A DNA stretch of 64,000 bases, from assembly GCF_003025035.1 (NCBI RefSeq), contig NZ_PYJN01000019.1, positions 1 to 64,000 on the forward strand, read 5' to 3'. Of this stretch, positions 1 to 64,000 are shown piece after piece (positions within the stretch are counted from its first letter, which is position 1; each line of letters starts with the position of its first letter). Source of the DNA: Rhizobium sp. SEMIA4064 (GTDB lineage: Bacteria; Pseudomonadota; Alphaproteobacteria; Rhizobiales; Rhizobiaceae). The position numbers and the translations under genes were made by a program. The notes under the pieces are model-generated. The model was not told the DNA's origin, did not search any database, and saw nothing but the letters and a program-made list of their open reading frames with translations.

Positions 1-740
1 AGTTGGATGGCGGCCTCGTCAATCACACCGCGATTCTATAGGCTTCAAACCAAAAGGGAATCCCGGCGCCGCAAAAAATCCAAAGCTGCGATTCCTTTAT
101 TTATCAACAGTTCCTAAGGAGCTTTGTGAGACTGATGTTGCGTGCTCGACCCAATTTTGAAAATAGCCCCAATATCGCGGAGTGGCTCTCGGAGCGCATT
201 CTCACCGGGACGATTGCTTCAAAAAGTGGACGAACTGGCGATTATCGGTATATCCCCAGCGGCCTTCCATTAGAGCTTCCTTTTCATGCGACTTCGTCGA
301 TGATTACGGAACTAGCTCCGCTCCTGATAGCTTTGGAAAGAAGCTTCAGCTCGCGCCATATCGTATTTGAGGAGCCGGAAGCTCATCTGCATTTGGAAGC
401 ACAACGTGAGATGGCTCGCTTCATCGCACGTTTGGTTGGTAGTGGTTGGCTTGTCACGTTGACCACCCATAGCGACACGTTTGTTCAAGAAATAAATAAC
501 TTAATGAAGCTTCATCAGTTGTCGAACAAAGAGGAGTTAATGCCAGCGCTCGGTTATGATGAAGCAGACTTAATCAATCCGATGGTTGCCCGAGCGTACG
601 AATTTCGCGCATCGAAAACCGGCACGGAGGTTGTTGAACTCGAGAGGACCCAAGACGGATTCGTCGTGCCAAGCCTGAATGAAACTCTGATGGCCCTCGC
701 GACGGAAACGCTTCAATTACGAGATGCCGATGATAACTGA
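1..740 (+). pseudogene. AAA/ABC-type P-loop ATPase, 3' fragment, probably frameshifted
   Basis: Only the C-terminal part of an AAA_15/AAA_21-type (OLD-like) ATPase is visible. The open frame from the GTG at 126 gives 204 residues: an SSMITE signature-like segment (about 57-62), Walker B EEPEAHLH (82-89) and an H-loop TTHSD (about 113-117). The Walker A half would lie upstream. The same frame is closed by TAG at 39-41, while another frame (positions 1-114) is open until TAA at 115-117, so the coding frame seems to change near 100-117. That suggests a frameshift, though two separate genes cannot be excluded because the window starts here. The stop overlaps the next gene by 17 nt, so the two form a pair. 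ATPases of this class often drive DNA repair or phage-defence nucleases. Base composition is clearly more AT-rich than the rest of the window. Confidence 0.6.
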
Positions 741-1317
741 AGCATGCAAGACGGGGATGCTGCACCTTTCAAAAAGCTTTGTTTACTACCCTGACCATCA
801 CGCGAATTTTCACTTTGAAGAAAAGAATGTCGCTGGAGCTGGTAAAGCTTATTTTTCTTCTAACGCGCCTTGCGTTGTGATGAGAGCGACGAATCAAGCG
901 CCGCTACTCTGGGCCCTAAATAATCGTAAATGCGCAGAAGGTGCATTTGTCACCTTTGATGCTGATGGCTGCAGACTTCATATTGTCGAAATGAAAAGTA
1001 AACTCACTCAAGGTACGTGGGCGAAAGTCCTGCTGCAGTTCAATGGGATGTATCTTTCCGCCTTAGCGACCGCAAGAATACTCGGCATTGAAAGCTTTAC
1101 CTCTGTAACTTGTTATATTGCCTACACAGAGGATGCGATGAATCCGGACAAATCTGCTGATATGATTTTGATCAAACCATTTGTGGGGGTTCCAAATCCG
1201 GTCGGCGGCGCAACTGAGTGGGAAAAAGAACGGTGCCTGTTGCCGCTGAATCAAGCTGCTACTATCCGCAAAACCCAGCGAGATGCTAACAATGACGCGA
1301 ATTTCGGTCTCGTGTAA
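724..1317 (+). CDS. Unknown protein paired with the ATPase, possible PD-(D/E)xK-like
   Basis: This 197-residue protein starts inside the 3' end of the ATPase frame, which is typical of translational coupling. I do not recognise the family. One stretch reads aspartates near 79-81, a hydrophobic strand, then E89-M-K91, followed by a helix rich in Q and L (95-110). That order resembles the D...(E)xK core of restriction-type nucleases, but one such match is weak evidence. No signal peptide or membrane segment is seen. Codon use is AT-rich like its partner and unlike the genes after 1.7 kb, which points to shared transfer. A two-gene ATPase plus nuclease-like cassette would fit a defence or repair module; this is inference only. 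Confidence 0.55.
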   Translation: MPMITEACKTGMLHLSKSFVYYPDHHANFHFEEKNVAGAGKAYFSSNAPCVVMRATNQAPLLWALNNRKCAEGAFVTFDADGCRLHIVEMKSKLTQGTWAKVLLQFNGMYLSALATARILGIESFTSVTCYIAYTEDAMNPDKSADMILIKPFVGVPNPVGGATEWEKERCLLPLNQAATIRKTQRDANNDANFGLV

Positions 1318-1698
1318 GCAATTGTCCTTGCCAACTAAACAAGTCTTTCTCGGATCGTTAAGGACCAGCCGCAAGACAACGAGGCTGTGAGCCATAGCCC
1401 CGCAGGTCACGCGCCGTTATAAACCACATAAGCCGCCCAGCATGGGCGAGGTCGCTCTTATTTCTGTGGTTCCTCAGCTCGCTATCCGCCGAGAAAACCA
1501 CCTCTGAAACGGAAACTCCGTCCTCAGAACGGCGCTTCTTGGCTTAAGCTAGAATGTCCGGTCCGGGCTGGACTCGACAGCAACCGGCACCACCTCTTCC
1601 ACCCCCTTCCCCCCAAACATCCATGAACAAACCGTAACTTGCCTCCCCGCCCCTACGGGATGACACTTCTATCGCGCCGGATAACGGAGATGATAGAC
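1318..1698. other. Intergenic stretch at the composition boundary
   Basis: These roughly 380 bases separate the AT-rich left edge from GC-rich DNA. I see no convincing ORF, tRNA or repeat. A C-rich run lies at about 1590-1615. It may contain an island junction, but no attachment-site duplication can be tested inside the window. Confidence 0.4.
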
Positions 1699-1860
1699 AT
1701 GTCGAATTTGGAAATGCTCGTCAGACGCCGGATTGAAGAAGAGCGGGCCAAGGGGACATCCCCGGAGCGGATAACGCAACTCGTTCAGGAACTCTTCAAC
1801 AGCATGGACGCCGCGCAGGCGAATGCTCCCCATACGGTTTCGCGCGATCGGAATTCTTAA
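1699..1860 (+). CDS. Small hypothetical protein (53 aa)
   Basis: A short charged helical protein beginning MSNLEMLVRRRIEEE. The start at 1699 is preferred over upstream ATGs because a GGAG at 1686-1689 lies 9 nt before it. The sequence is rich in R, E and Q with no cysteine pair and no membrane segment, and looks like a single helical hairpin. It stands alone, with 184 nt before the next gene. I do not recognise a function; its composition matches the GC-rich host genes rather than the left-edge DNA. Confidence 0.5.
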   Translation: MSNLEMLVRRRIEEERAKGTSPERITQLVQELFNSMDAAQANAPHTVSRDRNS

Positions 1861-2044
1861 GCCGAATTGCGCATGCATCACCTTCGCCGGCTCGAGCTTT
1901 GATATCTTCGCGCCGGCGCCTCCTTCGAACCTGCCTCGAAAGCAAGCGCCGGTCCGCCGGCCGATGGGGAGAGTATAAGCCGGTCTTAATGGAACAGCCG
2001 CTATAGACATGCGATAACGAGCCGGGAAACGAGGGCCACTATCC

Positions 2045-2839
2045 ATGTCCATTGGGAATTACCTTCGCACGATACTCGCCGCGCTCGCATTGCTTTGCAG
2101 CGCCTTGTCGGCCGGGGCGGCCGGGCGGGTTATCTATCTGACCTTCGATGACGGCCCGCTGTCGGGGACGGCGAATGTTCTGGATGTGCTGGCCGAAGAG
2201 CAGGTGCCGGCGGCGATGTTCATGGTCGGGCTGCATGTCGATTCCAGCGTTGAGCAAAAAGCGCTGCTGATGCGCGCCAAGGCGCTGCCCTTAGTAACTG
2301 TCGGAAACCACAGCTACAGCCACGCCAACAATCGCTACAGGGACTTTTACTCCAACACCGACGCCGTCGTTGCAGATATGCTCAAAGCCAATAGCGTGCT
2401 TGGCCTGACGCCCTGGGTCTATGCCCGTTTGCCCGGGCGCGACGTCTTTCGCCTGATCGACTATTCCAAGGACGATCTTTCAATGGACCCCGCCCATTAC
2501 GAGCGCGAAGTGGTCGACTACGACTATGTGGCGGCGATGAAGTTCCTGATCTATGGCTGGGACTTCGAATGGGCGCATTCGGGAGATGGCAAACCGGTGC
2601 AATCCGTCGATCTCCTGCTCAGCGAAATCGATCATCTCTTCGCCTATGGCCGGTTCATGAAACGCAACGAGATGATCCTCTTGATGCATGATGAGATGTT
2701 TCAGGATCGTTTTGACGGCAAGGCAAAACTCCAGACACTCATCCGGCAATTGAGGCAACGGGGCTATACCTTTGGCGACGTAAAGCAATATGATCCGAAC
2801 CCCTATACCGGAACCCCGATGCATTCGTCGTCCAAGTGA
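2045..2839 (+). CDS. Polysaccharide deacetylase (NodB-homology domain), exported
   Basis: 264 residues with a clear signal peptide (about 1-26, hydrophobic core LAALALLCSALSAGAA), so it should act in the periplasm. Next come NodB-fold motif 1 TFDDGP (about 34-39) and motif 2 GNHSYSH (about 90-96), which together supply the catalytic Asp and the metal-binding Asp-His-His. This family removes N-acetyl or O-acetyl groups from chitin-like oligomers, peptidoglycan or exopolysaccharide. The substrate cannot be read from the sequence, and it is not next to nod genes, so nodulation-factor synthesis is not implied. RBS GAGGG lies just upstream. Confidence 0.85.
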   Translation: MSIGNYLRTILAALALLCSALSAGAAGRVIYLTFDDGPLSGTANVLDVLAEEQVPAAMFMVGLHVDSSVEQKALLMRAKALPLVTVGNHSYSHANNRYRDFYSNTDAVVADMLKANSVLGLTPWVYARLPGRDVFRLIDYSKDDLSMDPAHYEREVVDYDYVAAMKFLIYGWDFEWAHSGDGKPVQSVDLLLSEIDHLFAYGRFMKRNEMILLMHDEMFQDRFDGKAKLQTLIRQLRQRGYTFGDVKQYDPNPYTGTPMHSSSK

Positions 2840-3016
2840 TCTGGCAATCGCAACGCGGGACCGGGCATCATGAGAGTCCGGATCACGCAATCTGACCGCC
2901 AATGCAAAAACATTTAGCGCATCATGTCGGGAATGCGGCCCGTCTTCCGTCCTTGGGCAAGATCGGCGATACCATAATCTGCATCGCCGAACAGTCGAAC
3001 AACGGAGGATATCGAC

Positions 3017-3430
3017 ATGGGTAAGACAATCGCAATCTGCCTGGCCAGATTGATCTTCGGCGGCGTCTTCGTGATGGCGGCCGCCTTCAAATTCGCGGGC
3101 ATGCAATCGACAGCCGACTATATCGCCTCGGCCGGTTTTCCGCTGTCGCTACCCCTCGCCTGGATAGCCGCCTTCTTCGAAAGCGCGCTGGCGATCTGCC
3201 TGCTGACCGGCGCTTTCTTCTCCGAAGCCGCGCTGCTTGCCGGCATCTATGTCATCTTTCTGGCCTTCAGCTTCCATGGACCCAACCGCTGGACCGGCGC
3301 TCAGGCGGAATTCGGTTTTTTCATCGATCACTTAACCTTCTTTGCCGGGCTGCTGTTTGCCGCGGTTCACGGGCCTGGCGAAAGATTTGCCATTCGCGTC
3401 GGCATGCTGCGATCGGATACCGGCATCTGA
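3017..3430 (+). CDS. DoxX family inner-membrane protein
   Basis: 137 residues with about four hydrophobic segments (roughly 5-25, 48-70, 73-92 and 105-125) and the family pattern of an N-terminal Arg-Leu followed by F-x-x-AA-x-KF (residues about 11-28). DoxX-like proteins are small membrane proteins linked in different bacteria to quinone or thiosulfate oxidation and redox stress; the reaction here is unknown. Strong RBS GGAGG at 3004-3008 supports the ATG at 3017. It stands as a single gene before the arsC-like gene. Confidence 0.75.
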   Translation: MGKTIAICLARLIFGGVFVMAAAFKFAGMQSTADYIASAGFPLSLPLAWIAAFFESALAICLLTGAFFSEAALLAGIYVIFLAFSFHGPNRWTGAQAEFGFFIDHLTFFAGLLFAAVHGPGERFAIRVGMLRSDTGI

Positions 3431-3604
3431 TCGCAGCCGTTTTCTTCAAGAGTGACGCATCTCTCGCCCTGTAGTGTATAATTGTGGTTGCGATGCTTCC
3501 GGCGGTTGGCGCGCCTCCTGAAAAAGGGTTGCGGCGCCGGCCATTCGGAAATCCGCTGCTGTGACCGTCATTTGCGTGACACGATACATGGGGGAAAAAG
3601 CGCA

Positions 3605-4126
3605 ATGAGCGATGATCGCGTCTACAATGTTCTATTTCTCTGCACGGGCAATTCCGCCCGTTCTATCCTGGCTGAATCGATCTTGAACACCGAAGGCAAA
3701 GGCCGCTTCCGCGCCTTTTCGGCCGGCAGCACGCCCAAGGGCAAGATAAATCCCTGGGCCGTCAGGACACTGGATGCTCTCGGCTATCCCTCTTCCGGCT
3801 TCAGCTCGAAACGCTGGGATGTCTTTGCCGAGCCGGGCGCACCGCAGATGGATTTTATCATTACCGTCTGCGACGACGCAGCAGGGGAAGCCTGCCCGGT
3901 ATGGCCCGGCCATCCCGCTTCCGCGCATTGGGGCATCGAGGACCCCTCCACCGTCGAAGGTTCCGAACTGGACAAGGGCCGCGCCTTTGCACAGGCTGCC
4001 CGCTACCTGAAAAATCGGATCATGCTCCTGGTCAACCTGCCGATTACATCGGTCGACCGGCTGGCATTGGAAGCGCATCTGCACGAGATCGGCCAGATAG
4101 AAGGCTCGACATCGCTGGAGGCCTAA
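3605..4126 (+). CDS. arsC: Arsenate reductase / low-molecular-weight phosphatase family protein
   Basis: 173 residues with the P-loop signature of the family near the N-terminus: LFLCTGNSARS, a C-x5-R motif (C about 15, R about 21). The matching acid loop is likely the later D-P pair in EDPST. Thioredoxin-coupled ArsC and LMW tyrosine phosphatases share this fold; the SARS and CTGNSARSIL wording is typical of the arsenate-reductase branch. It would reduce As(V) to As(III) in the cytoplasm. No arsenite pump or ArsR lies beside it, so a broader phosphatase role is possible. The start at 3605 is chosen over in-frame upstream codons because a GGGGGA RBS precedes it closely. Confidence 0.75.
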   Translation: MSDDRVYNVLFLCTGNSARSILAESILNTEGKGRFRAFSAGSTPKGKINPWAVRTLDALGYPSSGFSSKRWDVFAEPGAPQMDFIITVCDDAAGEACPVWPGHPASAHWGIEDPSTVEGSELDKGRAFAQAARYLKNRIMLLVNLPITSVDRLALEAHLHEIGQIEGSTSLEA

Positions 4127-4227
4127 GCGGATGATCTCATGACGCATTTCAAGGGCGAGCGGGGCTTTCCCGCGCAGATTGACGCATGGATGACATAGCG
4201 ATTGCAAGGCGGGTCGGCTTGCAAATA

Positions 4228-4257
4228 CAGTGATTTCAGAAATTTCTGAAATCACTG
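4228..4257. promoter_or_regulatory. 30-bp perfect palindrome, likely operator of the cyd operon regulator
   Basis: Half-site CAGTGATTTCAGAAA, centre at 4242/4243, repeated exactly as its reverse complement. It ends 16 nt before the ATG of the GbsR/MarR-like regulator gene. A perfect dyad of this length directly before a winged-helix dimer gene is what an autoregulatory operator looks like. No other copy was noticed in the window. Confidence 0.7.
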
Positions 4258-4273
4258 ACAATGGGGTGCAACC

Positions 4274-4849
4274 ATGAATCTTCCGCCTCTCGTACAATCC
4301 TTCGTGCTTCATTTTGGGGAAATGGGTTCGCGCTGGGGCATCAACCGCACGGTCGGGCAGATCTATGCCCTGCTCTTCGTCTCCCCGACACCCGTCTGCG
4401 CGGAAGAGATCGTCGAAGCCCTCGGCATTTCCCGCTCGAACGTCTCCATGAGCCTGCGCGAGTTGCAGGCCTGGAACCTCGTGCTGCTCAAACACAAGCC
4501 CGACGACCGCCGCGACTTCTTCACAACGCCGGATGATGTCTGGCAGATCCTGCGCACGCTCGCCGAAGAGCGCAAGAAACGCGAGGTCGACCCCACCCTT
4601 TCGATGCTGCGCGAAATCCTGATGCAACAGCCGGCCAGCGATGCCGAACGCCATGCGCAGGCGCGGATGAGCGAGATGTACGGCCTGATCGAGCGCCTGA
4701 CCAATTGGTACGAGGACGTCAAGCAGTTGGAGACCGAGCGGCTCGCCACTCTGCTGCTGCTCGGCTCGAAGGTGACGAAGCTGCTGGAGGCCAAGGACCG
4801 TGTCGTCTCGCTCGGCCGCCGCCGTTCCAAAACGGCGAAAGAGGATTGA
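4274..4849 (+). CDS. GbsR/MarR-like transcriptional regulator of the cyd operon
   Basis: 191 residues. A winged-helix domain covers about 15-95, with the recognition part AEEIVEALGISRSNVSMSLR, and a helical C-terminal dimerisation part follows. The N-terminal pattern (FGEMGSRWGINRTVGQIYALLF) is typical of the GbsR group within MarR. Its stop is 3 nt before cydD, so it is cotranscribed with cydDCABX and most likely controls them by binding the 30-bp palindrome just upstream. No cysteine cluster or heme motif is obvious, so the signal it senses is not apparent. Confidence 0.85.
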   Translation: MNLPPLVQSFVLHFGEMGSRWGINRTVGQIYALLFVSPTPVCAEEIVEALGISRSNVSMSLRELQAWNLVLLKHKPDDRRDFFTTPDDVWQILRTLAEERKKREVDPTLSMLREILMQQPASDAERHAQARMSEMYGLIERLTNWYEDVKQLETERLATLLLLGSKVTKLLEAKDRVVSLGRRRSKTAKED

Positions 4850-4852
4850 ACG

Positions 4853-6607
4853 ATGACGACGGCTTTCTTCGATCCCGACCTCAGCCCGGAAGAAACGCAG
4901 ACGGTAGCGCCCGATGCCGGGCCGGCGGCAAAGCGAAATCGGCCAGTCCGACCACGAAAGCCGGCAGGGCTCTTGCTTGCCGCAGCCCTGCAGACCGCGG
5001 CAGCTCTGGTCTGGATTCCGCAGGCAGCCCTCCTCGCCTTCAGCGTTGGCGTCATAAACGATGGCGACAGCACGATGGATGTGGCCTTTACAGCGCTTGC
5101 AATACTGGCGCTCGGCATCGTTCGCGCCGCTCTCGATGCCGCCGGCGGACGCACCGCCTTCCGTACGGCGAGATGCGAACTGACATCGCGGCGCAATCGC
5201 GCCGTTGCAGCGCTTGCGGCCCGCTCACCGCTCGATATCGGCAAGCCGGCCTCCGGTCTCGCCGCGAGTGTCGTCGGCGAACAGGCCGAGGCGATCGTCC
5301 CCTATCTCGCCCGTTTCCAGCCGGTACGTATGAAGGCAAGCGCGGTGCCGCTCGTCATCCTTGCCTGCGTCTTTCCCGTTTCCTGGATTGCGGGTCTCAT
5401 CCTGCTTATCTCGGCACCGCTCATCCCGATTTTCATGGCTTTGATCGGCTGGCGCGCCAAAGCTGCCAGTGAAAAGCAACTGGCCGAAACCGGCGGCCTC
5501 AACGCCTTTCTGCTCGACCGCCTGCGTGGGCTAACGACGATCCGCGCGCTCGGCGCCGTCGATGTCACGGCCACACGGCTGCGCGCCGATGCGGATTCGC
5601 TGCGGCAGCGTACGATGGCGGTGTTGAAGATCGCCTTTCTGTCCTCTGCCGTTCTCGAGCTTTTCGCCGCCCTCGGCGTTGCCGCAACCGCCGTTTACAT
5701 CGGCTTCAGCCTGTTGGGCTCGATCGATATCGGTACATGGCATGGCCGGCTCACACTGACGCAAGGGCTTTTCATCCTTCTGCTCGCCCCGACCTTTTTC
5801 GAACCCTTGCGCGAACTTTCAGCCGTTTGGCACGATCGCGCCAATGGCGAAGCGGCGCTTGCGGCATTGAACGCCCTATCCTCGCAAGGACCTACAATTC
5901 TTGGTGGCGATGAACGAGATATCGGCGATGGCCAGATGCTGCCTGCCGCTCCCTCCGTTGAGATCGACCGGCTTGCCTTCCGCTACGCGCCGGACCTTCC
6001 GGCGGTCATCGACAATCTCTGTCTCGACGTTGCGGCCGGAGAACATGTAGCGCTTTGGGGCGCCAGCGGCTCCGGCAAGACCACGATCCTCTCGCTGATC
6101 GCAGGGCTCGCGCCACGGGAAGCCGGTGTGATCAGGATCGGCGGCATCCCGCTGGCTGACAATAACGCCGCCTCCCTTCGCCGTCGCATGGCCTGGATCG
6201 GACAACGGCCGCATATTTTCTCCGGCAGCCTGAAGAGAAATGTCGGCCTCGGACGCGCCGATATCGATGACCGCGCCATCGACGATGCACTTCGCAGCGT
6301 GCGTTTGGACGGCGTGATTGCTGCGAACGAGATCGCCGCAGTCGGCGAAAACGGCCTTGGCCTTTCCGGCGGAGAAGCGCTGCGGTTGGCACTGGCCCGT
6401 GTAGCCGCCAACCGGGAGGCCAGCATCATCCTCGCCGACGAGCCGACCGGTCATCTCGACGCCGCCACCGCGGCCGAGGTGACCGAAGCTTTGTTGGCAT
6501 TGGCGAAGGGCCGCACCCTGATCGTCGCGACGCACGACCCGATGCTTGCATCGCGCCTCGACCGCGTCATTCGGCTCGAAGCGGACCGCAAGGAGATTGC
6601 CGCGTGA
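4853..6607 (+). CDS. cydD: Thiol reductant ABC exporter subunit CydD
   Basis: 584 residues: N-terminal transmembrane domain (about 35-330) and C-terminal nucleotide-binding domain with Walker A GASGSGKTT (K409), signature LSGGEA, Walker B ILADEPTGHLD and an H-loop ATHD. CydDC is a heterodimeric exporter of glutathione and cysteine to the periplasm, needed for assembly of cytochrome bd. The stop overlaps the GTG of cydC by 4 nt. The N-terminus carries an extra basic, proline-rich segment (residues about 20-40), common in alphaproteobacterial members. Confidence 0.93.
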   Translation: MTTAFFDPDLSPEETQTVAPDAGPAAKRNRPVRPRKPAGLLLAAALQTAAALVWIPQAALLAFSVGVINDGDSTMDVAFTALAILALGIVRAALDAAGGRTAFRTARCELTSRRNRAVAALAARSPLDIGKPASGLAASVVGEQAEAIVPYLARFQPVRMKASAVPLVILACVFPVSWIAGLILLISAPLIPIFMALIGWRAKAASEKQLAETGGLNAFLLDRLRGLTTIRALGAVDVTATRLRADADSLRQRTMAVLKIAFLSSAVLELFAALGVAATAVYIGFSLLGSIDIGTWHGRLTLTQGLFILLLAPTFFEPLRELSAVWHDRANGEAALAALNALSSQGPTILGGDERDIGDGQMLPAAPSVEIDRLAFRYAPDLPAVIDNLCLDVAAGEHVALWGASGSGKTTILSLIAGLAPREAGVIRIGGIPLADNNAASLRRRMAWIGQRPHIFSGSLKRNVGLGRADIDDRAIDDALRSVRLDGVIAANEIAAVGENGLGLSGGEALRLALARVAANREASIILADEPTGHLDAATAAEVTEALLALAKGRTLIVATHDPMLASRLDRVIRLEADRKEIAA

Positions 6608-8295
6608 GACGGAGCCTCGCAACGCTTCTCCCGGTCATCCGCCTGTTCCATGCCGAGCGCGGACGCGGTCTCTGCCTCGGCGCGGTGCTATCGGCGGTGG
6701 CCGTGTTGGCTGGCGCCGGATTGCTCGGCCTTTCCGGCTGGTTCATCACCGCGACGGCGCTCGCCGGTGCCTCGGCAACGACCGCCATCGTCTTCGACGT
6801 CTTCGCGCCATCGGCCGGCATCCGCCTGCTCGCCATCGGCCGCACGGCAGCACGCTATGGCGAGCGGTTGGTAACCCATGACGTAACCTTGCGCGTTCTC
6901 GCGGCCTTGCGCGAAAGGCTCTTTCGCGGCTGGGCAACGCCCGGTAGCGCCGCAGCCATGATGCGTCGCCCGGCCAAGCTACTGTTCCGGCTCACAGCCG
7001 ACATCGACGCGCTGGATTCGCTTTACCTGCGGGTGCTGCTGCCTGCAGGCGTCGCCCTGCTGTCGGCGCTTGCCGTCGGTGTAGCGCTGGGCCTGATGCA
7101 GCCGCTCTTTGGGATTGTGATCGGCCTTTGGCTCATCACCACCGGCCTCGCCATCCCCTTGATCGCCGGCCGAATGGCAATGAAACCCGGACGTCGCCGT
7201 GCCCACGCGATGGAAGCGCTCCGCGCGCGCATCATCGATCTGGTCGCCGGCCAGACAGATCTCGCCATGACCGGCCGCCTGCGGGCGCAACGCGTCACCA
7301 TCGGCGAGGCTGACCGGCGTCTCGCGGAAGCGGACCACGCATTGAACAGGATCGAAAACGTCGTTGGCATCGGCTTCTCGCTCGCCTCCACCCTTCTGCT
7401 GACAGCCACGCTGTTGACTGTCGCCATTCTGGCAAAAGAGGGCGTCATCGGCGCTCCGGCAGCCGCCTTCGGCTTGCTGATCGCCTTTGCCGCCACGGAG
7501 CCTTTCGCAGCACTGCGTCGTGGCGCGCTGGAGCTCGGCCGCACGCTGCTTGCCGCCAGGCGTATTGCCCCGCGCCTCGCCCCTAGAAACGTAGCCTCTG
7601 AGATCGCACGACCGCATAAAGGTTATGCGTTCCAGTTGGACGTCGTCAGCGCTCGTTACGAGAGCGCCCGGCATCCGGCAATCGAGACCCTTTCCCTGTC
7701 GCTAGCCGTCGGCGAACCACTTGCTCTTGTCGGGGCCAGCGGCGCCGGAAAATCCACGATATTGGCTTTGCTTGCCGGCGAAATCGCTCCGGCGTCCGGC
7801 ACGGTCGCCTCTCTCCAGGCGACCACGCTGACGCAACGCACTGAACTCTTCGACGATACGATCCGCGGCAACCTGTTGCTCGCCAACCCGCGTGCAAGCG
7901 ACGAAAGGCTTCACCAAGTACTGGAGGCTGCAGGCCTCCTTGCTGACATCAAGGCATTGCCGAAAGGGCTTTCGGCTCGCCTCGGCGAAGGCGGCATCGG
8001 CCTGTCCGGCGGCCAATCGCGCCGGCTGGCACTTGCCCGGCTTTTCCTGCGCGACACGCCGCTCTGGCTGCTCGATGAACCGACCGAAGGGCTCGACAGC
8101 GAAACCGCGCGCGCCGTTTTACGCGAGATCGCCGGCAACGCCACCGGCGGCAGCCTCGTCATCGCCACGCACATACGCCGCGAAGCCGCGATCGCCGATC
8201 GCATCGTCATGCTCGAACACGGCCGCGTCACGGCAACGGCGCGGCGCGGCGAACCAGAATTCGACGCCATCCTGAACCGGCTGCGGCCGGACTGA
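6604..8295 (+). CDS. cydC: Thiol reductant ABC exporter subunit CydC
   Basis: 563 residues, starting at a GTG that overlaps the cydD stop (GTGA). A six-segment membrane domain (about 15-300) is followed by the ATPase domain with Walker A GASGAGKST (K383), signature LSGGQSRRLALAR, Walker B LLDEPTEGLD and H-loop ATH. It pairs with CydD to export low-molecular-weight thiols. The separate NBD chain and its position directly upstream of cydAB make the assignment firm. Confidence 0.93.
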   Translation: MRRSLATLLPVIRLFHAERGRGLCLGAVLSAVAVLAGAGLLGLSGWFITATALAGASATTAIVFDVFAPSAGIRLLAIGRTAARYGERLVTHDVTLRVLAALRERLFRGWATPGSAAAMMRRPAKLLFRLTADIDALDSLYLRVLLPAGVALLSALAVGVALGLMQPLFGIVIGLWLITTGLAIPLIAGRMAMKPGRRRAHAMEALRARIIDLVAGQTDLAMTGRLRAQRVTIGEADRRLAEADHALNRIENVVGIGFSLASTLLLTATLLTVAILAKEGVIGAPAAAFGLLIAFAATEPFAALRRGALELGRTLLAARRIAPRLAPRNVASEIARPHKGYAFQLDVVSARYESARHPAIETLSLSLAVGEPLALVGASGAGKSTILALLAGEIAPASGTVASLQATTLTQRTELFDDTIRGNLLLANPRASDERLHQVLEAAGLLADIKALPKGLSARLGEGGIGLSGGQSRRLALARLFLRDTPLWLLDEPTEGLDSETARAVLREIAGNATGGSLVIATHIRREAAIADRIVMLEHGRVTATARRGEPEFDAILNRLRPD

Positions 8296-8375
8296 GGCGG
8301 CAAACTGAAAGTACAATTACGGCGCCCCGAATAGCGCCGCGCGACCAAACCCCGTTGGACCGTGGGAGAAAGACT

Positions 8376-9977
8376 ATGGAACTCGACATCGTGGCGCTAT
8401 CGCGCCTGCAGTTCGCGATGACGGCGCTTTATCACTTCCTGTTCGTACCGCTGACGCTCGGCCTCTCCGTGTTGCTTGCCATTATGGAGACGACCTATGT
8501 CATGACGGGACGGCAGATCTGGCGCCAGATGACCAAATTCTGGGGCACGCTGTTCGGCATCAACTTCGTGCTTGGCGTCGCCACCGGCATCGTCATGGAA
8601 TTCCAGTTCGGCATGAACTGGAGCTATTACAGCTACTACGTCGGCGATATCTTCGGTGCGCCGTTGGCAATCGAAGGGCTGATGGCCTTCTTTCTGGAGG
8701 CGACCTTCGTCGGCCTGTTCTTCTTCGGTTGGGACAGGCTCTCCAAGGTCGGGCATCTCATTGCCACCTGGGCCGTCGCGCTCGGCTCCAACTTCTCGGC
8801 ACTCTGGATTCTCATTGCCAATGGCTGGATGCAGAATCCCATCGGTTCGGCACTCAATCCGCAGACAATGCGTATGGAGATCACCAGCTTTTTCGATGTC
8901 GTCTTCAACCCTGTCGCCCAGGCAAAGTTCGTTCACACGGTATCGGCCGGCTACGTCTGCGCCTCCATCTTCGTGCTCGGCGTTTCCGCCTGGTACATGT
9001 TGAAGGGTCGCCACATCGAGATCGCCAAGCGCTCGATGACGGTCGCCGCCTCCTTCGGCCTGGCTTCGGCCCTTTCGGTCGTCGTCCTCGGCGACGAGAG
9101 CGGCTATCTGTCTACCGAGCATCAGAAGATGAAGCTCGCGGCAATCGAGGCCATGTGGGAAACTGAACCGGCGCCCGCAGCCTTCACGGCCTTCGGCTTT
9201 CCGGATCAGCAGGCGCGCGAGACTCATTATGCCGTGCACATACCGTGGGTCATGGGCCTGATCGGCACGCGCTCGCTGACCACCGAAATCCCCGGCATCA
9301 ACCAACTTGAGGAGCAGGCGAAGACCCGCATCCGCGACGGCATCAAGGCCTACGACGCGCTGTTGAAGATCCGCGCCGCTCAACCGGCCGCCGCCGGCGC
9401 CACGGCCCAGGACACCTCCATCCAGCAGGCACGCGCCTCCTTCGAAGATATCGGCCATGAGCTCGGCTACGCCCTGCTTCTGAAGCGCTATGTCGATGAT
9501 CCCCGTCAGGCGACCGACGCCCAGATCGATCAGGCCGCCCGCGATACCATCCCGAACGTGCCGACCCTCTTCTGGTCCTTCCGCATCATGGTCAGTCTCG
9601 GCATGTTCTTCATTCTGCTGACGGCAACCTTCTTTTGGCTCTCGGCCCGCCGCCAGCTTAACCGTTCCCGTCTGTTGCTCAGGATCGCCGTATTCGCCAT
9701 CCCGCTGCCTTGGGTTGCCATCGAGGTCGGCTGGGTCGTCGCCGAGTTCGGCCGCCAGCCCTGGATTATCGAAGGCGTGCTACCAACCGCCGCCGCTGTT
9801 TCCAATCTCGGAGCCGGTAGCGTGCTTCTCACCCTGCTCGGCTTCGCCGCGATCTACACGGTGCTGATCGTCATCGAGATGAGCCTCATGCTGAAGGCCA
9901 TCCGCAAAGGCCCGGAACCGGACGACGAGCCGGAAGCCGACCTCATCTCCGAAACTCTCGTTCCCGCTGCGGAGTAA
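8376..9977 (+). CDS. cydA: Cytochrome bd ubiquinol oxidase subunit I (CydA)
   Basis: 533 residues from the ATG at 8376, which has a GGGAGA site 7-12 nt upstream; an in-frame upstream codon at 8355 lacks one. Heme-ligand H20 lies in the first membrane segment (ALYHFLFVPLTLG), and the signature GRQPW occurs near residue 460 before IIEGVLPT. The length is close to E. coli CydA (522), with a large quinol loop between helices 6 and 7. It oxidises quinol and reduces O2 at high affinity in the inner membrane. Encoded with its own assembly exporter and regulator. Confidence 0.96.
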   Translation: MELDIVALSRLQFAMTALYHFLFVPLTLGLSVLLAIMETTYVMTGRQIWRQMTKFWGTLFGINFVLGVATGIVMEFQFGMNWSYYSYYVGDIFGAPLAIEGLMAFFLEATFVGLFFFGWDRLSKVGHLIATWAVALGSNFSALWILIANGWMQNPIGSALNPQTMRMEITSFFDVVFNPVAQAKFVHTVSAGYVCASIFVLGVSAWYMLKGRHIEIAKRSMTVAASFGLASALSVVVLGDESGYLSTEHQKMKLAAIEAMWETEPAPAAFTAFGFPDQQARETHYAVHIPWVMGLIGTRSLTTEIPGINQLEEQAKTRIRDGIKAYDALLKIRAAQPAAAGATAQDTSIQQARASFEDIGHELGYALLLKRYVDDPRQATDAQIDQAARDTIPNVPTLFWSFRIMVSLGMFFILLTATFFWLSARRQLNRSRLLLRIAVFAIPLPWVAIEVGWVVAEFGRQPWIIEGVLPTAAAVSNLGAGSVLLTLLGFAAIYTVLIVIEMSLMLKAIRKGPEPDDEPEADLISETLVPAAE

Positions 9978-9982
9978 CCACC

Positions 9983-11137
9983 ATGATCCTGCATGAATTG
10001 ATCGACTACGAAACCCTGCGCATTATCTGGTGGCTGCTGCTCGGCGTTCTGCTGATCGCCTTTGCGGTGACCGACGGCTTCGATCTCGGTATCGGCGCCC
10101 TCCTGCCCTTCGTCGCGAGGACGGATACCGAGCGGCGTATCGCCATCAATTCGATCGGCGCGACCTGGGAAGGCAATCAGGTCTGGCTGATCCTCGGCGG
10201 CGGTGCCATCTTCGCCGCCTGGCCGCCGCTTTATGCAGTCTCCTTCTCCGGCTTCTATCTGGCGATGTTCGCGATCCTCTTCGCGCTGATCCTGAGGCCG
10301 GTGGCGTTCAAATACCGCTCCAAGCGGGACAGCGCCCGCTGGAAGGCCGGCTGGGACTGGGCGCTTTTCATCGGCGGCTTCGTTCCTTCGCTGATCTTCG
10401 GTGTCGCCGTCGGCAATGTGCTGCAAGGTGTGCCGTTCCGCTTTGCCGACGACATGCGGATCTATTACGAGGGTTCTTTCTTCGAGCTGCTTAATCCCTA
10501 CGCCCTGCTTTGTGGCCTGCTCTCCGTCGCCATGCTCACCATGCATGGCGCGGCCTGGCTGCAGTTGAAGACGAATGGCATCGTAGCGGAGCGGGCCCGC
10601 AGTTATGGCATCATGGCGGCGCTCGCGACGATCGTGCTATTTGCCCTCGGCGGCCTCGCCCTGTGGTACGGCATCGACGGCTACCGCATCACCAGTGAGA
10701 TCAACACGATCGGGCCGTCCAATCCGCTTTTGAAGACCGTCGATCATGCTGCCGATGCCTGGCTCAGCAATTATCACAGCCACCCCTGGATGATGATTGC
10801 GCCGACCATGGGCTTTCTCGGCGCTATCGCGGCACTTGTGTCGATGCTTGCCCGTCGTGAACTGGCGCCGCTGCTCTTCAGCCAGCTCGCCATCATCGGC
10901 ATCATTTCGACGGTCGGCCTCTCGATGTTCCCCTTCATCCTGCCATCCTCACTCGACCCGCGCTCCAGCCTCACGGTCTGGGATGCATCGTCCAGCCATA
11001 TGACGCTGTTCATCATGCTGGTCGTGGCGCTGATCTTCCTGCCGATCATCTTCCTCTATACGGCCTGGGTTTACCGAGTGCTCTGGGGCAAGATCGACAC
11101 CAATACGGTCAACGACAAGAGCGGCCACGCCTACTGA
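9983..11137 (+). CDS. cydB: Cytochrome bd ubiquinol oxidase subunit II (CydB)
   Basis: 384 residues with eight to nine hydrophobic segments. The N-terminal part reads WWLLLGVLLIAFAVTDGFDLG, containing the family-typical TDGFDLG motif, followed by INSIGATWEGNQVW. It begins 5 nt after the cydA stop. CydB is the structural partner of CydA in the quinol oxidase. The C-terminal helix ends TAWVYRVLWGK, as usual for the family. No feature is missing. Confidence 0.96.
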   Translation: MILHELIDYETLRIIWWLLLGVLLIAFAVTDGFDLGIGALLPFVARTDTERRIAINSIGATWEGNQVWLILGGGAIFAAWPPLYAVSFSGFYLAMFAILFALILRPVAFKYRSKRDSARWKAGWDWALFIGGFVPSLIFGVAVGNVLQGVPFRFADDMRIYYEGSFFELLNPYALLCGLLSVAMLTMHGAAWLQLKTNGIVAERARSYGIMAALATIVLFALGGLALWYGIDGYRITSEINTIGPSNPLLKTVDHAADAWLSNYHSHPWMMIAPTMGFLGAIAALVSMLARRELAPLLFSQLAIIGIISTVGLSMFPFILPSSLDPRSSLTVWDASSSHMTLFIMLVVALIFLPIIFLYTAWVYRVLWGKIDTNTVNDKSGHAY

Positions 11138-11157
11138 TCTCGAAAAGGAGAAAGAAC

Positions 11158-11283
11158 ATGTGGTATTTCGCCTGGCTCCTCGGCTTCCCCCTCGCCGCCG
11201 CCTTCGCTGTCCTCAATGCAATGTGGTACGAAATCGTTGACGACGATGCAAAGAAGCAGGGATTGCCGAAGCAGGCTCCCTAA
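11158..11283 (+). CDS. cydX: Cytochrome bd small subunit CydX
   Basis: A 41-residue protein too short for many gene finders. It opens MWYFAWLLG, the hallmark of CydX/YbgT proteins, has one membrane helix (about 3-25) and ends in a short charged tail (EIVDDDAKKQG). AAAGGAG at 11144-11150 precedes the ATG by 7 nt, and the gene lies 20 nt after cydB. CydX stabilises the heme groups of the bd oxidase. With it the operon carries regulator, exporter and all three oxidase subunits. Confidence 0.93.
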   Translation: MWYFAWLLGFPLAAAFAVLNAMWYEIVDDDAKKQGLPKQAP

Positions 11284-11473
11284 GCTCGATCTTGCAGATT
11301 TCGCCGGGCGCGATCCTTTCGTCGCGCTTGGCCTGACGGTTCGGCTCAATGGAACAAACAGCCGCCGAATTGCCTTTTGCCGCCGTAAATCCTGCAGTTT
11401 GACGGCGCTCCAGTCTTCGCTTTGCACATAGCGGCGAGTCTGCGTTCCCTACTCCTCCGAGGATGCCGGTATC

Positions 11474-12658
11474 ATGACGAACGGAAACCTGCTTCTGACT
11501 TTCAATGCCGGGTCCTCGACCGTCAAAATCGGCGTGTTTGAGATCCGGGCAGGCAAAGCCGACCGCATCGGCAAGGGCCTGATCGACTTTCGCCGCCGCC
11601 CCCTTACCTTCCATTTGACGGAGGGGCCTGCCGCCTTCGATCGTTCCCTGCAAACCGATGCGGATGAGCAATTGCATGAGGTCGTGGACGAAACTTTCGG
11701 CATCCTTGGCGAGCATTTCGATATGTCGGCGGTCTACGCCGTCGGCCATCGCGTCGTCCATGGAGGCGATTTGTTCACCGGTCCCGTGCGCCTCGATGAA
11801 GACCGTATCCGCGATATCGACGGCCTGACCGTGCTTGCACCGCTGCACCAGCCGCAGGCGCTGCGCCTGATCCGCGCCGTCAAGCATTTGCGACCGACGC
11901 TTGCACAAACCGCCTCCTTCGACACGGCCTTCCACGCGACACAGAGCGATCTCGTTCGCCGCTTAGCTCTGCCGCGCGCGCTGCACGATCAGGGGATCAA
12001 ACGGTACGGCTTTCACGGCCTTTCCTATGCCTTCATCGCCGCCGAGATGCGGCGGCGGGCACCCAAGGCGGCTGCTGGCAAGGTCGTCGTCGCCCATCTT
12101 GGCAGCGGGGCCAGCCTCTGCGCCCTCGATAGGGGCGAAAGCCGGGATTGCAGCATGGGCTTCTCGACGCTGGATGGCATTCCCATGGCGACACGCTGCG
12201 GCAATCTCGATCCCGGTGTGCTGCTGCATCTGCTCGGGCCGAAAGGCGGGACGCTGGAAGAGCTCGAAGACATGCTCTACCACAAATCCGGCCTGCTCGG
12301 TGTCTCCGGCATCAGCGCCGACACGCGGGATCTGCTGAAGAGCCAGAGGTCGGAGGCGCGAGAGGCGATCGCCCTGTTTTGTCTGCGCATCGGCGGCGAA
12401 GTCGGCCGAATGGCGGCAACGCTCGGGGGTCTGGACAGCATCGTCTTCACTGCCGGCGTCGGCGAGCATCAGCCGGAAATTCGCGCTGACATCTGCGACC
12501 GCCTGCACTGGCTGGGGCTTGAGATCGACAGGCATGCGAACGCAGCCAATGCGCCTATCATTAGCACATCATCAAGTTCTGCTACGGCTTTCGTCATCCC
12601 GACGGACGAAGAGCAGATTATTGCCGATGAAGCCCTGTCGATTTTTGCGGGCGAATGA
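11474..12658 (+). CDS. ackA: Acetate kinase
   Basis: 394 residues of the acetokinase family: N-terminal [13 protein letters not shown] phosphate-binding motif (about 6-18), HRVVHGG (about 93-99), GFHGLSY (about 178-184), and the second-domain ATP-binding segments [10 protein letters not shown] and FTAGVGEH. It converts acetyl phosphate plus ADP to acetate plus ATP. Xfp starts 70 nt downstream, so the pair makes a short route from pentose and hexose phosphates to ATP. It lies 190 nt after cydX and may have its own promoter. Confidence 0.93.
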
Positions 12659-12728
12659 TCCAGATCATAAGTGCCCCGCTCTATCGGCGATAGTTTCGTA
12701 TTCAACCCCATTGAATTGGAGCAATCAC

Positions 12729-15146
12729 ATGAAAGAGCAGGTAACCGCACCCTCCGCCACCGTGCTTGGCACCACCGAACTCGACCTTATCGACCGCTAT
12801 TGGCGCGCCGCCAACTATCTCTCGGTCGGCCAGATCTATCTTCTCGACAATCCCCTGCTGCGCGAGCCGCTGACGGCCGACCATATCAAGCCCCGCCTGC
12901 TCGGCCACTGGGGCACAACCCCCGGCCTCAATTTCATCTACGCCCATCTCAATCGCATCATCCGCAATCGCGATCTCGATATCATCTATATCTGCGGCCC
13001 CGGCCACGGTGGTCCCGGCATGGTCGCCAATACCTATCTCGAAGGCACCTACAGCGAAATCTATCCGGATATCTCCGCGGATACCGACGGCATGCGCAAA
13101 CTCTTCCGTCAGTTTTCCTTTCCCGGCGGCATTCCGAGCCATGCGGCGCCGGAGACGCCCGGCTCGATCCATGAGGGCGGCGAACTTGGTTATGCCCTTG
13201 TCCACGCCTATGGCGCCGTCTTCGACAATCCCGATCTGATCGCTGCCTGCGTGGTCGGCGATGGCGAGGCCGAAACCGGCCCTCTGGCAGCAAGCTGGCA
13301 TTCCAACAAGTTCATCAACCCCGCCCGCGACGGCGCCGTGCTGCCGATCCTGCATCTGAACGGCTATAAGATCGCCAACCCCACCCTTCTCGGCCGCGCC
13401 GGCGATGAGGATCTCCGCCAGCTCTTCACCGGCTATGGCTATGAGCCTTTCTTTGTCGAGGGTTCTGACCCTCACCAGATGCATCAGGCCATGGCCGCGA
13501 CCTTCGAACAGGCCTTTGATCGCATTCGCGCCATCCAACAGGAGGCCCGCAACGGCGCGCCCGGCAATTCCTGCCCGCGTTGGCCGATGATCGTATTCAG
13601 AAGCCCGAAGGGCTGGACGGGCCCCAAGGAAGTCGATGGTAAGAAGGTCGAAGGTTTCTGGCGGGCCCATCAGGTGCCGGTTTCCAATTGCCGCGAAGAT
13701 GCCGCCCATCGGAAAATCCTGGAAGACTGGATGCGAAGCTACGATCCGCAGGATCTCTTCGACACCGACGGACGCCTGAAGGGCGATTTGCGTGCACTTG
13801 CACCGGCAGGCAAACGGCGCATGGGTGCCAATCCCCATGCCAATGGCGGCCTTCTGCGCCGCGAACTCATAACGCCTGCGATCGGTGATTACGCGGTTGC
13901 CGTCAAGGAAGAGCGCGGCAGAACGGTGGCGCAATCGACGGAAATCCTTGGTCGCTATCTGCGCGATATCCTGACCCTCAACGCAGACAACGCCAATTTC
14001 CGCATCTTCGGTCCCGACGAGACGGAATCCAATCGTCTCGGCAGCGTCTTCGAAGTGACAGACCGTGTCTGGATGGAAGAAATCAAGCCCTATGACGTCG
14101 GTCTAGCCCGTGACGGCAGGGTGATGGAGGTCCTAAGCGAACACCTTTGCCAGGGCTGGCTGGAAGGTTACCTGCTGACTGGACGTCATGGCCTGTTTTC
14201 CTGCTACGAAGCTTTCATCCATATCGTGGATTCGATGTTCAACCAGCATGCCAAGTGGCTGAAGGTGTCGCGCGAACTGCCGTGGCGCAAACCGGTTTCT
14301 TCGCTGAACTACCTGCTGACGTCGCATGTCTGGCGGCAGGACCATAACGGCTTCAGCCACCAGGACCCTGGCTTTGTCGATCTCGTTGCCAACAAAAAAT
14401 CAGACATCGTGCGCATCTATCTGCCGCCGGACGCCAATACGCTGCTGTGGACATCAGATCATTGCCTGAAGACCTATAATCGCATCAACGTCATCGTCGC
14501 CGGCAAGCAACCGGAACTGCAGTGGCTGCCGATGGACGAAGCCGTCCAGCATTGCGAGGCCGGCATCGGTATCTGGCATTGGGCAAGCAACGAACAGAGC
14601 GCCGTGGAGCCCGATGTCGTCATGGCCTGCGCCGGCGACGTGCCGACCATGGAGACGCTTGCCGCGGTCGATCTCCTCCGCCAGAACATTCCGGAACTGT
14701 CGATCCGCGTCGTCAACGTCGTCGACCTGATGGCGCTGCAATCCAACGAGCAGCATCCGCATGGTCTCACTGATGAGATCTTTGACAAGCTGTTCACGCC
14801 GGATCGGCCTGTCATCTTCGCCTATCACGGCTATCCCTATCTGATCCATCGCCTCACCTATCGGCGAACCAACCATGGCAACATTCATGTTCGCGGCTTC
14901 ATCGAGGAAGGAACGACAACAACGCCGTTCGACATGACCGTTCTCAACGAACTTGACCGCTACCACCTCGCCATTGGGGCAATCGAGCGCGTGCCGGGAC
15001 TGAAGGAAAAGGCCACCGATGCGGTCAAGCTTTTCCGCGACAAACTCGAAGAGCATCATCGTTACGTCCGCCAGCATGGCGAGGACATGCCGGAGATCAG
15101 CGGATGGAAATGGCCCTATGATAATAAAGGTGCGCGTATCACCTGA
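12729..15146 (+). CDS. xfp: Phosphoketolase (Xfp/Xpk)
   Basis: 805 residues from the ATG at 12729 with GGAG at 12717-12720; upstream in-frame extension has no family match. TPP-enzyme motifs include GPGHGGPGM (about 95-103) and [11 protein letters not shown] (about 178-188), with the phosphoketolase segment [23 protein letters not shown] split across two turns (about 135-157). It cleaves xylulose-5-P, and often fructose-6-P, to acetyl phosphate, which the neighbouring AckA uses. Full length for the family (about 790-820). Confidence 0.95.
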
Positions 15147-15809
15147 GCGGATCGGCAGAAAAAGCAGGAAATGAGAGGTCACGTCCGGCGCTATCCGCCT
15201 GCGGCGGCGAGACAGCAATGTGCGTCAAGCCAGCCGTAAGGTATTGAGCGAAAACGATCCTGCACCGTAGCCAGGAGAGGCTAATCTTCTGAATGCGCGG
15301 CATCGTGACAGAACGATCTTCACGGTGTCGGCCCATAAATGATCGGATACCAATCAAATTCTAGCAAGTTTGTTGATAGGATAGGTGCAGATCTTACATT
15401 GCGTTGCACACTCACGCTCTCCGAGGCGATATGCCGATAACAGGAGCAAGATAGCCGGCTCTCATAACCTTCCATCCATCGGTTGAATTCCAGCCTCCGC
15501 CAGCCGAGGCTTTCTGGCTGGGCGCCGATAGAAGACAGAGTGATCTCATCGCTCTTGAGAGAGCCCGCTCCCCAGGATTACACCGCGCGATCCGAACAGT
15601 CCTTATTTTTCAATAGCTACCGTCCTCAAACCGAACGACTGCGGACATTGTCGCGCGATTGCGGTCTCACTTTTCGGACCGCCGATAATCGAGAAAACCG
15701 CACCTGGAAAGGCTTTACGGGCACGCCCTCAATCAATTAGGTGGCCTGCAAAACCGCGCCTTAGAGTTGTGATTAGATGATGCTTACATTACGTCACATT
15801 GAGTCGCAG

Positions 15810-15823
15810 GGGGATTAATCCCC
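15810..15823. promoter_or_regulatory. Perfect palindrome GGGGATTAATCCCC upstream of the luxR-like gene
   Basis: A 14-bp exact dyad 79 nt before the GTG start of the LuxR-type gene and just upstream of the candidate promoter, a position suited to activator binding. It is followed by ATTTTAT, so it could also act as a weak terminator hairpin. Confidence 0.4.
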
Positions 15824-15831
15824 ATTTTATC

Positions 15832-15858
15832 ATGACATGAAACACCAAGCGGTATAAT
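15832..15858 (+). promoter_or_regulatory. Candidate sigma-70 type promoter of the luxR-like gene
   Basis: ATGACA at 15832-15837 and a perfect TATAAT at 15853-15858, spaced by 15 nt, shorter than the usual 16-18. The gene starts 43 nt downstream. The perfect -10 box in a GC-rich genome is the main support. Confidence 0.4.
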
Positions 15859-15901
15859 ATTCGCGCCGAGATGGAACGCATTTATCCTTGGGGGGCGACA
15901 C

Positions 15902-16639
15902 GTGTCCATCAGTTCCAGAACGAAACGCCGGATCGGTCGCAATGCACCGACGGTCATCATAATAGACCACCATACACTTGCCCGTACGACCATCGTGAAA
16001 CTTCTTGAGCACGAACTCGCCGGCTGGGAATTTGTTGATATGGTCTCTACTGAGAGTCTTGATAGGGCTCTTGGAATGGACGTGCGTCTGATTGCTTTGG
16101 GTTTGGAGGGCAGGAGCGTAGAGAGCGCCGGTCTGCTTGACGATCTTACGGCGATTGCCGAACGTTTTTCCGAAGCACCGATCGCGCTGCTGTCGAGTAC
16201 GGATGACGCCTCGCTGGCCTCTCAGGCGCTGAAAATGGGCATTCGAGGCTTCTTCACCACGTCCATTCCCATAGAGATTGCCCTTGCCGGGCTACGGCTC
16301 GTTCTCGCAGGCGGCATATTCTGTCCGCAGCCGCTGGATACGCTGACGACCGGCCCAACCAGGCACATCGACTCTCATGAGGATGGTCACAGGATGATAG
16401 AGGCGCGGGCGCATAGTCCCGATCTTGCCGACTTCACGCCGCGCGAAGCGGATGTGCTTGCAGAATTGCAGCGCGGCTGTTCGAATAAGGTCATTGCGGG
16501 AAAGCTCAACCTGTCAGGCCACACGGTGAAAATGCACGTGCAGCACATTATGCGCAAGTTGCAGGTCCAGAACCGGACCGAAGTCGTTGCCCGTCTAGGT
16601 TATAGGCTAACCAACGGACATGATGTGGCGGCATCGTAA
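15902..16639 (+). CDS. LuxR-family regulator with a degenerate receiver domain
   Basis: 245 residues starting at a GTG preceded by GGGGGG. The first about 135 residues align with the response-regulator fold (VIIIDHHTLART...), but the acceptor position in LIALGLEG is Ala where the family has Asp, and the conserved Lys before the last strand is replaced (GIRGFFTTS). Phosphorylation by a kinase is therefore unlikely. The C-terminal LuxR HTH (about 178-237, FTPREADVLAELQRG...NKVIAGKLNLSGHTVKMHVQHIMRKL) is intact. It converges on the secretion operon and is its most likely regulator. The start of the fold and the spacing argue for a real, not truncated, protein. Confidence 0.8.
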   Translation: MSISSRTKRRIGRNAPTVIIIDHHTLARTTIVKLLEHELAGWEFVDMVSTESLDRALGMDVRLIALGLEGRSVESAGLLDDLTAIAERFSEAPIALLSSTDDASLASQALKMGIRGFFTTSIPIEIALAGLRLVLAGGIFCPQPLDTLTTGPTRHIDSHEDGHRMIEARAHSPDLADFTPREADVLAELQRGCSNKVIAGKLNLSGHTVKMHVQHIMRKLQVQNRTEVVARLGYRLTNGHDVAAS

Positions 16640-16640
16640 A

Positions 16641-16919
16641 TTAAGCGCTTTCCTTGGACGTCTTTTCAAGCATTTCGCTTAACGTTGCCGCAGCCAGCAT
16701 GGTCTCAGCCAATAGCTTCTTGAGCTTCCGGTTCTCCTCCTCCAGGGCCTTGAGCCTTTTGACGTCGAAGCCGACATTCTTGAGCTGCAGGGATTGCCAC
16801 CGATAGAAGGTCGGCTCGCTGATCCCGTATTTGCTGCACACGTCCGTCACTGTCATGCCACCCTGATGCTCCTTCAGAATGTCCATGATCCTGTCATCAT
16901 TGAATTTTCTCTTACCCAT
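16641..16919 (-). CDS. Solo IS3-family OrfA-like HTH protein
   Basis: 92 residues beginning MGKRKFNDDRIMDIL, followed by a helix-turn-helix (VTDVCSKYGISEPTFYRW, about 22-39) and a leucine-rich coiled coil (KALEEENRKLKKLLAE, about 54-69). This is the first ORF of IS3-group transposases. No OrfB (DDE integrase) and no terminal repeats are present on either side. The C-terminus after the zipper differs from usual OrfA. Its stop lies 1 nt from the stop of the convergent luxR-like gene, and it follows hlyD on the same strand by 115 nt. It may be a remnant or a transposase HTH reused as a regulator. Confidence 0.7.
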   Translation of the reverse strand: MGKRKFNDDRIMDILKEHQGGMTVTDVCSKYGISEPTFYRWQSLQLKNVGFDVKRLKALEEENRKLKKLLAETMLAAATLSEMLEKTSKESA

Positions 16920-17034
16920 CACTGCGTCCCTTCGACGGCGACATGCTAGAAATTCAGAGGCGCCAGGAAGGAATGGTGGGAGTACCAATCCATATTCGCG
17001 TCGCATTTCCGAGTCTTCTGCTTCGGAGCTCACT

Positions 17035-18477
17035 TCAATCCTCACGAAACGCTCTGTTGAAGCTATCCAGAAGCGGTCTGATTGCATAAAACGCGACACT
17101 GCTCTTGCCCGTTTCGATCAATGTTTGGGCGGGCATGCCCGGAACCATCGCGACATCGTGCATCTTCGCCAATCGTTCGTCTGTCACGCGGATCGTCGCT
17201 GCATAGTAGGCCTGACCGGTCTGCTTATCGACAAGGCGATCCGCGGAGACATAGTCCACGATACCTTTCAGCAGCGGAACCCGCCGCTGATTATAAGGTA
17301 GAAGATGAACTTGTGCATCCAACCCCGGTCGCACCAAATTAATATCCTCCGGCCGGACATGGGCCGATATCACGAGATGGGCTTCGCGCGGTACCAGATC
17401 GACAAGTGGTTCACCCGCGCCGACCACGCCGCCTGCCGTATGAAAATGCAGGTCCATGATCACCCCGTCCTCGGGCGCCCGGATTTCGGTTCTGGCAAGC
17501 TGATCGTCGATCGCCCGCAAACGTTCGCTCAACTGCAGAATCTGACTTTCCGTGTCGCGCAGACCCTGAGCGACCTCATTCAACCGATCGCTCTGCAGCT
17601 TCACCAGATTGGCCTGCGCCTCGCTGATCACCTGATAGGCACGCGATATCTGGGCGTCCACCTCACCAGCCTGACCATCGATGTCGGCCTTCTCACGCCC
17701 GAGATTGAAAATCCTGCTCTTTCTCTCCGCCCCTTTGGAAACGAGGCTGGTGGCCGACTCCATCTCCTGCCGGGAGATCTCGGCCCTGTCGGCAAGCGAT
17801 GCCTTCTGCGCGCCGAGACCCATGATCTCCTGCTGAACCTGCCGCATCTTCTCCTGCGTGATCCCGATCTCGGATTGCATCACCTGGCGGCGCGTCTCGA
17901 ATATCCTTTGCTGCCCCACCATGATGGCTTTGACCGACGGAGTGTCGTTCATCAACGCTATAAGGTCCTGTGGGAAGGTGATCTGGTCGGTGCCACTCTC
18001 TTCGGCAACCAGGCGCGCATGCATGCCCTCGGCGTCCCAGAGCTGCCCTTGAACGCTATCCCGTTCCGACCGCGACTTCGTATCGTCAAGTTCGATGAGC
18101 ACCTGCCCCGAAGTGACGGCGTCACCGTTCTTGACGAGAATCTGTCGTATGATTCCGCCCTCCAGATGCTGGATGGTCTTGCGGCTGAACTCCGGCTCCA
18201 CGACACCCGACGCCACCGCCGCGCTCTTCAGCGGAGCCAGGAGCGACCAAATCCCGAAACCCAGAATGAACACGCAAATCAGCAGATTGCCCGTCCGCTT
18301 CACTGACCGTAGTACCGGCATCGGCGACGGCGGTGCCAGCCTCATGAAATCGGTATCGACGACAGGGGCATAGCTCAGGAACTTCTTGGCCGCTTCCAAT
18401 CGCTGTGCAGACCGGCTGCTTGGGTTTGACGCGTTTATGAATTTGGCTGAAGCGCCGGAAGGAAGGACGGTGGTCAT
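17035..18477 (-). CDS. HlyD-family type I secretion periplasmic adaptor
   Basis: 480 residues: cytoplasmic N-terminus (1-60), one membrane helix (about 62-82), a barrel-sandwich/lipoyl half-motif (VVEPEFSRKTIQHLEGGIIRQI, in two parts around 93-114), a long coiled coil (about 145-320) and a beta-barrel C-terminus ending in a hydrophobic segment typical of PrsE/PrtE-type adaptors. It bridges the inner-membrane ABC exporter and an outer-membrane TolC-type channel, which is not encoded in this window. The start overlaps the exporter stop (ATGA), so the two are translationally coupled. Confidence 0.9.
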   Translation of the reverse strand: MTTVLPSGASAKFINASNPSSRSAQRLEAAKKFLSYAPVVDTDFMRLAPPSPMPVLRSVKRTGNLLICVFILGFGIWSLLAPLKSAAVASGVVEPEFSRKTIQHLEGGIIRQILVKNGDAVTSGQVLIELDDTKSRSERDSVQGQLWDAEGMHARLVAEESGTDQITFPQDLIALMNDTPSVKAIMVGQQRIFETRRQVMQSEIGITQEKMRQVQQEIMGLGAQKASLADRAEISRQEMESATSLVSKGAERKSRIFNLGREKADIDGQAGEVDAQISRAYQVISEAQANLVKLQSDRLNEVAQGLRDTESQILQLSERLRAIDDQLARTEIRAPEDGVIMDLHFHTAGGVVGAGEPLVDLVPREAHLVISAHVRPEDINLVRPGLDAQVHLLPYNQRRVPLLKGIVDYVSADRLVDKQTGQAYYAATIRVTDERLAKMHDVAMVPGMPAQTLIETGKSSVAFYAIRPLLDSFNRAFRED

Positions 18478-20219
18478 GACGCAGCCTTTCCTTCCAGTGT
18501 CTGCGCCGGCGCCGGCGACGGCGGGCGAAGATAGGTGTCGTATATATGCTCGCTCTCCCCAAACGCATTGACCATGCCATTGCGCATGATCGCGATCTTG
18601 TTGGTGATGGGCAGAACTCCCATCCGATGGGTAATGATGACGACGATCATTCGTCTGGATCTCATGCGTTCGATCGCGTTGTACAGGATGCGTTCGCCCT
18701 CATAGTCCAGACTGGAATTCGGATCGTCGAGCACCACGAGCGAGGGATTTCCGTAAGCGGCGCGTGCCAATCCGAGCTGCTGCCGCTGAGCGCGCAGCAG
18801 CAAGTTCCCACCCTCGCCGATGTCGGTCTCGTAGCCCTGCGGCAGCCGCATGATCGTTTCGTGCAGTCCGACAAGCTTGGCCGCTTCGATGGCCCTGGTG
18901 GGGTCCGCGCCGTCCAGGCGCCCGATGACGTCCTTGATGGCTCCGCCGAAAAGTTCGATATCCTGTGGCAGATAGCCGACATGACGAGTATCGCCGCAAA
19001 GGCGCAGCGCGGAAATGTCGACGCCGCCCAGAAGGGTGCATCCGCTTGTCGGATGCAGGACGCCGGCCATGATGCGGCCGAGCGTCGACTTGCCGGATCC
19101 TGACGGGCCGATGAGCGCCATGCAATCACCCGGCAACAGGTGCAGCGTGACGCCCTTCACTATGGGCCGATCAGCAAACTGCAAGGCGTAGCCGACATTG
19201 TCCAGGATGAGGCCACTCGGATCGGGAACAGGGATCGTTCTGGGATCCTCCTGCGTAGACACAAGGATCAGCATCTTGTTGAGACGATTGAAGGAGTTGC
19301 GCGCAAACGCAAACGAGCGCCATGCGCCGATCGCGCCCTCGACGGGTGCAAGACCGCGGCCGAGCAACAGGCTTGAGACAAAGATGATACCGGGGCTGCT
19401 GTTATCCGCGAGCACCAGCCAGGTGGCCGCTCCCATGACCAGAATCTGGGTTAGTGTCCTGATGGATTTCGAGAACCCCAGAATGATCTCGGTGCGGTGC
19501 ATCGCGGTGTCCTGGGCTTTTCTGGCCCTCTCGGCATCGCGGTAGACGATCTGCGCCGCACCGTCCTGCATTCCCATGGCACGGATCACCTGAATATATC
19601 GAAGAGCCGTCGCAAGCCGCATGTAGCTCCGCGACAGCGCAAGATTCGCCTGTGCGATCGGCTGCTGCGTCGCCAGTTCCGTCAGGAGGGCGAGCGACAG
19701 GAGAGCGACTGCGCTCAGAAGGCCGATCACGCCCAGCAGAGGATGAACGAGAAAGAGCAGCAGCAGGAATACCGGAGCCCAGGGAATATCGAAAAGAAGT
19801 GCACTTGCCGGTGAATCGAGGAACTGACGCAGCGAGGCAAGGTCGCGATAACAATCGGCCGCAACACTGGTATCCGCACGGGACGCGTATTCGAATGAAG
19901 CGTTCAGGACGTCCGGACGCAGACGATGGTCCAGCCAACTGCCGATGCGTGAAAGCGCTGCTCTGCGGACGATATCAAGGGTGGATCCGACCACCACCGC
20001 AACGGCGACGATGAGTGTCAGCATCACCAGCGTATCGACGCTGCGGCTCGACATTACCCGGTCGTATATTTGCAAAAGATAGATGGAAGGGGCGAGAAGA
20101 AAGAGATTATAGCCGCTGCTATAGAGAAAGACCAAGCCGAAGGCCCCGGCGCAGGCCCGTAGTGCCATGACCAGTTGAGTTTGCTGGCGCTGGGGTTGTG
20201 CAAGATTTGTTGGCGTCAT
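18474..20219 (-). CDS. Type I secretion ABC exporter (PrtD/PrsD type) with altered ATPase motifs
   Basis: 581 residues. The membrane domain (about 20-310) opens with the family's LQIYDRVMSSRSVDTL segment; no C39 peptidase domain precedes it. The NBD has a normal Walker A GPSGSGKST (K377) and H-loop ITHR, but the ABC signature reads LLRAQ (474-478) instead of LSGGQ, and the catalytic Glu after Walker B is Asp (LDDP, D499). Both changes are read from clean sequence with no frameshift. Such changes usually slow ATP hydrolysis. As the exporter works as a homodimer, both sites would be affected. It sits between its adaptor and two glycine-rich proteins. Confidence 0.88.
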   Translation of the reverse strand: MTPTNLAQPQRQQTQLVMALRACAGAFGLVFLYSSGYNLFLLAPSIYLLQIYDRVMSSRSVDTLVMLTLIVAVAVVVGSTLDIVRRAALSRIGSWLDHRLRPDVLNASFEYASRADTSVAADCYRDLASLRQFLDSPASALLFDIPWAPVFLLLLFLVHPLLGVIGLLSAVALLSLALLTELATQQPIAQANLALSRSYMRLATALRYIQVIRAMGMQDGAAQIVYRDAERARKAQDTAMHRTEIILGFSKSIRTLTQILVMGAATWLVLADNSSPGIIFVSSLLLGRGLAPVEGAIGAWRSFAFARNSFNRLNKMLILVSTQEDPRTIPVPDPSGLILDNVGYALQFADRPIVKGVTLHLLPGDCMALIGPSGSGKSTLGRIMAGVLHPTSGCTLLGGVDISALRLCGDTRHVGYLPQDIELFGGAIKDVIGRLDGADPTRAIEAAKLVGLHETIMRLPQGYETDIGEGGNLLLRAQRQQLGLARAAYGNPSLVVLDDPNSSLDYEGERILYNAIERMRSRRMIVVIITHRMGVLPITNKIAIMRNGMVNAFGESEHIYDTYLRPPSPAPAQTLEGKAAS

Positions 20220-20344
20220 CAGATCTCGCAGCTCCGGATTATGACAAGGCGAATGCTTGGTCGAACTGTCATAAATACGAGGATCGCTGGCCTGAACCTG
20301 CGATCCTCAGGACCCGAATTAACGGGCCGGTTGGCATAAATCGA

Positions 20345-20917
20345 TCACGTACCGAGGTGGTGCACGTCGATGCTGCCGCCGAAAGAATTGTCAAAATGAT
20401 CGAAAGCATTCGATACGGCCGTGCTGAGGGTGTCCGTATGAACCAATGCCGTCGAGATGCTGCCGCCCTCGGCCAGGTTGCCGTTACCGCCATTACCACC
20501 GGCGCCGGACACGATAGTGGCATGCTGGTCGACAAACGACTGGGTGGTTTGCGTAGCTGTCGTGGCTGCAGAAACCGCTGCTACGTCGCCGCCGCTCACA
20601 GAGCCTTGGCTACCGTTCGAAGTGGCGCTCCCGCCAGCTCCACCGGTGCTGGTGAGTGCTGAAAACGCGGCGTTATAAGCTTGGGCCAATCCGCCAGCTC
20701 CGCCACCGCCGGCATCCCAGTCAGCCGTCTGATGAACGTGATCGCCATTATGGAGATCAGTTGAGGCGCCGTAGACGTCCTGGTAGTTATTGACATAGGC
20801 ACTGGGATCATAATGGATATTACCATTGCCGTATCCATCGCCGCCATTGCCGGCATTTGCGTTGCCTGCAGACGGATCGGTGAGATTGATCGTGTCAGTT
20901 ATCTGTGGAATAGGCAT
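20345..20917 (-). CDS. Glycine-rich protein, probable type I secretion cargo (small)
   Basis: 190 residues, low in charge and rich in G, A, S, N and T, with no N-terminal signal peptide. It shares with the larger neighbour the module DQHATIVSGAGGNGGNGNL, a Q/H-rich strand followed by GG-x-GG-x-x-NL. The C-terminus (FDNSFGGSIDVHHLGT) is the sort of tail type I systems read. RTX nonapeptides are absent. An AGGAG lies 9 nt before the ATG. It is directly upstream of the exporter (125 nt) on the same strand. No known enzymatic domain is visible. Confidence 0.75.
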   Translation of the reverse strand: MPIPQITDTINLTDPSAGNANAGNGGDGYGNGNIHYDPSAYVNNYQDVYGASTDLHNGDHVHQTADWDAGGGGAGGLAQAYNAAFSALTSTGGAGGSATSNGSQGSVSGGDVAAVSAATTATQTTQSFVDQHATIVSGAGGNGGNGNLAEGGSISTALVHTDTLSTAVSNAFDHFDNSFGGSIDVHHLGT

Positions 20918-21313
20918 AGTGTAGCTCCTCTCCTATTCGGTCCGAAAGTCTCCCACGGCCCGATGCCGGTACGTCATTACCTGGCAAGAAAACCGCTTGC
21001 AGACAGTGCTCGCAATTCAACCGGTGAACCAGCCGGATATTCGGAGATGTCCCTTTGGGTGGGGTATGGCCGGGAAAGAGGATGTATCCCAAATGGTTAT
21101 GCCGAAATAACAGCAGGCACGGGGCTCGCAAAAAGGGGGCATGCTCTCTACGAACGCTTCCGTTGAGAGTTGGAACGCGGAACTGAAATGATCTGCGCGT
21201 GTTCCTGCGAACACGCGCTTCTGACGCAATTTCTACAAAAGTGCTGAGCGGCTTTTCCATCCGCAACTGCGAAAAAACAAAAGATAAAGCAGTCTCTGAA
21301 AGGCTCAGCCGAT
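20918..21313. other. Intergenic region between the two glycine-rich genes
   Basis: About 396 bases without a supported gene. It contains the strong hairpin at 21195-21218 and an AT-rich, A-tract-containing segment near 21271-21295 just downstream of the large cargo gene. The promoter of the small cargo gene may lie here. Confidence 0.45.
21195..21218. terminator. Perfect 10-bp stem hairpin between cargo genes
   Basis: GCGCGTGTTC, loop CTGC, then its exact complement. Neither side carries a clear T-tract, so it is not a textbook Rho-independent terminator. It may attenuate or protect transcript ends between the large and small glycine-rich genes. Confidence 0.4.
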
Positions 21314-22420
21314 CTAGGTGTGCATGAAATTGAGGATGTCATCGACGAGAGCCGAATGGGCATCCGTCAGGTTACCCTCACCGCCGTGACCGCCTATGCC
21401 CGCCAGTTGCAGCGTATGCTGATCGGTGAGGACATGGTCGATCTGCTGGGCGTCGGCCGTGCCGCCGGCCGGAACAGCAATGTTGATCGGATGGAAATAT
21501 CCGAGGCTGACATCGACCAAACTGCCGGTCGAAGATCCCGATCCGCCGCCGCCACCCACGCTGTGTCCGGTGAAGATCGTGTCCGACGACAAGTTGAAAC
21601 TACCGCCATTGCCGCCGATACCCGCCATCTGGATACCGCCCTGGTCGAAAACCACATCGTTCGTCTGGTGGGCTTCCGCCGAGCCGCCAGCAGCGCCGAT
21701 CGCGATGTTGATTGGCGAAAAAATGGCGACGTTCACATCGATCATACTGCCGATGAAGTGGCCATCGCCACCATGGCCCGCATAGTTGTCACCGTTGAAA
21801 ATGAGTGTATTTCCGGCGTTTGAACCGCCGCTCTCCGGCCCCCCGCCGGCAGCCAGATTATGGTCGCCGCCCGAGCCGCCGACGCCGCCGATCTGGGTTG
21901 CACCTTGCAGAAACGCTGCGTTGTTCGTCTGTTCCGAATGCGCGACGGATCCCTCACCGCCAGCGACGGCGGTATTCACCGGAGCGAAGACGGCAACATC
22001 GGAGCTCACGATACCGCCGAAAAACAGGCCGTTGCCGCCAGTTCCGGCATGGTTGACGGAGGTGCTGCCGATACCGCCGAGCGCGACATTGCCGCTGCCG
22101 CCATCGCCGCCTAGGCCGGCCATTTCGGTAGAGTGTTGATTGATAAGCGCACCATTGCCCTGAAAGGCGTCTACTGTCGAATGAGGGCCGGCTACCGCCG
22201 TGTTGGATGGGATGAAGATCGCGAGGGGATTGCTGCTGATAAGGCCGGTCGCGATTCCGTCGCCGCCGCTTCCTGCGGAATTGACGTTCTGGTTCGATGC
22301 AAGATCCAACGGCATCCATGTCGGAACCAGCGCCAGATGTCCTGCACCGACACCGGAGAGCACGTTTTGACTCATGCTCGCGTTGGACGCGTCTTCCCCT
22401 GTCAGACGAGTTTCCGTCAT
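21314..22420 (-). CDS. Glycine-rich tandem-repeat protein, probable type I secretion cargo (large)
   Basis: 368 residues from the ATG at 22420, which follows a strong GGGGGAG; upstream in-frame codons read into non-coding sequence. After about 47 residues come four repeats of roughly 70 residues (about 48-116, 123-192, 212-280 and 288-353). Each runs GG-x-G, then a hydrophobic strand of the form VAVFxPxNxAV, a Q/N-rich strand, then AGxGGxGGxxNL. There is no signal peptide, no cysteine and no RTX motif. The regular strand-plus-glycine-turn pattern suggests a beta-helix or fibre-like extracellular protein. The short C-terminus (DDILNFMHT) may carry the export signal. It is the first gene of the minus-strand secretion operon. 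Confidence 0.78.
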   Translation of the reverse strand: MTETRLTGEDASNASMSQNVLSGVGAGHLALVPTWMPLDLASNQNVNSAGSGGDGIATGLISSNPLAIFIPSNTAVAGPHSTVDAFQGNGALINQHSTEMAGLGGDGGSGNVALGGIGSTSVNHAGTGGNGLFFGGIVSSDVAVFAPVNTAVAGGEGSVAHSEQTNNAAFLQGATQIGGVGGSGGDHNLAAGGGPESGGSNAGNTLIFNGDNYAGHGGDGHFIGSMIDVNVAIFSPINIAIGAAGGSAEAHQTNDVVFDQGGIQMAGIGGNGGSFNLSSDTIFTGHSVGGGGGSGSSTGSLVDVSLGYFHPINIAVPAGGTADAQQIDHVLTDQHTLQLAGIGGHGGEGNLTDAHSALVDDILNFMHT

Positions 22421-22466
22421 CGCGGTCTCCCCCTTGCACTCTCGCGCATGGCGCGGATTGTCGAAC

Positions 22467-22482
22467 CCCATTGTGGAATGGG
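22467..22482. promoter_or_regulatory. Inverted repeat upstream of the large cargo gene
   Basis: CCCATT, spacer GTGG, then AATGGG, 47 nt before the ATG of the glycine-rich gene. It is placed where a regulator could overlap the promoter or the transcript start. Confidence 0.3.
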
Positions 22483-22514
22483 ACGGGCAAAAAGAAGAGC
22501 CTGCAATTCGTCTA

Positions 22515-22555
22515 CGCCCATATGGGCGGGATGACAGCCGTTTGGCGGTCATCCC
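22515..22555. terminator. Hairpin and adjacent palindrome after the GNAT gene
   Basis: Arms GGGATGAC at 22528-22535 and GTCATCCC at 22548-22555, with an inner GCC/GGC pair, form a strong hairpin that overlaps the GNAT stop codon. An exact 14-bp palindrome CGCCCATATGGGCG (22515-22528) follows on the minus strand. No T-run is present. Together they may end the GNAT transcript and insulate, or regulate, the secretion operon that starts 95 nt further on. Confidence 0.4.
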
Positions 22556-23067
22556 ATTTGGCCGCAAGCCGTGAGCGCAAAGAGATTGGTCGGCGCACCG
22601 TGCAGCATGACTTCACGCTCGAAAGTGAAGCCGCATTTTTCCAGCACATGTCTGGAAGCGGCATTGGCCGAGCGGACGAGACCGATCATCCGTTCGGCAT
22701 GCAAGCTGTTGAACGAGAAAGATAAAACATCATCTACCAATTCGGTCGCATAGCCCTGTCCCCAGCTATCCGGATGCAGGTGATAGGACAGGTTGAGACC
22801 GTCGAATTCCTTCGACACCGTCACGCCGCCGAAGCCGATCAGCCTGCCATCCGCCTCGACAGCCCAGCGACCGAATCCGTGATTACGCCAATGCTCCATG
22901 TCACGAGAGAGACGTTGAGCACTTGCGTCCCGCGTATCCGGTGTGGGATCGGGCCGATGCGCAACGAGTTCCGGCCGGGCAAAGAGGTCCGTCACGAAAT
23001 CGAGATCCGCCTCCGCGGGCATGCGCAGCAGCAGGCGTTTCGTGTGTCTGACCAAAGGTGATGGCAT
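22549..23067 (-). CDS. GNAT acetyltransferase (RimJ/RimL type)
   Basis: 172 residues from the ATG at 23067. It opens TKRLLLRMPAEAD, the usual RimJ/L entry, and carries the acetyl-CoA loop WGQGYATEL (about 100-108) and a C-terminal strand with LEKCGFTFE. It would acetylate an amino group, substrate unknown. A GTG at 23091 overlapping the LysR stop (GTGA) is a possible alternative start adding 8 residues; neither has a strong RBS. It follows lysR on the same strand and is probably cotranscribed. Confidence 0.8.
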   Translation of the reverse strand: MPSPLVRHTKRLLLRMPAEADLDFVTDLFARPELVAHRPDPTPDTRDASAQRLSRDMEHWRNHGFGRWAVEADGRLIGFGGVTVSKEFDGLNLSYHLHPDSWGQGYATELVDDVLSFSFNSLHAERMIGLVRSANAASRHVLEKCGFTFEREVMLHGAPTNLFALTACGQMG

Positions 23068-23087
23068 GGGGCCGCTCTCTTGAAGCT

Positions 23088-24086
23088 TCACACTGCCTCA
23101 GCCAAAGGAACCTGGTCGAAGCAGCAGGCAGCCGTGGAAACGCCCATGCGGCACCCGGATGCTTGCAATGACTCTGCCGCGATTTCCACGAACAGCCGGC
23201 GGAACCAAACTGCCCGGCTGTCCGTCCGGTCAACGCGACGGTAGAGCATCGTCACCGGCTCGGCCGGCAGATCAAGCGGCGGCTCCGAAATGGTGAGGCC
23301 ATGAAGCTGGGCCATGCAGCGGGCAATGGATTCCGGGATCGTGGCAATGGCCGGCATTGCCCGCAAAACCGTCGGCAGAGCCGAAAAGCGCGGCACCGTC
23401 GCCACCACCTGCCGGCGATCGCCGGTGCGGGCGAGAGCAATATCGACGTTGCTCGATGTATTGCCTTCAAAGGACACGGTGACGTGAGCGGCGGCGACAA
23501 AATCCTTGAAGCTCAGCGGCGCGGTCAGCCTTAGCTGGTGAGGGTCGTAGATACAAACCGATGCCTGCTCGAACAGCGGCGCGCGAATATGCCAGGATGC
23601 CGGCTCGTCATGCACCGAGACGCTGAAATCATAGGCGCCCTCGTCCAGCAAACGCCCGGCGTCACGCTTGTCGAAAGCCACGCCGATCAAACGCGCCCCT
23701 GGCGCCTGCAGCCGCAACCGCGCCACCAGCGGGCCGAAGAAAGCGGATTCGAGATTGTCGCACATGCCGACGCGGAACTCGCCCTGCCAGCTTGCCGGGT
23801 CGAAGGCCGTTGGCGGGCGGATGGCGCGTTCGATGCCCGAAAGTGCATCCTCGATGGCTGGCGCAATGGCGAGTGCGCGCGGCGTCGGCTGTAGACCCCG
23901 CCCGACACGCACGAACAATTCGTCATCGAGCGTCTCGCGCAATCGACGCAGCGCAGCCGACAGGCCGGGCTGGCCAAGCAGCAGGCGCTCGGCAGCGCGG
24001 CTCACATTCCGTTCCTGCATGAGCACGGAAAAGGCGAGCAACAGATTGAGATCGATTTTTCGAAGCGTAGCATCATTCATCATCAC
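23088..24086 (-). CDS. LysR-family transcriptional regulator
   Basis: 332 residues. The N-terminal winged HTH (about 8-66: LRKIDLNLLLAF...ERNVSRAAERLLLGQPGLSAALRRLRE) is of the NodD/LeuO-like subgroup (DLNLL). The effector domain spans about 95-310. Divergent from the MFS gene at 24205, with a 118-nt shared control region. LysR regulators commonly activate such a divergent target, so it probably controls the transporter and possibly the GNAT gene downstream. Confidence 0.9.
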   Translation of the reverse strand: MMMNDATLRKIDLNLLLAFSVLMQERNVSRAAERLLLGQPGLSAALRRLRETLDDELFVRVGRGLQPTPRALAIAPAIEDALSGIERAIRPPTAFDPASWQGEFRVGMCDNLESAFFGPLVARLRLQAPGARLIGVAFDKRDAGRLLDEGAYDFSVSVHDEPASWHIRAPLFEQASVCIYDPHQLRLTAPLSFKDFVAAAHVTVSFEGNTSSNVDIALARTGDRRQVVATVPRFSALPTVLRAMPAIATIPESIARCMAQLHGLTISEPPLDLPAEPVTMLYRRVDRTDSRAVWFRRLFVEIAAESLQASGCRMGVSTAACCFDQVPLAEAV

Positions 24087-24204
24087 CAGTAATACCTGGC
24101 ATGGTTACTATCAATTTGCAATAGGGTTAGAAGCTGTACATTTTCTCGTTCCCTGCCGCCCGCCAACCTCCCGAGAGACGGCAGCATAGGAAGGAACGAT
24201 TCCG

Positions 24205-25605
24205 ATGACTTATTCCAAATCACGAAGTGGGGCCGGGCTGGCATTGCTGCTGCTTTGCGCCGCCAACTTCCTGGACGCCATGGATGTCTCCACCATCGGC
24301 GTGGCCCTGCCCGCAATCCAAACCGAGCTCGGCATACAGGCGACATCGCTGCAATGGGCCGTCAGCGCCTATGTGCTCGGTTATGGCGGCTTTCTGCTGC
24401 TCGGCGGCCGCGTTGCCGATCTTTTCGGCCACCGCCGCGTCTTCCTCTGGTCGCTTGGCGTCTTCGCCGCCGCCAGCATCGCCGGCGGGTTCGTCGACAG
24501 CGCGCCGACCTTGATCGCTGCACGCCTGATCAAAGGCATTGCCGCAGCCTTCACCGCGCCGGCCGCGCTCGCCCTACTGCTGTCCGTGTTTGGAGAAGGA
24601 AGCGCCCGCGCCAAGGCGCTCGGGGTGTTCTCCTCTACTGGCGCCGCCGGCTTTGTGCTCGGCATGGTGCTTGGCGGAGCCGCAACCATCATTAGCTGGC
24701 GGGCGACGCTGGTCATGGGAGCGCCCGTTGCCATCCTCGCTCTGGTGCTTGCGCCCTTCGTCCTGCCTGCCGATCATCAGCGGACCGGGCCGCGGCCTCA
24801 CTTCGACTGGGCCGGTGCGCTGACGATCACGCCCGGATTGCTGCTGTTCGTCTTCGGCATCACCAACGCCGCTGCCGCCGGCTGGCAGGCATTTCCCACC
24901 TGGGGAGCATTGGTCGCGGCGCTGGTCCTCATCCTGCTCTTCCTGCTGGTCGAAGCGCGGCACAGGGATCCGATGGTGCCGCTTGCCATCTTCCGGCGGG
25001 CAAAGCTCAGCCATGCCAACGCCATCGCCGCGCTCTTCCAGGGCGTCTATGTCGGCTTCCAGTTCATCGCGACGCTCTACTATCAGGACGTCGTCGGCTG
25101 GTCGGCTTTCGCCACCGGCTTCTCCTTCGCCTTCGGCGGCGTCTGCGTGATGTTCCTCGCACCGCGATTTGCGGCGATCGGGCAAAATCGCGGCACGACC
25201 GGCCTGATGACGCTTGGTGTCGGACTGCAGGCTATCAGCTATGTCTTTTGGGTCCTCTCGGTCGGAAATATCAATCCGATCCTGCTCGTCGCCGTCTCTC
25301 AGCTATTGCTTGGCGTCGGCTATGCCATGACCTATCCGTCGGTGCAGGTGGCGGCACTGTCCGATGTCGAAGACGATAAGTCGGGCCTGGCCTCCGGGCT
25401 GCTGTTCGCCTCCTTCCAGATCGGCGGCGGCATCGTGTTGGCAGCCGCATCCGCCATCTTCGGCGCGGCACCAAGCTTCGGCTGGAATCCCTATATCGCC
25501 GGCACCGCCTTCGTCGCGATATTGGCCGCTACGGTGACATTGCTGGCGGCGGTCGGCCCGAGGACATCGACATCGCGTTCGAATGTCTATCAGGCGGCGG
25601 AATAG
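24205..25605 (+). CDS. MFS drug-type efflux transporter (DHA2-like, 14 TMS)
   Basis: 466 residues with about 14 hydrophobic segments. The first carries LDAMDVSTIGVALPAIQTEL, the D-x-x-x-V-N/G-V-ALP pattern of EmrB/QacA-type proton antiporters, and the second loop has GGRVADLFGHRRVF (motif A). It would pump out amphipathic drugs or metabolites. AGGAAGGAACG lies 8 nt upstream of the ATG. Likely controlled by the divergent LysR. The substrate is not predictable. Confidence 0.9.
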   Translation: MTYSKSRSGAGLALLLLCAANFLDAMDVSTIGVALPAIQTELGIQATSLQWAVSAYVLGYGGFLLLGGRVADLFGHRRVFLWSLGVFAAASIAGGFVDSAPTLIAARLIKGIAAAFTAPAALALLLSVFGEGSARAKALGVFSSTGAAGFVLGMVLGGAATIISWRATLVMGAPVAILALVLAPFVLPADHQRTGPRPHFDWAGALTITPGLLLFVFGITNAAAAGWQAFPTWGALVAALVLILLFLLVEARHRDPMVPLAIFRRAKLSHANAIAALFQGVYVGFQFIATLYYQDVVGWSAFATGFSFAFGGVCVMFLAPRFAAIGQNRGTTGLMTLGVGLQAISYVFWVLSVGNINPILLVAVSQLLLGVGYAMTYPSVQVAALSDVEDDKSGLASGLLFASFQIGGGIVLAAASAIFGAAPSFGWNPYIAGTAFVAILAATVTLLAAVGPRTSTSRSNVYQAAE

Positions 25606-25697
25606 TCGGCGTCGCGAGTACCCGCATCACCTCGGGTGCGGGTACTCGTCATCAGCCCAGCTCCGATCGTCCCGAAGCGGATTGTCGGAGGATGCCA

Positions 25698-26966
25698 TTA
25701 TGACAACAGCGATGCCGCCTCGGCGGCACGCCGCATCAAGAGGTCGCGTTCCCGCTGGTTTCCGGCCAGAGCAGCGGCCGCCTCGAAAGCGGCTTTAGCC
25801 TCCCCGTAGCGGGCGAGTTTTTGGAGCAGATCACCGCGAACGCTCGGCAGCAGGTGATATCCCCTGAGCGCCGGCTCATCTGCGAGATGATCCACGATCG
25901 CCAGCCCCGCCTCCGGCCCTTCCGCCATGCCCACCGCGACCGCGCGATTGAGTTCGATGACCGGCGAAGGCATAAGCGCCGCCAGCTCCCCATAGAGCCT
26001 AGCAATACGTAACCAATCCGTCGCATCGGCCGTTCGAGCCTCCGCGTGGCAGGCGACGATTGCCGCCTGCAGTGCATAAGCGCCGCCCGCGCCGCCGAGG
26101 TCCCGCGCCCGTGCAAGTGCCCGCAGTCCCCGCCGGATCTGTAGCTGATCCCAAAGGGCGCGGTTCTGTTCCAGCAGAAGGATCGGCTCACCGACGGCAT
26201 CTGTGCGCGCGGCGGTGCGTGAGGCATTCAGTTCCATCAGCGCCAGCAGCGCATGCGCTTCGGGCTCATTCGGTGCAATGGAGGTGAGGATGCGGCCCAT
26301 GCGCAACGCTTCGTTGCAGAGCTGCGGCCGCAGCCAGTCCTCGCCGCGCGCCGCCGTATAGCCCTCGTTGAAAATCAGATAGACGACCTCCAATACGGAG
26401 GCAAGCCGTTGCGCGAGTTCCTCGCCGCCGGGGGTCTCATAGGCCAGCCCCGACTCCGAAAGGGTTCGTTTGGCGCGGACAATGCGCTGGGCAATCGTCG
26501 CCTCCGGCAGCAGAAAAGCTCTGGCAATCTCCTCTGTCGTCAAGCCACAAATCATCCGCAGCGCCAATGCGACGCGGGCTTCCCGCGATAGCAGCGGATG
26601 GCAGGCGGTGAAGACGAGACGGAGCAATTCGTCGCCTATGTCATCGTCGAGGGCAGCGTCTACATCGGGCATGGCCTGCTGCTCCTCGTCCATATCCAGG
26701 GCAATCATCTCATGCTTGCGCTCAAGCATCGGGCGGCGGCGCAGATGATCCAGCGCCCGCCGCTTGGCGGTCGCCATCAGCCATGCACCCGGCCTTTCCG
26801 GAACGCCGGTCTCGGGCCACCGTTCCAGCGCCGCCAACAGCGCTTCTTGAGTGAGGTCCTCCGCCAACGGCACGTCGCGCAGCATCCTTGCCAAGCTGGT
26901 GATCAGCCTGGGCTGCTCGATCCGCCATACAGCCAGGATCGTGCGGTGGGCGTCGGCGGCCGTCAC
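25698..26966 (-). CDS. ECF42-type RNA polymerase sigma factor
   Basis: 422 residues. Sigma region 2 (about 10-75: EDLTQEALLAALERWPETGVPERPGAWL, in two runs) and region 4 (about 115-170, GLTTEEIARAFLLPEATIAQRIVRAKRTL) are followed by a long TPR-like C-terminal domain (about 190-420), the mark of group ECF42. These sigma factors have no classical anti-sigma factor; the C-terminal extension and a neighbouring DGPF protein are thought to set activity. The GTG start lies 31 nt after that DGPF gene. Targets are not known. Confidence 0.9.
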   Translation of the reverse strand: MTAADAHRTILAVWRIEQPRLITSLARMLRDVPLAEDLTQEALLAALERWPETGVPERPGAWLMATAKRRALDHLRRRPMLERKHEMIALDMDEEQQAMPDVDAALDDDIGDELLRLVFTACHPLLSREARVALALRMICGLTTEEIARAFLLPEATIAQRIVRAKRTLSESGLAYETPGGEELAQRLASVLEVVYLIFNEGYTAARGEDWLRPQLCNEALRMGRILTSIAPNEPEAHALLALMELNASRTAARTDAVGEPILLLEQNRALWDQLQIRRGLRALARARDLGGAGGAYALQAAIVACHAEARTADATDWLRIARLYGELAALMPSPVIELNRAVAVGMAEGPEAGLAIVDHLADEPALRGYHLLPSVRGDLLQKLARYGEAKAAFEAAAALAGNQRERDLLMRRAAEAASLLS

Positions 26967-26997
26967 GGCCGCCCGTCCCTTCTTTCAGCCATTCGCC

Positions 26998-27393
26998 TCA
27001 AGCGACCGCGACCGCGACCGAGTGTGCGCTGCATGGGTTCATATCCGGCGTGAAGAACGGACGAACCTCGCAGGTGCCTTCCCAGCCCGGCATGTGATCT
27101 ATGTGGAGCTGCATGAATTCGACCGTCAGCGCCAGAGCCTCCTCCTTGTTCTGAAATTCGAAGATCGCATAGCCGCCGACCACTTCCTTGGCCTCGACGA
27201 ACGGGCCGTCGACGATGACGAGCTTTCCGTCTTTGATGCTGACGCGGGCTCCGGTTTCCATCGGCATAAGTCCGGCGGTATCGATCATGCGGCCGGCCTT
27301 GATCTCGCGATCGGCGAGCTTGCCGATGGCTTCCATGAGCTCCGGCGTCGGCATGCCCATTTGAGCAGAAGTGATGATAGACATGAAACGCAT
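26998..27393 (-). CDS. YCII/DGPF-domain protein, partner of the ECF42 sigma factor
   Basis: 131 residues from the ATG at 27393, selected because GAGAGGAA lies just upstream; the longer frame adds 25 residues with no family match. It contains VDGPFVEAKEVVGGYAI (about 60-76), the DGPF signature of the YCII-related fold. DGPF genes almost always sit beside ECF42 sigma genes, as here, and were proposed to take part in that signalling. No catalytic role is established. Confidence 0.88.
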   Translation of the reverse strand: MRFMSIITSAQMGMPTPELMEAIGKLADREIKAGRMIDTAGLMPMETGARVSIKDGKLVIVDGPFVEAKEVVGGYAIFEFQNKEEALALTVEFMQLHIDHMPGWEGTCEVRPFFTPDMNPCSAHSVAVAVA

Positions 27394-27823
27394 TTGACCA
27401 TTCCTCTCGAGCCGAGCCGCTGGCGCCATTGCCGCGAAATTGTCTCGCTCAATACGACGACGAAGCAACCCTTCGGAAATCGACAGACGATTTGAAAAAA
27501 ATGTGCGGCTGAGTTGCCAAGTCTTGATTGTGAGTCAAGCGGATTGATCAAACGCCCCACGAAAGCCTGCAATTCGTCGAAATCCATCAGCACCGCCACC
27601 CTATCAATTCTAGTTGTGTGCAGGCAATCTGCCCAATGCAGAGAATCGAGCGCGTCTCGTGCACAAGATCCCAAATGGGCGCCTGCCACTCTTCATTGAC
27701 TTCAAACGGTCGTTGAAAGATGGTTGGATCCAACATCCGAAGCCATTGGATTTTGAAGGGATGTCGTACCCTTAGCCTTGGCAATCATGAGGCCGAGGAA
27801 GCGGATAATAGGAGCCTGCATTT
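27394..27823. other. Intergenic region between divergent dgpf-sigma and VOC genes
   Basis: About 430 bases holding the promoters of two divergent units. Several short ORFs on both strands lack RBS sites and family features. An AGGAG at about 27809-27813 belongs to the VOC gene. No RNA gene or repeat is seen. Confidence 0.45.
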
Positions 27824-28201
27824 ATGTTCGATCATGTCTCGATTGGCGTCAAAAGCCTGGAAAGAGCACGGCAATTCTATGATGCGACGCTAGCGCCGCT
27901 CGGCTATGAGCGGCTGTCGAATTTCGACGGCACGGTCGGATATGGCGCTGAACGGGCACAGTTCTGGGTCATGGAGGTGGAGCACCCCGTTCCGGCGGAT
28001 CGCGGCTCCGGCCTGCATTTCTGCTTCGTCGCACCAAGCCAGGAGGCCGTCGACGCCTTTTACGCCGCCGGGCTTGCCAATGGCGGCGAAGACAACGGCA
28101 AACCGGGCATCCGGCCTGACTACAGCCAATTCTATTACGCAGCCTTCGTCATCGATCCCGACGGCTATCGTCTCGAAGCCTATTTCCAGACCGGCGAGTG
28201 A
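27824..28201 (+). CDS. VOC (glyoxalase/bleomycin-resistance) superfamily protein
   Basis: 125 residues with the paired beta-alpha-beta-beta-beta fold: FDHVSIGVKSLERARQFYDATLAPLGY at the N-terminus and YAAFVIDPDGYRLEAYF near the C-terminus, the latter giving the metal-binding Glu; His4 region gives another ligand. These proteins include glyoxalases, dioxygenases and resistance proteins; which one is unclear. It is a single gene. Confidence 0.85.
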   Translation: MFDHVSIGVKSLERARQFYDATLAPLGYERLSNFDGTVGYGAERAQFWVMEVEHPVPADRGSGLHFCFVAPSQEAVDAFYAAGLANGGEDNGKPGIRPDYSQFYYAAFVIDPDGYRLEAYFQTGE

Positions 28202-28389
28202 CGGGCGCGCAAAGCAAGATAACAATGCTGCCCGTCGAGAAGACGAACCGCACTTCCTAAGCATCTGATGTTTCAGGCTGCTGTCAGGCTTCTACCGTAG
28301 GGAAAGCTGGGCGAAGATCGTTAGCGCGTTTCGCGAGAGCCGAATCTCGCCCTATTCCTATATGCGATGACGGAAAACGGCCTTTCCTG

Positions 28390-29154
28390 ATGTACGACAA
28401 TTATGCTGCTTACCCCAAAAGTGCTGCGCCGTTCGGCAAGCCGCTTGCCTCTTTCCTGGCGCTGTCGGCACTGTGGTGTTTGCTCCTTCTTCTCTTCAAC
28501 AGATTTCCCGAGATCGATATTTCCGTCGCCCGCAGCGTCTTTACGAGTAAGCCTTGTCCGTGGACCGATTCGGCCGACGACATCTGCGGCATGTTTGCCT
28601 ACGACAAGGATCGGCCCTTCGTCATCCTGCGCTCGATCACGCTCGTTTTACCCTATATCGCGGTGATCGTGCTGCTTGCAGTTCCCTTCCTCTCCTGGAA
28701 GAAACTCGGACCCAACTGGCGCACGCCGAAAATCGATCAGTGCATGGCGGCGCTGTTGTCGCTTGCGATTGGCTGTGGCCTCATCGTCAACTTGATCCTG
28801 AAAGCCTTCTCCGGCCGGCCGCGCCCCCGCGATACCGATCTCTTCGGTGGAGCGTTGGATTTCGTTCAGGCGGGCTCGTTTGCCGGCAAGTGCCTCAGGA
28901 ATTGTTCCTTCGTTTCCGGAGAGTCGTCATCGGCCGGATGGCTTCTCTGTCTCGCCCTGCTGCTGCCGCCACGCTGGCGTCTTCCTCTAGGGGTGCCCCT
29001 CGCCGTGACATCGATTATGATGCCGACGATGCGTGTGCTGACCGGCGCGCACTATCTGTCCGACGCAGTCCTCGGTTGGCTTTTGTCGCTGGTCATGTTC
29101 GCAGCCATGCTGAGCGTTTTCGAGTTCTTCAACTCCAGATCGCAGCAGCATTGA
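28390..29154 (+). CDS. PAP2-family membrane phosphatase (LpxE-like)
   Basis: 254 residues with about six membrane segments. The three phosphatase motifs are present: K-x6-RP as KAFSGRPRPRD (about 137-147), FVSGESSSAG (about 177-186; Glu takes the place of the usual His in PSGH, as in the lipid-phosphatase subgroup), and R-x5-H-x3-D as RVLTGAHYLSDA. It would remove a phosphate from lipid A, undecaprenyl-PP or phosphatidylglycerol phosphate on the periplasmic side. EptA nearby makes a lipid A 1-phosphatase role attractive, by inference. Confidence 0.82.
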   Translation: MYDNYAAYPKSAAPFGKPLASFLALSALWCLLLLLFNRFPEIDISVARSVFTSKPCPWTDSADDICGMFAYDKDRPFVILRSITLVLPYIAVIVLLAVPFLSWKKLGPNWRTPKIDQCMAALLSLAIGCGLIVNLILKAFSGRPRPRDTDLFGGALDFVQAGSFAGKCLRNCSFVSGESSSAGWLLCLALLLPPRWRLPLGVPLAVTSIMMPTMRVLTGAHYLSDAVLGWLLSLVMFAAMLSVFEFFNSRSQQH

Positions 29155-29177
29155 GGAGAGGATTGTGGCTGCGCCGT

Positions 29178-29588
29178 TCAGCCGACTTTCGGAAGAACGT
29201 GCGAGCGGCAATTTCCCGGTTTTCCTTTGCTTGAAGGCGTCGTTGCCTTGCGGATGCGGGCCGCGAGTTCGCCGAGCCCGAACGGCTTTATGAGATAATC
29301 GACCGCACCGATGCTCATTCCGGCCATCTGATCCGATAGCTGATCATAAGCGGACATGATGATCACCGGCATCGAAGAGACCTTCGGCCCCATATATCTT
29401 AGCAATTCCAGGCCACTTCCGTCCGGCAGGCGAAGGTCGAGAAGAACAACGTTATAAGCTCCGGCCGAAACCGCCGCCATCGCGGACCGCAGGTCCATCG
29501 ACCAATCAACTGCCCAGCCTTCGGCAAGCAAATGATCCTGCACTGCATTGCCGATGGTGGCATCGTCTTCGACCAGCAAAATCCGCAC
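29178..29588 (-). CDS. Receiver-only response regulator (PmrA/OmpR-like, no DNA-binding domain)
   Basis: 136 residues from the GTG at 29588. Its RBS AAGGGAG ends 5 nt upstream and lies inside the longer frame that starts at 29606, so the later start fits better. MRILLVEDD supplies the acidic pair, LLDLRLPDGSG the phospho-Asp (about 51), MSAYDQ the Thr/Ser position, and LIKPFG the Lys. After the receiver (about 1-115) only some 20 unrelated residues remain, so the winged-helix output domain of OmpR-type regulators is absent. It is either a single-domain regulator or a truncated pmrA-like gene. It lies between the PAP2 and eptA genes on the opposite strand; no sensor kinase is nearby. Confidence 0.78.
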   Translation of the reverse strand: MRILLVEDDATIGNAVQDHLLAEGWAVDWSMDLRSAMAAVSAGAYNVVLLDLRLPDGSGLELLRYMGPKVSSMPVIIMSAYDQLSDQMAGMSIGAVDYLIKPFGLGELAARIRKATTPSSKGKPGNCRSHVLPKVG

Positions 29589-29844
29589 GACTTCTCCCTT
29601 ATGCAAGAGATGAAGCTATGATCGGGATTTCTGACGGCGACCTGAAATTCGCCTGCCCGCAGGCGGAAAAGAGTAGATAAGGGACAGCGATCGCCAATCA
29701 GTAGTGCACAAACGAATATCGTTCAGGTAAATGTCAGCAACGGTGGGCACGGTCCCGCGCTTTAAAATAGTCAAAGTCGCGTCCTATGCGCTGCGGTTTA
29801 CGGTTTCCCGACCCGCTTTTCAGGAAACGCCTTGGAGAAAAACA

Positions 29845-31506
29845 TTGAACGATAAAAACATCCAGCCTGGCCGGCAAAGCGTCCGGCCAGCAATCGGCAG
29901 CGTCACTCTTTGCCTTTTAACCACGATTTATATCCTTCTTGTGACGAACCAGACGTTTTGGACCAAGGCCTACGGTTATTTTATTGCGGAACCCACCGCC
30001 TTTGCCGCCTTCGCCATTGGCATCGCCGCGGCCATCATGGCGCTCTTCACGTTTTTCTCCGCCAAATACCTCACGAAGCCGATCCTGATTTTCTTCGTTC
30101 TCGTGGCGGCGGTGTCCTCCTGGTTCAACGATCAGTTCGGGGTCATCATCGACAAGGAGATGATTCGCAATGCGGCGGTATCGACGGGTGCCGAGGCCGG
30201 CCATCTGATCACGCTGCGCTTTGCGACACATGTGCTGCTGACGGGCGTTTTACCCTCTCTGGTGATTGCGTGGGTGCGCATTGCGCATCGTCCCCTTCTC
30301 AAGAAGCTTGCTCATAATACCGCTGTCATCCTCTCCTGCCTCGCCGTCTTCGTGATCGCAGGCACCAGCTTCTACAAGACGTTCGCAGGTGTCGGCCGTG
30401 CGCACCCCGATCTCGTGGATATGCTCAATCCAGTCATGCCGATCACCAGCGCCGTGCGCTACGCCATCAATTCGCGCAAGGATTCAAGCATCGTCGCGCA
30501 GCCTCTGGGCACGGACGCCCACAGGGTTGGCACGAACGACAACGGCAAGCCGCGTGTGACCATCATCGTCGCCGGCGAAACGGCGCGAGCCCAAAACTTT
30601 TCCCTCGGCGGCTATGGCAAGATGACCAATCCGGAGCTGGCGAAACAGAATGTCGTCTATTTCCCCAACACCAGCAGTTGCGGGACGGCGACAGCAACCT
30701 CGATCCCTTGCCTGTTCTCGGTCTATACGCGGGAGCAATATACCCACCTGAAGGGCCTCGAGACGCAGAACCTGCTTGATGTGCTGACCCATGCCAAGGT
30801 CGATGTCTCCTGGCTGGACAATGATACTGGCAGCTATCACGTCACCGACCGCGTGCCCTACACCTATCTGCCGACATCGGCCGATCCCCGCTTCTGCAAG
30901 GATGGCGAATGCCTGGATGCGATCCTGGTGGACAAGGTCGATAACTGGCTGGACCATATCAAAGGAGACAGCGTCCTCGTGCTGCACCAGCTCGGCAGCC
31001 ATGGCCCAGCCTACTACCAGCGCTATCCCGACGAGTTCCGCCGCTTTACCCCCGACTGCCGCGCCAACGATTTCGGCAGTTGCACGCCGGAGGAGATCAC
31101 CAACGCCTATGACAATACGATCCTCTACACCGATCATATCGTTTCGGCGGTGATCGATAAATTGAAGCAGCGCTCAAACTCGCTGTCCGGCGCGGTCGTC
31201 TACTTCTCCGATCACGGCGAGTCGCTTGGCGAGAACGGGATTTACCTGCACGGTACACCATACATCATCGCACCTGCGCAACAGACCCATGTGCCATTCT
31301 TGGTCTGGCTGGCCGACGATCTGGCGAAGACCGGCGGCTATGACATGACCTGCCTGGCAAAACGCGCCGCTGACGGCACCCATTCTCACGACAACATCTT
31401 CCACAGCGTCCTCGGCCTGATGGATATTGCGACGAAGGTCTACGACCGCAGCCTCGATGTGTTCGCCGAATGCCGTCCGCCGAACAAGCTGGCACAATTG
31501 AATTGA
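29845..31506 (+). CDS. eptA: Phosphoethanolamine transferase (EptA family)
   Basis: 553 residues from a TTG at 29845 with TTGGAGA just before it; this matches the family length (about 547). An ATG at 29731 would add 38 residues with a weaker RBS. Five membrane helices (about 20-170) precede a periplasmic sulfatase-like domain. Nucleophile Thr lies in SSCGTATATSIPC, and metal ligands in the later SDHGESLGE. It moves phosphoethanolamine from phosphatidylethanolamine to lipid A or other envelope sugars and lowers negative charge. The neighbouring receiver gene and PAP2 phosphatase suggest a lipid-modification cluster. Confidence 0.88.
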   Translation: MNDKNIQPGRQSVRPAIGSVTLCLLTTIYILLVTNQTFWTKAYGYFIAEPTAFAAFAIGIAAAIMALFTFFSAKYLTKPILIFFVLVAAVSSWFNDQFGVIIDKEMIRNAAVSTGAEAGHLITLRFATHVLLTGVLPSLVIAWVRIAHRPLLKKLAHNTAVILSCLAVFVIAGTSFYKTFAGVGRAHPDLVDMLNPVMPITSAVRYAINSRKDSSIVAQPLGTDAHRVGTNDNGKPRVTIIVAGETARAQNFSLGGYGKMTNPELAKQNVVYFPNTSSCGTATATSIPCLFSVYTREQYTHLKGLETQNLLDVLTHAKVDVSWLDNDTGSYHVTDRVPYTYLPTSADPRFCKDGECLDAILVDKVDNWLDHIKGDSVLVLHQLGSHGPAYYQRYPDEFRRFTPDCRANDFGSCTPEEITNAYDNTILYTDHIVSAVIDKLKQRSNSLSGAVVYFSDHGESLGENGIYLHGTPYIIAPAQQTHVPFLVWLADDLAKTGGYDMTCLAKRAADGTHSHDNIFHSVLGLMDIATKVYDRSLDVFAECRPPNKLAQLN

Positions 31507-31525
31507 TGGCTGTCAGCCCCGAATC

Positions 31526-31561
31526 CGAATTGCGGTCTCGCTAAACCGAAGCCGCAATTCG
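31526..31561. terminator. Inverted repeat between eptA and the convergent cupin gene
   Basis: CGAATTGCGG at 31526-31535 and its exact complement at 31552-31561 with a 16-nt loop. No T-tract follows on either side. Its position between convergent stops fits a shared transcription end, with low certainty. Confidence 0.35.
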
Positions 31562-31572
31562 TCCCACATCCT

Positions 31573-31950
31573 TCAAAGCCGCGCCGGCTGACGCACCGTG
31601 CGCTCATTCTCGACATTGCCGGTGTTGAGCGTCGTATTCCTCTCCAGCAGCGGGACCTCGCATGTCGGCTCCGCGGTCGGGCAATGTTCGACGCCGTGCG
31701 GCACGATGATGTATTCGCCGGGGCCGAGGACGATATCGCCGCCATTTTCCTCGCGCAGCTTCATGCGAAGCGTGCCTTTGACAACGAGGAACAACTCGTC
31801 CTCCTCTTCGTGATGGTGCCAATGAAAGGCGCCTTCGAGTTTGACTAGCTTGATCTGAAAGTCGTTGATGTCCCCGCAGATCCGCGGGACCCAGGGCTCA
31901 TTGAACCCCGCAAAGGCCTTCGTGAGATTGATTTTCTTCAGCTCTGACAT
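31573..31950 (-). CDS. Cupin-domain protein
   Basis: 125 residues, one cupin barrel. Motif 1 is HWHHHEEEDELFLVVKG (about 43-59), giving two or three His plus Glu as metal ligands; motif 2 is PGEYIIVPHGVEH (about 77-89). The metal site is complete, so it may be a small dioxygenase, isomerase or sensor domain. No partner gene is evident. It is convergent with eptA and divergent from the monooxygenase gene. Confidence 0.85.
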   Translation of the reverse strand: MSELKKINLTKAFAGFNEPWVPRICGDINDFQIKLVKLEGAFHWHHHEEEDELFLVVKGTLRMKLREENGGDIVLGPGEYIIVPHGVEHCPTAEPTCEVPLLERNTTLNTGNVENERTVRQPARL

Positions 31951-32161
31951 GCGCCTCTTCCTCCGACGATCGGGTGCCCAGGGACACTATCGACGGCGGC
32001 TCCGCCAAACGCAACGGTCCCGGCATTTGGGGCACACCTCCCGCTACCATCACGGCCATATCGAATTCTTCGAAGGAAACCTCCGAAACTTTGCGGATGG
32101 TTCGCCTGCGGGAACGCGCGTAAATGCCCACAACGCAATTGCGATAGGCAACGGAAACATC

Positions 32162-33202
32162 ATGACGGCAAACACTGTCGAATTCGGGCTCGATACTTTC
32201 GGTGACGTGACGCAGGACGAAAACGAGGCCCCGGAATCTCATGCACAGGTCATCCGCGATGTGATCGAGGAAGGCGTGCTCGCAGACCAGCTCGGGATCG
32301 ATTTCTTCGGCATCGGCGAGCATCATCGCCAGGATTTCGCGATTTCCTCGCCGGAAACGGTGCTTGCCGCCATTGCCGGCCGCACGTCGCGGATTCACCT
32401 CGGCTCGGCCGTGACGGTTCTGAGTTCCGATGATCCCATCCGTGTCTTCCAGCGCTTTTCCAGCCTGGACGCCGCCTCAAGCGGGCGCGCGGAGGTGATC
32501 CTCGGCCGCGGTTCGTTCACAGAATCCTTCCCGCTCTTCGGCTTTGAGCTGTCGCAGTATGAAAAGCTGTTCGAGGAAAAGCTCGATCTTTTCGCGGCTC
32601 TGCTTTCCAATGAGCCGGTCACCTGGAAGGGAACGACGCGCCCGCCGCTCAGCAATCAACGCGTCTTCCCGACGATCGAGAAGGGTCACCTGAAAACATG
32701 GATCGGTGTTGGCGGCAGTCCGGCTTCGGTCGTCCGCGCCGCGCAATATAATCTGCCGCTGATGCTGGCGATCATTGGCGGCAGCCCCTATCGCTTTCGG
32801 CCGTATATCGATCTCTATCACAGGGCATTCGCGCAATTGGGCCGCCCTGTTCAGCTGATCGGCATCCATTCGCCGGGCTATATTGCCAATACGGACGATC
32901 AGGCCCGCGAGGAGCTCTGGCCGAACTACAAGGCGATGCGCGATCGCATCGGCCGCGAACGCGGCTGGCCGCCGATAACGCGCGACGAATTCGAAAGCGA
33001 GATCGAAAACGGCTCGCTCTATGTCGGCTCGCCCGAAACGGTCGCCGCCAAGCTCGCGCCTGTCATCAAGACGCTCGGCATCAGCCGCTTCCAGTTGAAA
33101 TACAGCGCCGGCACGCTCAGCCACAGCAAACTGATGCGCTGCATCGAACTTTATGCCCAGAAAGTGATCCCCGCGGTACGGGCAGCATTAGGCGACGCCT
33201 GA
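32162..33202 (+). CDS. LLM-class flavin-dependent oxidoreductase
   Basis: 346 residues from the ATG at 32162; the longer frame upstream overlaps the cupin gene and has no family match. The TIM barrel shows FFGIGEHHRQDF (about 50-61), a motif shared by bacterial luciferase-like monooxygenases, GSAVTVLSSDDP and RAEVILGRGS (FMN phosphate region). It uses reduced flavin and oxygen, or F420-like chemistry in relatives; the substrate is unknown. Monocistronic in this context. Confidence 0.85.
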   Translation: MTANTVEFGLDTFGDVTQDENEAPESHAQVIRDVIEEGVLADQLGIDFFGIGEHHRQDFAISSPETVLAAIAGRTSRIHLGSAVTVLSSDDPIRVFQRFSSLDAASSGRAEVILGRGSFTESFPLFGFELSQYEKLFEEKLDLFAALLSNEPVTWKGTTRPPLSNQRVFPTIEKGHLKTWIGVGGSPASVVRAAQYNLPLMLAIIGGSPYRFRPYIDLYHRAFAQLGRPVQLIGIHSPGYIANTDDQAREELWPNYKAMRDRIGRERGWPPITRDEFESEIENGSLYVGSPETVAAKLAPVIKTLGISRFQLKYSAGTLSHSKLMRCIELYAQKVIPAVRAALGDA

Positions 33203-33239
33203 TATCCAGAAAAAGGATCACGGTGCTCATTTTCGGCAA

Positions 33240-33728
33240 TCAGGCCGAAATCGCGTGGAATGACATGGCAACGCCGTTCATGCAGTAGCGCAGACCTGTC
33301 GGCTTTGGTCCGTCGGGAAAGACATGGCCGAGATGGCCGCCGCAGCGGCTGCAATGCACCGCGGTACGCGTCATGCCGAAGGAATGATCCTCTGTCGTAC
33401 CGACTGCGCCATCGATCGGCGCCCAAAAGCTCGGCCAGCCGGTGCCGCTATCGAACTTCGTGCTTGAGGAGAAAACATCCTGCTGGCAGCCGGCACAGGC
33501 GAAATTGCCTTTGCGCTCCTCGTGCAACAGCGGGCTGGAAAACGGATATTCCGTCCCCTCCTCGCGCAGTACGGAATATTGGTCCGACGTCAGCAGCTTG
33601 TGCCATTCTTCGTCGGTGTGGGTAACGGGAAATTTCCCGGCCGCAACGGCTGGGCTTGATGCCAAACCAAATCGAGCCGCAACCGCCCCGAGGCCGGCAG
33701 CGATGAGAAGAAGTCGTCTGTTCAACAT
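33240..33728 (-). CDS. msrB: Peptide-methionine (R)-S-oxide reductase, exported
   Basis: 162 residues. The N-terminus has a twin-Arg pair and hydrophobic core (MLNRRLLLIAAGLGAVAA...AVAA), so it is probably sent to the periplasm by Tat or Sec. The MsrB domain (about 35-158) has both zinc CxxC pairs (CAGC and CSRC) and the catalytic GLRYCMNG with its Cys near 150. It reduces R-methionine sulfoxide in envelope proteins. Convergent with the monooxygenase gene. Confidence 0.92.
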   Translation of the reverse strand: MLNRRLLLIAAGLGAVAARFGLASSPAVAAGKFPVTHTDEEWHKLLTSDQYSVLREEGTEYPFSSPLLHEERKGNFACAGCQQDVFSSSTKFDSGTGWPSFWAPIDGAVGTTEDHSFGMTRTAVHCSRCGGHLGHVFPDGPKPTGLRYCMNGVAMSFHAISA

Positions 33729-33931
33729 TCCTGGAACCTCCCGTAGAAGGGACGATCACCTGTCCCGCAAAATATACGGCGCCAATGCGGATTTTGTTAC
33801 ATATCTGCGCGGGAAGCACCGAAACGTGATCATGAATGTGACTTTCGGCATGGTCTTACTCGAAAAATTCGAGCGGCTTTCGGATAAGATCACGCAAAAT
33901 CAACAGCTATCCGTTATCCAGGATTCACTGC

Positions 33932-34687
33932 ATGAACAGTCTCACACCCATTCTTTCCACCATAACGGCCTCCTTCCTCGGCTCCTTCGTCGAAGTCGTG
34001 GAAGCCTTCACCATCGTCCTTGCCGTTGGGGTCACGCGAAGCTGGCGCCCGGCGCTGACGGGTGCCGCTCTCGCGCTTGCGGTGCTTGCGGCCCTCGTCC
34101 TGATCTTCGGGCCGCTGCTCGCGCTGGTACCGATCACCACGCTGCAATTCGTCGTCGGCGTTCTGCTGATCCTGTTCGGCATGCGCTGGCTGCGAAAGGC
34201 CATTCTGCGCTCGCTCGGCGTTATCGCTCTGCACGATGAGGAAGCAGCCTTCTCCAAGGAAACGGCAGCGCTCCGCCAACAATCCGAAGACCGGCGCGCC
34301 GACTATCTCGCCGGCCTTGCCTCCTTCAAGGCGGTGCTGTTGGAAGGCGTCGAGGTGGTCTTCATCGTCATCGCCGTCGGCGGTGCCCATGGCCTGACGC
34401 TCTATGCCGGCATCGGCGCCCTCGCCGCCTTCATCTTGGTCATGCTGATCGGCCTGCTGGTGCATCGCCCCCTCGCCACCGTGCCGGAAAACACGCTCAA
34501 ATTCGTGGTCGGGCTGATGTTGACCAGCTTCGGCATCTTCTGGACCGGCGAAGGAATTGGCGCTGATTGGCCGGGCGCCGATCTTGCGCTTATCGCCATC
34601 TTCGCAATCGTTGCCCTGGCGTCCTTCGCCATCATCCGCGGCCTGCGCGGCTCCGTCGGCAAATCCACAGTAAAGGCAGCCCAATGA
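33932..34687 (+). CDS. COG4280-type membrane protein with two FTR1-like halves
   Basis: 251 residues with about seven membrane segments. Two halves repeat: SFVEVVEAFTIVLAVG (about 17-32) matches LLEGVEVVFIVIAVG (about 136-150), and FVVGVLLILFGMRWLRKAI (about 72-90) matches FVVGLMLTSFGIFWTGEGI (about 191-209). A buried E-x-x-E in the first helix of each half resembles the metal motif of FTR1 iron permeases, suggesting a cation carrier; this is inference. Its stop overlaps the next gene by 4 nt (ATGA). Confidence 0.75.
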   Translation: MNSLTPILSTITASFLGSFVEVVEAFTIVLAVGVTRSWRPALTGAALALAVLAALVLIFGPLLALVPITTLQFVVGVLLILFGMRWLRKAILRSLGVIALHDEEAAFSKETAALRQQSEDRRADYLAGLASFKAVLLEGVEVVFIVIAVGGAHGLTLYAGIGALAAFILVMLIGLLVHRPLATVPENTLKFVVGLMLTSFGIFWTGEGIGADWPGADLALIAIFAIVALASFAIIRGLRGSVGKSTVKAAQ

Positions 34688-34890
34688 ACGTCATCCGCAT
34701 CGCCATATCCGAACTCATCGGCATGTTCATCGACGATGGCAGCCTCGCGGCTTTTTCCCTGATCCTGGTGATCATCGTCGCCGTCGCGGTCAAGCTTCTC
34801 GGCCTGCCACCATTGATCGGGGGGCTTCTTTTGCTGCTGGGCTGCCTCGCCATTCTGATGCACAGCGTCCGCCGCGCCGTGAAACGATGA
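34684..34890 (+). CDS. Small two-helix membrane protein coupled to the COG4280 gene
   Basis: 68 residues starting at the ATG that overlaps the upstream TGA. Two hydrophobic segments (about 22-40 and 43-62) are followed by a basic tail RRAVKR, giving positive-inside orientation. I know no named family. The 4-nt overlap implies equal production with the upstream carrier-like protein, so it may be an accessory subunit. Confidence 0.65.
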   Translation: MNVIRIAISELIGMFIDDGSLAAFSLILVIIVAVAVKLLGLPPLIGGLLLLLGCLAILMHSVRRAVKR

Positions 34891-34988
34891 GTTGAAATCC
34901 CTCTGCAAGCGCTGATATCCTCCCTCGACAGAGCGTCTCGCGGATGCGAAGAATTACGGGAGTTTCAGCGCGATCGAGAGGCGTTCAG

Positions 34989-35570
34989 ATGAGCAGCGCG
35001 TATCCGGAAATCTATCTGGTTCGGCACGGACAGACGGAATGGAGCCTGTCCGGTCGGCATACCGGGCGAACCGATATTCCCCTCACCGCCGCCGGTGAAG
35101 AAGCCGCCCGCAAGGTCGCGAGCCGCCTGCCCGCCATCGATTTCGCCGCCGTCTGGTCAAGCCCGTCCCAGCGCGCCAAAAGCACCAGCACGCTCGCCGG
35201 CTTCGGCGATGCGCGTGTCGTCAAGGACGATCTGGCGGAGTGGAATTATGGTGCCTATGAAGGCGTCACCACCAAGGAAATCCTGGCTCAGCGACCCGGC
35301 TGGCAACTCTTTCGTGACGGATGCCCTGACGGCGAGACTGCGGCCGATGTCGGCGCGAGAGCAGATCGGATCATCAGCGAGCTTCGGGAGGTAACCGGCA
35401 ACGTCCTGATCTTCTCCAGCGCGCATTTTCTGAGGGTCTTCGCCGCCCGCTGGCTCAGTCTGCCGCCGCAAGGTGGCGCACATTTCGTGCTCGACACCAC
35501 CAGCATCAGCATCCTCGGCTATGAACACGACCTGAGCGAACCGGTCATCCGCCGCTGGAATGAGGTTTGA
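34989..35570 (+). CDS. Histidine phosphatase (phosphoglycerate-mutase superfamily)
   Basis: 193 residues from the ATG at 34989 with GAGAGG upstream. It has LVRHGQTEWS (about 9-18, catalytic His) and a second His in FSSAHFLRVFAARW (about 146-159), and S-P-S-Q-R-A-K-S-T carries the phosphate-binding Arg. It is a cobC/gpmB-like phosphatase of unknown substrate. Its last 26 bases overlap the 3' end of the convergent MocR gene. Confidence 0.87.
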   Translation: MSSAYPEIYLVRHGQTEWSLSGRHTGRTDIPLTAAGEEAARKVASRLPAIDFAAVWSSPSQRAKSTSTLAGFGDARVVKDDLAEWNYGAYEGVTTKEILAQRPGWQLFRDGCPDGETAADVGARADRIISELREVTGNVLIFSSAHFLRVFAARWLSLPPQGGAHFVLDTTSISILGYEHDLSEPVIRRWNEV

Positions 35571-36972
35571 CCAGCTTGGCAATCTTTGCCGCCGCCGCAT
35601 CCGCCGCCTCGGGCGCCATGCGCGCTATACCGAACAGCAGGCCCTGCCGCGGCGGACCAAGATGCAGGGCAGACATGGAGCGAAGTGCGAAGCCATGGGC
35701 ATTGATCTCCCGTATGGCCGCCTGATCATCGATGCCAGGGTCCCGGAACCAACTGGCCAGTTGCAGCCCGCCAGTGCCCCCGCCGATCTCGAGCCGATCT
35801 CCGCAATGACGGTTCAGTGCCGAAACAGCCGCTGCCATCCGCTCGGCATAGACCGCATTCATGTGCCTCAGATGCGCACGAAAGCGGCCTTCGCGGATGA
35901 AATCGGCAAGCGCCGCCTGGATATGGATCGGCACGACAGCCCCTCTCAGCCGCTGCGCGGCCGCAGCCTCGGATACGAGCCAGGATGGCACGACCGCGTA
36001 GGCGACGCGCAGGCCGGGTGCCAGCGTCTTCGAGAAAGTGCCGAGATAGGCAACCACTTCGCCGCGATCGATGCCCTGCAGCGCGGCGATCGGGCGGGAG
36101 GCATACTGGAATTCGCTATCATAATCGTCTTCCAGCACGACCGAACCATTGGCGCGGGCGAATTCCAGTAGCGCCAGGCGGCGTGGCAGGCTCATCGTGA
36201 CGCCGGTCGGATATTGATGCGAGGGCGTGACATAAATCAGCCGCGGCGGCGGACCGACCGCTCTGCCGACATCGATACCCGCCTGATCGCATGGCACCGG
36301 CACGAGATCCGCGCCCGCCATCCGCAGCAAGGCCTGTGCTGTCTCATAACCCGGCTCTTCCATCCAGGCGACTGTGCCATGCGGACGATCGGGCCGCAGC
36401 AGGAGGCGCGCCAGCAGATCGATCGCTGCCACGGTGGAGGGAACGATGAGCAGTTGTTCGGGGCGGGCAATCACGCCGCGTGTGGCGGAGATGTGATCAA
36501 GGATCGCCTCACGCAGCTCGCGAATACCGCTGTGAGCGCCATAGCCGAGATCATGCACCCGCAGCGAACGGCCGCGAGCGCCGAGGCAACGTGCCCAGGC
36601 AGCGTGCGGAAAAGCTGAGACATCTGGCACGCCCGGCTCGAACAGGCCGCCCGCGGCACCCTCGGCCACCGGCATCGGACTGAGCGGCGTCGACGCAGCT
36701 TGCCCATGCAGAGGTGGTGTCGTGAATGCGGCGACGCGGGTCGCAGCACCCGTCGTCGATTGCAGATAGCCCTCCGCCTTCAGCCGCTCATAGGCGTTGA
36801 CCACGGTGGAGCGTGCGACGCCGAGCGAAATCGCCAGCGTTCGTGTCGACGGCAGCCGCTGGCTCGGCGGCATCTGCCCCTGGAGAATGCGATCGCGCAT
36901 CACGCGATACACCTGGCCTTCCAAATCGCCCGCCACTCGATCGAGCGTCGGCCATTGTGCGACGGCTGTCAT
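35545..36972 (-). CDS. MocR/PdxR-family regulator (GntR HTH fused to aminotransferase)
   Basis: 475 residues. The GntR winged HTH (about 14-80: YRVMRDRILQGQMPPSQRLPSTR...) is joined by a linker to a fold-type I PLP domain (about 110-465) with PLP-lysine in GTFSKTLAPGLR. MocR proteins bind PLP and regulate vitamin B6, GABA or taurine genes. The divergent neighbour at 37067 is a pyridoxamine-5'-phosphate-oxidase-like flavoprotein, which suits a B6-related role. Two AACTGG direct repeats lie in the 94-nt gap. Confidence 0.9.
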   Translation of the reverse strand: MTAVAQWPTLDRVAGDLEGQVYRVMRDRILQGQMPPSQRLPSTRTLAISLGVARSTVVNAYERLKAEGYLQSTTGAATRVAAFTTPPLHGQAASTPLSPMPVAEGAAGGLFEPGVPDVSAFPHAAWARCLGARGRSLRVHDLGYGAHSGIRELREAILDHISATRGVIARPEQLLIVPSTVAAIDLLARLLLRPDRPHGTVAWMEEPGYETAQALLRMAGADLVPVPCDQAGIDVGRAVGPPPRLIYVTPSHQYPTGVTMSLPRRLALLEFARANGSVVLEDDYDSEFQYASRPIAALQGIDRGEVVAYLGTFSKTLAPGLRVAYAVVPSWLVSEAAAAQRLRGAVVPIHIQAALADFIREGRFRAHLRHMNAVYAERMAAAVSALNRHCGDRLEIGGGTGGLQLASWFRDPGIDDQAAIREINAHGFALRSMSALHLGPPRQGLLFGIARMAPEAADAAAAKIAKLVKPHSSGG

Positions 36973-36981
36973 GACATCTCC

Positions 36982-37010
36982 AACTGGTCTGCAAGAAATA
37001 GAAAAACTGG
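36982..37010. promoter_or_regulatory. Direct repeats AACTGG between mocR and the flavoprotein gene
   Basis: AACTGG at 36982-36987 and again at 37005-37010, 23 bp apart from start to start, about two helical turns. MocR regulators such as TauR and GabR bind spaced direct repeats, so this is a candidate operator for both divergent genes. Confidence 0.45.
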
Positions 37011-37066
37011 CCGTTTATAACCTACCTCTTTGGCGCATAAACAGAAATGATACCGATGAGGACATC

Positions 37067-37750
37067 ATGGCTGACCTTTACCCGCCGCAGACAGAAGACT
37101 ATCCGACTACCGAACGCTCACGCGTGCGGCGCGAACATCATCGCGGCAGCCATGCCCGTGCCGATGTCCATGCCATTCTGGATGCCGCGCCCCTCTGTCA
37201 CGTCGGCTATGTCATCAACGGCGCACCCTATGTGACGCCGACACTGCATTGGCGCGAAGGCGACCATGTCTATTGGCACGGTTCAGCGGCGAGCCGCTTT
37301 TTGCGCGCGGCCGAGGATATGCCTGTTTGCCTCACCTGCAGCCTCATGGATGGTTACGTCCTTGCCCGCTCCGCCTTCAACCACTCGGTCAACTACCGCT
37401 CCGCCATGGTTTTCGGCACAGCCCGCCTTGTCGACGATGTCGAGGAAAAGGCCGACGCGCTCCGCCGCTTCATCGAAAATCTGTTTCCCGGCCGCTGGGA
37501 CAGTCTGCGGCCGATGACGCGCCAGGAGGTGAAAGCGACGTCAGTACTGAGGATGGAAATCGACGAGGCGACGGCCAAGGTTCGCAACGGCCCGCCAGGC
37601 GATAGCGACGAGGCGGATTTCCCCGTCTGGGCAGGCGTTCTGCCGGTGCAAAGCCATCTGGCCCCGGCGGAAGCGGCGTCCGGATTGCCCGAAGGGATAG
37701 AGCTACCCGAACCGCTCGCGGCACTGATACAATCGGGCCGGATTCGATAG
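37067..37750 (+). CDS. Pyridoxamine 5'-phosphate oxidase-family flavoprotein
   Basis: 227 residues from the ATG at 37067 (GAGG 6 nt upstream). It has the split-barrel FMN-binding fold of the PNPOx-like group: PLCHVGYVINGAPYVTPTLHWREGDHVYWHGS (about 44-75, in strands), then VCLTCSLMDGYVLARS. These proteins bind FMN or heme; a true PNPOx role cannot be claimed. Divergent from mocR and probably its target. The next GNAT gene follows after 35 nt. Confidence 0.83.
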   Translation: MADLYPPQTEDYPTTERSRVRREHHRGSHARADVHAILDAAPLCHVGYVINGAPYVTPTLHWREGDHVYWHGSAASRFLRAAEDMPVCLTCSLMDGYVLARSAFNHSVNYRSAMVFGTARLVDDVEEKADALRRFIENLFPGRWDSLRPMTRQEVKATSVLRMEIDEATAKVRNGPPGDSDEADFPVWAGVLPVQSHLAPAEAASGLPEGIELPEPLAALIQSGRIR

Positions 37751-37785
37751 ATTATTTTTCGCATTTGATACCAAAGGACTTCGAC

Positions 37786-38448
37786 ATGAACCTCGAAAAT
37801 TGGAACGGTGTGCCGCGCCCAGAACGCATCACCCTGGAAGGCTGCTATGTCCGGCTGGAGCCGCTCGACGCGGCCCGCCATGGCGCCGATCTCTACGCCT
37901 CGGCCCAAGCGCCTGGAGCCGACGATCGCTTCCGCTATCTGTTCGAGAGTGCACCGGCCGACCTCGCCGCCTTCACGCCCTGGCTCGAAAAAGCTGCCGC
38001 CGGCACCGATCCGCTGTTCTTTGCGACGATCGACAAGCGGACGGGCAAGGCCGAAGGCCGGCAGGCGCTGATGCGCATCGATCCCGTGCATGGCGTCATC
38101 GAGATCGGCAGCATCCTCTGGGGACCGGCGATCGCCCGCAGCCGCATCACCACCGAAACGCTCTATCTCTTCGCCTCCTACGTCTTCGATACGCTCGGCT
38201 ATCGCCGTTTCGAATGGAAATGCAACAATCTCAACGAGCCGTCGAAGCGCGCTGCCGAACGTTTCGGCTTCACCTTCGAAGGCATCTTCCGCCAGCACAT
38301 GGTCGCCAAAGGCCTGAATCGCGACACCGCCTGGTTCGCCATGATCGACGCCGACTGGCCGCGCCTGAAGGCCGGTTACGAAAGATGGCTGTCGCCTGAG
38401 AATTTTGACGAGGCCGGGCAGCAGAAAAGCAAGCTGGCATTCGGGTAG
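37786..38448 (+). CDS. GNAT acetyltransferase (RimJ/RimL type)
   Basis: 220 residues from the ATG at 37786 with AAAGGA upstream. It opens ERITLEGCYVRLEPLDAARH and carries GPAIARSRITTETLYL in the acetyl-CoA region and FEWKCNNLNEPSKRAAERFGFTFEG, the N-x-x-S-x-x-x-A-x-x-x-GF pattern. The acceptor is unknown. It lies 35 nt after the flavoprotein gene and is probably cotranscribed with it. Confidence 0.85.
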   Translation: MNLENWNGVPRPERITLEGCYVRLEPLDAARHGADLYASAQAPGADDRFRYLFESAPADLAAFTPWLEKAAAGTDPLFFATIDKRTGKAEGRQALMRIDPVHGVIEIGSILWGPAIARSRITTETLYLFASYVFDTLGYRRFEWKCNNLNEPSKRAAERFGFTFEGIFRQHMVAKGLNRDTAWFAMIDADWPRLKAGYERWLSPENFDEAGQQKSKLAFG

Positions 38449-38699
38449 AAACGAAGCTTATCGACCTTGCACAGGGGGAGCACGATGATGTGTTCCCCTC
38501 AAACCATTCGGAATGCGCCTCGTATCGTCTCGACAACCTCCGTAATCGGCGGCCCGTGCCGACCAACCGCAACACGGCGAGATACAACGCTTCCATCTCG
38601 GATTAAAATTTCGCTTCCTCGCCCACAATCCTCGCGGTACATATCGCGCGTATTTTACGCGCAAGCTCACCCGATCGACTAGAATCCGAGGATAATGGC

Positions 38700-39701
38700 A
38701 TGACATTTCAAAACAGTTCGCGTCTCTACGCTGCTGTTTCATCCTTGTTGTGGCCGGCAATCTTTTGCGCCGGACTGACAGGCTCTTATTTTGCGTTTCA
38801 GTCGCATATGCAGCTCTTTTGGTTCAATGTCGTCTATCTCTCCGCCGTGGCGACGATTGCGCTTTTCGAGCGGCTTATGCCCTACGAGGAGACCTGGCTG
38901 GAGCGCGACGGCGAGACGTTTAGCAACATCGCACACACCCTTTTGAGCAAGGGCAGCGTGCAGATCGCGGCAGCCATCGCCACGTCATTTCCAATGGCTG
39001 TGGCGACTGTAGCGCAACCTTTTCTGAGCCATCAGGCGCATATTTGGCCGGAGCAATGGCCGATGGCCTTGCAGGTCGTGCTGGGGTTGATCATCGCCGA
39101 ATTCGGCCTCTATGCGGCCCATCGCCTTGCGCATGAGTACCTGACACTTTGGCGTTTCCATGCCTTGCATCACAGCGTCGAGCGGTTGTGGGTCATCAAT
39201 ACCGGACGTTTCCACATCATCGATTCGCTGTTCAAGATCGCGCTCGGCCAGATCCCGCTCTATCTCCTCGGTGCGCCGCTGCCGGTTTTCCTGTGGATTG
39301 GCGCGGTAACCGCGTTTATCGGCCTCCTCACCCATTGCAACATCGACGTGCGTACCGGCCCGCTCGATTGGTTCCTCTCGACGCCACGCCTGCACCGCTG
39401 GCATCACTCGAAACTGCTTTCCGAGGGCAACACCAATTACGGCGAAAACCTCGTGATCTGGGACCAGATCCTCGGTACTTACTATAACCCGCCCCGCCCC
39501 TCCTCCACGGACATCGGCATCACCGGCAAGGTCGCTAAGGGTTTCCTGGCGCAGCTCGTGCAACCCTTCTCCACCAAGGGACGCAGGCAGATCATTGGGA
39601 AAAAGCCGAAGGAACTGGTGGCCAAGGAAGAGCTGGCGGCAAGGAAGGCCGCTCTACGCAAGCAGGCCGACGAGCCGATCCGCAAACGAGCTGAGGGATG
39701 A
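38700..39701 (+). CDS. Sterol desaturase / fatty acid hydroxylase superfamily protein
   Basis: 333 residues with four or five membrane segments in the first 220. The di-iron histidine boxes are present: HRLAHEYLTLWRFHALHH (about 141-158) and LHRWHHSK (about 231-238), with an extra H in THCNID. Members hydroxylate or desaturate fatty acyl, sterol or carotenoid substrates using O2. The basic C-terminal tail (KKPKELVAKEELAARKAALRKQ in part) is unusual. It precedes the large E1-KASIII fusion by 259 nt on the same strand, which may point to shared lipid work. Confidence 0.85.
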   Translation: MTFQNSSRLYAAVSSLLWPAIFCAGLTGSYFAFQSHMQLFWFNVVYLSAVATIALFERLMPYEETWLERDGETFSNIAHTLLSKGSVQIAAAIATSFPMAVATVAQPFLSHQAHIWPEQWPMALQVVLGLIIAEFGLYAAHRLAHEYLTLWRFHALHHSVERLWVINTGRFHIIDSLFKIALGQIPLYLLGAPLPVFLWIGAVTAFIGLLTHCNIDVRTGPLDWFLSTPRLHRWHHSKLLSEGNTNYGENLVIWDQILGTYYNPPRPSSTDIGITGKVAKGFLAQLVQPFSTKGRRQIIGKKPKELVAKEELAARKAALRKQADEPIRKRAEG

Positions 39702-39960
39702 CGACCAGCATCCGCTGGTTGGCATCGAAGCGTTAGCCACGGCGAATAGTGCCGCGATGCTCACCGCGCCAGCGATGGCGGGAGGCGTAGACTTTTTTGG
39801 TCGAAACCGTCGCCGTAAAATTCCAGGATGCAACCAGTGCTCGGAAACCTATTTCAAACCGAGAAGATATTGTCATTTAACGTGTATTGAAAAAGATACC
39901 ACACGGGGGTACCTATCCGACGCAAATTGATGGTCATGACAGATTAGGAAAATCATTGAA

Positions 39961-42900
39961 ATGGAAGGGAGATTTACCCCAGATCATCTCAAGCAACTTC
40001 ATAGAATATTTTTCACATCGCGTGAAATAGACCGGCTTGAACGAGAATTCATCAAGCAAGGCATAGCACATTTTCACGTTTCCGGTGCCGGACATGAGTC
40101 GACGGCGCTGCTCAACGAATTCCTCCATGATGACGATTGGTTGCATCTGCATTATCGCGACAAAGCTTTGATGCTGGCGCGCGGCATGCCCATTCGTGAG
40201 TTTTTCTCCAGTCTTCTCGCCACAGCCAATTCTCATTCCGCCGGCCGACAGATGAGCGCGCATCTTTCCTCCCGCGCTCTCAACATCACCTCGATCGTCG
40301 GCCCCGTCGGCAACAATGCACTGCATGCCGTCGGCGTCGGCGCGGCGCTGAAACACAAGTCCGGCATGCCGATCGCCATTTGCTGCCTCGGTGACGGCAC
40401 TACGCAGCAGGGCGAATTTGTCGAAGCCGTGGCTGAAGCCGTGCGCAGCCAATATCCCGTCGTCTTCATCGTCGAAGACAATAGTTTCTCCATCTCGACG
40501 CGCACCACCAAGCAGACCTTCTTCGATCTGCCAAACGGACCCGCCTCTTCTTTCTACGGTCTCGATATCATCCGTGCCGATGGCGATGATCTGCAGGCGT
40601 CGCGCGAAGCTTTCCGTAAAGCTGTCCGCCACAGCCGCAACAACCGCACGCCGAGCCTCGTAATTGTCAATGTCGAGCGCCTATCCGACCATACCAATGC
40701 CGATGACCAGAAGACCTATCGCACCCAGGAAGAGATCGAGACCGGCTCCGTCCGCGATCCGCTCGTCAATCTGCGTGCCGCTCTGCTGGAAGCGGGTGTC
40801 GACGCTGCCGCACTGGAACAGATCGAGAAAGATCTGACCGCCGAGGTGCAGGCGGAAGCAGCCCTTGCCCGCAAGGAAGATGCGCCGCATGTCGAGCCGG
40901 AAGCGAAGGCGCCCTACCCGGCTTCGTTCGACAAGACGACTGAATATCGCGGCGGCAAGAGTGCCGCCACGCTGACCATGCGCGAGGCGCTGAACGGCGT
41001 GCTCGACAAGCAGCTTGCCGACAATCCGGATGTCGTCCTTTTCGGCCAGGATATCGAAGACCCCAAGGGCGACGTCTTCGGCGTCACCCGCGGTCTCAGC
41101 ACGAAATATCCCGAACGGGTGCACAATGCGGCGCTCAGCGAATCCACCATTGTCGGCACCGCGGTCGGCCGTGCGCTTGCCGGTCAGCGCCCGGTTGCTT
41201 TCCTGCAATTCGCCGATTTCCTGCCGCTCGCCTATAACCAGATCGTCTCGGAAATGGGCAGCATGTTCTGGCGCACCCAGGGCGCCTGGGAATCACCCGT
41301 CATCCTCATGGTGAGCTGTGGCGGCTACAAGCCGGGCCTCGGACCGTTCCATGCGCAAAGCTTCGAGAGCATGCTGGCGCACACGCCCGGTATCGACGTC
41401 GTCATGCCCTCCAGCGCCGGCGATGCCGCTGGCCTGCTCAACGCAGCCTTCGAGTCACGCCGCCCGACCGTTTTCCTCTACCCAAAGGCCGTGCTCAACA
41501 ATTCCGACGGTCGCACATCCACCGATCTCGATAAGCATTTCGTCCGCCCCGGCCTCTCACGTTACGTCGCCCGCGGCCGCGACCTGACGCTGGTCACCTA
41601 CGGCAACACCGTTTCGCTCTGTGCCAAGGCGGCGAGTGCCTTCGAAGCCCAGGGATTTTCGGTTGAAGTCATCGACCTCCGCTCGATCTCGCCCTGGGAC
41701 GAGAAGGAAGTGCTTGCGAGCGCCAAGCGCACCAGGCGCCTGATCGTCGTGCATGAGGACAATCGCACGGTCGGCATGGGCGCCGAAATCGTCGCGACCG
41801 TCACCGAGAAGACCGACGTACCGGTCGTCGTCCGCCGGCTCGCCCGTTCGGATGCGCATGTGCCGTTTAATTTCCGCAATCAGTTGGAAACGCTGCCATC
41901 CTACAGCAAGCTGGTCGATCTGATGGCCGAGGTTCTCGAATGCGAGGTTACCTGGCATGAGGAAGACAAGTCCGGCCCGACTGCAGCCATCAAGGCCATC
42001 GGCTCCGGCCCTGCCGATGAAAGCGTGCTGGTGACCGATATGCTGGTCAAGCCCGGCGATACGATCGAAGTCGGCCAGCTCGTCGCCGTGGTCGAAGCAA
42101 CCAAGGCTTCGGTCGAAATCTGCGCCAATATCGGCGGCGTTGTTCAGGAAGTTTTCGCCAAGATCGGCGATCAGATCGCCACCGACAGCGCGCTTTTGAC
42201 CGTCGACGCCGACCGTGACCTCAGCGAACGCAATTTCGCGCTTGCCTCGGAAGCCCATAATAAGTTCGTGCTCCGGCGGCTGAAATCCCATTCGATCCCG
42301 GCGCTCCGCCGTCATTCCGGCAACTTCTCCGAAATTGCCGTCAGCGGCATGGGTTTTGCGACCGGCGCCCGCCGCGTCAGCAACGAAGACATCATCCATA
42401 ACTGGCCGAACCGGCGCGCCGAGGAAATTTTTGCGCTGACCGGCATCAAGAGCCGCTTCTGGATTGGCCCCGACGAAGGCACGTTGAGCCTCGCGACCAA
42501 GGCTGTCCGCGATCTCTTGCGCCAGACCAATATGACGATCCATGACATGGACCTCGTCATCGCAGCGACAGGCACGCCCGATATTGCCACGCCGTCGCTT
42601 GCAAGCCGTGTTGCGGTTGCCGTTGCCGAAGATGGCGTGCGGCCTTCGCTTGCCGCCTATGACATGGGAGCCGCCTGCTCCGGCTATCTCTACGCCCTGC
42701 AGCAGGCCTACGACTTCATCGCCCAGCAGAACGACGCCAAGGTGCTGATTGTCACTTCGGAAGTGCTATCGCCGCTGCTCGACATGAACGATTTCTCGAC
42801 GGCCATCCTGTTCGGCGATGCCGCCACGGCATGTCTCGTGACCAGCCGCGACATGGCGCGCAATCCGCTGTTTGCCGCGAGCCGTCCGGTCATCAGCGGC

Positions 42901-43284
42901 CGTCCGGAGCCGGGTGACCTTCTCTATGTGCCGCTGCCGGACGAAGGCGTCATTTCGATGAACGGCCGCTCGGTCTTCACCGAAGCCGTGCATTCCATGT
43001 CGCGCTCGATCGAGGACGCTTGCGTCGATGCCGGGCTTGAACTCGCCAATCTCGATCTTCTGGTGCCGCATCAGGCCAACCAGCGCATCATCGACACCAT
43101 TGCCAAGCGCAGTGGCCGGCCGGCGCTCAGCGTCATCGAAACCTACGGCAACACCAGCTCGTCAAGCATCCCGCTTGCCATGATGCACGTTGCCAAAGAA
43201 CACCCCGAGCCGCTCAATCTCGGCCTCGTCGCCTTCGGCGGCGGCATGACATCGGGCGCCGCCATCGTGCGAACGATCAAATAG
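39961..43284 (+). CDS. Fusion of 2-oxoacid dehydrogenase E1 alpha + E1 beta + lipoyl domain + ketoacyl-ACP synthase III
   Basis: 1107 residues in one uninterrupted frame. E1 alpha (about 1-310) has the TPP motif GDG (144-146) to N174. E1 beta (about 330-650) has the conserved Glu in LSESTIVGT (E394) and a transketolase C-domain. A lipoyl domain (about 665-745) carries VEATKASVEI with lysine K715 in place of the usual ETDKA. A KAS III (FabH-like) domain (about 775-1107) has the full triad: Cys906 in GAACSGYL, His1037 in PHQANQRI, Asn1064 in YGNTSSSS. No E2 acyltransferase core (HxxxDG) is seen. The domain order implies decarboxylation of a 2-oxoacid, acyl loading on the lipoyl arm, and direct transfer to the KAS Cys for condensation with malonyl-ACP. 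That transfer is inference. A terminator follows. Confidence 0.9.
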   Translation: MEGRFTPDHLKQLHRIFFTSREIDRLEREFIKQGIAHFHVSGAGHESTALLNEFLHDDDWLHLHYRDKALMLARGMPIREFFSSLLATANSHSAGRQMSAHLSSRALNITSIVGPVGNNALHAVGVGAALKHKSGMPIAICCLGDGTTQQGEFVEAVAEAVRSQYPVVFIVEDNSFSISTRTTKQTFFDLPNGPASSFYGLDIIRADGDDLQASREAFRKAVRHSRNNRTPSLVIVNVERLSDHTNADDQKTYRTQEEIETGSVRDPLVNLRAALLEAGVDAAALEQIEKDLTAEVQAEAALARKEDAPHVEPEAKAPYPASFDKTTEYRGGKSAATLTMREALNGVLDKQLADNPDVVLFGQDIEDPKGDVFGVTRGLSTKYPERVHNAALSESTIVGTAVGRALAGQRPVAFLQFADFLPLAYNQIVSEMGSMFWRTQGAWESPVILMVSCGGYKPGLGPFHAQSFESMLAHTPGIDVVMPSSAGDAAGLLNAAFESRRPTVFLYPKAVLNNSDGRTSTDLDKHFVRPGLSRYVARGRDLTLVTYGNTVSLCAKAASAFEAQGFSVEVIDLRSISPWDEKEVLASAKRTRRLIVVHEDNRTVGMGAEIVATVTEKTDVPVVVRRLARSDAHVPFNFRNQLETLPSYSKLVDLMAEVLECEVTWHEEDKSGPTAAIKAIGSGPADESVLVTDMLVKPGDTIEVGQLVAVVEATKASVEICANIGGVVQEVFAKIGDQIATDSALLTVDADRDLSERNFALASEAHNKFVLRRLKSHSIPALRRHSGNFSEIAVSGMGFATGARRVSNEDIIHNWPNRRAEEIFALTGIKSRFWIGPDEGTLSLATKAVRDLLRQTNMTIHDMDLVIAATGTPDIATPSLASRVAVAVAEDGVRPSLAAYDMGAACSGYLYALQQAYDFIAQQNDAKVLIVTSEVLSPLLDMNDFSTAILFGDAATACLVTSRDMARNPLFAASRPVISGRPEPGDLLYVPLPDEGVISMNGRSVFTEAVHSMSRSIEDACVDAGLELANLDLLVPHQANQRIIDTIAKRSGRPALSVIETYGNTSSSSIPLAMMHVAKEHPEPLNLGLVAFGGGMTSGAAIVRTIK

Positions 43285-43312
43285 CTGTAAACAACGTCAG
43301 TTCAGCCAAAAC

Positions 43313-43345
43313 AAAACCCCGGAATCTCAGAGATTCCGGGGTTTT
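43313..43345. terminator. Bidirectional Rho-independent terminator
   Basis: CCCCGGAATCTC, one base, then its exact complement GAGATTCCGGGG, flanked by AAAA on the left and TTTT on the right. It lies between the stops of the convergent fusion gene and LpxO-like gene and can serve both strands. Confidence 0.9.
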
Positions 43346-43371
43346 CCGTATGATCTACATGCCGGTACGCG

Positions 43372-44217
43372 TCATGCCTTCGGGCGGTTTCTCAGCGCCT
43401 CGGCTTCGGCATAAAACTTCTTTTCCCATTCCTTGTGATTGTCGAGGCCTTCGCGGATGAACGGCGTGAAGATCGCCAGGTTCATCAGCGCCCAGTTGAC
43501 CACGCGGGCCGGGAATTTCAGCGGCTTGACGAAATCGACGAAGAGCACGACGCGGGTCTTGTCGGTGTGGTTCCAGGCCTCATGCTCATAGGCGTCGTCG
43601 AAAATCAGCGCCTTGCCTTCCTGCCAGTGGCAGACCTGCCTGTCGACGCGGATCGCGAGCTGATCGTTCGGCTCCGGCACGATGAGACCCACATGCAGGC
43701 GCAACACGCCGTTATAGGGGCCGCGATGAGCCGGAAGGTGTTTACCCGGCTCGAAGATCGAGAACATCGCCGTTTTCAGACCCGGAATTTTCTGCACGGC
43801 CGCCCAGGTGTTCGGGCAGGCTTTGATGTTCTGTTCGGACTTCACGCCGAAACCGAGAAGGAAGAAGGTCTTCCAGCGGCTATCCGTCGAAATGGTCTTC
43901 ACATCGGTGGAAATGTCCTGGAAGGTCGGCAGCTCGCTCTGGCGCAGCAGCACCTTTTCCAGCTCGGCACGGATCGCGGGATAGTCCTTCTCGATCTCGG
44001 CGGCCCAGGGAAAGGTCGCATTGTCATAGACCGGCGGATTGCCGAGCTTGGCATATTTCAGGTTGAGGCTTTCGGCCCAAGCGACGATGCCCATGAAAAA
44101 GCGTGTCATTGCGCTGGGCCGGTCCATCGGTGCGATGCCGGCTGTGCCGAAGGTTTGTTCCGGAGCACGCGGCTCGGTGGTTGTGGGAGCTGGTACGCTC
44201 AAAGTGCTCTCCGTCAT
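43372..44217 (-). CDS. Aspartyl/asparaginyl beta-hydroxylase family protein (LpxO-like)
   Basis: 281 residues. The Fe(II)/2-oxoglutarate site appears as HLPAHRGPYNGVLRLHVGLIVP (about 158-179) and ALIFDDAYEHEAWNHT (about 207-222), giving the H-x-D/E...H ligands and R for the co-substrate. A C-terminal hydrophobic segment is present. LpxO members 2-hydroxylate the secondary acyl chains of lipid A; others modify proteins. Closeness to lipid genes (38700, 39961) makes a lipid role plausible. It has its own 3' terminator. Confidence 0.82.
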   Translation of the reverse strand: MTESTLSVPAPTTTEPRAPEQTFGTAGIAPMDRPSAMTRFFMGIVAWAESLNLKYAKLGNPPVYDNATFPWAAEIEKDYPAIRAELEKVLLRQSELPTFQDISTDVKTISTDSRWKTFFLLGFGVKSEQNIKACPNTWAAVQKIPGLKTAMFSIFEPGKHLPAHRGPYNGVLRLHVGLIVPEPNDQLAIRVDRQVCHWQEGKALIFDDAYEHEAWNHTDKTRVVLFVDFVKPLKFPARVVNWALMNLAIFTPFIREGLDNHKEWEKKFYAEAEALRNRPKA

Positions 44218-44580
44218 GTCTGTCTAATAGGGGCTGTATTGGGGGAGGAAATCTTGTCTCGGGAGAAATTGCGTAGAAATCTTGGAGAGGCGACGGTCCG
44301 ACAATTCAGCGCTTGCCTGGCTCATCCCTGATCGACGCGCGACTCCTCTGTTATGCAATGATCACAATAGGCGATTATATGAGTTCGTTAGTCGAATTTC
44401 GCAAGGGGAACCGTTCGCAAGAGCGGCGTCTTGTTGTGCGATGAAATTCCAACGAATTTCCCGAAATGCTGCACCGCGGAATCGGCAAAAATACGGCCGA
44501 CAACAATGCTTTTTGCCGCAGGCAGCTTCACATTTTCGATAGCCGCGCCAAGCGTCTCCAGCTTACATCCGGGCGCAGAG
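44218..44580. other. Intergenic region between the LpxO-like gene and crcB
   Basis: About 360 bases with no supported gene. A plus-strand ORF (44282-44542) has no RBS and non-coding residue use. It must hold the promoter of the LpxO-like gene and the 3' end of the crcB transcript. No clear terminator or repeat is visible. Confidence 0.45.
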
Positions 44581-44970
44581 TTATGCCGTCTGGCTTTGCC
44601 CGAGCAGCCGAATGATCATGAGCCCGGCGACCAATGCGGCCAATGACAGGAAAACGGAAAACATGATATAGATCAACGAGCTCGCCCATTGGCCCCGCTC
44701 CCAGAGAGCGATGGCATCCAATGAAAAGGTCGAGAATGTCGTGAAGCCGCCGAGGATGCCCGTGGTCAGAAAGAGCCGCAACTCCTGCGACAAGCCACTG
44801 CGGAGAACGAAATATTCGGTCAGCAAGCCCATGATCAATGAGCCGACGACATTGACCACGAGAGTCCCATAGGGAAAGCCGAGACCAAACAAGCGGATGC
44901 TCGCCTGATTGACGCCAAGACGAAAGGCGCCGCCCAATCCGGCGCCAAGGAAGACGATCAGATAATTCAT
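44581..44970 (-). CDS. crcB: Fluoride channel CrcB/Fluc
   Basis: 129 residues, four membrane helices, with the family motifs GGAFRLGVNQ (about 13-22), YGTLVVNVVGSLIMG (about 34-48) and GGFTTFSTF (about 74-82). Fluc dimers let fluoride leave the cell passively. GGGGAG precedes the ATG. It lies 132 nt downstream of the CLC-F gene on the same strand, so the region encodes two independent fluoride exporters. Confidence 0.94.
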   Translation of the reverse strand: MNYLIVFLGAGLGGAFRLGVNQASIRLFGLGFPYGTLVVNVVGSLIMGLLTEYFVLRSGLSQELRLFLTTGILGGFTTFSTFSLDAIALWERGQWASSLIYIMFSVFLSLAALVAGLMIIRLLGQSQTA

Positions 44971-45102
44971 GGAACTCCCCTAGTAGAAATTACACAACGA
45001 TATCTGCTTTCAGAAAACCTTCAGCCGTCCTGTCGCGACGACCGCATTCCAATGCCTGGCCAGCAACCTGTCGCGTTGCCTTTCAGAGCAGATCGTGACG
45101 GA

Positions 45103-46506
45103 TCATGGCTCCGAGCCTTCCCATTGGGTTTGTGATGGCGCCCGGCGAACTTTGCCGACCATATCCCCGAGTGAATTGACGTTGAGATCGCGAACGTGAC
45201 GAAGAGTGACGTCAACGGGAATGTGACTAGCGGCAGCACTCTTCACGATGCCGATGCGCTGCGACAGATAGATACTGGTGTGACCGCTGCAGATGTAGGC
45301 AAGAAAGCAGGCGACAGCGAGATAGACCGTATGCATTGCGCCGAAGAGTTCGATGCCCATGATCATGCACGCGAGCGGCGTATTGGTGGCACCTGCGAAA
45401 ACCGCGACAAAACCGAGAGCCGCAAACAGATCGACCGGCGCGCCGAGAACGGCGGCAATGGCATTGCCAAGTGCGGCACCGATGAAGAATAGCGGCGTCA
45501 CCTCGCCACCCTTGAAGCCGGCGCTGAGCGTCACGATCGTGAAGACAGCCTTCCAAAACCAGCTCCAGTAGTCGATACGCGCCGGATCGAAGAAACCCGG
45601 AATCGTCGCATCGCCGATATTGGGCGACCAGACACCGAGGCCCAGATATTCGCGCGTGCCGAGCAGATAGACGAGGCCGATCAGGACTGCGCTGGCGATG
45701 ACCGGCCTCAGCGGCGCGTAGGCGCAGATGCTCTTGAAGAGAGCCGACATCCTATGGGAAATTTCGCTGAAGCAGCGTGCCATCAGTCCGAAAAGCACGC
45801 CGGCGACGCCGACTTTTGCCAGCAGCAGCGGGTCGAGATGAAACGTGCTCGCGGGCGTGCCGGCAAGATAGGCGACGTGATACTGAACATGTTCGATGCC
45901 CCAGGCATGGCAGGTCCAGTCGGCCGCAATGGCTGCAGCAAGAGAGGGGATCAACGCTTCATATTGCATGCGCCCGATGGTCAGCACCTCGAGCGCAAAG
46001 ACCGCGCCGGCAATCGGCGTACCGAACACCGCGCCGAAACCGGCAGCAACGCCGGCCATCAGCAGGATACGAACTTCGGCATGGCTGAGACGGAAAAGCT
46101 TAGCAAAGGCGCTGGCAATACTGCCGCCGAGCTGCACTGCCGTTCCCTCGCGCCCCGCCGAACCACCGACCAGATGCGTCAATACAGTCGAGACGAGGAT
46201 AAGCGGCGCCATACGCAGCGGCACGCCGCCGCCGGGCTCATGGATCTGCTCGACGATCAGATTGTTGCCACCCTCCGCCCCCCGGCCGAAGCGCTGATAG
46301 GTCAGCACCATCAGGAAGCCCGCGACCGGCATCAGAAAGATCAACCAGGGCTGATCGAAACGCGCCGCCGTTGCCCGGTCGAGGCTCCAGAGAAACAGCG
46401 CGCAGAGCGATCCGACCACGGCGGCCATCGGCACCACTAGGACGATCCATTTGAATATGCTGCGCAGTTGCTGAAAACGATGATGAAAAAATAAGGATGC
46501 GGACAT
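45103..46506 (-). CDS. CLC-type fluoride/proton antiporter (CLC-F)
   Basis: 467 residues from the ATG at 46506, with GAGAGG 7 nt upstream. The anion-site motif reads [11 protein letters not shown] (about 129-139), GREGT rather than the chloride-type GREGP, which marks the fluoride-specific CLC branch; later come [18 protein letters not shown] and [14 protein letters not shown]. It would expel F- in exchange for H+. Its start codon shares an A with the stop of a 29-codon leader ORF (TGATG). crcB downstream supports the fluoride role. Confidence 0.88.
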
Positions 46507-46595
46507 CAGTTCGCCTCTCCCGGAAGACCAGCGGTGGATCTTTCGGGGAAAATGATCATTGAGCAAGAAAGGGGTAACAACAGAATTGCAGACAT
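46506..46595 (-). CDS. 29-residue leader peptide ORF coupled to the CLC-F gene
   Basis: ATG at 46595 with a strong AAGGAG 7 nt upstream (46603-46608), opening [11 protein letters not shown] and ending GLPGEAN; its TGA overlaps the CLC start as TGATG. The peptide is hydrophobic in its first half. The layout implies that ribosomes reaching the leader stop restart on the CLC gene, so control of the leader start would control CLC. Its own RBS can be hidden by pairing with the upstream RNA. Confidence 0.6.
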
Positions 46596-46639
46596 GACTC
46601 TACTCCTTCGCCCTATCGGACGTGTTGAGTAGGAGTCAT
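46594..46639 (-). promoter_or_regulatory. Hairpin sequestering the leader ribosome-binding site
   Basis: In the minus-strand RNA, the 13 bases read from plus 46627-46639 (AUGACUCCUACUC) pair with those from 46594-46605 (GAGUAGAGUCAU), one base bulged, loop of 21 nt. The second arm covers the leader ribosome site and start codon. The first arm includes the conserved 3' strand of the riboswitch-like element, so the two folds exclude each other. Confidence 0.6.
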
Positions 46640-46700
46640 TAGCGTCCCTGGAAATTCAGAGCAGCGGTTCGGCCACCATGGCCCGGCAGAATCCATTACC
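46629..46700 (-). promoter_or_regulatory. Possible fluoride riboswitch (crcB motif), imperfect match
   Basis: The minus-strand leader contains AACCGCUGC followed by GCUAAUGACUCCUAC, close to the conserved 3' half of the fluoride aptamer. A candidate 5' stem-loop GGUA-AUGGAUUC-UGCC lies upstream, whose GGAUUC could form the pseudoknot with GACUCC at five of six positions. A 15-nt hairpin (GGCC-AUGGU-GGCC) sits where known members have a short linker, which is unusual. Downstream genes are CLC-F and CrcB, the standard targets. Confidence 0.45.
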
Positions 46701-46764
46701 GTTGGATTCTCCATACAGACAGGCGAACGCTCCTGTCAATCCGGACAAAGTAGGCGAGACTCCA

Positions 46765-47589
46765 TCAGCCGGCCTTGGCCACCATTTCGATCGGTGCGAC
46801 TAACCCGCCTCCGACCGCCGTGCTGATATTGCCCATCCGCTCCGCCGCCCTCGGCCCCATCAGTGCGCCGAGGCTCAGCCCCTGCCCGCCATTTGCGGCG
46901 CTCGCGCGCATCTCCTGCGCCATCCGGATTGCCAGAGCGCTGCGGTCCTGTTCGAACTCCACCGTGAAGCCGGCCTCTTTGAGCAACTGACGATAGGTCA
47001 TTGGGCTGCACACGAAACTCGTCTCCGGCGTCATCGCCCAGGGCATCGGATAGGGCAACGTGCCGTCGCGGACCTGCATGATTTCGTAGAGACCGAACCG
47101 GCCACCACGCTTCAGCACCCGCCGTACTTCGGCAAACAATGCCGCCTTGTCCTCGATGTTCATGCCGACATGGATCAACGTGGCGCGATCGAAGCTTTCA
47201 TCTGCCAGAGGCAGCGCCAGAGCACTTCCCTGATGGAAGGATACTTGCATGGCCATGCCGCAGCGCGCCGTCAGGTCATTGGCGACATTGACGAATTCAT
47301 CGGTCAGATCGACTCCGGTGACGATGCAGCCATAGGCGCTGGCGATATAGCGCGCCGGTCCGCCAAGCCCCGATCCGACGTCGATGAGCCGCATGCCATC
47401 CAGCAGATCGAGATCCTTTGCGAACTCCACCGTCGCCTCGCGCCGTCCGAGATGGAATTCATCGACACCAGCGAGATCGTCAGTGCTGAGATGATCGATA
47501 TCCTTGCCGCTGGCCGTGAGCGCGCCAAGGATCGTCGATCCCAGCGATCCATGCGTATAGTGGCTTGCAACCTTTTCTTCGGTGGACAT
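46765..47589 (-). CDS. Class I SAM-dependent methyltransferase
   Basis: 274 residues from the ATG at 47589, preferred because GGGAGAAGGGG lies directly upstream. Motif I is LIDVGSGLGGPARYIA (about 66-81), then VTGVDLTDEF for the ribose-binding Asp, and a C-terminal cap region. It is of the UbiE/ubiquinone-menaquinone or sterol methyltransferase type, acting on small molecules. The substrate is unknown. Downstream lies the fluoride leader on the same strand. Confidence 0.87.
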   Translation of the reverse strand: MSTEEKVASHYTHGSLGSTILGALTASGKDIDHLSTDDLAGVDEFHLGRREATVEFAKDLDLLDGMRLIDVGSGLGGPARYIASAYGCIVTGVDLTDEFVNVANDLTARCGMAMQVSFHQGSALALPLADESFDRATLIHVGMNIEDKAALFAEVRRVLKRGGRFGLYEIMQVRDGTLPYPMPWAMTPETSFVCSPMTYRQLLKEAGFTVEFEQDRSALAIRMAQEMRASAANGGQGLSLGALMGPRAAERMGNISTAVGGGLVAPIEMVAKAG

Positions 47590-47738
47590 GACCCCTTCTC
47601 CCATGACCTCGCATTCACACGATCATGGAAGAATGCTGCGCCCCCGCCCCCGCTCCGTCAAGCGGTTGCAATTCGCGTGTACGAGACGGATCGCTAGAAA
47701 TCGTAACGCATGCCGGTCAGGCTTCGCCCGACCGCGTC

Positions 47739-48839
47739 TCACCCCATCCTGATTCCTGCCAGCAGCAGGGACAGTTCCGGTTGCCGGTTCGTGTCGGTCT
47801 TGCGGTAGATCGATTTCAGATGGGCGCGCGCCGTCTGATAGCTGACGGTGCGTTGGGCGGCAATGTCGTGCAAAGTCATGCCTTGCGCCAGCATCAGGGC
47901 AATTTCCGCTTCGGCGCGGGTCAGTCCAAAAAGCTTGGTTAGCGTTGCCGGGCGCTGGTGGACTTTTTCTTCGGGATCCTCGATGGTCGCAAAGGCGCAG
48001 GAATGACAGAAGATATCCTGCATATCGCCATCGAGGCGCTGCATGCGTACGATCAGCGGCCGCCTTCCTTTGCGGCTGAGCAGCAAGATATCGGGCTCCG
48101 CCATCGTCAGTAGGTTCTCTTCGCCCAATATAGCCTTGAGCTGCCGGTCGAACGCGTTTGCGTCGTCCTTACGGACCGGCCGCATTTGCCCCTGGGTGAT
48201 TTGCAGATCAGGACCGAGCAATCGGCGCATCTTCTCGTTGACGGTGGTCACATGACCCATCCGATCGAAAAAGACGCAGGCGACATTGGCCATTTCGAAG
48301 GCGGCCGCCATGCCCTTCACTTCACTTGCGGATATGTCGCGCATAATTCTCGCCGTGATCATAAGTTTCTGACGAATGCGATATAAATTTCTTGCTTCTT
48401 CTCGACTGTAGGGACCGTCCTTGATCCGCCGCTGCAAGGCAAAAGCCAGGAGATCGTCACCTGACGAAAAACCCACTATTGCCGACCAACGCAGGCCGAA
48501 ACGTTCTTGGGATTGGTAGAAGTCGAGCGTTTTGAACTCGTCCTCCCCCGCAAAATCCTGCTCGACCATCACTCCCGCACGTCGCATGATCGGCACGTTC
48601 AGTCTGCGAAAATCCTGCTTATACCACTCTTCCGCGAAATAATTCTCCATCGCGGGAATAAGACTTTCCGTGACGATGAAGGTGTTCAGCAACCGACCTT
48701 CGATCGGCGCGATGTTGACGCCGTAGGATCCGGTCGCGGCCGAGACCTTCTCCAGCACGACCGGCCACAGCGTCGGATCCAGCGCAGCGCCGAAGAATCC
48801 GTCCGTTGCCCGGTCTAGCGCATGGAGATCAAACCGCAT
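47739..48839 (-). CDS. LuxR-family HTH regulator with PAS-like sensor
   Basis: 366 residues. The LuxR HTH is at the end (about 300-360: FGLTRAEAEIALMLAQGMTLHDIAAQRTVSYQTARAHLKSIYRKT). A PAS-like region (about 195-290: VACVFFDRMGHVTTVNEKMRRLL) precedes it and an unassigned N-terminal part of about 180 residues, perhaps GAF-like, comes first. There is no autoinducer-binding signature. Its promoter must lie in the very AT-rich region upstream. Target genes are not evident. Confidence 0.85.
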   Translation of the reverse strand: MRFDLHALDRATDGFFGAALDPTLWPVVLEKVSAATGSYGVNIAPIEGRLLNTFIVTESLIPAMENYFAEEWYKQDFRRLNVPIMRRAGVMVEQDFAGEDEFKTLDFYQSQERFGLRWSAIVGFSSGDDLLAFALQRRIKDGPYSREEARNLYRIRQKLMITARIMRDISASEVKGMAAAFEMANVACVFFDRMGHVTTVNEKMRRLLGPDLQITQGQMRPVRKDDANAFDRQLKAILGEENLLTMAEPDILLLSRKGRRPLIVRMQRLDGDMQDIFCHSCAFATIEDPEEKVHQRPATLTKLFGLTRAEAEIALMLAQGMTLHDIAAQRTVSYQTARAHLKSIYRKTDTNRQPELSLLLAGIRMG

Positions 48840-49137
48840 TGTCCCCTCACCTCGGCCTCATCGACCGATCCAAGCACTTCACCCACAACACCCATAAGTA
48901 TTATGTCCGAATCAGTTTATTGATATGATTTCCAAATAATACAAGAAACATTTTTGGTATTATCGATATTTTATAGAATATTTTAAATATCTATTTTGTC
49001 TAATATACAAAAAATCATCAACAATATCATTGTTTTACCAAAATCCGGCGAAATATGCCCCGGAATACTACTGTCTCCAAAAGAAACGGCCGCCCAAAGG
49101 CGGCCGCATAAACCTCAGAGACAAAATAGAGGCGCCG
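48840..49137. other. AT-rich intergenic region (core 48900-49060)
   Basis: About 300 bases, of which some 150 are strongly AT-rich with many A and T runs, in a GC-rich genome. It separates the luxR-like gene (starting leftward) from the end of the thuB-like gene. Such DNA is likely bent and a target for H-NS-like proteins (MucR/Ros types in rhizobia). The right end holds a terminator. No ORF with an RBS is seen. Confidence 0.6.
49080..49107 (-). terminator. Rho-independent terminator after the thuB-like gene
   Basis: On the minus strand, CGGCCGCC, loop TTTG, GGCGGCCG, followed by TTTCTTTT. It lies 31 nt after the stop of the Gfo/Idh gene and fits a strong intrinsic terminator for the thuA-thuB unit. 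Confidence 0.85.
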
Positions 49138-50181
49138 TTAAACCTTCAGTTCGCGTCTTTCCAACTCTGTGACCATCGCAAGATCGAGCACCCGCTGCAG
49201 GTTAGCGGCATGCCGGAAGGTCGGGTCCTGATGGCTGCCGGTCATGACCGCTTCGGCAAAGCGCTGATAGTTGGTCGGCACCGGCGGAACCTCGAGAACC
49301 TTCCATGTCGCCGTTTCCGTATCGTCGCCGAGGCAAGCCCGCAATTCGGAGCCGGACGGGCTATGGGAGATCTCCAGCCCGCCGCGCTCGCCATAGATGC
49401 GCAACTTCAGCTCGTTGAGATGCCCCGTTGCCCAGCGGCTCGCATGCACCACACCGAGCGCGCCGTTGGCGAAATCGACCGTCATCGAGAAGCTGTCGTT
49501 CGCATCAAGCGTATATTCGCCGATGCGCTCGTCCGGCGCCTTGTTGAAGGTCTTCAGCCGGGCAAAGACATGGTCGATATCCGTCGCCGCGCCATAGGCA
49601 GCGAAATCGAGGATATGGATTCCGATATCGCCGAGCACGCCGTTCGAACCGTGACCGGTCGATAGCCGCCACAACCACTTGGATTCACTGCGCCAATCGC
49701 CCCAAGCCCGTGAGACGAGCCAGCTCTGCAGATAGGACGCCTCCACATGCTTCACTGTGCCGATCTCACCCGATATCACCATCTCGCGTGCCCTCTGCAG
49801 CGGCGCGACATTGCGATAGGTGAGGTTGACCATATTGACGACGCCGGCGCGCTCCGCCGCCTCCGTCATTTCCAGTGCCTTTTCGTAATTCTCCGCAAGC
49901 GGCTTTTCGCAGAGAACATGCTTGCCGGCAGCAAGCAGCGGCAAGGTGGTCGGATGATGCGCCCGGTCCGGCGTGACATTGGTCGCCGCGTCGAACTCGC
50001 CCCAGGCCAGCGCTTCGTCCAGCGACGAAAAGCGCTTCTTGATATCGAACATATCGGTGAAGGCCGTGAGCCTCGTCGCATCCGTATCGACGGCGCCCAC
50101 GATCTCGACTCCTGGAATACGGGCAAAATGCTCTACATGGTTCTTCGCCATGCCGCCCGTGCCAACAACTATGAGACGCAT
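49138..50181 (-). CDS. thuB: Gfo/Idh/MocA-family oxidoreductase (ThuB-like)
   Basis: 347 residues. Rossmann N-terminus MRLIVVGTGGMAKNHVEHFA (G-x-G-G-x, about 6-12), NAD(P) binding, then EKP (CEKPLAENYEKAL, about 91-103), the catalytic-lysine motif of the family. It follows thuA by 8 nt. In Sinorhizobium thuAB act on trehalose, maltitol and related disaccharides, with ThuB proposed to oxidise sugars to 3-keto forms. That the substrate is the same here is inference from family and neighbour. Confidence 0.82.
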   Translation of the reverse strand: MRLIVVGTGGMAKNHVEHFARIPGVEIVGAVDTDATRLTAFTDMFDIKKRFSSLDEALAWGEFDAATNVTPDRAHHPTTLPLLAAGKHVLCEKPLAENYEKALEMTEAAERAGVVNMVNLTYRNVAPLQRAREMVISGEIGTVKHVEASYLQSWLVSRAWGDWRSESKWLWRLSTGHGSNGVLGDIGIHILDFAAYGAATDIDHVFARLKTFNKAPDERIGEYTLDANDSFSMTVDFANGALGVVHASRWATGHLNELKLRIYGERGGLEISHSPSGSELRACLGDDTETATWKVLEVPPVPTNYQRFAEAVMTGSHQDPTFRHAANLQRVLDLAMVTELERRELKV

Positions 50182-50189
50182 ATCGTACC

Positions 50190-50975
50190 TCAGCGATAAC
50201 CGGCTTCGCCGGCCTGGTGGAGTCTTGGGCCACGCTCGACGATCGGCTCCAGCGCCTTTTCGACCGGGACATTCGGCGCATCATGAATGCTTGTCTGCGT
50301 GCCGAGCGGATTGTGCGCCCACTTGACGGCGTTGATCAGCACCTTCTGCACGGTCTCATTGTGATAGGTCGGATAGGTCTCGTGGCCGGGACGAAAATAG
50401 AAGATATTGCCCGCGCCGCGACGCCAGGTCATGCCGGAGCGGAAAACTTCACCGCCCTGGAACCAGGAAATGAACACCGTTTCCAGCGGCTCGGGAACGG
50501 AGAACTGTTCGCCATACATTTCCTCGTTTTCCAGCTCGAAATGCTCGCCAAGACCGGCGGCGATCGGATGGCGGGGATTGATGACCCAAAGGCGCTCGCG
50601 TTCGCCCGCTTCGCGCCACTTCAACGCGCAGGGCGTGCCCATCAGCCGCTTGAAGATTTTCGAGAAATGGCCGGAATGCAGCACGAGCAAGCCCATGCCT
50701 TCCCAGACGCGCTTGGCGACCCGCTCGACAATTTCGTCCTTCACGGCACCGTGGTCCTTATGACCCCACCAGACGAGGACATCCGTGTCCTTCAGCCGTG
50801 CCTCGCTCAGACCATGCTCCGGCTCCTGCAGCGTCGCAGTCGTCGCCTCTATGCCGGCATCGGTATTCAGCGCTTTGGCAATCGTCGTATGCATGCCTTC
50901 CGGATAGATTTCGGCTACGACCTTATTGGTTTGCTCATGAATATTCTCCCCCCAAACGACGGTGCGAATGGTCAT
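50190..50975 (-). CDS. thuA: ThuA-domain protein (trehalose utilisation family)
   Basis: 261 residues of the ThuA/class I glutamine-amidotransferase-like fold: [12 protein letters not shown] (about 4-15), [11 protein letters not shown] (about 67-77), [18 protein letters not shown] (about 97-114), [14 protein letters not shown] near the C-terminus. In rhizobia ThuA works with ThuB in disaccharide catabolism. It is the first gene of the thuA-thuB unit. Upstream are two perfect palindromes (51022 and 51118) of LacI-operator type. Confidence 0.87.
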
Positions 50976-51021
50976 TTCGGTGCTCCTCTAAAACACACTC
51001 GATTGAATAGGTTGGCCGATC

Positions 51022-51033
51022 CAAAGCGCTTTG
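51022..51033. promoter_or_regulatory. Palindrome CAAAGCGCTTTG upstream of thuA
   Basis: A 12-bp exact dyad 46 nt before the thuA start, with the central CG of LacI-family operators. It may be a second site for the same or another sugar regulator. Confidence 0.4.
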
Positions 51034-51117
51034 AGAAATAGCCGCTCAACTCTCCTGTCGGCATCCTGATGCAAGACATAGCCCCTCATTAGCGATTTGA
51101 CAAAGGCAAAAACGCCG

Positions 51118-51137
51118 GACCGAAAACGTTTTCGGTC
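51118..51137. promoter_or_regulatory. 20-bp perfect palindrome, LacI-type operator upstream of thuA
   Basis: GACCGAAAACGTTTTCGGTC, exact over all 20 bases, 142 nt before the thuA start. Its core AAACGTTT is identical to that of the dyad in front of the LacI-type gene at 59630, suggesting one regulator for both units. Confidence 0.7.
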
Positions 51138-51193
51138 ACATAATATAAACTGTGAATGTAAGGCGTGTAACCCGCACTAGGGTCGAGACGCAA

Positions 51194-51945
51194 TCAGATC
51201 CACCAAATGATGATTGCGGCGATATAGCATGTTGCGGCGAAGTTTGTGGCGAGCTTGTCGTAGCGCGTAGCGACCCTGCGCCAGTCCTTGAGACGGCAGA
51301 ACATGCGTTCGATGATGTTTCTGCGTTTATAGGCCTGGGGATCGAACGGCTGGATTCGTTTACGGGTCGGGTTGTTGGGAATGACGGGACAGGTTCCTCG
51401 CTGGATGAGGAAAAGCCGTAGGGCATTGTTGTCATAGGCGGTATCGGCAGCGCAGAGACGACTGGGCGGTAGGGGTTCGAGCAGGCTGATGGCGACGGGA
51501 GCGTCGCCGCGCTGGCCGGGTGTTATTTTGACCGCGACGGGGCGGCCGCAACGATCGACAACAGCATGGATTTTTGTCGTTCTGCCGCCTCGCGAGCGCC
51601 CGATGGCCTGGGCATCCGCCCCCCTTTTCCACCTGCAGCCGAGCGGTGGACTTTGGCGGTTGTGCTGTCGATCATCTGAATATCGGTGTCATCCGTCTTG
51701 ACCAGAGCATCGAATAGCTGACGCCAGATACCGCGGGCCGACCATCGATGGAAGCGATTATAGATCGTCGTCGAAGGTCCATAACAGGCCGGGCAGTCTT
51801 GCCAGCGGCAGCCAGACTTCAACACATGGATGATGCCGCTGATCACGCGGCGATCGTCGGTGCGGTGCGCTCCGGGTTGGTTCGTCGGCAGCAGCGGCTC
51901 AATCGCCGCCCACTGATAATCATCGAGCCAGAATTCCCCTGCCAT
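51194..51945 (-). CDS. IS5-family transposase, two frames joined by programmed frameshift
   Basis: The first frame (51523-51945) encodes the N-terminal half from MAGEFWLDDYQWAAIEPLLP to the first catalytic Asp in MIDSTTAKVHRS. The second continues in another frame to the TGA at 51194-51196 with GGRTTKIHAVVD, LCAADTAYDNNALR (second Asp) and NIIERMFCRLKDWRRVATRYDK (Glu). The frames overlap at a run of A4 G6 on the coding strand (plus 51619-51628), the usual slippery site of the IS427 group. Both frames are open and all three acidic residues are present, so the element may be active. Confidence 0.88.
51619..51628 (-). promoter_or_regulatory. Slippery A4G6 site for transposase frameshifting
   Basis: AAAAGGGGGG on the coding strand within the overlap of the two transposase frames, just before GCGGATGCCC. 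Such runs allow ribosomal or transcriptional slippage that fuses the two halves. Confidence 0.7.
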
Positions 51946-52020
51946 GATCCAATCTCCTTCAAACAGCTAGATTGAATCAGAAAGACAATATATAATCAAC
52001 TATATGATTGGGTTTTCAGC

Positions 52021-52362
52021 CTAATGCGACACGGATTTCGAAAAAAGATTGACCACGAGCACCCCGGCGATGATCAGTCCGAGGCCGATAATAGCGGCCA
52101 AATCCAGCTTCTGGCGAAAAAACACCAAGCCGACGGCAGAGATCAGCACGATACCCAGCGCGCTCCAGATGGCATAAGCGATGCCGACCGGGATGACACG
52201 CAGCGTCAGCGACAGGAAATAGAAGGCGCCGACATAACATAGGACAAGCACGATCGAAGGACCGAGGCGGGTAAACTGCTGCGACATCTGCAACGCCGTC
52301 GTGCCAATCACCTCCAGCACAATCGCCACCAGCAGCATCGCATAGACGGATGCATTCGCCAT
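52021..52362 (-). CDS. SMR-family multidrug efflux protein
   Basis: 113 residues, four membrane helices. The conserved Glu lies in helix 1 (AIVLEVIGTTAL, about E17), with PVGIAYAIWSALGIV in helix 3, both hallmarks of EmrE/QacE proteins. It exports quaternary cations by proton exchange. It starts 18 nt after the tetR stop and is cotranscribed with it. This pair separates the two halves of the sugar region. Confidence 0.92.
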   Translation of the reverse strand: MANASVYAMLLVAIVLEVIGTTALQMSQQFTRLGPSIVLVLCYVGAFYFLSLTLRVIPVGIAYAIWSALGIVLISAVGLVFFRQKLDLAAIIGLGLIIAGVLVVNLFSKSVSH

Positions 52363-52380
52363 TACGGTCTTCCTTAATTT

Positions 52381-52944
52381 TTAAAGCTGCGTGAGTTCGA
52401 TGAGCCGGTCGACCAGCTTCTCGCGGGCGCTCTCATCCATCTCATGGCTGCCGAGCAGGTCGGCAAGCCAGATCCCATCGGTCGCCAGACGCACGATCGC
52501 GGCATCCGCCGAAGAGTCCGTGCCGACATATTCCTCGCTGCGTTCGCGCACCCAATCGCGCCAGCGCTGCCGCAAGTGCGGCTCGCTGAGCAGCACCATC
52601 GTCACCTGCGCCCAATCCCTCGTTTCCTGCGGCTGATCGCGAAGCGCGAGGCAGGCCCGGAGATAGCCGCGCGTAAAACGTCCGTGCGGCAACGGATCGG
52701 CGCGCATCGCCTCTTCGATTGCCCCGTCCAGGCGCTCGAGCAGACTATCGAACAATGCCTCCAGAAGCGTATTCTTGTTGGGAAAATGGTGCAGCAGCCC
52801 GCCTTTGCTGACCCCGGAAGCGCCGGAAACTGCATCCAGCGTCACCGCCGTCATCCCCTTCTCCGAAGCCAGCCGTGCAGCAACCTCCAGCAACTGCTGG
52901 CGGACGAGCAAAGGCTGCTTCTTTCTGTGGTGCGCGTCAGACAT
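52381..52944 (-). CDS. TetR-family regulator of the SMR pump
   Basis: 187 residues from the ATG at 52944. The N-terminal HTH (about 12-58: QQLLEVAARLASEKGMTAVTLDAVSGASGVSKGGLLHHFPNK) is typical of TetR, and the C-terminal ligand domain is helical. There is no Shine-Dalgarno site before this ATG, but a promoter ends 6 nt upstream, so a leaderless mRNA is likely. It is in an operon with the SMR gene and probably represses both. Confidence 0.88.
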   Translation of the reverse strand: MSDAHHRKKQPLLVRQQLLEVAARLASEKGMTAVTLDAVSGASGVSKGGLLHHFPNKNTLLEALFDSLLERLDGAIEEAMRADPLPHGRFTRGYLRACLALRDQPQETRDWAQVTMVLLSEPHLRQRWRDWVRERSEEYVGTDSSADAAIVRLATDGIWLADLLGSHEMDESAREKLVDRLIELTQL

Positions 52945-52950
52945 GCCAAC

Positions 52951-52979
52951 ATAACATACCAATTAGACGGTTTCGTCAA
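52951..52979 (-). promoter_or_regulatory. Promoter of tetR-SMR with overlapping dyad, leaderless start
   Basis: On the minus strand TTGACG (52974-52979), 17-nt spacer, TGTTAT (52951-52956), then 6 nt to the ATG at 52944. Transcription should begin at or next to the ATG. The dyad GACG-aaac-CGTC (52966-52977) overlaps the -35 box and is a candidate TetR operator. Confidence 0.6.
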
Positions 52980-53022
52980 TGATAAGTTTGGTGGGGGCCG
53001 CCGCCCGCGGTTATTCTGGCTG

Positions 53023-54123
<1,101 letters not shown>

Positions 54124-54176
54124 TTTTTCCTCCTCCAGGAGAATTGAACCTTGTCAGACCTGCCTTTTCCCTCGGT

Positions 54177-55061
54177 CTATTTGACAGCACCAACGGCTAC
54201 GCCACGCGTCAGCGTGCGCTGGAAAATCAGGAAGAAGATCACCGTCGGCGTGACGCCGAGCAACGACGCCGCAGCAATCGCGGTCGGGTCCTGCGTATTG
54301 GCGCCCGACAACACGCCCATGGCAACGGAGACTGTCTGATTATTGTTGGAGACCAGGAAAACCAGGGGAATCAGGAACTCATTCCAGGTCCAGATGAAGA
54401 AGAAGGTTGCCAGCACGGCAAGCGTCGGCCGCAGCACCGGCACGATCACCTTCCAAAGGATTTGCCATCGGCTCGCATTGTCAAGCTGCGCAGCCTCAAT
54501 GATCTCGCGCGGGAACGTCGTCAGCACCGATGACAAAAGATAAGTCCCGAACGCGGTGTGCAAGACGCCGAAGATCAGGATGACGGCGAGCATCGAGTCG
54601 AACAAACCGGTCTGCTTGGCCATATAGTAGAGCGGGTAAACCAGCGCCTCCTGCGGGGCCATGATGGAAATCAGTAGGATCACCAGCAATGCTTTCCCGC
54701 CCCGCACGCGCCCGATGCCGATGGCATAGGCATTGAGCAGGCTGAGGACCACGGCCAAGATGGCCGTGCATCCGCTGATCAGAATGCTGTTAAGGAGCTT
54801 GCGGGTGAAATCGACAGTCGTCCAGAAGTTCTTGAGCGCTGTCAGGTCGAAACTATGCGGTAGGGCAAGCGGACCATTGGCCGCATAGTCCGCCGGCGTC
54901 TTGATGGCATTCAAAGCCGCCAGCAGGAATGGAAAGAGCGTGGCAGCAAGAAGAATGAGCAGGATAGCCAGGACGACCCAGCGGGCAAAGCCCTTCTTCT
55001 GGCCATGATGCACATGCATTTCCGATGCAACTTCAGTCGAAAGCGACACCGTGGTCGTCAT
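54177..55061 (-). CDS. Carbohydrate ABC transporter permease (MalG type)
   Basis: 294 residues, six membrane helices, with the EAA loop EIIEAAQLDNASRWQILWKVIVPVLRPTL (about 183-211, in two parts). The C-terminal part reads NEFLIPLVFL, typical of CUT1 MalG subunits. It lies 1 nt after the MalF-type permease stop and 53 nt before the ATPase gene. Confidence 0.92.
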   Translation of the reverse strand: MTTTVSLSTEVASEMHVHHGQKKGFARWVVLAILLILLAATLFPFLLAALNAIKTPADYAANGPLALPHSFDLTALKNFWTTVDFTRKLLNSILISGCTAILAVVLSLLNAYAIGIGRVRGGKALLVILLISIMAPQEALVYPLYYMAKQTGLFDSMLAVILIFGVLHTAFGTYLLSSVLTTFPREIIEAAQLDNASRWQILWKVIVPVLRPTLAVLATFFFIWTWNEFLIPLVFLVSNNNQTVSVAMGVLSGANTQDPTAIAAASLLGVTPTVIFFLIFQRTLTRGVAVGAVK

Positions 55062-55062
55062 G

Positions 55063-55968
55063 TCAGCGCCCTCCCTCTTGTTTCGACTGCATGCGTAGGA
55101 AGAGGATGCCGAGCACGATCGTCATCACGGTCTGCAAGGTCGCGATCGCCGCTGCATAGCCGACGCGGTTTGTCGTGAAGAAATGATAGTAGGACAGATA
55201 GGACGGCACCGTCGTCGCGTTGTCGGGGCCGCCCGACGTCAGAACATAGATCGGCGCGAAGACCTTGAGGGCCGCGATCAGCGTCGTAAGGGCGACGACA
55301 AAAATCTCGGGCATGAGCATGGGGATCGTGATGTAGCGGAAACGCCCGAACCAGCTCGCGTTGTCGAGTTCGGCAGCTTCATAGAGCGAGGGATCGACGC
55401 GCGCCAATCCGGACATGAACACGACGAGGCAATAGCCGACCTGGACCCAGACGATAACGGCGGACACGGCCCAGAGTGCAAAGCTTGCGTCCCCCAGCCA
55501 ATTCTTCGCCAGGAAATCGAGGCCAATCCCTTTCAGCACCGCATTGATGATACCGACCGGGTTGAGGATCCACGCCCAGAGAACGCCGGCGGCCGTCAGC
55601 GGCAAAATCTGCGGCAGATAGAAGCCAGCGCGAAAGAAACTCGACCAAGTCTCGCTAAACTGCGCGCTGATATAGTCGAACAGAACCGCCGCCAGAACCA
55701 ATCCAAGCAGAATGGGCACGATCGTCATCGAAATGATGAACAGAACCGTGTGCTGGATCGAACTCCAGAACACCGTATCGGCGAGCAGCCTCTGGTAGTT
55801 CTCAAGTCCGACATAGCGCGGTGCAATGTTTCCACCTTTCCAGGTGGTAAAGCTGATCACGAAGTTGGCGATCAACGGAACGAGCACCACCAGGGTAAAT
55901 CCCAGCATGCCTGGGATTATATAAAGATAGTACCCTGCTCTCCCGGCGTTCTGCGACTTCTCCATCAA
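55063..55968 (-). CDS. Carbohydrate ABC transporter permease (MalF type)
   Basis: 301 residues, six membrane helices. The EAA loop reads SLYEAAELDNASWFGRFRYITIPMLMPE (about 196-223, in two parts). The N-terminus begins AGYYLYIIPGMLGFTLVVLVP, a common CUT1 opening. It pairs with the MalG-type permease 1 nt downstream. Confidence 0.92.
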   Translation of the reverse strand: MMEKSQNAGRAGYYLYIIPGMLGFTLVVLVPLIANFVISFTTWKGGNIAPRYVGLENYQRLLADTVFWSSIQHTVLFIISMTIVPILLGLVLAAVLFDYISAQFSETWSSFFRAGFYLPQILPLTAAGVLWAWILNPVGIINAVLKGIGLDFLAKNWLGDASFALWAVSAVIVWVQVGYCLVVFMSGLARVDPSLYEAAELDNASWFGRFRYITIPMLMPEIFVVALTTLIAALKVFAPIYVLTSGGPDNATTVPSYLSYYHFFTTNRVGYAAAIATLQTVMTIVLGILFLRMQSKQEGGR

Positions 55969-56037
55969 ATTCCTCCAGTTCGATACAGCGAGGCGGCTTT
56001 GAAGCCGTCCCGCCGCCGTGAATTGTTGCCGATGGTT

Positions 56038-57306
56038 TTATTGAGCCGCCTGCACGTCGTCATAGGCCTTCTTCAGGCGCGCGACGAATTGGTCGGGCGT
56101 CGTCGAGCCGTTCACCAGACCGGTGGTCGCCTGGATGAGAAGCTCGTAGTAGCCCGGCACCGGCCAGTCCGGATAGAGGCCAAGACCGCCCTTGCCGGAA
56201 ATCTGGCTGAAGAGCTCGACATTGCGCTTGCCGACCTCGTCGGTGATCACGGCCGGATCAGCGGCGATGGCGACGCCGCCGAGATTGGCGTCCAGATTCT
56301 GGTTCTCCTTGCCTAGCACCAGATCGATGAATTCGTAGGCGAGATCCTTGTTCTTGGAGCTCTTCGGCACCATGAACAGGTTGCCGGTCGAACCGGTGCT
56401 GTATTTCGGTGTCGGGAAGACGAACTGACTCCACTTGAAGTTCTTGATATTGGTCGCGAAATTGCCATTGTTCCAGGTACCGCTGACAAACATTGGCGAT
56501 TTACCGGAGGAGAACAGGTTGTCGGCACCGCCCGTGCCCTTGAGGCCGGTCGAATCCTTGGAGATATAGCCCTTGCTCACCCAGTCGACGATCTTCTGTG
56601 CGGCGAACAGGAAGGGTTTGGTGTCGAGCGGTGCCTTGAGGCCCTGATAGTTCTTGACCCAGGTGTCGTCGGCTTGCGTCAGGGCCAGCGTATAAAGCAG
56701 GTGCTGCGCGTTGGAATCCACCGTGCCATAGGCAAGCGGCGTAATGCCCTTCTTCTTGAAGGTGTCGAGAGCGGCTTCGAATTCCTCCAGCGTGGTCGGC
56801 ACTTTCACGCCGTTGGCCTGGAACATATCGATATTATAGAAGACCGAGACGAATTCGGCATAGGTCGGAACACCGATCATCGGGCCTGAACCGTAAATGC
56901 CGTTGGCATCATATTTGCTGAGCTGGGTGTTGGTTTCGTTGAGGATCTTGTCCCAGCCGCGCGACTTGAATTGGTCGTCAAGTGGCGTCAGCAGGCCTTG
57001 AGACGCGACGAGACCGGCCGTGGCATTGCCCTTGTTGTATTCGAGAAGGTCCGGAGCCTGATCCGAATTGAGGATAAGACTGCCTGCCTTCTGCAATTGC
57101 TCGAAGGTCTTCTGTTCGAAATTGATGGTGATATCCGGATGCTTGGCCTTGAGCGTTTCAAGAGCCTTGGTCCAGGCCTTGGCCTGAGGCGTGTCCGGCA
57201 ACTCGAACCACCAGACGTTAAATGTCTTGCTCTGGGCTTGCGCCACGCCGGCAGCCAACAGGAGCGACATGCCGGCCGTGATCGCCAGCTTCGAAAACAT
57301 GTTCAT
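56038..57306 (-). CDS. ABC transporter sugar-binding protein (CUT1 extracellular solute-binding)
   Basis: 422 residues from the ATG at 57306, which follows GGAGGAG by 6 nt. Signal peptide about 1-24 (KLAITAGMSLLLAAGVAQAQ), then the type 1 solute-binding fold (FNVWWFELPDTP, DLLEYNKGNA, GVPTYAEFVSVFYNIDMF). It captures a sugar in the periplasm for the MalF/MalG/ATPase set. Substrate unknown; the neighbouring Gfo/Idh, isomerase and ThuA-type genes suggest glycosides or disaccharides. Confidence 0.92.
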   Translation of the reverse strand: MNMFSKLAITAGMSLLLAAGVAQAQSKTFNVWWFELPDTPQAKAWTKALETLKAKHPDITINFEQKTFEQLQKAGSLILNSDQAPDLLEYNKGNATAGLVASQGLLTPLDDQFKSRGWDKILNETNTQLSKYDANGIYGSGPMIGVPTYAEFVSVFYNIDMFQANGVKVPTTLEEFEAALDTFKKKGITPLAYGTVDSNAQHLLYTLALTQADDTWVKNYQGLKAPLDTKPFLFAAQKIVDWVSKGYISKDSTGLKGTGGADNLFSSGKSPMFVSGTWNNGNFATNIKNFKWSQFVFPTPKYSTGSTGNLFMVPKSSKNKDLAYEFIDLVLGKENQNLDANLGGVAIAADPAVITDEVGKRNVELFSQISGKGGLGLYPDWPVPGYYELLIQATTGLVNGSTTPDQFVARLKKAYDDVQAAQ

Positions 57307-57522
57307 ATATTCTCCTCCACTTTGCGAACCGTGACGGTACCCGCCCGATGGCATGGCTCGCGATGCCGATCGGCGTTTTCCTCTTGGCTTTATGTCTGTC
57401 CGCCACCTGAGCCCGGCAAACAGTCCTTCGACCTCGCAACGCTCCTCCGTTTCGACGCCCGGGCTAGGCTGAAGCGTTATAGAGAGCCGCTCCAGCGTCC
57501 CGAATTAGCGCACAACTCCTCC

Positions 57523-57544
57523 CCTAAATCGATCCGGATTTAGG
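57523..57544. other. Inverted repeat between isomerase and solute-binding protein genes
   Basis: CCTAAATC, spacer GATCCG, GATTTAGG. No T-run follows on the minus strand. It may slow RNA decay or set a processing point so that the binding protein is made in excess over the upstream isomerase. Confidence 0.35.
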
Positions 57545-57554
57545 CGACTGCGCG

Positions 57555-58448
57555 CTATTCGACGAATTCGCCGCCGCGACTCTTCTTGAGATAGTTCAGG
57601 CCATGGATCTGGCCAGTCATTTCCAGCTCATCGCGATAGACCGGATCGTGCCAGCCTTCGATGTCGATCGAACCGGACCAGCCGGCGAGACGCAATTCGG
57701 AGATGATATCCGTCCAATTGCTGTCGCCAAAACCCGGCGTGCGCATGAAGACGAACTTCTCCTTGCCGAAAATGCCGTGTTCCCTGATGACGTCCCAGCG
57801 GATGGTCGCATCCTTGCCATGGACGTGGAAAATCTTCTTCGCCCATTTGCGAATCTGCGGCAGCGGCTCGATCAGATAGACCATTTGATGGCACGGCTCC
57901 CATTCCAAGCCGAGATTGTCGTCCGGGGTCTCGTTGAACATCAGCTCCCAGGCATCCGGGTTGTGTGCGATGTTCCAGTCGCCGGTCGCCCAATTGCCGT
58001 CCATGGCGCAATTCTCAAACGCAATCTTGATGCCCTTGTCGGCGGCGCGCTTGGCAAGCTCGCTCCAGACCTGCTTGTAGCGCGGCAGGCTGTCAGTGAG
58101 CGGCTTGTTACGGATGCGGCCGGTGAAGCCCGCAACGCAGGTCGCGCCAAAATGATGGGCATTGTCGATGCAATCCTTCCAGCCCTGCAGTGTCTGCTGG
58201 TCAAGCTCGGTGCCTTCGAGCGGATTGCCGAACATGCCGATCGACGAAATGGTGATGTCGCGGCTGCCGATCGCATCGAGGCAGCGCTTGCCGAGTTCCG
58301 CAAGGTTCTGGCCGTTGGTCGTCTGCCAGAAGAAGGGTTCGAAGCTTTCGAAGCCGAGATCGGCGATCTTGGCAATGCCCGCGGCGGCATCTTCGTTGGT
58401 CGCCCTGATCATCGTGCCAATGCGGATGGCCTTTGCCGGATTTGTCAT
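57555..58448 (-). CDS. Sugar phosphate isomerase/epimerase (xylose isomerase-like TIM barrel)
   Basis: 297 residues from the ATG at 58448. A TIM barrel of the AP endonuclease 2 family with metal ligands spread across IAFENCAMDGNW (about 140-151), LEWEPCHQM, FHVHGKDA and SIDIEGWHDP. Members include keto-sugar epimerases such as YcjR. The start is 13 nt after the Gfo/Idh stop, so they are cotranscribed. A role in 3-keto-glycoside processing is plausible but inferred. Confidence 0.85.
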   Translation of the reverse strand: MTNPAKAIRIGTMIRATNEDAAAGIAKIADLGFESFEPFFWQTTNGQNLAELGKRCLDAIGSRDITISSIGMFGNPLEGTELDQQTLQGWKDCIDNAHHFGATCVAGFTGRIRNKPLTDSLPRYKQVWSELAKRAADKGIKIAFENCAMDGNWATGDWNIAHNPDAWELMFNETPDDNLGLEWEPCHQMVYLIEPLPQIRKWAKKIFHVHGKDATIRWDVIREHGIFGKEKFVFMRTPGFGDSNWTDIISELRLAGWSGSIDIEGWHDPVYRDELEMTGQIHGLNYLKKSRGGEFVE

Positions 58449-58461
58449 GATCTCACTGTCC

Positions 58462-59496
58462 TTATGCTGAAATGTCGATACGTCGGCCCGATTTGGCGCT
58501 TTCGATCGCACCGAGGACCATGGCGAGGCTGTGGATGTTGTCGCGGCTATCGGTTTCCGGCCGCTCGCCTGTTTTCACCGCCTCGATGAACGACGCGATA
58601 ACGCTGGCATGCCCATGTGTCTCCTCATCATGCTCGGGACCGGGGACTTCGATTGGGGTAAAACCGTGCAGCAGGCCGGGCTCACGGCCGGCAACGGAAG
58701 CTTCGAAATGCTCTTCGCCGTCCCAGGTCAGCATGCCCCTGCTGCCAGTAATCCGCCATTGGCTCTCCCAGCTCGTGCGCTTGCCTTCGGCACACCAGGA
58801 GCCGCGATAGCTGAAGACGACATCGTCGGAAAATTCGAATAGCGCATGCGCCGACGCGCCGTGCCTGTACCAGGAGCCCGCGGGATTTTTCTCCACGCAA
58901 TAGACTGAAAGCGGCGTCTTGCCGGCAACGAAACGGGCGGCATCGAACGTATGGATGGCCATGTCGAGCAGAAGCACATTGTCCATCTCCTCACGGAACC
59001 CGCCAAAATGCGGGCCGAGGAAGAAATCGCAATGGATGCCGGTGAGCTCGCCGATCGCCCCCTCCTCTACGAAACGGCGCATGCGGCGCACGCCAGAGAT
59101 GAAGCGGCGGTTCTGGATGATGGCATGCACCTTGCCGGTCTCGGTGGCGAGATCGATAAGGGCAGCGCCCTCGGCCAGCGAGGTTGCCATCGGCTTTTCG
59201 CTCAACACATGGCAGCCAGCCTTCAGCGCGGTCGAAACGACGCCGAAACGGGCGGCGGGGATGACGACATCGAACACCAGATCGGCCTTCGTCGCGGCAA
59301 TGACCTCGGCCAGATCCGAGCCGATCACGGCATTCTCGAGAGAGAACTCTTTCGCGAGGCCTTCAGCGGTCGCTCGATTGAGATCGACCAGACCGACGAT
59401 CTGAATGGATTCGGCAAGCGCCGGGGTCGAGGCGATGGCCCTGAGCCAGCCCTTGGACATAGCTCCGCACCCGCACAGAATGGCGTTAAATTTCAC
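58462..59496 (-). CDS. Gfo/Idh/MocA-family oxidoreductase (second copy)
   Basis: 344 residues from a GTG at 59496 with GGAGG 6 nt upstream; the first family residues are KFNAILCGCGAMSKGW. Rossmann motif G-x-G-x-M near 8-14, EKPMATSLAEGAALI for the catalytic Lys, and a C-terminal beta-sheet domain. An NAD-dependent sugar dehydrogenase. It is the first gene after the LacI-type operator and divergent from lacI. Together with the thuB-like gene, the region has two such enzymes, as in 3-keto-sugar pathways. Confidence 0.87.
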   Translation of the reverse strand: MKFNAILCGCGAMSKGWLRAIASTPALAESIQIVGLVDLNRATAEGLAKEFSLENAVIGSDLAEVIAATKADLVFDVVIPAARFGVVSTALKAGCHVLSEKPMATSLAEGAALIDLATETGKVHAIIQNRRFISGVRRMRRFVEEGAIGELTGIHCDFFLGPHFGGFREEMDNVLLLDMAIHTFDAARFVAGKTPLSVYCVEKNPAGSWYRHGASAHALFEFSDDVVFSYRGSWCAEGKRTSWESQWRITGSRGMLTWDGEEHFEASVAGREPGLLHGFTPIEVPGPEHDEETHGHASVIASFIEAVKTGERPETDSRDNIHSLAMVLGAIESAKSGRRIDISA

Positions 59497-59541
59497 GATT
59501 TCCTCCAGCGAACGGCGCCAAACTCCTCGTGACACACGTCC

Positions 59542-59555
59542 CGTAAACGTTTACG
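59542..59555. promoter_or_regulatory. 14-bp palindrome, LacI-type operator
   Basis: CGTAAACGTTTACG, exact over 14 bases, between the divergent Gfo/Idh gene (46 nt) and lacI-type gene (75 nt). The AAACGTTT core matches the palindrome upstream of thuA at 51118. Confidence 0.75.
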
Positions 59556-59629
59556 ATCCTATGCGAAAAGATTTTACTGTGTCAATAGAGGGAGACCGGA
59601 AATTGCCGCAGGAAGGAAAATCGCAGTCT

Positions 59630-60673
59630 ATGAAGGGAATCCGTCAGCTTGCCGAACATCTCGATATCTCGATCGGCACGGTGTCGCGGGCGCTAAACGG
59701 CAAGCCGGATGTCAATGAAGAGACCCGCAAGCGCGTGCTCGCCGCAGCAGAACAGCTTGGCTATGTGGCGAACCAATCAGGCCGCAGCCTTCGGCAGGGC
59801 ACGACGAATGTCATCGGCCTGATGATTCAATCCAGCAGGGAAACCGTTGAAAACAGCGACAATTTCTTCCTGACCGTCACGGGCGGGCTGCAGAGTGTAT
59901 TCTCGCGCCACAAACTCGATCTGGTCATGTTGCCCTGCCCGCATGATGAAGATCCCTATGAATATCTGAAGCGGATGGTGGCAAGACGCATCGTCGATGC
60001 GCTGATCATTTCGGAGACGCAACGCGTCGACAAGCGTTTCGATTTGCTCGCCAAGACGAAAATCCCTTTCGTAGCGCTTGGCCGCAGCCTTTCGGACGGC
60101 AACGCCTCCTGGATCGATCTGGATTTTGATGGTGTCGTCAACAGCGCAGTCGACCGCCTCGTGGCGCATGGGCACCGCCGTATCGCCATCAGCGCGCCCT
60201 CCAGCGATATCAATCTCGGTTTCGTTTTTGTGGAGGGCTATCGCCGGGCGCTGGAACGGCATGGCATCATCCATGACCCGGCCCTGGTCATACGCGCCAA
60301 ATCGAGCGAACAGGGCGGCTATCAGGTTGCCGATGAGCTGTTGCGCCTCGAAGACAGGCCAACGGCCGTCATCCTGATCTACGAATTGATGGCCATTGGC
60401 TTCTACCGGCGCGTAATGGAATCCGGCATCATTCCCGGGCGAGACATCGCCGTCGTAGGCTTTCGCGAGGCGCCGCGTGCCAAATTCCTGCAGCCGCCAC
60501 TCACTTGCTTTCGCACCTCGCTGCATGATCTTGGCGTCGAGCTGGCGGAGATCCTGCTTTCCGGCATGCCCGCCTACAGCGAGGAATACCCCGGGAAGAC
60601 GCGCCAGACGATCTGGCCGCTCGAACTCATGCCTGGGGAAAGCGACGCTTTCGAGCTAGGGACCAAAAAATAA
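59630..60673 (+). CDS. LacI-family transcriptional regulator
   Basis: 347 residues from the ATG at 59630, preceded by GGAAGGAA; the longer frame upstream crosses the operator and is not coding. HTH IRQLAEHLDISIGTVSRALNGKPDVNEETR (about 3-32, in parts) includes the hinge NQSGRSLRQG; a periplasmic-binding-like domain follows (about 60-340). Divergent from the sugar operon and most likely its repressor through GTAAACGTTTAC. The matching core upstream of thuA suggests it governs that unit too. Confidence 0.92.
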   Translation: MKGIRQLAEHLDISIGTVSRALNGKPDVNEETRKRVLAAAEQLGYVANQSGRSLRQGTTNVIGLMIQSSRETVENSDNFFLTVTGGLQSVFSRHKLDLVMLPCPHDEDPYEYLKRMVARRIVDALIISETQRVDKRFDLLAKTKIPFVALGRSLSDGNASWIDLDFDGVVNSAVDRLVAHGHRRIAISAPSSDINLGFVFVEGYRRALERHGIIHDPALVIRAKSSEQGGYQVADELLRLEDRPTAVILIYELMAIGFYRRVMESGIIPGRDIAVVGFREAPRAKFLQPPLTCFRTSLHDLGVELAEILLSGMPAYSEEYPGKTRQTIWPLELMPGESDAFELGTKK

Positions 60674-60763
60674 AGCAGCGCCGAAACGCCGCACCGGCCG
60701 CGTCGACGGTTGCGGCACAGCCTGTCAGTTGCCATGTAGGACATCGCAAAAAGGGGCCGGCAT

Positions 60764-61153
60764 TTGAGCGAAGAGACCATCACACTTTACCAGGCAATCG
60801 GCGGCGATCGGACCGTGCGGGCGCTGACAGCGCGTTTCTATGACCTGATGGATACGCTGCCGGAAGCAGCGAACTGCCGCGCCGTGCATCCGCCAAGCCT
60901 CGAAGGCTCCAGCGAGAAACTCTACGAATATCTGACCGGCTATCTCGGCGGACCGCAGCTCTATATCGAAAAACGCGGCCATCCGCGCCTGCGTAGCCGC
61001 CATTTCATCGCCGCTATCGGCCCAAAAGAGCGAGACGAATGGTTGCTCTGCTTCCGCCGCGCCATGGACGAAACCATCGAAAACGAGAAGCTTCGGGCCA
61101 TCATCTGGGAGCCGATCGAGCGCCTTGCCTTTCACATGCAGAACCGGGAATGA
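60764..61153 (+). CDS. Truncated hemoglobin-like protein
   Basis: 129 residues starting at TTG (60764). The globin helices are recognisable: TLYQAIGGDRTVRALTARFYDLMD (about 6-29), LYEYLTGYLGGPQLYIEKRGHPRLRSRHF (about 53-81) with proximal His of helix F, and DEWLLCFRRAMDE. Group II truncated hemoglobins bind O2 or NO with heme. The 4-nt overlap (ATGA) with the following membrane protein gene suggests joint expression. Confidence 0.87.
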   Translation: MSEETITLYQAIGGDRTVRALTARFYDLMDTLPEAANCRAVHPPSLEGSSEKLYEYLTGYLGGPQLYIEKRGHPRLRSRHFIAAIGPKERDEWLLCFRRAMDETIENEKLRAIIWEPIERLAFHMQNRE

Positions 61154-61539
61154 CAAAAGACATGAGCTTCAGCGCCCCAATCCGTCCACTCACCCTGTTT
61201 ATTGCCGGCATTCTCGGCGGCGCCGGTGTCGCGCTCGCAGCCGCGGCATCCCATGGCGGTGATGCGCATTTTCTCGGGTCTGCCTCGATCATGTGCCTGG
61301 CACATGCCCCTGCCCTGCTTGCGCTCCACGCCGGATACGACCGTATCCGCACCGCGCCGGTAGCGGCGGTGCTGCTTGGGTTGGGAACACTGATCTTTGC
61401 CGGCGATCTCGTCAGCCGCCATTTCGGCGGCGATTCGCTTTTCCCGCTTGCCGCACCCACAGGAGGGCTCGGTATGATAGCGGGATGGGCCGTAGTGGCT
61501 CTGGGCGCGTTCTTTAAAAGAGCCGCGGCGGAAGCTTGA
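61150..61539 (+). CDS. DUF423-like small membrane protein
   Basis: 129 residues, four hydrophobic segments, with GAGVALAAAASHGG (about 25-38) and APTGGLGMIAGWAVVALGAF at the end, the layout of DUF423/YwdK-type proteins. Its ATG overlaps the stop of the hemoglobin gene. Function unknown. Confidence 0.75.
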   Translation: MTKDMSFSAPIRPLTLFIAGILGGAGVALAAAASHGGDAHFLGSASIMCLAHAPALLALHAGYDRIRTAPVAAVLLGLGTLIFAGDLVSRHFGGDSLFPLAAPTGGLGMIAGWAVVALGAFFKRAAAEA

Positions 61540-61583
61540 AGAACCGGCGGCTCATCTCGCCTGACTGATATATGGCGACGCCG

Positions 61584-61898
61584 TCAAACCCCGGCAACCA
61601 CATTGAATCCCTCGAAGCGAGGCGGTCCCCAATAGAGCGCCTTGTTATCCCCGGCATTGCGGTGCGCCATGCGGAAATTCTCGGATTTCGTCCAGTTGAG
61701 GAAATCCTCTTCGCTGCGCCAGATCGTGTGCGAGGAAAACAGCGTAAAGCCCTCTTCCACATTCGTGCCGCCGCGCAGCAGGCGGAATTCCACGAAACCG
61801 GGGACCTCTTCCAGCCGTGAATCGCGGCCTTTCCAAACGGCCTCAAAAGCGCTCTCCGAACCGATGATCACCTTGAAGCGGTTCATCGCAATGTACAT
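61584..61898 (-). CDS. IsdG/HmuQ-type heme monooxygenase
   Basis: 104 residues, dimeric alpha-beta barrel (ABM fold). The opening MNRFKVIIGSESAFEAVWKGRDSRLEEVPGF, in parts, and FRLLRGGTNVEEGFTLFSSHTIWRSEEDFLNW match the heme-degrading branch, with N6 and W as candidates for the Asn-Trp pair; the usual His is in the C-terminal part (AHRNAG). It would open heme to release iron. It is the last gene of a three-gene unit near tonB. Confidence 0.8.
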   Translation of the reverse strand: MYIAMNRFKVIIGSESAFEAVWKGRDSRLEEVPGFVEFRLLRGGTNVEEGFTLFSSHTIWRSEEDFLNWTKSENFRMAHRNAGDNKALYWGPPRFEGFNVVAGV

Positions 61899-61916
61899 GG
61901 CTGGATCTCCCGGCGG

Positions 61917-62195
61917 TCAAACCTTCTTGCGGCGCTCGGCAGTTTTGCCCGGCTGTTGTGTAAAGGCAATGACATTCGTGCCGTCGCGCGCAGAAATGCC
62001 GAGCGGCGCATCCGGTGCTTCGCCTGGAAGCCGCGCTTGCCAAAAGGGAAAAGCCGTCACGTTTGGAGCCTGTCGCTGCTCTTCGGCGCGACGCATCAGC
62101 AACTCGTAGAGTTCCGGCACTAGGCCGTCGCCATTCTGCGAGGCCAGCTTATGCAGGCCGATCATCATGAACCCGTCAGGGCCTTTGTCAGTCAT
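61917..62195 (-). CDS. Small hypothetical protein in the heme/iron unit
   Basis: 92 residues; the ATG at 62195 overlaps the stop of the DUF2325 gene (ATGA). The sequence (HKLASQNGDGLVPELYELLM, then FPFWQARLPGEAP, then basic KTAERRKKV) is soluble and not familiar to me. The longer frame upstream only reads the neighbour in another frame. Coupling to both neighbours suggests a role in heme or iron handling. Confidence 0.6.
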   Translation of the reverse strand: MTDKGPDGFMMIGLHKLASQNGDGLVPELYELLMRRAEEQRQAPNVTAFPFWQARLPGEAPDAPLGISARDGTNVIAFTQQPGKTAERRKKV

Positions 62196-62590
62196 CGGGA
62201 ATTGTCTCGTTCGTTCATGGTCTGCAGCGCCCGCTCGAGGCTCGACTTGCTGCCGTTGCGCAAAGGTATGAAAGCCTTGCCGAATTTCTTGCAGCCGGTC
62301 TTCACCCGCAGGCAAGCATCGTGGCTGATACAGTCGATCGGGCAGAAGACGCAGTCGACGGAAGGCAGCACGGTGTCGATGCGCGACACTGCTTCACGCA
62401 AACCCCCGTCGTGATGGATCAGCTCGGCGCCAAAGTTGCTGGCGATCTGGCGAAGATGAGCGACCTGGCAATCGCGGCCGCCGACATAAAGGAAGCTGCG
62501 CCCGTCGAGACTGGACCTTGCCGATACCTGCGCCGGCGTTTGCGCCTCGCGGCTATCGCGGCCAAAATCCCTTTTCCCCTTACGCGCCAT
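62192..62590 (-). CDS. DUF2325-domain protein
   Basis: 132 residues. The domain (about 33-128) opens SFLYVGGRDCQVAHLRQIA and carries the paired cysteines CVFCPIDCISHDAC (about 80-93), then CKKFGKAFIPLRN, as in DUF2325. Function unknown, though the cysteine cluster could bind metal. It heads the unit with the 92-residue protein and the heme monooxygenase, beside tonB. Two direct repeats lie upstream. Confidence 0.83.
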   Translation of the reverse strand: MARKGKRDFGRDSREAQTPAQVSARSSLDGRSFLYVGGRDCQVAHLRQIASNFGAELIHHDGGLREAVSRIDTVLPSVDCVFCPIDCISHDACLRVKTGCKKFGKAFIPLRNGSKSSLERALQTMNERDNSR

Positions 62591-62652
62591 GCGTCACCCG
62601 TTTGCTGGTTGCTCTTGCGCGCTCGATTCCGGCGAGCGCAAGCGGACCATAT

Positions 62653-62687
62653 TAAAGTTGATTTTTGCAGTAAAGTATAAAGTTGAT
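62653..62687. promoter_or_regulatory. Direct repeats TAAAGTTGAT upstream of the DUF2325 unit
   Basis: TAAAGTTGAT at 62653-62662 and 62678-62687, identical over 10 bases, 25 bp from start to start, in an AT-rich segment, and followed by TGATAATTTATGTCA, a TGA-x9-TCA arrangement similar to rhizobial iron-responsive (RirA) boxes. This is the likely control region of the DUF2325 unit. Confidence 0.5.
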
Positions 62688-62712
62688 AATTTATGTCATA
62701 TTTTATTGCGAC

Positions 62713-63942
62713 CTATCGTCCTGTCACCTGAACCTCTTGCGTGAAGGACCAGCTAGGCTTGCCCCATTCCGGAGGCAGAGGCGGAAACGGCGCGGCGCGG
62801 CGAACACCGTCCGTGACGGCATCATCCAGTTCAGGAATGCCGGAACTCCGCGCTACGGAAAGTGAACTGAGTTCACCGCTCGCACCAATCGTCAGACGCA
62901 CACGAACCGTTATGCCCTTTTCGTATTTCGAAGACAGGCGGACGGCGCGGCGAATGCGGGACTGCACTTTGCCTGGATAGTTGGCGACTGCCGCACTGCC
63001 CGAGCCCGTGCGCTGGCCGTCGGCCTGCGAATTCCCATTCGACTGCACCGTTTCCGTCCCTTCGGCAGAGCCCTTCTTCGAATCCTGCTCGCTCTCACCG
63101 CCGGAGCCAGCCTTCTTTGCGACCTCCGGCGGCTGCTTCTTGACGATATCCTTCGGCTTTTCGACCGGTTTGGCTGGCTGAACCGGTTTTTCGACCGGGG
63201 TCACCACTTCGGTAGGTGGCACGGCTGCTTGCGCGGTTTCCGCCGGCTGTACTTCAACGGGCTCCGCGGGCCGGACTTCGGCAGGCTCCGCATCCGTCGG
63301 CTGCGCCATTGCCGTCATCGGCTGAACCACTGTTGTCTCGGCCGGAGACTCAGTCGCCAGCACCTCCGGTTCCGGGCTGACGACGGTTTCCGGGGACACC
63401 TGTTGCAGCGGTTGCGACGGCTGCGCTACCTCCATGGTCTTGGGCATCGGCTGAACAGCTTCCGTTTCTGCGAGCTTTACGTCGGCTGGCTGCACCGTCT
63501 CCGGCTGCACGACATCTGCCGTTATCTCTTCGGGCTGCGGGTCCTTGCTTTCCTCACCTGCCGACATCTGGTCCATATCGGAGCTGCCGAGCATGATGAC
63601 GCTGACGGTATCGCCCGCCTCTTCCACGGCATCTTCGGGCGCAGCAACCATCGTCACCAGCAAAGCGGCGACAATGGCGGCGTGAAAAAGGAAGGAGCCG
63701 AGGCAGGCGAAGGTGACTGTTCTCTTGCCCGTCGAAAGAGCCTGGTTCGGTCTCTCCGCCGGCAGCTCCATGATGGGCGGCTCTGACGCATCTGGCACAG
63801 GCTCGGCAGGATGGGCGGGAAAGGAACCAATTTGGGCAAAGCGGCTATAATGAACAACCGCCTCGGCGGCTGGCGGCCTCGGCAAGCCATCTAGGCCGGT
63901 TAGCTCGTGGCCTGGAAGGACGCTCGGATAATTGTCATTCAT
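62713..63942 (-). CDS. tonB: TonB energy-transducing protein, long N-terminal form
   Basis: 409 residues from the ATG at 63942; an ATG at 63996 (18 residues more, at the window edge) is possible. Unlike E. coli TonB (239 residues), a cytoplasmic segment of about 75 residues precedes the membrane helix (FACLGSFLFHAAIVAALLVT). Then a long periplasmic linker rich in QP, EV and EK pairs (about 125-275), and the C-terminal domain (about 320-409) with YPGKVQSRIRRAVRLSSKY and a final ATFTQEV-type strand. It passes proton-motive force to outer-membrane receptors for heme and siderophores. In Rhizobium leguminosarum tonB lies near hmu heme-uptake genes, which would be to the right of the window. Confidence 0.9.
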   Translation of the reverse strand: MNDNYPSVLPGHELTGLDGLPRPPAAEAVVHYSRFAQIGSFPAHPAEPVPDASEPPIMELPAERPNQALSTGKRTVTFACLGSFLFHAAIVAALLVTMVAAPEDAVEEAGDTVSVIMLGSSDMDQMSAGEESKDPQPEEITADVVQPETVQPADVKLAETEAVQPMPKTMEVAQPSQPLQQVSPETVVSPEPEVLATESPAETTVVQPMTAMAQPTDAEPAEVRPAEPVEVQPAETAQAAVPPTEVVTPVEKPVQPAKPVEKPKDIVKKQPPEVAKKAGSGGESEQDSKKGSAEGTETVQSNGNSQADGQRTGSGSAAVANYPGKVQSRIRRAVRLSSKYEKGITVRVRLTIGASGELSSLSVARSSGIPELDDAVTDGVRRAAPFPPLPPEWGKPSWSFTQEVQVTGR

Positions 63943-64000
63943 GTCACCGCCAGTGCGGCGACGCTCGATGGAAACCTTGACCGAGCGGGAGGCCATGATC

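Follow-up and report, generated by a model that had tools for sequence, protein, structure and literature searches.

A gene fusion of 2-oxoacid dehydrogenase E1, lipoyl and ketoacyl-ACP synthase III domains in Rhizobium as a candidate E2- and CoA-free starter synthase

The 64,000-nucleotide stretch of Rhizobium sp. SEMIA4064 DNA analysed in this study (the window) encodes a protein in which a complete 2-oxoacid dehydrogenase E1, a lipoyl domain and a ketoacyl-ACP synthase III (KAS III) are joined on one polypeptide. Judging from its sequence, this fusion is probably a self-contained starter synthase that operates without E2 and without CoA, the acyl group being handed over directly from the lipoyl arm to the KAS III cysteine. 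No description of such a fusion was found in the open-licence literature. The first-pass annotation had read this region as one protein with an E1, a lipoyl arm and a KAS III and without E2, and both the single open frame and the Pfam matches agree with that reading; the residue positions it had given (GDG 144-146, N174, E394, K715, C906, H1037 and N1064) were all correct. The features are listed in Table 1.

Table 1. Coordinates of the fusion gene, its predicted domains and key residues, and the flanking genes within the window
Feature	Position	Strand	Basis or remark
Fusion gene, E1 alpha-E1 beta-lipoyl-KAS III	39961..43284	+	Single ATG-started open frame, 1107 aa
E1 alpha, residues 20-311	40018..40893	+	Pfam E1_dh; GDG144-146 to N174; GRQM 95-98
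E1 beta, catalytic Glu394	40969..41886	+	Pfam Transket_pyr 337-512, Transketolase_C 535-642
Lipoyl domain, residues 687-747	42019..42201	+	Pfam Biotin_lipoyl; similar to E2 lipoyl domains in the PDB
Lys715, putative site of lipoylation	42103..42105	+	Lys in 79/79 ortholog rows
Linker 750-790, ~40 aa	42208..42330	+	Lowest model confidence at 776-787
KAS III domain, residues 791-1105	42331..43275	+	NF006829 score and FabH structure matches
Glu822, FabH Trp32 position (CoA adenine stacking lost)	42424..42426	+	Alignment with standalone KAS III
Cys906, KAS nucleophile	42676..42678	+	79/79 ortholog rows
Phe945, FabH Arg151 position (CoA adenine stacking lost)	42793..42795	+	Alignment with standalone KAS III
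His1037, KAS triad	43069..43071	+	79/79 ortholog rows
Asn1064, KAS triad	43150..43152	+	78/78 rows extending that far
olsE, ornithine-lipid hydroxylase	38700..39701	+	~260 bases upstream of fusion; NCBIfam 562.7 bits, cut-off 475
olsC, ornithine-lipid acyl 2-hydroxylase	43372..44217	-	Convergent; NCBIfam 538.6, cut-off 450

All six Pfam domains scored over their curated cut-offs, and the KAS part was matched by ACP_syn_III (residues 900-967) and ACP_syn_III_C (residues 1023-1104). The TPP motif, the catalytic glutamate and the folds place the N-terminal part among the 2-oxoacid dehydrogenase E1 proteins (PF00676/PF02779/PF02780), and its E1 alpha has the branched-chain-type GRQM where the PDH of the same organism has GKGGSM. 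The lipoyl domain matched E2 lipoyl domains in the PDB (7b9k, 8.3e-24). With the NCBIfam models, the KAS domain obtained 235.3 bits for NF006829, slightly below the cut-off of 249, and 193.6 for TIGR00747 against a cut-off of 292.1, so that the curated FabH score was not reached. An AlphaFold2 model of the fusion (pLDDT 88.5, pTM 0.69) was subjected to structure comparison, in which the E1 beta part matched 1um9_B (Z 44.4, rmsd 1.6, 320 residues) and the KAS III part matched FabH structures with Z of ca. 42. The matches listed were of the E1, transketolase or KAS III type and barely covered the lipoyl part and the linker.

In the ortholog alignment, N174, E394, K715, C906 and H1037 were conserved in all 79 rows, and N1064 in all 78 rows reaching that position, one row ending at a contig end. 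Substitutions were seen at D145 (Glu in 4 of 79 rows), G146 (Ser in one of 79) and His101 of E1 alpha (Phe in 17 of 79), the last of which counts against the proposed activity. The lipoyl-type motif with its conserved attachment lysine was found, the preceding residue being Thr in 49 of the 79 rows and Asp in 21 (the DKA/DKS form), and the spacing between Lys715 and Cys906 was 186-209 residues throughout. The E1, lipoyl and KAS III domain models each matched 41 of 41 orthologs.

The first-pass annotation had suggested a search for this architecture in other genomes. Orthologs were present in 42 of the 148 genomes of the genus, in one of them split across two contigs, and a scan of relatives with two E1 peptide patterns only gave, among the matches listed, orthologs at at least 80 loci in at least 8 phyla (80 of 140 relatives, 43-98% identity). 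The hosts are rhizobia and Devosia and, via metagenome bins, planctomycetes, verrucomicrobia and spirochaetes. Full-length matches were obtained in 4, 2 and 2 genomes of the family (n = 394), order (n = 397) and phylum (n = 398) samples, respectively, the source genome included in each case, and the sole match outside the genus was in genome G1095; these low counts suggest that the fusion is rare within Pseudomonadota. Some match was found in 1044 plasmid records, none covering 80% of the query, and six peptide patterns gave no match in viral contigs. Comparison with one ortholog (90% identical) gave a dN/dS of 0.07 for the whole gene and 0.03 for the lipoyl domain, demonstrating at this level that the fusion gene is under purifying selection. 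The occurrence in the genus, the 80 loci and the dN/dS rule out a mis-assembled junction or chance fusion; nothing was found in favour of misassembly or of a decaying gene fusion, and the probability of either is negligible.

When E1 and KAS trees were built separately, the fusions fell on one side of a branch in each, which is consistent with a single origin. The fusion E1 clade was sister to two Streptomyces E1s (SH-aLRT 95 in a quick tree with long branches). The fusion at locus L133 has HPGS in place of HQAN and sits on a very long branch of the KAS tree; it may have a different role.

Neither the E2 core (PF00198) nor the peripheral subunit-binding domain (PF02817) matched any of the 41 orthologs at an E value of 0.001. 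Among the orthologs, ca. 40-60 residues separate the lipoyl domain from the KAS domain, and the linker of ca. 40 residues in the present protein is too short to hold an E2 core; an E2-like domain in the linker, which the first-pass annotation had named as evidence against its reading, was thus found in none of the 41. Only two E2 cores were seen in the source genome (assembly rated 82% complete), one next to its PDH E1 and the other on a separate contig, suggesting that none is spare for the E1 of the fusion. LipB and two lipoamide dehydrogenases scoring over cut-off are encoded in the same genome.

The CoA adenine is sandwiched between Trp32 and Arg151 in FabH, according to PMC4606726. The equivalents of both residues were present in 30 of 30 standalone KAS III proteins, which were picked by similarity and represent FabH-like enzymes rather than those with established CoA-independent activity, and in 0 of 78 fusions. 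The Cys-His-Asn triad was complete in all 78 fusion rows; its His and Asn are needed for malonyl decarboxylation. Retained as well were the equivalents of Arg249 (78 of 78), which we take to be the ACP-side arginine of the KAS domain, and Asn247 (77 of 78), while that of Arg36, presumably a pantetheine-touching residue, was kept in 38 of 78, which speaks against a CoA-free enzyme. At the position of Phe87, which we regard as the gate, Thr or Ser was found in 77 of 78 fusions versus Phe in 29 of 30 standalone proteins, and this replacement would presumably widen the acyl pocket. The loss of Trp32 and Arg151 fits an acyl donor other than acyl-CoA, and together with the retained triad and ACP-side arginine it fits the expected appearance of a CoA-independent starter synthase. 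The loss of the CoA-stacking residues would also be compatible with an acyl-ACP donor.

From the domain order, the catalytic residues, the absence of E2 and the loss of the CoA-stacking residues seen in the sequence, we infer lipoylation, handover, extender and re-oxidation as follows. The E1 (residues 1-660) would decarboxylate a 2-oxoacid in a TPP-dependent manner and reductively acylate the lipoyl group on Lys715, and the acyl group would then pass from the lipoyl arm straight to Cys906, ca. 190 residues onward, instead of to CoA via E2. The KAS III would condense it with malonyl-ACP to give a 3-oxoacyl-ACP, the start of a fatty acid or related chain, and lipoamide dehydrogenase would re-oxidise the dihydrolipoyl arm in trans. 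The substrate may be a branched or other aliphatic 2-oxoacid, of which a branched one is favoured.

The fusion resembles the branched-chain 2-oxoacid dehydrogenase complex (E1 alpha2beta2, E2 and E3) in its E1 folds, catalytic residues, GRQM and lipoyl domain, but it joins the E1 chains, carries the lipoyl domain on E1 and has a KAS III in place of the E2 core and subunit-binding domain. With FabH (3-oxoacyl-ACP synthase III) it shares the fold, the triad, the ACP-side arginine and the HQAN and GNTSS motifs; unlike FabH, its KAS lacks Trp32/Arg151 and the Phe87 gate and is fused to a presumed acyl supplier. In the two Streptomyces loci of the sister clade (L189 and L190), the gene following a fused E1 alpha-beta begins with lipoyl-E2-ACP-KS, so that a lipoyl arm and, downstream, a carrier and a ketosynthase are likewise present, and these E1-megasynthase pairs are apparently starter loaders. 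In contrast to the fusion, however, their lipoyl and E2-like domains reside on the megasynthase rather than on E1, and the KS is of the modular type (PF00109); L189 carries an E2-like domain and an ACP on the same chain as its lipoyl domain, a combination absent in 41 of 41 fusions. NapB/NapD of naphthyridinomycin and QncN/QncL of quinocarcin also transfer a lipoyl-borne C2 unit to a carrier protein without CoA. These systems differ, by their general description, in an E2-type transfer to ACP and a ketose-phosphate donor, and we know of no KAS III in them. The fusion may well, on balance, represent a new enzyme class, spread over at least 8 phyla, that converts a 2-oxoacid to a 3-oxoacyl-ACP on one polypeptide by lipoyl-to-ketosynthase transfer, without E2 or CoA.

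The genes flanking the fusion are of the hydroxylase type, as the first-pass annotation had noted, although its 'fatty acid hydroxylase' is OlsE and its 'LpxO-like' gene is OlsC; LpxO identity was rejected, since the LpxO model gave only 126.5 against a cut-off of 500. Among the named Rhizobium-group loci, olsE lies upstream of the fusion in 26 of 26 and olsC near it in 24 of 26 (flanking DNA examined), and no match to OlsE or OlsC (E 1e-10) was obtained around 54 non-Rhizobium loci, some with short flanks. OlsC was over cut-off in 42 of 42 fusion carriers of the genus, 44 of 106 fusion-free genomes and 86 of 148 overall (kinship ignored). Around eight fusion-free OlsC loci, the 12-18 kb examined contained no fusion and no olsE in any case (8 of 8). 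A role in ornithine-lipid synthesis was rejected because OlsC also occurs in those fusion-free genomes, apart from the fusion and olsE at the eight loci, and the linkage was seen only in the Rhizobium group. The linkage therefore appears local to this group and is no proof of a common pathway. Thus, of the earlier interpretation, the E1-lipoyl-KAS III arrangement without E2 held and was joined by the loss of CoA-stacking residues, whereas the neighbours proved a weak clue to function.

When the neighbouring genes at the 80 loci were clustered, no family was found repeatedly next to the fusion in different phyla. Carrier-protein genes adjoin it at few loci, and an E3 gene at none, among annotated neighbours. 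At two distant orthologs, a carrier-protein gene overlaps the end of the fusion (L133), and AMP-ligase, carrier-protein and E2-like genes lie upstream of it (L100). The carrier-protein genes at these two loci agree with the proposed starter activity; the E2-like gene at L100 and the scarcity of adjoining carrier-protein and E3 genes count against it. Generic families, named by eye, recurred at scattered positions, with one response-regulator/sensor cluster represented in 9 non-Rhizobium loci and ABC transporters in 5. In three Spirochaetaceae loci (L116, L122 and L125), an SDR-type reductase, possibly a ketoreductase, is encoded downstream (Pfam for L116 only).

These neighbours bear on the possibility that the KAS domain is loaded by acyl-ACP while E1-lipoyl serves another acceptor, the fusion merely joining two pathway steps. 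Any non-CoA donor would fit the loss of the CoA-stacking residues, and L133 and L100 adjoin carrier-protein genes, the latter with an E2-like gene; the source genome, however, has no spare E2 core, and the conserved Lys715-Cys906 spacing is a tight tether for unrelated steps, which makes this explanation unlikely. Somewhat less probable still, the KAS domain could be an acyltransferase that moves the acyl group from lipoyl to ACP or another thiol or amine, substituting for E2 without condensation: it occupies the place of E2 and acyltransferase-type KAS III relatives are known, but the full triad in every fusion row argues against it. The ordinary route, in which E1-lipoyl would cooperate in trans with the PDH E2, encoded beside the PDH E1 genes, and the tethered KAS III would use the resulting acyl-CoA as FabH does, is very improbable given that Trp32/Arg151 are gone in all 78 fusions and the subunit-binding domain is absent from all 41 orthologs.

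Textbook fatty acid initiation uses acyl-CoA and malonyl-ACP. If direct lipoyl-to-cysteine handover is true, initiation would be uncoupled from the CoA pool, with the starter drawn from a 2-oxoacid through the lipoyl arm, and the fusion would serve as a single-protein tool where branched or unusual starters are wanted. Since the gene is present in cultured Rhizobium strains, this is directly testable, and the proposed activity would hint at a lipid or small-molecule product of the host bacteria that has so far gone unrecognised.

The fusion gene proved to be a single ATG-started frame of 1107 aa. The first-pass annotation had placed a 2-oxoacid dehydrogenase E1, a lipoyl arm and a KAS III in this frame, and six Pfam domain matches above cut-off confirmed that arrangement. 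None of the 25 NCBIfam models listed, among 42 matching the protein, reached its cut-off; therefore, the fusion has no proper NCBIfam family name. The E1, lipoyl and KAS models were each matched by 41 of 41 diverse orthologs, while the E2 core (PF00198) and the E2 subunit-binding domain (PF02817) were matched by 0 of 41, and the lipoyl-to-KAS stretch spans ca. 40-60 residues; the lack of an E2 core reported earlier was, thus, upheld. In an AlphaFold2 model built from 41 sequences (mean pLDDT, 88.5; pTM, 0.69), the E1 part resembled the branched-chain E1 beta 1um9_B (Z, 44.4; rmsd, 1.6 Å; 320 residues), and the KAS part matched FabH structures (Z, about 42).

Features of the fusion, its surroundings and the loci compared with it
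Feature	Position	Strand	Remark
Fusion gene	window 39961-43284	+	
E1_dh	residues 20-311		Pfam, above curated cut-off
Transket_pyr	residues 337-512		Pfam, above curated cut-off
Transketolase_C	residues 535-642		Pfam, above curated cut-off
Biotin_lipoyl	residues 687-747		Pfam, above curated cut-off
KAS III, two halves	residues 900-967 and 1023-1104		Pfam, above curated cut-off
Small membrane protein, CrcB-like	window 44581-44970	-	by eye; downstream of olsC
ClC chloride channel, probable sycA	window 45103-46566	-	downstream of olsC
L003	G000:C19:58338-61604		frame resembling type III polyketide synthase (by eye)
L067	8281-11604	-	divergent fusion copy of G1134, about 60% identical, apart from ols genes
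L100	3966-13345		small cluster with fusion
L133	9932-13568		planctomycete fusion
L137	8849-13351		verrucomicrobial fusion
L189	11956-26196		Streptomyces plasmid cluster, fused E1 alpha-beta then megasynthase
L190	7869-17896		Streptomyces plasmid cluster, fused E1 alpha-beta then megasynthase

The search for this domain architecture in other genomes, proposed earlier, was productive. Within the genus, the fusion was present in 42 of 148 genomes at E ≤ 1e-95 (own genome counted), including a gene divided between two contigs (G1227) and a copy with 61% identity (G1134). Full-length matches occurred in four of 394 genomes of the family sample, all within the genus, and in two of 397 of the order sample (own genome and one other of the genus); the phylum sample (398 genomes) gave two matches, the own genome and a genome of a different family (47% identical). 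A scan of 84,980 species, one genome each, with two E1 peptide patterns from a four-ortholog alignment retrieved 140 relatives, the best 80 of which all extend from E1 into KAS. These 80 belong to Pseudomonadota (37), Planctomycetota (20), Spirochaetota (10), Verrucomicrobiota (8), Lentisphaerota (2), and Cyanobacteriota, Myxococcota and Sumerlaeota (1 each). Since the records of all 43 non-proteobacterial loci among them are titled MAG, the fusion-bearing isolates here come from Pseudomonadota only. ORF calling retrieved the frame in 79 of the 80 loci, and in the one missed (L095) the frame was open across the matched stretch. The dN/dS against a 90%-identical ortholog was 0.074 overall (E1, 0.075; lipoyl domain, 0.03; KAS, 0.075). 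The fusion gene is real and widespread.

The E1 and KAS parts were placed in separate trees by a quick method, with modest comparison sets and some long rows; a branch separated 33 fusion E1s from 24 others (SH-aLRT 99) and another 32 fusion KAS domains from 30 others (SH-aLRT 100), in agreement with a single joining of the two parts. The E1 of the divergent copy L067 grouped with Devosia, so this copy was perhaps acquired by horizontal transfer. Two Streptomyces E1 alpha-beta proteins (L189 and L190) were sister to the fusions on long branches (SH-aLRT 95). The next gene in both encodes a megasynthase opening with lipoyl, E2-like, carrier-protein and ketosynthase domains (assigned by Pfam for L189 and by eye for L190), in which the E2 motif HxxxDG is altered to HTVLNG/HTVFNG. 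This system is the closest parallel in function: an E1 of its own apparently primes the carrier with a starter, by way of the lipoyl arm and the E2-like domain. In the fusion family the KAS III follows the lipoyl domain directly, without an E2-like step.

When synteny was checked, as proposed earlier, olsE lay a short distance upstream on the same strand (26/26) and olsC lay downstream and convergent (24/26) in the named Rhizobium-group loci; no ols gene was matched in the flanking DNA of the other 54 named loci, nor of L066 and L067. The gap to olsC is about 3.9 kb in 14 of the 24 loci, and other genes fill it in the six inspected. In the window, a ClC channel adjoins olsC, an arrangement fitting the sycA-olsC acid-tolerance locus described for R. 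tropici CIAT 899 (PMC5936775, PMC3557214), to which it was likened by gene order. No neighbour family recurred immediately beside the fusion across phyla. A BMC-type gene starts 10-25 bases beyond the fusion in the planctomycete loci L115, L121, L132, L140 and L147, which may point to an association with a microcompartment shell protein; the one scanned with Pfam (L132) has a double BMC domain. L133 may have changed function: its KAS sits on a very long branch, HPGS replaces HQAN, and a carrier-protein gene overlaps its 3' end. At L100, a possible natural-product cluster with a TauD-type oxygenase, genes for an AMP-ligase, a carrier protein, an E2-like acyltransferase and an LPG-synthase-like protein lie upstream of the fusion. 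Both neighbourhoods bear on the mechanism. The open frame of L137 (1501 aa) has about 390 additional N-terminal residues without a Pfam match, which may merely reflect an upstream-extended start.

Asn174, Glu394, Lys715, Cys906 and His1037 were invariant across 79 fusion members and Asn1064 was kept in all 78 rows extending that far, so the catalytic residues named in the first-pass annotation stand. Asp145 was replaced by Glu in four and Gly146 by Ser in one of the 79, and His101 was Phe in 17. The lipoyl motif is mostly E-A-x-K-A/S; the residue before Lys715 is Thr in 49 of 79 rows, and 21 have Asp there, as in the usual DKA form. The Lys715-Cys906 spacing was 186-209 residues throughout (79/79). 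Because the fusion E1 alpha shares the GRQM motif with branched-chain-type E1s (some planctomycetes have GRRM) and the proteins of solved structure nearest to it are 2-oxoacid/branched-chain E1s, closely followed by PDH, the substrate would be a branched or other aliphatic 2-oxoacid. The other E1-type matches of the own genome are an alpha and a beta gene on contig 5, taken as PDH because of a GKGGSM motif where the fusion has GRQM and because of the adjoining E2 and E3, and a weak beta-type match on contig 19. The genome has two E2 cores (one beside the PDH, one on contig 15), two lipoamide dehydrogenases above cut-off and one LipB; since the assembly is rated 82% complete, gene absences are not firm. 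The third ACP_syn_III_C match is the L003 frame.

In FabH, the adenine of CoA is described as sandwiched between Trp32 and Arg151 (PMC4606726). Both equivalents were present in 30 of 30 standalone KAS III (the 29 best-matching from a 100-genome phylum sample plus the own FabH; selected by similarity, this set contains no non-CoA KAS III), and neither was retained in any of 78 fusion KAS domains. The Trp32 position held Asp or Glu in 73 and Q, K, M, S or G in five; the Arg151 position held Phe (65), Pro (7), Tyr (3) or L/Q/E (3), with no W or R within two alignment columns. The gate Phe87 was Thr or Ser in 77/78 fusions, as against Phe in 29/30 standalone enzymes. The Cys-His-Asn triad and the Arg249 equivalent were shared by all 78, and the Arg36 equivalent by 38. 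Judged from residues, such a combination fits what one would expect if a condensing enzyme were no longer acylated from CoA yet still met ACP. The main rivals are that the KAS domain is loaded by acyl-ACP or that it performs an E2-like acyltransfer itself. The earlier observation on the fusion holds as a whole, and the best-fitting mechanism, on balance a probable one, is direct transfer: E1 would acylate the lipoyl arm, the arm would hand the acyl group to the KAS Cys, and the KAS domain would then use malonyl-ACP.
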